Source: Burkholderiaceae bacterium
Lineage (GTDB): Bacteria > Pseudomonadota > Gammaproteobacteria > Burkholderiales > Burkholderiaceae_D
Assembly (NCBI GenBank): GCA_019752915.1
Contig: JAIELO010000324.1
Coordinates: 1 to 20,387 of the forward strand
Length of the DNA stretch: 20,387 bases
Reading direction: 5' to 3'
This document shows, in pieces, positions 1-20,387 of the stretch (its first letter is position 1; each line of letters starts with the position of its first letter). Position numbers and translations under genes: made by a program. Below the pieces are notes generated by a model. That model saw only the letters and a program-made list of their open reading frames with translations, had not been told where the DNA came from and ran no database searches.

Positions 1-875
1 ACGTTATCGCCATCGTTGTAGCAATCGGCGTCGCCGTATTCCAGCGCCCAGCGGGGCAGCATGCGCGCCCGGCCAGTCAATTCGGTGTAACGCGCTAGCA
101 CGTCGCGCACGTTTTTACCGACAAAGTAATAGGCATCGAAACGCGCTTCATCATGGGCCAGCGTGATCTGCTCGTTCTGACGCAAATCATAGCTACCGTC
201 GGACCAGGTGTTGCGCAGCATGCCCCAGCCGCGCGAACTCATTAAGAACGGCGCAGGGCTGGGACGATCGCCCTCCTCCCAGCCGCCGGAGTAGGATACC
301 TGTAATTGCTTACCCTTGAATTCGTAGCGACCGTTCTGCTGGCCGCCGCCGAAGAAGCGCTCGGCCTTGTCACTGGTCAGGGTCTGCACGCTCTGTTTCT
401 CGCCCAGTTCCAGTGGCTGCACTTCGCGCCAGAGCGGCTGCACGTCACCGGCGCGGAACAGCGTGAAACGCAGCGGTTTGCGGTCGATGCGCAAACTTAG
501 AGCTGCCGTGCGGATCAGAATATGATCGGTCTGTTCGCTGACGCTGTACTCGACCTGTGCGGCAGCTTGCGCGACGACGATGGGCGCGGCCTGATCACCG
601 GCGCCCGTCAGTCCGGTTTTCTTCGGGCCGGCCCAGATATGCAGTACATCGGCACGTGGCAGGCTGACGGCGATGGTGGCACCGGTATCGGTCTGCAAGC
701 GCCACTGTGCTGGTGCGCTGCGCGCAGCATCGCCCGCGTTACCGGCCTCGACCTGCATAGAGCGCAGGTTGCCGATCGGTGCTGCCAGTAATGGTGCGCT
801 GGCAGTCAGCGATAGTAACAGTGCAGCATAAGACGCGGCGTGCGGAACTCGGTGCGGCGCAACGGAAAAAAGCAT
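1..875 (-). CDS. Secreted GH31-family glycosidase, N-terminal part; probable alpha-N-acetylgalactosaminidase type (truncated by window edge)
   Basis: Reading the minus strand gives 291 continuous residues with no stop before the window edge, so the gene is partial at its C-terminus. The N-terminus is a hydrophobic signal peptide ending near residue 32 (LLSLTASAPLLAA then P), implying export. The rest matches the N-terminal beta-sandwich domain of GH31: GGGQQNG at about 176-182, an SSRGWG turn at 213-218, DAYYFVG at 247-253, YTELTGR at 263-269, then GDADCYND at 281-288 entering the TIM barrel. The GGGQQNG and GDADCY signatures resemble, from memory, the GH31 alpha-N-acetylgalactosaminidase group rather than alpha-glucosidases. 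The catalytic aspartates lie beyond the edge, so activity cannot be confirmed. The start at 875 is preferred because AAGAG sits about 9 nt upstream; an in-frame ATG at 884 overlaps that ribosome site. It is divergent from the aga cluster, which suits a GalNAc-releasing enzyme. GH31 membership is fairly sure; the substrate is inferred. Confidence 0.8.
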   Translation of the reverse strand, partial: MLFSVAPHRVPHAASYAALLLSLTASAPLLAAPIGNLRSMQVEAGNAGDAARSAPAQWRLQTDTGATIAVSLPRADVLHIWAGPKKTGLTGAGDQAAPIVVAQAAAQVEYSVSEQTDHILIRTAALSLRIDRKPLRFTLFRAGDVQPLWREVQPLELGEKQSVQTLTSDKAERFFGGGQQNGRYEFKGKQLQVSYSGGWEEGDRPSPAPFLMSSRGWGMLRNTWSDGSYDLRQNEQITLAHDEARFDAYYFVGKNVRDVLARYTELTGRARMLPRWALEYGDADCYNDGDN

Positions 876-923
876 GGGTTTCATCTCTTAATAGTTTCGA
901 AAGTACAGTCTTGCGATGCTTCC

Positions 924-952
924 ACTTTAGGAATAAAAATAAATCAGGTCAA
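924..952 (-). promoter_or_regulatory. Candidate sigma70 promoter of the GH31 gene
   Basis: On the minus strand TTGACC (952-947) is followed after 17 bp by TAAAGT (929-924). The hexamers match consensus at 5/6 and 4/6. This would start transcription about 35-40 nt upstream of the GH31 start codon. A TTTCGAAA palindrome at 895-902 lies just downstream of the -10, and further boxes lie upstream. A second TTGACA at 1021-1016 has no good -10 partner. Confidence 0.4.
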
Positions 953-1096
953 TCAAAAGGAAAAATAAACTCTCGAAATTCCACAATAATCTTTCGATTC
1001 GTATCAATGAGCACTTGTCAACTTTCGATTATGTAGCAAAATGACCACATTAATGGAAAACAACATCCCATCGTTACTTTCGTTTTACTTTCGACT

Positions 1097-1125
1097 TTGA
1101 CAAATCGAAAATTAAACTTTATGCT
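1097..1125 (+). promoter_or_regulatory. Candidate sigma70 promoter of the agaS operon
   Basis: A perfect -35 hexamer TTGACA lies at 1097-1102, followed after 17 bp by TATGCT (4 of 6 matches to consensus) at 1120-1125. The transcript would start near 1132, about 23 nt before the agaS ATG. CTTTCG-type boxes sit just upstream of the -35 (1088), inside the spacer (1105, reverse) and across the -10 (1124). Bound repressor would therefore occlude RNA polymerase. Confidence 0.7.
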
Positions 1126-1154
1126 TTCGCTTACCCAACCAGGAAAATCTTTCG

Positions 1155-2291
1155 ATGACCAATTTATTCCAGCGTACTCCCGAAGCCTGGCGCGACCTCG
1201 GTGGCCTTGATACCGCCGAAGAAATCGCCCAGCAGCCAGCCCTCTGGCGCATCCTTGCCCAGCAACTTGATCGCCAGCGCGCCGCACTGGCCGATTTTCT
1301 GGGCGATGTACTGAGCACCCCTGAAGCCCGCATCATCCTGACCGGTGCCGGTAGCTCCGCGTTTGCCGGTGAAATCATCGCCGACGAAATCAACGCTGCC
1401 TGGCCATGTCAGGTGCGCGCGATTGCGACCACTAGCCTGCTGACCCACCCGGCCCTGTATCTGCGGCGCGAGCGCCCGACGCTGGTGGTGTCGTTTGCGC
1501 GTAGTGGCAACAGCCCGGAAAGTACCGCTGCCGTGCAACTGGTGCGCGACATGGTGCCGCACGCTCGCTTCCTGAACATCACCTGCAATGCCGAGGGTGC
1601 ACTGGCCCGTCAGGGCGAGAACGATCCGTCCACCTATAACCTGCTGATGCCGGCGGGTAGTTGCGACCGCGCCTTCGCCATGACCAGCAGTTTTACCTGC
1701 ATGCTGCTGGCGGCCCTGTCGGTGCTCGATCCGGACTTCCAGACGCCGCAACTGGAAACGCTGGCACAACTGGGCGAGCGCGCCCTGAGCGCATGGTCGG
1801 CGCCGGCGGCCGAACTGGCGGCGCAGCGCGTCAGGCGGGTGGTGTATCTGGGCAGCGGTCCACTGGAATCGCTGGCCAAGGAAGCGGCGCTGAAAATTCT
1901 CGAACTGACCGCTGGCGAGGTACTGGCCGTGGCCAACAGTGCACTGGGCTTCCGGCACGGCCCGAAAGCGATGCTGAATAGCGAAACGCTGGTGCTGATG
2001 TTCCGCAGCGCCGATCCGCTGGCGCGCCAGTACGAGCATGACCTGCTGTCCGAACTGCAGCGCGATCAGGTGGCGGCACGCTGCCTGACTATCGGCACCG
2101 GCGGCGACTTCGGTATCGATGCGCCGACCTGGGCTGATGCATGGCTGGCGCCCCTGTGGCTGCTGATGGCACAGCAATATGCGCTGCACCAGTCGGCACT
2201 GCTGCAACTGCGTCCGGATAATCCGTTTGCCAGTGGCACCGTCAACCGCGTGGTACAGGGCGTTACCATCTACCGCCATGATGCCTTCTAA
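1155..2291 (+). CDS. agaS: AgaS, galactosamine-6-phosphate deaminase/isomerase (double SIS domain)
   Basis: This cytosolic 378-residue enzyme is expected to convert D-galactosamine-6-phosphate to tagatose-6-phosphate plus ammonia. Two SIS sugar-isomerase domains are visible. The first carries TGAGSSAFAGE at 63-73 and SFARSGNSPES at 113-123. The second has LGSGPLESLAKEAALK from about 232 and GFRHGPKAM at 265-273. The C-terminal ASGTVNRVVQGV is nearly the same as that of E. coli AgaS, as remembered, and the length is typical. AGGA at 1141-1144 is the ribosome site, 10 nt before the ATG, and a CTTTCG box fills the space between them. It is the first gene of the plus-strand operon and overlaps the next gene by about 11 nt. 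AgaS, rather than AgaI, is the established deaminase of this pathway. The GlmS isomerase-like and FrlB families share SIS domains, but motif agreement favours AgaS. Confidence 0.92.
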   Translation: MTNLFQRTPEAWRDLGGLDTAEEIAQQPALWRILAQQLDRQRAALADFLGDVLSTPEARIILTGAGSSAFAGEIIADEINAAWPCQVRAIATTSLLTHPALYLRRERPTLVVSFARSGNSPESTAAVQLVRDMVPHARFLNITCNAEGALARQGENDPSTYNLLMPAGSCDRAFAMTSSFTCMLLAALSVLDPDFQTPQLETLAQLGERALSAWSAPAAELAAQRVRRVVYLGSGPLESLAKEAALKILELTAGEVLAVANSALGFRHGPKAMLNSETLVLMFRSADPLARQYEHDLLSELQRDQVAARCLTIGTGGDFGIDAPTWADAWLAPLWLLMAQQYALHQSALLQLRPDNPFASGTVNRVVQGVTIYRHDAF

Positions 2292-3219
2292 TATGCGCGG
2301 CTACCACGGCATCGATATCGGCGGCACCAAGATCGAACTGGTGGCGTTTCGCGATGACGCACATGGCCTGCACGAAGTACACCGCGAACGCATCCCTACT
2401 CCGGGAACCGACTTCGCCGAATTCGTGCAAGCGATGGGGCAACTGGTGAAGCGCGCCGATATCGCTCTGGATATGTGCGCTGCGGTCGGCATCGGCTTGC
2501 CCGGCATCGTCGACACCAGCACTGGCCGGCAGCTCAGCTCCAACGTGCCGGCCCTGAATGGTCGCGTGGTAGCAGCCGCCCTGCAGGAGGCCTTGCAGCG
2601 CCCGCTGGTAATCGGCAACGACTGCCAGTGCTTCGCGCTGTCGGAAGCCGACGGTGGTGCGGCCGATGCACTTCCGAGTATGTTCGGCGCCATCCTCGGC
2701 ACCGGTGCGGGCGGTGGCTATTGCTTCAACGGCCGCCTGCTGCGCGGCGCCAACGGCATCGCCGGTGAATGGGGACACTGGCCACTGCCAGCTGCCCTGC
2801 TGCAGCAATACCAGCTGCCGGTAATTCCCTGTGCCTGCGGTCGCAGCGGCTGTCTGGAGCGCTATGTTTCCGGCCCCGGCATGAGCCAGTTGCACCGTCA
2901 TCTCGGCGGTGATGGTGCTGCACCGATGGCCATCGTCGCGCAGGCAGCAGCCGGTACTGCACTGGCACAGCAAACCCTGGCACTGCACCTCGATCTGCTG
3001 GCCCATGCGCTGGCGACACTGGTGATCACGCTCGACCCGCACGCCATCGTGCTCGGTGGCGGTCTGTCACAGATGCAGCACCTGTACCAGCAATTGCCCG
3101 CTGCCATCAGGCGTCACCTGTTTAACGGCGTACGTGTGCCGCCCATTCTGCCGCCGGCTCACGGTGATGCCGGTGGTGCCCGCGGCGCTGCCCTGCTGGC
3201 ACGCCAGCTCTATCCCTAA
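2281..3219 (+). CDS. agaK: ROK-family amino-sugar kinase, probable N-acetylgalactosamine kinase AgaK
   Basis: This 312-residue ROK kinase probably phosphorylates GalNAc (or GlcNAc) at O6 with ATP in the cytosol. Visible motifs are the phosphate loop DIGGTK at 12-17, the catalytic region NDCQCFALSE at 113-122 with Asp114 as likely general base, GTGAGGGY at 140-147, GEWGH at 162-166 and the zinc site CACGRSGC at 184-191. The Cys residues plus His166 complete the ROK zinc motif. Start choice is uncertain: ATGs at 2278 and 2281 overlap the agaS 3' end, and ATG 2293 would give an N-terminus close to the phosphate loop. None has a strong ribosome site, so translation is probably coupled to agaS. 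A cytosolic kinase next to agaS and agaA and the absence of PTS genes indicate a PTS-independent route, like AgaK of Shewanella. NagK cannot be excluded by motif alone. Confidence 0.85.
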   Translation: MPSNMRGYHGIDIGGTKIELVAFRDDAHGLHEVHRERIPTPGTDFAEFVQAMGQLVKRADIALDMCAAVGIGLPGIVDTSTGRQLSSNVPALNGRVVAAALQEALQRPLVIGNDCQCFALSEADGGAADALPSMFGAILGTGAGGGYCFNGRLLRGANGIAGEWGHWPLPAALLQQYQLPVIPCACGRSGCLERYVSGPGMSQLHRHLGGDGAAPMAIVAQAAAGTALAQQTLALHLDLLAHALATLVITLDPHAIVLGGGLSQMQHLYQQLPAAIRRHLFNGVRVPPILPPAHGDAGGARGAALLARQLYP

Positions 3220-3236
3220 TCAAGCCCTCACTCGCC

Positions 3237-4538
3237 ATGAACCAACCATTGTCCCCAGTCCAGCACATCATCGCCGCGCATCGCCGTGGCGAAGCAGTCG
3301 GAATTTACAGCGTCTGCTGCAGCCACCCGTCGGTACTGCGCGCCGCCATGCAGGTAGCGCTGCAACATGACACCATCCTGCTGGTTGAAGCGACCTCGAA
3401 TCAGGTCGACCAGTTCGGCGGCTACACCGGCATGACGCCGCCCGCCTTCCGCGACTATGTCCAGCAACTAGCGCTACAGCAAAACTTTCCACTGGGACGA
3501 CTGGTACTGGGCGGCGACCATCTGGGCCCGAACGCCTGGCAACAACTGGACGCTGCCACGGCCATGGACCATGCAGCCACCCTGATCGCCGCCTACGCCG
3601 CCGCTGGCTTCCACAAGATCCACCTTGACTGCAGCATGCGCTGCGCCGACGATCCGGCCATTCTCAGCGACGAACTGATTGCCGCCCGCTCGGCCCAGCT
3701 GTGTGCCATCGCCGAAGCGGCTGCTGCTGCCGCTGGTATGCCTGCACCGGTGTATGTGATCGGAACCGAAGTGCCGATTCCGGGCGGCGAAGCCAATCTG
3801 GCGCAAGCCGGTGCCGTCACCGCACCGAGCGCCGCAGCGCGCACACTGGACGTGCACCGTCAGGCCTTCTATGCCAGCGAACTGCATAGCGCATGGCGCC
3901 GCGTGATTGCCATGGTGGTGCAACCGGGCGTGGACTTCGATCATAGCCAGATCCAGCACTACAACAGCAGCGATGCGCACCGCCTGTCGAACTTTATTGC
4001 CGGTCAGCCGGGACTGGTGTTCGAGGCCCACTCGACCGACTATCAGCGCGAGAGCGCCTTGCACAGTATGGTGCGCGACCATTTCGCCATTCTCAAGGTC
4101 GGCCCCGCCGCCACCTTCGCCCTGCGCGCGGCGCTGCAGGCACTGTGCGCCATCGAAGACGAGTTGCTGCCGGCCGAGCAGCGTTCGCAACTGATGCAGG
4201 TGCTCGATGACGCCATGCTGGCGCGCCCTGCCCAGTGGCTGAAACACTATCCGGGCAGCGCCCGCGCCCAACGTCTGCTGCGCCGTTACGGCCTCAGTGA
4301 CCGCTGCCGCTACTACTGGGGCGAGGCCAGCGTGCAGGCGGCGGTGGCGCAGTTGCAGGCCAATCTGGACGGTCTCACCATCCCACTGGCGCTACTCGGC
4401 CAGTTCCTGCCGCAGCAGTACGACGCAGTCCGCGATGGCCAGCTGGCGGCCAGCTTCAATGCCCTGCTGGAACACCACATCGCACTGGCACTGGCGCCCT
4501 ATGCACGCGCCTGCAACCATAACCGCGCAATCTGTTAA
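3237..4538 (+). CDS. agaZ: AgaZ/GatZ/KbaZ-family tagatose-1,6-bisphosphate aldolase subunit
   Basis: This 433-residue protein matches the length of the GatZ/KbaZ family (about 420-430). Family signatures seen are GIYSVCCSHPSVLRAA at 22-37, EATSNQVDQFGGYTGM at 51-66, GGDHLGPNAW at 92-101, HLDCSMRC at 129-136 and IGTEVPIPGG at 175-184. Further on are VQPGVDFDH and HFAILKVGPA. In enteric bacteria this subunit is required for full activity of the class II aldolase with GatY/KbaY, splitting tagatose-1,6-bisphosphate into DHAP and glyceraldehyde-3-phosphate. Some pathway reconstructions instead assign AgaZ the tagatose-6-phosphate kinase step. No GatY/KbaY homologue or separate sugar-phosphate kinase lies in this window. 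The gene starts 17 nt after agaK with no clear ribosome site, and agaR follows after 34 nt. Family membership is sure; the precise biochemical step is open. Confidence 0.9.
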   Translation: MNQPLSPVQHIIAAHRRGEAVGIYSVCCSHPSVLRAAMQVALQHDTILLVEATSNQVDQFGGYTGMTPPAFRDYVQQLALQQNFPLGRLVLGGDHLGPNAWQQLDAATAMDHAATLIAAYAAAGFHKIHLDCSMRCADDPAILSDELIAARSAQLCAIAEAAAAAAGMPAPVYVIGTEVPIPGGEANLAQAGAVTAPSAAARTLDVHRQAFYASELHSAWRRVIAMVVQPGVDFDHSQIQHYNSSDAHRLSNFIAGQPGLVFEAHSTDYQRESALHSMVRDHFAILKVGPAATFALRAALQALCAIEDELLPAEQRSQLMQVLDDAMLARPAQWLKHYPGSARAQRLLRRYGLSDRCRYYWGEASVQAAVAQLQANLDGLTIPLALLGQFLPQQYDAVRDGQLAASFNALLEHHIALALAPYARACNHNRAIC

Positions 4539-4572
4539 GCTCGACGTTTTTTTGCCCACCGGACGTTCTATC

Positions 4573-5340
4573 ATGCGACATACCAGCCAACGCCGCGCCG
4601 CCATTCTGCAAGCCCTGACCGAGCACGGCTCGGTACAGGTGACGCAACTGGTGGAGCAAATGGGCGTCTCTGCGGTCACCATCCGCAGCGATCTCACTGC
4701 CCTCGAATCACAGGGTCTGGCGCGCCGCAGCCATGGTGGTGCGCGCCTGAGCCGCACGCCACCACCGGAACAGACCATCCCGCAAAAGGATGCGCTCAAC
4801 CATGCGCAGAAAGAGCGCATCGGCGCCTGCGCGGCGGGGCTGGTGCAACCCGGCGATAACATCATCATCGATTCCGGTACCACTACCATTTCGCTGGCGC
4901 GCCATCTGCACGACGCGGAAAACGTCACCGTGCTTACCAATGGCCTGAACATTGCGTGGGAACTGGCGCAAGCGCCCGGTGTCGATCTGATTCTGACGGG
5001 TGGCCTGCTGCGCAAGCAGTCGCTATCGGTACAGGGCAGTCAGGCCGAAGCCTGTCTGCAGGCCTACAGCTTCGATAAACTGTTCCTCGGCGTGGATGGC
5101 TTCGACCTGCAATTTGGCGTCACCACCCACCACGAGGCCGAAGCGAGCCTGAATCACAAGATGGTGGAACGGGCCAAGAAAATCATCGTCCTGACGGATG
5201 CCTCCAAATTCGGCCGGGTCAGCCTGCACCGCATCGTGCAGCTCGATCAGGTCCACACTGTTATCACCGACGCCAGCATCAGCGACGAATATCGCGATGG
5301 TTTGCTGGCCGCCGGTATCGAACTTCTGATTGCGGACTAA
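4573..5340 (+). CDS. agaR: AgaR, DeoR-family repressor of the GalNAc cluster
   Basis: This 255-residue DeoR-type regulator has an N-terminal winged HTH (about 5-58) with QLVEQMGVSAVTIRSDLTAL as the recognition segment. Its C-terminal sugar-phosphate sensor shows DSGTTT at 100-105, VLTNGLNIA at 120-128, LTGGLLRK at 141-148, FLGVDGFDLQFGVTT at 171-185 and the terminal TDASKFGR at 208-215. The FLGVDGFDLQFG stretch closely resembles E. coli AgaR. The start at 4573 gives the canonical N-terminus; an in-frame upstream extension into agaZ (from 4297) is not domain-like. It lies inside the operon, so it probably represses its own synthesis through the CTTTCG array at 898-1154, with release by an amino-sugar phosphate. 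No box is seen directly upstream of this gene. Confidence 0.9.
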   Translation: MRHTSQRRAAILQALTEHGSVQVTQLVEQMGVSAVTIRSDLTALESQGLARRSHGGARLSRTPPPEQTIPQKDALNHAQKERIGACAAGLVQPGDNIIIDSGTTTISLARHLHDAENVTVLTNGLNIAWELAQAPGVDLILTGGLLRKQSLSVQGSQAEACLQAYSFDKLFLGVDGFDLQFGVTTHHEAEASLNHKMVERAKKIIVLTDASKFGRVSLHRIVQLDQVHTVITDASISDEYRDGLLAAGIELLIAD

Positions 5341-5344
5341 GCAC

Positions 5345-6460
5345 GTGTATTCCGGTAAAGTAAGCGGTAAAATTCTCACCCCTCAAGGATGGCTGCATGG
5401 CAGCATCCGTTTCGACCAGCGCATCACGGCGCTGGAAGCCGACCAGAGCGCCGCAGCGGCAAGCGGTCTGACCATTGTGCCCGGCTTCATCGATCTGCAC
5501 GTGCACGGCGCGGCCGGTGTCGACATCATGCAGGGCGGCGACGCCGGCGTGACGGTAGCACGCGCCCATGCCCGCCACGGCACCACGGCCATGCTGGGCA
5601 CCACCATGACCGCCACCGACAATTCCATCCGGCGCGCCCTGAACGGTCTGGCACCATCGATCGCTCAGCGCCCGGCCGGCGCGGCGCGCATGCTGGGTGT
5701 GCATCTGGAAGGGCCGTTCCTGAGCATCCACCGGCTCGGTGCCCAGCCTGCCGATGCGGTGGTCGATGGGAGTCTCGCACTGGTACAAAGCTATCATGCC
5801 ATTGCGCCGATTCGCGCCATGACGCTGGCCACCGAAGTGGCGCAGCACCTGCAACTGATTCCGCAGTTGCGCGATCTGGGCATCCGCGTCCAGCTCGGCC
5901 ATAGCAACGGCAGTTATGACGATGGCGTCGCTGCACTGCAAGCTGGTGCGGCCGGCTTCACGCACCTGTTCAATGGCATGACGGCCTTGCAGCATCGCCA
6001 GCCCGGCATCGTCGGCGCAGCGCTGGCGCATGCCGAATATGCCGAAATCATTCCCGATCTGCAGCACGTACACGAAGGCGCGATCCGCGCCGCACTGCGC
6101 GCCATACCGCGCCTGTACGGCGTGACCGATGCCACCGCCGCCACCGGCATGCCCGATGGCGAATATGGTCTGGGTAGCCAGCGCGTCTATAAGTGTATGG
6201 GCTGCGTGCGGCTGGCCACCGGCTCGCTGGCCGGTTCGGTACTGACCATGGATCAGGCACTGCGCAATTTTGTCGGCCTCGGTCTGGAACTGGCCGATGC
6301 CTCGCACCGTCTATCGCTCTACCCGGCCGACTATCTGGGCGAAACCGAGCGTGGCCGCCTGCAAGCGGGCGCCTGGGCCGATCTGGTAGTGCTCAACGCC
6401 GAGTTACAACCAGTCGCCGTGTACGTCGAGGGCGAAGCCATTCCCCTCGGCGCCCACTGA
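5345..6460 (+). CDS. agaA: N-acetylgalactosamine/N-acetylglucosamine-6-phosphate deacetylase (AgaA/NagA)
   Basis: This 371-residue amidohydrolase removes acetate from an N-acetylamino-sugar-6-phosphate, giving the AgaS substrate. Metal and catalytic positions of the NagA family are visible: HVH at 52-54 after GFIDL, HLEGPF with Glu122, GHS with His186, THLFNGM with His207, and the catalytic Asp in VTDATAATG (Asp262). The ending ADLVVLNAELQ is typical of the family. GTG at 5345, four nt after the agaR stop, is the preferred start because it gives VYSGKVSGKILTPQGW, a usual length for the N-terminus. A TTG at 5330 overlapping agaR is also possible. Neither has a clear ribosome site, so coupling to agaR is likely. 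The context suggests GalNAc-6-phosphate as substrate, but NagA activity on GlcNAc-6-phosphate cannot be excluded. Confidence 0.9.
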   Translation: MYSGKVSGKILTPQGWLHGSIRFDQRITALEADQSAAAASGLTIVPGFIDLHVHGAAGVDIMQGGDAGVTVARAHARHGTTAMLGTTMTATDNSIRRALNGLAPSIAQRPAGAARMLGVHLEGPFLSIHRLGAQPADAVVDGSLALVQSYHAIAPIRAMTLATEVAQHLQLIPQLRDLGIRVQLGHSNGSYDDGVAALQAGAAGFTHLFNGMTALQHRQPGIVGAALAHAEYAEIIPDLQHVHEGAIRAALRAIPRLYGVTDATAATGMPDGEYGLGSQRVYKCMGCVRLATGSLAGSVLTMDQALRNFVGLGLELADASHRLSLYPADYLGETERGRLQAGAWADLVVLNAELQPVAVYVEGEAIPLGAH

Positions 6461-6470
6461 ACCCGCAACT

Positions 6471-6494
6471 CAATCTCAATCTCAATCTGCATCT
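6471..6494 (+). repeat. Tandem hexamer repeat in the leader of the transporter gene
   Basis: CAATCT is repeated three times without a mismatch at 6471-6488 and followed by a degenerate fourth unit, GCATCT, at 6489-6494. Another CAATCTGCATC follows at 6500-6510. It lies in the 89-bp gap between the deacetylase stop and the MFS start. The function is unknown. A repeat-number change would alter leader length only, not a reading frame. Confidence 0.6.
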
Positions 6495-6549
6495 GAAACC
6501 AATCTGCATCACTTAAACGAAACAATCACCACCTGAAACCGGAGCCCCG

Positions 6550-8403
6550 ATGTCCGTCACCGAGCCTGCAGCACAATCGTCCGCCAACCTGAAGCCCGAC
6601 TCCGGCGCAGAAGCCCGCGCCACCGGGCGCGCCATGCGCTATCTACTATTCATCGCCGGGATGGGCGGGCTGCTGTACGGGATCGATGTGGGCATCATTG
6701 CCGGTGCACTGCCCTATCTGGAGGCGACCGCCTCGGTGGCGTGGCACCTGAGTGCCCAGCAGCTCAGCTTCATCGTCGCAGCAGTACTGCTCGGCTCCGT
6801 GCTGTCGTCGCTGTTCGCTGGCGCACTGGCCGATCTGATCGGGCGGCGCTGGGCCATGGTACTGGCCGGTGTCCTGTTCACCGCGAGCATTCCCCTGATT
6901 GCATTGGCCGATGGCTATCTGCCACTGCTGCTGGGGCGTCTGCTGCAAGGCATTAGCGGTGGTCTGATCGGCGTGGTGGTGCCGCTGTATCTGGCCGAGT
7001 GTCTGCATGCGCGCCAGCGTGGCCGTGGTGCCGCGCTGTTCCAGCTGCTGCTGACCATCGGTCTGGTGGCCGCCGCGCTGATCGGTCTGTATCAGGCCCA
7101 CAGCGTGGATGCGGCCAGCACGGCCGCCCAGTTGCTGGCGCCTGCGGCCCGTGCCGAAGCCCTGTTTGCCGCGCGTGATCACGCCTGGCGCAGCATCTTC
7201 TGGGTGTGCCTGACACCGGGCATTATCTTCACCGTCGGCAGCTTACTGCTGGCCGAGTCGCCGCGCTGGCTGGCCCGCAAAGGCAAACTGGCGCAAGCGC
7301 GTCAGGCGCTGCTGCGCACCCGCCCCGCGGCCGAAGCAGAAGCCGAACTGCGCGACATCGAACAGGCGCTGGCACCGCAGGGCAGCCATACCGGCCAGGC
7401 CGCGCAGTATAGCGAACCGCTGCTGAGCCGTCGCTATGTCCTGCCATTCCTGCTGGCCTGTCTGGTGCTGGCGCTGACCCAGGCCACCGGTATCAACTCC
7501 ATCCTCGCCTATGTGGTGACGATCCTCAATCAGGCCGGCCTGCCCGGCACCACGGCCAACATGGCCGACGTGGTCCTCAAAGTGCTGAATGCCGTGATGA
7601 CCATCGTTGCGGTGGTGCTGGTAGACCGCAAGGGCCGCAAATTCCTGCTGATGCTCGGTACCGGCGGCATCGCGCTGGCACTGCTGTCGGCCGGTCTGCT
7701 GTTCCGCAGCGCGGAAGCCAATCAGCGCGACGTCAGTGCCGTGCTGCAGACGCGCATACAGGGCGATAGTCTGTCGATCCAGCTCGATCGCGCCACCCTG
7801 CAGGCACTGGGCGTTGCCAGCGACGCTGGCGGCGCACCGCAGCAACTGGCGCTGGCCTATTCCTACGGCCCGTTCAGCAACGTCAAAAACCTGCGCAGCG
7901 ATGATCCAGCCCTGCCGGTGCTGGAACTGAGCCGCGCCGACACGGTGCAGGCCGACAGCGTCATCGGCACCTTCTTCCGCCGCCTGCATCTGAATCCGTT
8001 TGCCGATCCGGCACAGGGCGCCACGGCGCCGCTGCGCATCGATCGCGCCCAGATTTCGGCACTGCCATCGAGCCAGCATGGCTGGCAGGTCGCGCTGGCC
8101 ATGTGCCTGTTTGTGGCCAGCTTTGCCGTCGGTCCCGGCGTGTGTGTCTGGCTGGCGCTGTCGGAGCTGATGCCGAACCGCATACGCTCGAACGGCATGA
8201 GCGTCGCACTGCTGATTAACCAGTTTGTATCGACGTCGATCGCAGCGGTGTTCCTGCCAACTGTCGGCCAGTATGGCTATGCCACGCTGTTCTTCTATGG
8301 CGCGGGCTGCTCGCTGCTGTACTTCCTCACCGCCGCCCTGCTGCTGCCGGAAACCCGCGGTAAAACGCTGGAAGAAATCGAAGCGTATTTCGCCCGCAAG
8401 TAG
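6550..8403 (+). CDS. MFS sugar-porter family transporter with a large periplasmic insertion; candidate GalNAc permease
   Basis: This 617-residue inner-membrane transporter is much longer than the usual 450-500 of the sugar porter family. Family motifs are seen: ADLIGRR at 94-100 (loop 2-3), PLYLAE at 145-150, AESPRWLARKGK at 235-246, QATGINSILAY at 311-321, DRKGRK at 359-364 and PETRGKTLEEIE at 600-611. The extra length is mainly a hydrophilic block of about 120 residues at 388-511, between the predicted TM9 and TM10, which should face the periplasm. A smaller expansion lies near 183-212 between TM5 and TM6. GGAG at 6541-6544 is a good ribosome site 5 nt before the ATG. Being last in the aga operon, it probably imports free GalNAc (or related sugars) by proton symport. 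The substrate is inferred from context only; characterised GalNAc permeases of other groups may be unrelated. Confidence 0.85.
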   Translation: MSVTEPAAQSSANLKPDSGAEARATGRAMRYLLFIAGMGGLLYGIDVGIIAGALPYLEATASVAWHLSAQQLSFIVAAVLLGSVLSSLFAGALADLIGRRWAMVLAGVLFTASIPLIALADGYLPLLLGRLLQGISGGLIGVVVPLYLAECLHARQRGRGAALFQLLLTIGLVAAALIGLYQAHSVDAASTAAQLLAPAARAEALFAARDHAWRSIFWVCLTPGIIFTVGSLLLAESPRWLARKGKLAQARQALLRTRPAAEAEAELRDIEQALAPQGSHTGQAAQYSEPLLSRRYVLPFLLACLVLALTQATGINSILAYVVTILNQAGLPGTTANMADVVLKVLNAVMTIVAVVLVDRKGRKFLLMLGTGGIALALLSAGLLFRSAEANQRDVSAVLQTRIQGDSLSIQLDRATLQALGVASDAGGAPQQLALAYSYGPFSNVKNLRSDDPALPVLELSRADTVQADSVIGTFFRRLHLNPFADPAQGATAPLRIDRAQISALPSSQHGWQVALAMCLFVASFAVGPGVCVWLALSELMPNRIRSNGMSVALLINQFVSTSIAAVFLPTVGQYGYATLFFYGAGCSLLYFLTAALLLPETRGKTLEEIEAYFARK

Positions 8404-8433
8404 ACCTGTCACGCACACTTGGCCAGCCAGCGT

Positions 8434-8452
8434 GGCGCCCCCCAGGGGCGCC
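8434..8452. terminator. GC-rich hairpin at a convergent gene junction (possible bidirectional terminator)
   Basis: GGCGCCCC at 8434-8441 pairs perfectly with GGGGCGCC at 8445-8452 across a 3-nt loop. It lies between the MFS stop (8403) and the stop of the minus-strand GST gene (8492). There is no U-tract on either side, so strong intrinsic termination is doubtful. Confidence 0.4.
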
Positions 8453-8491
8453 CGTTCGTGGCGCTACGCAGCAGCACGAAGCAGCGGCGCG

Positions 8492-9154
8492 TTACAGAAA
8501 GCGCTCGGGAATGTCGTCGTAAAACGGGTAGAGCTGGAAGTACGGTTTCGCTTCTTCCAGCACCCGCTGCACCGACGGACGTGCTATCAGACGCTCGAAG
8601 TAGCCACTCAAGGCGTCGTACTCTTCCGGGAACGGCAGCACCGTGGCGGCATAAAACAGCGCTGGCGCAGCAGCGCAATCGGCCAGCGAAAATTCCGCCC
8701 CGTTCATCCACTCGCGACTCGCCATGCGCTGCTCGATCATCTTGTAGGCGGTCTTGAGTTTGGTGCGATCGCTGGTCAGATCACACTGGATGTCATTCAG
8801 GCGCGCCAGCACGATGGCCTGCATCGGCTCCTGCACGTAATGGTCGAAAAAGCGGTCCCACAGCCGCACCTCGAGCGCCACTTCCGGATCGGCCGGCAAC
8901 AGATCCTGCCCACCCGGATAGTGCTGGTCCAGATATTCGATGATGATGCTGGTTTCCGGCACATCGCGCGCACGCGCATGGTCGCGCAGCACAGGAAAGC
9001 GGCACAGCGGCCAGATCGCTTCGAGTTCGGCGCGGTCGGCCGGTTCAGCCAGATTGATGATACGACGCTCGAAGGCCGTATTATTTTCATACAGCGCAAT
9101 CAGTACCTTGTGGCAGAATGAAGCGAGCGGGTGATAGTAAAGCGTCAGGGACAT
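8492..9154 (-). CDS. Glutathione S-transferase family protein
   Basis: This 220-residue soluble protein has the two-domain GST layout. An N-terminal thioredoxin-like domain (about 1-83) carries LYYHPLASFCHK with Ser12/Cys14 at the usual active-site position, the cis-proline loop FPVLRD at 53-58 and the glutathione-binding ETSIIIEYLD at 67-76. The helical C-terminal domain (about 90-215) includes FSLADCAAAPALFY, the N-capping box region. It probably conjugates glutathione to electrophiles or acts as a related thiol transferase; no substrate can be named. GGAG lies 6 nt upstream of the ATG. It is a single-gene unit, convergent with the MFS gene and divergent from the OmpV-type gene, with no functional tie to either visible. 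Confidence 0.9.
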   Translation of the reverse strand: MSLTLYYHPLASFCHKVLIALYENNTAFERRIINLAEPADRAELEAIWPLCRFPVLRDHARARDVPETSIIIEYLDQHYPGGQDLLPADPEVALEVRLWDRFFDHYVQEPMQAIVLARLNDIQCDLTSDRTKLKTAYKMIEQRMASREWMNGAEFSLADCAAAPALFYAATVLPFPEEYDALSGYFERLIARPSVQRVLEEAKPYFQLYPFYDDIPERFL

Positions 9155-9192
9155 GGGTAGCTCCGTGGATCAGGCACCATGCAACGGTACCA

Positions 9193-9214
9193 AAGTATGC
9201 GGCAGATGATACTT
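9193..9214. promoter_or_regulatory. Inverted repeat between the GST and MipA/OmpV genes
   Basis: AAGTAT (9193-9198) and ATACTT (9209-9214) form a perfect 6-bp inverted repeat with a 10-bp spacer, in the 182-bp divergent gap between two genes. The centre-to-centre distance of 16 bp could suit a dimeric regulator, but the arms are short and chance is possible. No convincing -35/-10 pair was found in this gap. Confidence 0.25.
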
Positions 9215-9336
9215 CAGACTGGGCGCTGGTGGCATCTGATAAATCCGGCAATACTGCGCCTGGTCCAACGCCGGGCTATTCCAGCAAAGCGCCGGCGGGC
9301 CAAAGTCCGACCTCTTTCCCCCTTCAAGGAAGCTCT

Positions 9337-10143
9337 ATGAAATTAGCCGCCATCACCCTTGCCTGCCTGTGCGCCGTCTGCGCCAGTAGCCACGCCGATC
9401 CGCTCAATGCCGAACCCAGCGCCACAGTCGCATCCGGCTCGCCACTCGACTACACGCTGGTGGGCGCGGGGCTGGGCTATGTGCCGGAATATGCCGGCAG
9501 TGACAAGGGCCGGGTGCTTCCCTTGCCCGTTTTCGAGCGTAGCTTCAGCAACGGTGCCTTTATCAGCTCCCTGCGCGGCATCGGCATCGCGCACACGCTG
9601 GCCGACGTGAATGTCAGTGCGGCGCTCAGCTATGGTGGTACGCGGATCGACCATAAGCGCAACATCTTCTCCGGGTCGGATCAGCTGCGCGGCATGGGTG
9701 ACATCGACGGTGCTGTACAGGCGGTGCTGAATGCCAGCTACCGCTTTGACGCCATCGGGGTCAGTCTCGGCACCACCCAGAATCTGAACCGGCGCGAACA
9801 TGGCGCCACCTACACGCTCGGCAGCAGCCTGCAACTGCATGCCAGTCCGACCGACCAGCTCAGCCTCGGCCTGTCGGCCGACTACGGCGATCGCAAATAC
9901 GTGCAGACCTATTTCGGCGTGACGCCGGAACAGAGTCAGCGTTCCGGCTACCGCCGTTACAGCGCCAAAGCCGGTTTCACCAATCTCGGCGCAACGCTGA
10001 CCTGGAACCATGTGATCGATAGCCACTGGTCGGTGCTTGGCGTAGCGGGCGTGAAACACCTGACTGGCGACGCGGCCGATAGTCCGCTGACCAAGCGCAG
10101 CACCTCGCCGATGCTGCTGACTAGCCTGATCTACAAATTCTAG
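9337..10143 (+). CDS. MipA/OmpV family outer-membrane protein
   Basis: This 268-residue protein has a signal peptide ending SSHA at residue 20, then a sequence dominated by alternating beta-strands and a final aromatic residue in LIYKF, the typical C-terminal insertion signal for outer-membrane barrels. The early segment YTLVGAGLGYVPEYAGSD matches the MipA/OmpV start, where a GGG.GY.P.Y.GS pattern is typical; YGGTRIDH and YGDRKYVQTYFGVTP are further family-like parts. MipA is known as an MltA-interacting scaffold in E. coli, while other OmpV-like members are porin-like or antibiotic-responsive. No specific role can be assigned here. AAGGAAG at 9326-9332 is the ribosome site. The reading frame extends upstream to 9118, overlapping the GST gene, but ATG 9337 is the only start with a signal peptide. 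Confidence 0.9.
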   Translation: MKLAAITLACLCAVCASSHADPLNAEPSATVASGSPLDYTLVGAGLGYVPEYAGSDKGRVLPLPVFERSFSNGAFISSLRGIGIAHTLADVNVSAALSYGGTRIDHKRNIFSGSDQLRGMGDIDGAVQAVLNASYRFDAIGVSLGTTQNLNRREHGATYTLGSSLQLHASPTDQLSLGLSADYGDRKYVQTYFGVTPEQSQRSGYRRYSAKAGFTNLGATLTWNHVIDSHWSVLGVAGVKHLTGDAADSPLTKRSTSPMLLTSLIYKF

Positions 10144-10199
10144 GCCAGATGCCATAATGTTATGATTGTCAGCTACACCACTTGCTGCACCTGACGATC

Positions 10200-11081
10200 A
10201 TGCAAACTTTTAGCGCCTTCTTACCGTCTTCAATACTGCTGTTCGGCGCCATCGGCGCCGTATGGGGCCAGCCCGTCCAACTCACACCCGGGCGCCGCAT
10301 ACCGCGCTGGGCGGCGCTTGCCGTGCTGGCACTGCTGACTACGACGCTCAATGGCGTGGTGCAGGCGTCAGCCTGGCCGGCGCTGATAGCGCTGGGACTG
10401 GCAGCATGGGCGTATCGCCATGCTGCGCAGCCATGGCAACGCGCGCTAGGCGGCGTGTGCACCGTGTTGCTGGCACTGGCGCTGGCGATGCACAAACTAC
10501 CCGGCTTTCATAATCCGGTGCTGCTGAAAGGGGTGATGGTGTCGCCCGATGGCCTGCCATTTACACAGTACGCCAATTTCGACAAGGCCAGCGTGGGGCT
10601 GGTGCTACTGGCACTGGTATGCCAGCGCATCGGCACACTGGCGGAGTTGAAGGCAGCCCTGCGCAGCGCAGCACCGATAGCCCTGTTGACCGCGTGCGCC
10701 GTGATGGCAGCGGCACTCGCCAGCGGCTTCGTGCGTCCCGACCTGAAATGGCCGTCCTACACGTTGCAATTCGTGGTGGTGAATCTGTTCTTTACGGTGA
10801 TTGCCGAGGAAGCGTTTTTCCGCGGCCTGCTGCAAGGGCAGTTAGCCGTGTGGTTCAAACGCTGGCGCCACGGTGGCCTGCTGGCGGTGGCCTTCTCTGC
10901 GCTGCTGTTTGGCGCCGCCCATCTGGGCGGTGGCCCGGCCTATGCGGCGCTGGCAGCACTGGCAGGACTAGGCTATGCCTACGCCTACCACGCTACCGGC
11001 CGCATCGAAGCGGCCATCGCCACCCATCTGCTGGTGAATACCGTGCACTTCATCGGCTTCACCTATCCGGCGCTAGCCTAG
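10200..11081 (+). CDS. CPBP-family (CAAX protease/bacteriocin-processing-like) intramembrane protease
   Basis: This 293-residue polytopic membrane protein has about eight hydrophobic segments. Three CPBP/Abi motifs are complete in the C-terminal half: EEAFFRG with Glu203-Glu204 and Arg208, FGAAH at 237-241, and HLLVN at 276-280. These residues form the active site in glutamate-type CAAX-protease homologues such as Rce1. The bacterial substrate is unknown; some members act in bacteriocin maturation or immunity, others in prenyl-protein-like processing. ATG 10200 is chosen over an in-frame TTG at 10182. There is no clear ribosome site. It follows the OmpV-type gene by 56 nt and could be co-transcribed with it, and it ends 9 nt before phoR, which is convergent. 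Confidence 0.88.
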   Translation: MQTFSAFLPSSILLFGAIGAVWGQPVQLTPGRRIPRWAALAVLALLTTTLNGVVQASAWPALIALGLAAWAYRHAAQPWQRALGGVCTVLLALALAMHKLPGFHNPVLLKGVMVSPDGLPFTQYANFDKASVGLVLLALVCQRIGTLAELKAALRSAAPIALLTACAVMAAALASGFVRPDLKWPSYTLQFVVVNLFFTVIAEEAFFRGLLQGQLAVWFKRWRHGGLLAVAFSALLFGAAHLGGGPAYAALAALAGLGYAYAYHATGRIEAAIATHLLVNTVHFIGFTYPALA

Positions 11082-11084
11082 CGC
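11070..11084. terminator. Short hairpin at the convergent CPBP/phoR junction
   Basis: GCGCTA (11070-11075) pairs with TAGCGC (11079-11084) across loop GCC. The stem contains the CPBP stop codon, and phoR ends at 11091 on the other strand. There is no U-tract, so it is only a possible transcript-end structure. Confidence 0.3.
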
Positions 11085-11090
11085 TACCAC

Positions 11091-12404
11091 TTAGTGCAGT
11101 TGCAGTTCGATCTGCGGCAGCACCAGCGCGGACTTCGGCATGCAGACGATAAAGCTACTGCCCTTGCCTGCTTCGGACTTGATCTTCAGCGTGCTGCTAT
11201 GGCGCAGCAGCACGTGCTTGACGATGGCCAGTCCCAGACCGGTACCCTGGGTTTCCCGCGAACGGCTCTTGTCGACCCGGTAGAAACGCTCGGTCAGACG
11301 CGAAATGTGTTCCGGGCTGATGCCGATGCCGGTATCGTCGACCGTGAATTTGGCGCCGCTATCGCTGGTTTTCCAGGACAGGTGGATCTGGCCACCGGCC
11401 GGCGTATAACGCACCGCATTCGAGGCCAGATTGCCGAAGGCGCTATGCAATTCTTCATAACTACCCATCACGTCCGGACCGTCAACCGACATGGTCACCA
11501 CGTGCCGCCCCGCCGACAGCGCATCGGCGTCGCGCTGCACCTGATCGACCAGCCGCTTGACATCGACCGGCTCGGCGCGCAGCGGATAATCGACCGACTC
11601 CAGTCGCGATAGCGTCAGCATGTCTTCAATCAGATGCTGCATGCGGTGCCCCTGCTCCGTCATCAGCTTCAAGTGCGAACTGCGGGTAGCGGCATCAAGC
11701 CCTTCGGAAGCGGCGATCTCGAGGAAGCCAACGATTACCGTCAGCGGCGTGCGCAATTCGTGGGAAGCATTGGCGATAAAGTCGCGGCGCATTTCCTCGA
11801 TACGTTCGGTCTCGGTCGCATCATGCGTCACCAGAATCTGACGGCGATTCTCGAACGGGATAATCTGCACGATCAGTTTGCGGTCACGGAAGCTGATGGT
11901 CAGTGGCTGCTCGTAGCGACCGAGGATGATGTAATCCATGAAATCCGGGTTGCGCACCAGATTGGTCACGCGCATACCCTTGTCGCGTTCGTGGGTCAGG
12001 CCCAGATGCTTTTCCGCGGCCGGATTGCACCATTCGAGGAACAGCACATCGTCCATGATGACCACACCATCCGGCAGCAAATGCATGGCCTGACGGAAGC
12101 GCGCCAGCCACTCGGTCAGCTCGGCCTGATTTTTTTCATCCTCGCGGCGCATCTTATACAAGCGCGAAAAAATACTGGTCCACGCACCCCAGCCATCGGG
12201 CAGCTTGGCGCTTTGCGGGTCCTCCAGCCAGTTACTGAGCTGGAACAGATAGGATAGCTGGGTGAATACCATCACCATCATCGCTGCCAACGCCAGCACC
12301 AGCCCTTCAACCCAGCCAAACAGCCAGCCCAGCAAGGTGCAAACACCCAGAATAATCGCAGTACGCAGTACCGCAGGCACCCAGAACAGCAGTTTGGGAT
12401 TCAT
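11091..12404 (-). CDS. phoR: PhoR, phosphate-regulon sensor histidine kinase
   Basis: This 437-residue inner-membrane kinase phosphorylates PhoB when phosphate is scarce. Two hydrophobic segments (about 7-27 and 31-53) anchor it, without a large periplasmic sensor, as in E. coli PhoR (431 residues), which instead senses PstSCAB/PhoU state. A PAS domain spans about 98-195. The HisKA motif NASHELRTPLTVIVGFLE has phospho-acceptor His215. ATP-binding boxes are NLASNAVRYT at 325-334, DTGIG at 357-361 and GTGLGLAI at 387-394. It is the last gene of the minus-strand pst-pho operon, 14 nt after phoB. Confidence 0.95.
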   Translation of the reverse strand: MNPKLLFWVPAVLRTAIILGVCTLLGWLFGWVEGLVLALAAMMVMVFTQLSYLFQLSNWLEDPQSAKLPDGWGAWTSIFSRLYKMRREDEKNQAELTEWLARFRQAMHLLPDGVVIMDDVLFLEWCNPAAEKHLGLTHERDKGMRVTNLVRNPDFMDYIILGRYEQPLTISFRDRKLIVQIIPFENRRQILVTHDATETERIEEMRRDFIANASHELRTPLTVIVGFLEIAASEGLDAATRSSHLKLMTEQGHRMQHLIEDMLTLSRLESVDYPLRAEPVDVKRLVDQVQRDADALSAGRHVVTMSVDGPDVMGSYEELHSAFGNLASNAVRYTPAGGQIHLSWKTSDSGAKFTVDDTGIGISPEHISRLTERFYRVDKSRSRETQGTGLGLAIVKHVLLRHSSTLKIKSEAGKGSSFIVCMPKSALVLPQIELQLH

Positions 12405-12418
12405 CCGATTTCAGCTTT

Positions 12419-13108
12419 CTATTTTTCCGACAGCATGTAGCCGACGCTACGCACAGTTCTAATCAGGTGCTCGGCTTCTTTCAAAGCTTTACGCAAGCGT
12501 AGCACGTGCACATCGACGGTACGCTCCTCGATCACCACATGGTCGCCCCAGACTTTATCGAGCAACTGGCTGCGCGAAAACACCCGTTCCGGGTGCGCCA
12601 GCAGGAACTTCAGCAACTTGTACTCGGCGTGACCGATGTCGATTTTCTGCTGGTCCATGGTGACCGTGCAGCTGACCGGGTCCAGTTCCACATTGGCAGC
12701 GCGCATGGTGGCCTGTGCGTGTTCCGGCAACTTGCGGCGCAACAGCGCTTTGGCGCGGGCCAGCAGTTCGCGTGGCGAAAACGGCTTGGTGATGTAATCG
12801 TCGGCACCGTTATTCAGGCCGGCCAGCTTGTCTTCTTCCATGCTCTTGGCGGTCAGCATGATGACGGGGATTTCATTGAAATGACGATCGCCACGGATGC
12901 GCGTCAGCAGGCGCAGGCCGGTCTGATCCGGCAACATCCAGTCCAGCAAAATCAATTGCGGTGTGCGGGTCTGCAGAAAGTCCCATGCTTCGGCGCAGCT
13001 TTGTACTGCCACACAATTCCAGCCCGCCTCACGCAGGGAAAACGTCACCAGTTCGACAATCGCCGGTTCATCTTCGACAATCAGGACGGTAGTTTTATCA
13101 GATGCCAT
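12419..13108 (-). CDS. phoB: PhoB, phosphate-regulon response regulator
   Basis: This 229-residue OmpR-class regulator has a receiver domain (about 5-120) with acidic Glu12-Asp13, phospho-acceptor Asp56 in LLDWMLPD, Thr86 and Lys108 in ITKPFSPREL. A C-terminal winged helix (about 130-229) includes VIEERTVDVHVLRLRKAL, the DNA-recognition region typical of PhoB. Phosphorylated by PhoR, it binds Pho boxes such as those at 17793-17810 and 17949-17966. The gene starts 6 nt after phoU's stop, with AAGAG just upstream, so it is co-transcribed with the transporter and subject to positive feedback. Confidence 0.96.
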   Translation of the reverse strand: MASDKTTVLIVEDEPAIVELVTFSLREAGWNCVAVQSCAEAWDFLQTRTPQLILLDWMLPDQTGLRLLTRIRGDRHFNEIPVIMLTAKSMEEDKLAGLNNGADDYITKPFSPRELLARAKALLRRKLPEHAQATMRAANVELDPVSCTVTMDQQKIDIGHAEYKLLKFLLAHPERVFSRSQLLDKVWGDHVVIEERTVDVHVLRLRKALKEAEHLIRTVRSVGYMLSEK

Positions 13109-13114
13109 AATCTC

Positions 13115-13828
13115 TTATTCAGCTTGCTCGGGAGCCGCGTCCACGCTCAGCGCGGGACGGCTATGCCGGATATCCTTGCCGTCGACTACGTAGATCACGT
13201 ACTCGGCGATGTTCTTGGCGTGGTCGCCAATGCGTTCGATGGCCTTGGCCACCCACAGCGTATCGAGTGCCGCCGAAATGGTGCGCGGGTCTTCCATCAT
13301 GAAGGTGATCAGGTTGCGCATGATGGAACGGAACTCGTGGTCGATCAGCGCATCCTGGGCGATCAGTTGCAAGGCACGCTTGCCATCATTGCGGGCAAAG
13401 GCGTCGAGCGCATCGTGCAGCATATCGCTGGCATTGGTGGCGATGCCGCGCACCATTTCGTAGTGGTTCACCGTCACCGCGCCACGCCCGTGCAGGGCCT
13501 TGGCGATGCGCGCGATCTTGGTCGCTTCGTCGCCGATGCGTTCCAGATCGGTAATCACCTTGATGGTGGCCATGATGGTACGCAGATCGTTGGCGGCTGG
13601 CTGGCGGCGCACGATCAGGTGGCTGCAGGCGTCGTCCAGCGACACTTCCAGCTGGTTCACGGCGTCGTCTTCGCGCATCACGCGGTCGGCCCGTTCCGGG
13701 TTACCGATGCGGAAGCAGGTCATGGCGTCGAGGAACTGGGTCTCGACGATGCCGCCCATCAGCAATACCTTGGAGCGGATGGACTCTAATTCGTTGTCGT
13801 ACTGTTTGGATGAATGCTCACCGATCAT
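13115..13828 (-). CDS. phoU: PhoU, phosphate-signalling regulator
   Basis: This 237-residue all-helical protein has the two PhoU repeats, each with its metal-binding signature: DLERIGDEATKIA near residues 94-106 and AIERIGDHAKNIAEYVIY in the second half. PhoU links the Pst transporter to PhoR and keeps the regulon off when phosphate is plentiful; its loss commonly causes polyphosphate excess. GGAGAG lies 5 nt upstream of the ATG. It lies 37 nt after pstB in the same operon. Confidence 0.96.
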   Translation of the reverse strand: MIGEHSSKQYDNELESIRSKVLLMGGIVETQFLDAMTCFRIGNPERADRVMREDDAVNQLEVSLDDACSHLIVRRQPAANDLRTIMATIKVITDLERIGDEATKIARIAKALHGRGAVTVNHYEMVRGIATNASDMLHDALDAFARNDGKRALQLIAQDALIDHEFRSIMRNLITFMMEDPRTISAALDTLWVAKAIERIGDHAKNIAEYVIYVVDGKDIRHSRPALSVDAAPEQAE

Positions 13829-13865
13829 GCTGCTCTCCGTAATCGTCTGGGTATTGTAAAGTTTA

Positions 13866-14678
<813 letters not shown>

Positions 14679-14698
14679 ATGGGTTTCGCTCTATCTGA

Positions 14699-15556
14699 TT
14701 AATTCGGTTGTTTCTGGCTAAACACGGTGCGCGACAGGATGTTCAGCGCCAGTACGCTGAAGGTCACCAGCAGGGCACCGCCCCAGGCCAGTTCGCGCCA
14801 GTTGTCATAAGGGCTCATCGCATAGCCGTAGATCACCACTGGCAGGTTGGCCATCGGCGCATTCATGTCGGCGCTGAAGAACTGGTTATTCAGGGCAGTG
14901 AACAGCAGCGGTGCCGTTTCGCCGGAAATCCGCGCTACCGCCAGCAGCACGCCGGTGATCACGCCAGCTTTGACGGCACGCAGACGCACCATCATCGCCA
15001 CTTTCCAGCGCGGTGCACCGAGCGCAAAGGCTGCTTCCAGCAGGCTGTTCGGTACCAGACGCAGCATATTGTCGGTGGTGCGCACCACCACCGGCACGGC
15101 GATCAGCGCCAGCGCGATGGAGCCGGCGTAACCGGAATAGTGACGCGCCGTGGCCACATACATGGCCCACACAAACATACCGATCACGATCGACGGGGCC
15201 GACAGCATGATGTCGGTGACGAAACGGGTCAGGCTGGCGACTTTGTTCTCTTCGCCGTATTCCGCCAGATAGATACCGGCCAGAATCCCGATCGGGGTAC
15301 TGATCAGGGTCGACAGACCGACGATCATCACCGTACCGACGATGGCGTTCATCAGACCACCACCTTCACTGCCGGGGGCCGGCGTGGTCTGGGTGAACAT
15401 ATTCACGCTCAGCGCGCCAAAGCCTTTCACGGCCAGCGTCGCCAGAATCCACGCCAGCACCAGCAGGCCGACCGACATCGCGGCGACCGACAGCGCAATG
15501 CCGATACGGTGGGTGCGCAAACGCTTGCGGTAGACCGGGTTCATCACTTGATTCAT
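14699..15556 (-). CDS. pstA: PstA, phosphate ABC transporter permease
   Basis: This 285-residue polytopic permease forms the membrane channel with PstC. The cytoplasmic coupling (EAA) loop is [19 protein letters not shown], and [17 protein letters not shown] is a diagnostic PstA segment. Its ATG overlaps the pstC stop codon (ATGA, 4 nt) and a strong AAGGAAGG ribosome site lies within the pstC end, so translation is coupled for equal amounts of the two permeases. Confidence 0.96.
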
Positions 15557-16599
15557 TTGACGCCTTCCTTGCGAGACATGCCTGCCAGCATCAGCTTGGC
15601 GGCGGACAGAACGATAAAGGTGATTACGAACAGAATCAGGGCCAGCGCAAACAGCGACGAGGTGTGCAGTGGCGTATCCGATTCCGCGAATTCATTGGCC
15701 AGCGTGGAGGCAATCGAGTTACCGGCGGCGAACAGCGACCACGACAGCTTGTTGGCGTTACCGATCACGAAAGTTACCGCCATGGTTTCACCGAGCGCGC
15801 GGCCCAGTCCCAGCATCACACCACCGACCACACCGGTCTTGGTGTAAGGCAGCACGATCTTGCGCACCACTTCCCAGCGCGTGCAACCGAGGCCGTAGGC
15901 CGATTCCTTCAGTACCGCAGGGACGATTTCGAACACGTCACGCATCACCGAGGAAATAAACGGAATAATCATCACCGCCAGAATCAGCGCAGCGGTCAGG
16001 ATGCCGATACCCATGGTCGGACCGCTGAAGAACTGACCGATGATGGGTAAGGGGCCCAGCACGCTTTTCAGGAATGGCTGGACATAGTCACCGAACAGCG
16101 GGGCAAACACGAACAGACCCCACATGCCGTAAATAATCGACGGGATACCGGCCAGCAGTTCGACGGCGGTGCCGAGCGGACGGCGCAGCGACGCCGGGCA
16201 GATTTCGGTAAGGAACAGGGCAATGCCGAAGCTGACCGGGAAAGCGATCAGCAGTGCAATACCGGAAGTGACCAGGGTACCGACGATGGCAATCGCCGCG
16301 CCGTACTGGTCGTTGACGGGATCCCACTCGACCGTGGTGATGAAACGCGGGCCGAATTCCTTGAAAGCGGGCCAGGCGCCCACCATCAGGGAAATAATAA
16401 TCCCCAGCAGCACTGCCAGCACCGACAGGGCGAACAGCATGGTGGTTTTGTGGAAAATAAAATCCTGGATGCGCTGATTGCGCATGGTGCGGTGCATGGC
16501 CTGCTGGACTGCCAGCTCGGCGTCCGCCTGTGCCTTGCCAGCATCCTGCGGGGCTGGCGCACTCTGATTCAAGGGCGTGGTAGTAATGTCAGCACTCAT
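15553..16599 (-). CDS. pstC: PstC, phosphate ABC transporter permease
   Basis: This 348-residue permease has about 50 polar N-terminal residues, then six or more membrane segments. The coupling loop is [20 protein letters not shown] at 232-251, and the following [11 protein letters not shown] carries the Arg and Glu pair that is conserved in PstC. It partners PstA and docks PstS and PstB. It is separated from pstS by a 94-nt gap that contains two hairpins. Confidence 0.96.
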
Positions 16600-16622
16600 T
16601 TTGTGATCTCGTCGATGGTAGC

Positions 16623-16657
16623 TAGCCTGCGCTGCCCGGGTCGGGCGGCGCAGGCTA
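16623..16657 (-). other. Strong intercistronic hairpin between pstS and pstC
   Basis: TAGCCTGCGC (16623-16632) pairs perfectly with GCGCAGGCTA (16648-16657). The stem continues through one T/G opposition (U-G or mismatch, depending on strand) to GCCCG (16634-16638) with CGGGC (16642-16646), leaving a 3-nt loop. That is 15 Watson-Crick pairs in 35 nt, with no U-tract. It is a candidate attenuator or mRNA-stabilising element giving more PstS than PstC/A/B. Confidence 0.65.
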
Positions 16658-16659
16658 AC

Positions 16660-16685
16660 CCCCTCGCCACCGGGGTGGCGAAGGG
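16660..16685 (-). other. Intercistronic RNA hairpin directly after pstS
   Basis: TCGCCAC (16664-16670) pairs with GTGGCGA (16675-16681) across loop CGGG, and after one mismatch CCC (16660-16662) pairs with GGG (16683-16685). On the minus-strand transcript it begins about 8 nt after the pstS stop, followed at once by a second, stronger hairpin. It is likely to protect the pstS mRNA 3' end or to slow polymerase. Confidence 0.55.
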
Positions 16686-16693
16686 CGTCCTGA

Positions 16694-17740
16694 TTAGTAG
16701 ATTGCCTTACCTGCGGTATCTTTCAGGTTGGCTTTCCAGGCATCCTGCACCTGTTTCACCACTGCTGCTGGCAGCGGTACATAGTCCAGCTCAACAGCCG
16801 CTGCGCCACCATTTTTGAAAGCCCAGTCGAAGAACTTGATGACTTCCTTACCTTTGTTCGCATCAGCCTGGGCTTTGTGCATCAGGATGAAGGACACGCC
16901 GGTGATCGGCCACGAGTTTTTACCAGCCTGATCGGTCAGTACCACGCCGAAGCCCGGGGTCTTGGTCCACTCGGCATTGGCCGCAGCAGCTTTGAAGAAG
17001 TCGTCATCCGGCTGCAGGTAGTTGCCATCCTTGTTTTTCAGCTGGGTGTGCGACATTTTGTTTTTCTTGGCGTAAGCCCATTCCACGTAACCGATCGAGC
17101 CTTTGATACGCTGCACGTTGGCGGCCACGCCTTCGTTACCTTTACCACCCACGCCAACTACCCACTTCACGGCCGTACCGGCGCCGATCGTGGTCTTGAA
17201 GGTCGGGCTTACTTTCGACAGATAGTCGGTGAACAGGAACGAGGTGCCCGAACCGTCAGCGCGGTGCACCACAGTGATTTCAACGGCAGGAATTTTCACG
17301 CCAGGATTCAGCGCGGCGATTTCCGGTGCGTTCCAGTTGGTGATCTTGCCCAGATAGATGTCCGCCACAACCGGGCCGGTCAGCTTCAGCTGGCCAGGGG
17401 TCACGCCATCCAGATTCACCACGGTGACCACGCCACCCATGATGGCGGGGAACTGCATCAGGCCTTCCGCATCCAGATCTTCTGCTTTCAAGGGCATGTC
17501 CGAGGCGCCGAAATCGACGGTCTTGGCTTTGATTTGCTTGATGCCGGCGCCCGAGCCGACTGATTGATAGTTCAGACCGTTACCGGTGCTGGCTTTGTAA
17601 GCTTCCGCCCATTTCGCGTAGATCGGGTAAGGGAAGGTTGCGCCGGCGCCGGTCATATCGGCGGCGTGTGCTACGGACGAGAAGGCCATTACTGCAGCCG
17701 CGCCCACTACCAGAGAAGAAAACAGTTGTTTCAGTCGCAT
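16694..17740 (-). CDS. pstS: PstS, periplasmic phosphate-binding protein
   Basis: This 348-residue protein has a signal peptide (about 1-26) with cleavage after AHA. The mature start [20 protein letters not shown], together with the phosphate-binding segments [11 protein letters not shown] and [16 protein letters not shown], identifies PstS. It captures inorganic phosphate in the periplasm and delivers it to PstCAB. AAGGA lies about 7 nt before the ATG. It is the first gene of the operon, directly behind the Pho-box promoter at 17778-17810. Confidence 0.97.
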
Positions 17741-17777
17741 ATCAAGTCCTTGGTTATGACGGGTTAGGATGCTGGGC

Positions 17778-17810
17778 AGTCTAACCAGCCTTTATGACAG
17801 CTTTATGACA
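17778..17810 (-). promoter_or_regulatory. Pho box and promoter of the pst-pho operon
   Basis: On the minus strand two perfect TGTCATA repeats start at 17810 and 17799, an 11-bp period, reading TGTCATAAAGCTGTCATAAA, almost the ideal Pho-box consensus. A -10-like TAGACT lies at 17783-17778, 16 nt from the start of the second repeat; the Pho box replaces the -35. The start codon of pstS follows about 38 nt further on. Confidence 0.88.
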
Positions 17811-17906
17811 TCTGCAAAGAATTCTGAAATTTCTTCCTGACGCGCGCTCAGCGAGCGTTTCCCCTATGAGAAACAGGCAAAACTATGCAGCCAAGCAAGT
17901 GTATTT

Positions 17907-17943
17907 TGTCATACTCGGCGTTTTATGACAGGCATTTATGACA
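17907..17943. promoter_or_regulatory. Additional PhoB half-sites in the pstS-ppk divergent region
   Basis: TGTCATA appears on the plus strand at 17907-17913 and on the minus strand at 17943-17937 and 17930-17924. The minus pair is 13 bp apart rather than the canonical 11, so it may be a weaker or auxiliary box. The rest of the 17741-18042 gap shows only a small CGCTC/GAGCG hairpin at 17845-17857 and no gene. Confidence 0.5.
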
Positions 17944-17948
17944 TGCTC

Positions 17949-17981
17949 TGTCACGTACTTGTCATATTTGCTCTTTACACT
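17949..17981 (+). promoter_or_regulatory. Pho box and promoter of ppk1-sixA
   Basis: On the plus strand TGTCACG (17949-17955) and TGTCATA (17960-17966) form an 11-bp-period Pho box. TACACT at 17976-17981 (4 of 6 to the -10 consensus) starts 16 nt after the second repeat, the same geometry as the divergent pstS promoter. The ppk start codon is about 60 nt downstream. Confidence 0.75.
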
Positions 17982-18042
17982 GTTACATCACTCGCAGCCT
18001 AAAGGCGCTAGAATGATATTATTGCAAAGTGAATAAAAAGAC

Positions 18043-20139
18043 ATGAAGCCTGACCTGCCCGCCGACCTGCAAAAAAACTCCGCGTTTCTGGACCGGGAAC
18101 TGTCGCAACTGATGTTCAACCGGCGCGTTCTGGCACAAGCGGAGGATAAAACCATTCCGTTACTGGAACGGTTACGCTACTTATGTATCGCCAGCAGCAA
18201 TCTGGACGAATTCTTCGAAGTGCGGGTGGCCAGCCTGCTGGCCGCAGGTACCATCGACGGCGCCCTGTCCAATCATCCCGCGCTGGTGGCCACACTCAAC
18301 CGCATCAGCAACGAGTGTCACGAGCTGGTGGCACACCAGTATGAAATCCTGAATCAGGAAGTGCTGCCACAACTGGCGCGCGCCGGCGTACATCTGGTGC
18401 GTCACAATGAGCGCAACGACGCCCAGCGCGCCTGGGTCAAGGAATACTTCGATAACGAAGTGCGTCCGCTACTGACCCCGATCGGGCTCGATCCGGCCCA
18501 CCCCTTCCCGCAGGTGGTCAATAAAAGTCTCAATTTCATTGTTTCCCTGTCCGGCAAGGATGCCTTCGGGCGCGGTACCGCGATTGCCATCGTCAAAGCG
18601 CCACGGGTGCTGCCACGCGTAATCCGCCTGCCCGACCACCTGTCCGACAATGGCGGCGTGTCGTTCTGCCTGCTCTCCTCCGTCATCCACGCGCACATTT
18701 CCGACCTGTTTGCCGGGCGCGAAGTGCAAGCCTATTCGCAGTTCCGGGTGACCCGCGACAGCGATCTGTGGGTCGATGAAGATGAAGTGAAGAACCTGCG
18801 GCAGGCGCTCAAGGGCGAATTGCAGGGCCGCCAGTTCGGCACCTCGGTACGTCTGGAAGTGGCGATGAACTGCCCGCCCGAACTGTCGCAGTTCCTGCTC
18901 AACCAGTTTGGCCTGGACCAGAGTCGCCTGTATGCCGTGAATGGCCCCGTGAATCTGGTGCGCCTGACCGAAATGATCGACCATCTCGACAAACCGGCCT
19001 TGCGCTTCCTGCCCTTCTTCCCTAGCGTGGCGCGCAAGTCCGCCAATCTCGACATCTTCGCCGAATTGCGCCAGCACGATATTCTGCTACATCACCCGTT
19101 CCAGACCTTCCAGACCGTCATCGACTTTATCCGCAGTGCCGCGCTCGATCCGGCAGTGGTCGCCATCAAACAGACCATTTACCGCACCGGCATGAATTCG
19201 GACCTGATGGAATCGCTGATTCTGGCGGCCCGGCACGGCAAGGAAGTCACCGTCATTGTCGAACTCAAAGCGCGCTTCGATGAAGAAGCCAATATCAACT
19301 GGGCCGACAAGCTGGAACAGGCCGGTGCGCAGGTGGTGTACGGCGTGGTGGGCCTGAAAACCCACGCCAAGGTCGCGCTGGTAATCCGCCGCGAAGGCCA
19401 GAAACTGCGCTACTACGCTCACCTCGGCACCGGCAACTACCACGCCAGCACCACCAAGTTCTATACGGACTTCGGCCTGCTGACCAGCCACGACGGCATT
19501 GCCCGCGAAGTCAACGAAGTCTTCATCCACCTGACCAGCCTGACCAAACCGCACCGGCTGACGCATCTGTGGCTGGCGCCGTTCGCCCTGCAGAACGAAA
19601 TCATCAAAGCCATCCGCAACGAAGCGCGTATTGCGCGCGCCGGACGTCCGGCACGGATTATTGTGAAGATCAATGCGCTGGTGGACGAATCGGTGATCCG
19701 CGCTCTGTATGCCGCGTCCAAGGATGGCGTGAAAATCGACCTGATTGTGCGTGGTGCCTGCACCCTCAAGCCCGGCGTGCCGGGTCTGTCGGAAAACATC
19801 CGGGTGCGCTCGATCATCGGCCGCTTCCTCGAGCACAGCCGGATTTATTATTTCCGTAACGATCTGGCGCACGACATCCTGCTGGCCAGTGCCGACTGGA
19901 TGAGCCGCAATCTGTTCCGTCGCATCGAAGTTGCCTTCCCCGTGCTGGACAAGGCGCTGAAACGCCGGGTACTGGCGGAAGGCTTGAATCCTTACCTGAA
20001 GGACAACACCAACGCCTGGGAACTGGAACCGGATGGCCACTATCAGCGGCGCAAACCGCGCGCCAAGCAGGCCAGCTTCAGCGCCCAGCAACATCTGATG
20101 GAAACGCTGGGCATGCCGAATTCCCAACTGGGAGAGTGA
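18043..20139 (+). CDS. ppk1: Polyphosphate kinase 1
   Basis: This 698-residue enzyme reversibly polymerises the gamma-phosphate of ATP into polyphosphate. All four PPK1 domains appear: the N-terminal helical domain with SSNLDEFFEVR at 51-61, the head domain, and two phospholipase D-like C-terminal domains. The autophosphorylated histidine is His441 in LKTHAK and the second catalytic histidine is His598 in FLEHSRIYYF; both sit six residues later than His435 and His592 of the E. coli enzyme. LGTGNYHASTTKFYTDFGLL and SADWMSRN are further signatures. The ribosome site is weak. It is divergent from pstS with a Pho box of its own and followed after 1 nt by sixA. Confidence 0.97.
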   Translation: MKPDLPADLQKNSAFLDRELSQLMFNRRVLAQAEDKTIPLLERLRYLCIASSNLDEFFEVRVASLLAAGTIDGALSNHPALVATLNRISNECHELVAHQYEILNQEVLPQLARAGVHLVRHNERNDAQRAWVKEYFDNEVRPLLTPIGLDPAHPFPQVVNKSLNFIVSLSGKDAFGRGTAIAIVKAPRVLPRVIRLPDHLSDNGGVSFCLLSSVIHAHISDLFAGREVQAYSQFRVTRDSDLWVDEDEVKNLRQALKGELQGRQFGTSVRLEVAMNCPPELSQFLLNQFGLDQSRLYAVNGPVNLVRLTEMIDHLDKPALRFLPFFPSVARKSANLDIFAELRQHDILLHHPFQTFQTVIDFIRSAALDPAVVAIKQTIYRTGMNSDLMESLILAARHGKEVTVIVELKARFDEEANINWADKLEQAGAQVVYGVVGLKTHAKVALVIRREGQKLRYYAHLGTGNYHASTTKFYTDFGLLTSHDGIAREVNEVFIHLTSLTKPHRLTHLWLAPFALQNEIIKAIRNEARIARAGRPARIIVKINALVDESVIRALYAASKDGVKIDLIVRGACTLKPGVPGLSENIRVRSIIGRFLEHSRIYYFRNDLAHDILLASADWMSRNLFRRIEVAFPVLDKALKRRVLAEGLNPYLKDNTNAWELEPDGHYQRRKPRAKQASFSAQQHLMETLGMPNSQLGE

Positions 20140-20140
20140 G

Positions 20141-20387
20141 ATGGACCTGATCCTGTGGCGCCACGCAGAAGCGGAAGATCCCGGACCTAACCAGTCTGAT
20201 CTGGAACGCGCCCTGACGGGCAAAGGCCAGAAACAGGCGCGCCGCATGGGTCAGTGGCTCGATGCGCAACTGCCTGACAGTTGCAAAGTACTGGTCAGCC
20301 CCGCAGTGCGTACCCTGCAAACCGCCGAAGCACTGGGACGACGGTTTCGTATCCACAACGATCTGGCCCCCGGTGCCGATCCGACTG
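20141..20387 (+). CDS. sixA: SixA-type phosphohistidine phosphatase (N-terminal part, cut by window edge)
   Basis: Eighty-two residues are visible before the edge. The N-terminus MDLILWRHAEAED carries the RHG-type catalytic motif with Arg7 and the nucleophile His8, and VSPAVRTLQTAE is the second conserved arginine region of SixA. SixA removes phosphate from histidine phosphotransfer proteins in enteric bacteria, including the nitrogen PTS protein NPr; its role beside ppk1 is unclear. GGAGAG at 20131-20136 overlaps the ppk end and lies 4 nt before the ATG, so the two genes form one operon and probably share PhoB control. Confidence 0.9.
   Translation, partial: MDLILWRHAEAEDPGPNQSDLERALTGKGQKQARRMGQWLDAQLPDSCKVLVSPAVRTLQTAEALGRRFRIHNDLAPGADPT

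Follow-up and report, generated by a model that had tools for sequence, protein, structure and literature searches.

The divergent gene cluster at the left end of the window (the whole 20,387-nucleotide stretch that was analysed) most probably serves to scavenge alpha-linked GalNAc under the control of AgaR; we put the probability of this reading at roughly 83%. It builds on gene content and order, conservation among relatives, family placement, conserved catalytic motifs and a cluster of short boxes, from which the enzyme activities, the cell site, AgaR binding and the AgaZ reaction are predicted.

In the proposed scheme, a TonB-dependent receptor would move GalNAc-bearing glycans or glycopeptides across the outer membrane, and an exported GH31_18 enzyme with CBM-like C-terminal domains, together with a GH109 enzyme carrying a twin-arginine signal, would release GalNAc, most likely in the periplasm. 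An MFS porter would carry the sugar to the cytosol, a ROK kinase would convert GalNAc to GalNAc-6-P, and AgaA would deacetylate the latter; AgaS would then turn galactosamine-6-P into tagatose-6-P, which AgaZ would epimerise to fructose-6-P. AgaR, acting at CTTTC(G) boxes in a 270-bp region, would repress both directions until an inducer appears.

Gene content of the locus

The window begins at base 1 of contig C3 of its source genome, that of a bacterium akin to Massilia and Duganella. Off this left edge runs the 5' part of a candidate GH31 (GH31_18-type) alpha-N-acetylgalactosaminidase gene (3..884, minus strand), a 294 aa ORF truncated by the contig start, in which a profile search found Gal_mutarotas_2 (PF13802), the GH31 N-terminal domain, at 4e-12. 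Judged from hydropathy and by eye, the N-terminus resembles a signal peptide: it contains a hydrophobic segment and ends in an Ala-rich part. The rest of the gene, missing from the initial annotation, is located on contig C191 of the same bin (L084:1-2280), but about 75 codons are absent between the two pieces in this bin, which counts against the main reading. PF01055, PF21365 and PF17137 score above cut-off both in the C191 part and in the full-length relative L004, so that barrel and C-terminal domains join the N-terminal domain of the fragment in placing the gene in family GH31; it also carries C-terminal F5/8C and NPCBM domains. Both GGGQQNG and GDADCYND occur in the window fragment. The patterns GGG.QNG and GDADCYN are present in 62/62 GH31 relatives longer than 900 aa, as are W[TP]GDQ and PNDGYG.GY (62/62 each), with K.DVAW in 61/62; these relatives came from a simple gene caller, which called GH31 in 65 of 80 loci.

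Divergent from GH31 lie agaS, a ROK kinase gene, agaZ, agaR and agaA, all on the plus strand; ORFs and profile matches confirm this arrangement, and the GH31 motifs, as first described. The best family of the agaS product (1155..2291; galactosamine-6-phosphate deaminase/isomerase) is TIGR02815, at 415.9 bits against 72.1 for the next-best family; the cut-off of 529.2 is not reached and we therefore call the protein AgaS-like. It is 43.8% identical to E. coli AgaS. The ROK-family kinase (2293..3219), whose closest named relative is N-acetylglucosamine kinase, is a probable GalNAc kinase in the AgaK role. Next come agaZ (3237..4538), of the GatZ/KbaZ family (TIGR02810, 582.7; cut-off 568.8) and encoding a probable tagatose-6-phosphate 4-epimerase, and agaR (4573..5340), for a DeoR-family repressor (NF040755 AgaR, 326 bits; cut-off 260) with 49.2% identity to E. 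coli AgaR. The N-acetylhexosamine-6-phosphate deacetylase gene agaA (5330..6460; TIGR00221 nagA, 236.5; cut-off 225.65) has a TTG start and overlaps agaR.

The initial annotation was right about the genes through agaA, but the same-strand series is prolonged by a sugar-porter MFS gene (6550..8403, plus strand; TIGR00879, 247.9; cut-off 237.8), which has a large insertion and probably encodes the inner-membrane GalNAc importer. A TonB receptor gene lies on C191 and a GH109 gene on a third contig of the bin. With receptor, GH109 and MFS transporter added, the GalNAc-scavenging locus originally proposed is fuller than it appeared. GH109 occurs as one copy per genome in 8/8 genomes; in locus L044 its product matches PF21252 at 2.2e-85 and has a weak TAT match. 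NCBIfam searches returned neither a GH31_18 nor a GH109 model.

Conservation among relatives

Among 80 related loci, agaS is present in 76, in 68 of which it is divergent from GH31 within 700 bp; agaZ is found in 74, and GH109 and the MFS porter in 64 each. The linkage of GH31 with aga genes is kept in Oxalobacteraceae, in Roseateles-Paucibacter-Pelomonas and in Lysobacter-Stenotrophomonas. A draw of 145 genomes from the family contained this type of agaS in 10, with GH31 within 470 bp in 10/10, while a thin order-wide sample of 200 genomes gave GH31 in one and agaS in two. Four of the 80 loci lack agaS in the stretch examined (one, L027, ends at a contig edge), and an agaS match is missing in 3/13 family genomes that carry GH31; GH31 therefore also exists outside this pathway.

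The divergent control region

GH31 and the aga genes had been suggested to share one control region, and the gap between GH31 and agaS (885..1154) bears this out: its 270 bp hold seven CTTTCG boxes, at 898 on the minus strand and at 991, 1022, 1077, 1088, 1124 and 1149 on the plus strand, a number reached in 0/5000 shuffles. The control region is richer in boxes than any other stretch of equal length in 52/68 loci. AgaR boxes reportedly follow a CTTTC consensus (said to be that of Leyn, 2012), and E. coli aga promoters are likewise CTTTC-rich. We consider the boxes of 885..1154 to be probable AgaR sites. Two observations count against the main reading. Genome-wide, in 8 genomes, the triple-box pattern was not enriched (5 matches, as compared with 9 for the reversed control); it marks the region in G000 (2/2 matches, both in the gap 885..1154) and in G007 (one match, in its own aga gap), and in no other genome. 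A 2011 paper, moreover, described the Shewanella AgaR motif as wholly unlike the E. coli one (PMC3223726, in excerpt).

Site of GalNAc release

The initial annotation described a secreted enzyme. Export is likely, but the periplasm is at least as likely a site of action as the outside of the cell. A possible, if doubtful, alternative is that the same locus operates with hydrolases acting outside the cell and free GalNAc diffusing in, as might be expected from CBM-like C-terminal domains and from an export signal that, in the window gene, lacks a lipoprotein box. Against this, a TonB receptor follows GH31 in 76/80 related loci (by a loose match), and in the excerpted literature the Akkermansia GH31_18 enzyme is predicted, and BT3169-GH31 modelled, to be periplasmic.

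Reaction catalysed by AgaZ

AgaZ is 48–52% identical to E. coli GatZ and KbaZ, which turn fructose-6-P into tagatose-6-P (PMC11907403, in excerpt). The seven proposed active-site residues of these epimerases, C20, E44, D87, H88, E171, H257 and K279 in GatZ numbering (PMC11907403), are all kept in the window protein and in 73/73 relatives. AgaZ, with no aldolase partner nearby, may epimerise tagatose-6-P to fructose-6-P. In older papers the route instead runs through tagatose-1,6-bisphosphate, with AgaZ as a tagatose-6-P kinase or aldolase subunit; it bears such a name in PMC4694137, is so proposed in PMC12118421 (both in excerpt), and PDB entries 2fiq and 3txv are named accordingly. We regard this as unlikely here, because, apart from the conserved epimerase residues and the reaction of the E. 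coli proteins, tblastn at 1e-5 gave no match to KbaY/GatY in 83 loci, and AgaZ is accordingly without the partner subunit of an aldolase complex. Complete class II aldolases number at most one per genome in the 8 genomes searched, and in the six that have one it sits outside the aga loci.

Specificity of the GH31 enzyme and of the pathway

The best solved-structure matches of the GH31 fragment are 6m76, 7f7q and 7f7r, which we take to be the E. faecalis enzyme; they score 100 bits, whereas the next chain reaches 37.6. For L004 the same alpha-N-acetylgalactosaminidase entries score 380 bits and the next 167.8, and identity to the aligned parts of 6m76 is 37.6% across 617 residues. In a tree of 31 rows that includes one characterised GH31_18 member, 6m76, the GH31 clusters with it at support 0.991 in a clade of 26 rows, and five other GH31s stand apart. 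Placement among alpha-glucosidases or alpha-xylosidases, which would have spoken against the original alpha-GalNAcase assignment, was not seen, and that assignment is upheld. We use the GH31_18 label on the strength of tree grouping rather than of a CAZy subfamily model. In the tree alignment the non-GalNAc GH31s are plainly out of register at the catalytic columns, and we therefore make no residue claim for them from it. The Asp of KTDVAW in 6m76, replaced by N and A in 7f7r and 7f7q, corresponds to that of KLDVAW here. An AlphaFold2 model of L004 from a 10-row alignment had a mean pLDDT of 47 and a pTM of 0.33. A second GH31_18 gene of the bin, on contig C53, also adjoins an AgaR-family regulator and a TonB receptor; it paired with 6m76 in the tree at a support of only 0.25.

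Characterised members of GH31_18 have so far all been alpha-GalNAc-active, although one of them, active on pNP-alpha-GalNAc, failed with every native substrate that was offered, which counts against the main reading (PMC13096917, in excerpt). The evidence supports the GH31 enzyme as a candidate GH31_18 alpha-N-acetylgalactosaminidase. Family GH31 spans many specificities, and the enzyme could have drifted to another alpha-glycoside (of glucose, xylose or galactose) within a merely inherited aga neighbourhood, as the family genomes with GH31 and no agaS might suggest; we reject this very improbable reading on the tree grouping, the bit-score gap, the PNDGYG.GY and K.DVAW motifs common with 6m76, the linkage kept across three groups and the presence of GH109 in the same loci. 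Equally improbable, and also rejected, is a general GlcNAc operon, with a NagK-like kinase, a NagA-type deacetylase and a SIS-domain deaminase giving fructose-6-P directly: the nearest relatives of the kinase and the nagA match of the deacetylase would suit it, but the AgaS-family match scores far above that to the best glucosamine-6-P deaminase model (the 72.1 bits given above), AgaR exceeds its model cut-off, two alpha-GalNAcase families adjoin, and agaZ, so widely kept, would be left without a job.

Discussion

GH31_18 and AgaR are both already known. The characterised alpha-N-acetylgalactosaminidases of GH31_18 (6m76/7f7q/7f7r; BT3169 of B. thetaiotaomicron; Amuc_1008 of A. muciniphila) are by far the best match here, and the core domain order, the catalytic Asp and the WTGDQ motif are the same. 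In the excerpted literature they come from Bacteroidota, Bacillota, Verrucomicrobiota and the silk moth, whereas the present gene is from Pseudomonadota, lies back to back with an aga operon and also encodes F5/8C and NPCBM domains. The mucin-induced B. thetaiotaomicron locus PUL BT4240-50 also combines a GH109 alpha-GalNAcase, a GalNAc kinase, an MFS protein and outer-membrane import; it differs in that the GH31 gene (BT3169) lies outside it and uptake is of the Sus type, and the excerpts name neither AgaR nor AgaS (PMC11992087). The E. coli and Shewanella aga regulons similarly place AgaR with agaA, agaS and agaZ, and that of Shewanella has a permease and kinase in place of the PTS, plus an outer-membrane porter (PMC12118421, in excerpt). 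E. coli imports through a PTS and has kbaY adjoining agaS; the locus described here has no aldolase gene and has two alpha-GalNAcases linked in. AgaZ, too, differs from the GatZ/KbaZ C4-epimerases it resembles in having no GatY/KbaY partner.

On balance we lean towards a complete Pseudomonadota GalNAc regulon, governed as a whole by AgaR boxes, that unites two unrelated alpha-GalNAcases (GH31_18 and GH109) with a TonB receptor dedicated to the task, import by an MFS protein and a short AgaZ-epimerase pathway. The pathway would be short, free of tagatose-6-P kinase and tagatose-bisphosphate aldolase, because AgaZ would epimerise tagatose-6-P directly to fructose-6-P. A literature search, which stopped short of the key 2012 paper (Leyn), did not find this combination for Pseudomonadota.

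If AgaZ acts in this way, the locus would offer a natural pathway that makes a clean genetic argument for GatZ/KbaZ proteins being tagatose-6-P epimerases, and would oppose the kinase or aldolase-subunit label that persists in reviews. If the overall reading is correct, a single repressor would govern release, uptake and catabolism, and the locus would lend itself to a simple growth test and could supply new alpha-GalNAcases, enzymes of value in O-glycan trimming. GH31_18-dependent scavenging of alpha-GalNAc would then extend from gut mucin degraders to proteobacteria that live freely or on host surfaces, Janthinobacterium and Massilia among them.

The GH31 gene and its continuation

The window spans bases 1–20387 of contig C3 of its source bin. 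The GH31 gene is cut by the left edge of the window, and the 294 residues encoded there on the minus strand (3–884) carry the GH31 N-terminal domain. The source bin comprises 2.71 Mb in 448 contigs, with an estimated completeness of 60.7%. The initial annotation had proposed recovering the rest of the gene, and most of it was found on another contig of the bin, C191, which starts within the GH31 barrel and continues for 759 codons to the stop; the two contigs leave a stretch of about 75 codons uncovered. The C191 part is 96.2% identical to residues 369–1127 of the GH31 (1127 aa) of L004, an Oxalobacteraceae MAG locus, and the window fragment is 86.3% identical to residues 1–293 overall and 94.1% identical from residue 110 on. 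DUF5110 and F5/8C domains occur in both the L004 enzyme and the C191 part, and an NPCBM domain in L004. A TonB receptor lies downstream of the GH31 part on C191, and a third contig, C180, has the last part of a TonB receptor gene followed by a GH109 gene (937–2313) and carAB; L004 DNA aligns the window, C191 and C180 side by side at 87–90% identity. The receptor 3' end is present twice in the bin, with differences (L084:2431–5406 on C191 and L096:2–901 on C180), which may mean that the bin mixes close strains or that there are two (tandem) receptors.

Among solved structures, the fragment scored 100 bits with 6m76, 7f7q and 7f7r, the last two of which carry the name GH31 alpha-N-acetylgalactosaminidase, and 37.6 bits with the next chain; for L004 the best match was at 380 bits versus 167.8 for the next. 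This search discriminates between GH31 types, because the GH31 gene on contig C300 of the same bin matched 4b9y, an oligosaccharide glucosyltransferase, instead (558.9 bits). A FastTree phylogeny was built from 22 loci, the fragment in the window, the part on C191, the paralogue on contig C53, 6m76 and five other GH31s; 26 of its 31 rows, including 6m76, form one clade with a support of 0.991, leaving YicI, YihQ, 6jr6, 4b9y and the C300 gene outside. The fragment thus groups with an alpha-GalNAcase, as the initial annotation had supposed. K.DVAW is found in 61 of 62 full relatives, and W[TP]GDQ and PNDGYG.GY in all 62; the position of Asp386 in L004 is occupied by N in 7f7r and A in 7f7q. A stray 170-aa GH31 piece (P0021, 63% identity), on a 511-base contig with the source label Mycobacterium tuberculosis, is probably a contaminant.

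In published reports, BT3169-GH31 is active on desialylated mucin and inactive on blood-group A and Tn (PMC11992087), Amuc_1008 has core GalNAc specificity and is predicted to be periplasmic (PMC11790493), and GH109 enzymes of both bacteria (B. theta and the Amuc_1008 host) act on blood-group A, that of B. theta also on Tn. By analogy with the two GH31 enzymes, we would expect the enzyme here to act on GalNAc that is peptide-linked or in the core, and not on blood-group A.

Conservation of the gene arrangement

The strand opposite to GH31 carries a series of genes ending at 8403, for agaS, a ROK kinase, agaZ, agaR, agaA and an MFS sugar porter. The genes beyond are unrelated: a glutathione S-transferase gene facing the other way and, further downstream, MipA, a CAAX-protease relative, phosphate regulon genes (these identified from the ORF list) and polyphosphate kinase. 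The 617-aa porter (6550–8403) is matched by family models at its two ends in separate stretches, which suggests a large insertion around residues 390–520.

From the 186 relatives that a one-per-species genome scan gave, the 80 best entered the locus counts (tblastn matches >100 bits within each stretch analysed); the counts are lower bounds, as several contigs end in or near GH31. Matches were obtained for agaS in 76 loci, ROK in 75, agaZ in 74, agaR in 73, agaA in 72, MFS in 64 and GH109 in 64, and for a TonB receptor of either of two types in 76 (one type in 66, the other in 33, some loci having both). L027 (at a contig edge), L074, L080 and L081 gave no agaS match by tblastn. agaS and GH31 are divergent and less than 700 bp apart in 68 of the 80 loci; in eight others the gap measures 4.2–4.8 kb. 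A TonB receptor occupies this wide gap in L010, L011, L016 and L019, and in L071 (6842–9578) a sugar-binding protein and an ABC ATPase, perhaps in place of the MFS porter. A DUF5077–DUF3472 protein that adjoins GH109 in L044 (17890–19182), with matches in 28 of the 80 loci, may be part of the system.

Because these 80 loci are the most similar relatives, an evenly drawn sample of 145 genomes from the family served as a check, and contained GH31 in 13 and agaS in 18. All ten genomes with agaS at ≥68% identity had GH31 at 270–466 bp, none of the eight with agaS at 46–50% had a GH31 match, and three had GH31 (60–63%) without agaS. GH109 was single copy in all eight genomes searched and absent from all 14 control genomes; in the seven other than the source bin, its coordinates lie inside or <1 kb from the aga stretch.

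The bin has a second alpha-GalNAcase-type GH31 gene, in a module with a TonB receptor and an AgaR-type regulator (C53, 1282–9296). Its 1337-aa product has a lipoprotein-like start and four F5/8C stretches. The gene follows the receptor, and the regulator is nearby (NF040755 312.7, cut-off 260); therefore both GH31_18 genes of the bin adjoin an AgaR. The 507-bp gap upstream contains four CTTTC by plain count.

CTTTC boxes in the control region

CTTTC is reportedly the AgaR consensus published by Leyn et al. in 2012. The divergent gap between GH31 and agaS (885–1154) holds seven CTTTCG, the remaining window only five; dinucleotide shuffles of the gap gave a mean of 0.29 and a maximum of 4, with 0/5000 reaching seven. 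In the 68 close-gap relatives the agaS-to-GH31 stretch, which in some takes in a little GH31 coding sequence, has 2–7 CTTTCG (median 4) and 4–10 CTTTC, and in an alignment of nine gaps several boxes are invariant, against a mean column identity of 55%. Among stretches of equal length, the CTTTC count of the gap was unsurpassed and untied in 52 of the 68 loci, tied in 14 and exceeded by one in two. In the four Janthinobacterium loci examined, the tying stretch is the gap that leads into the second TonB receptor, the one preceding GH109; L060, L070 and L073 also have a competing stretch elsewhere. In L010 and L016, where a TonB receptor is now the gene divergent from agaS, the peak falls between these two. 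Two E. coli aga promoter regions contain 6 and 7 CTTTC, a count reached by 0/3000 mononucleotide shuffles. Two observations count against reading the boxes as AgaR sites: the triple-box pattern shows no genome-wide enrichment, and the Shewanella AgaR motif is completely different from that of E. coli, according to a 2011 paper (PMC3223726).

A proposed short route for GalNAc

KbaY/GatY relatives, as partners for AgaZ, gave no match in 83 loci at 1e-5. The enzyme search covered class II aldolase and the PFK family. Six of eight genomes have one class II aldolase each, encoded at a distance from the aga genes, and S. maltophilia D457 has none; the source bin gave two partial matches of complementary ranges. 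A PFK-family gene was found in six of the eight, and none in the incomplete source bin or in G007. E. coli GatZ and KbaZ support epimerisation of fructose-6-P to tagatose-6-P (PMC11907403), and the seven active-site residues named there are all kept in 73/73 AgaZ. On these grounds we propose a short route, in which GalNAc would pass through GalNAc-6-P, GalN-6-P and tagatose-6-P to fructose-6-P.

The literature searched, with Leyn 2012, Rahfeld 2019, Miyazaki 2022 and the 2023 subfamily paper outside it, did not describe any pseudomonadotal GH31_18 gene with linkage to AgaR and agaS, and we put forward the novelty of this linkage only tentatively. Each part of the locus is of a known kind; it is their combination that would be new.
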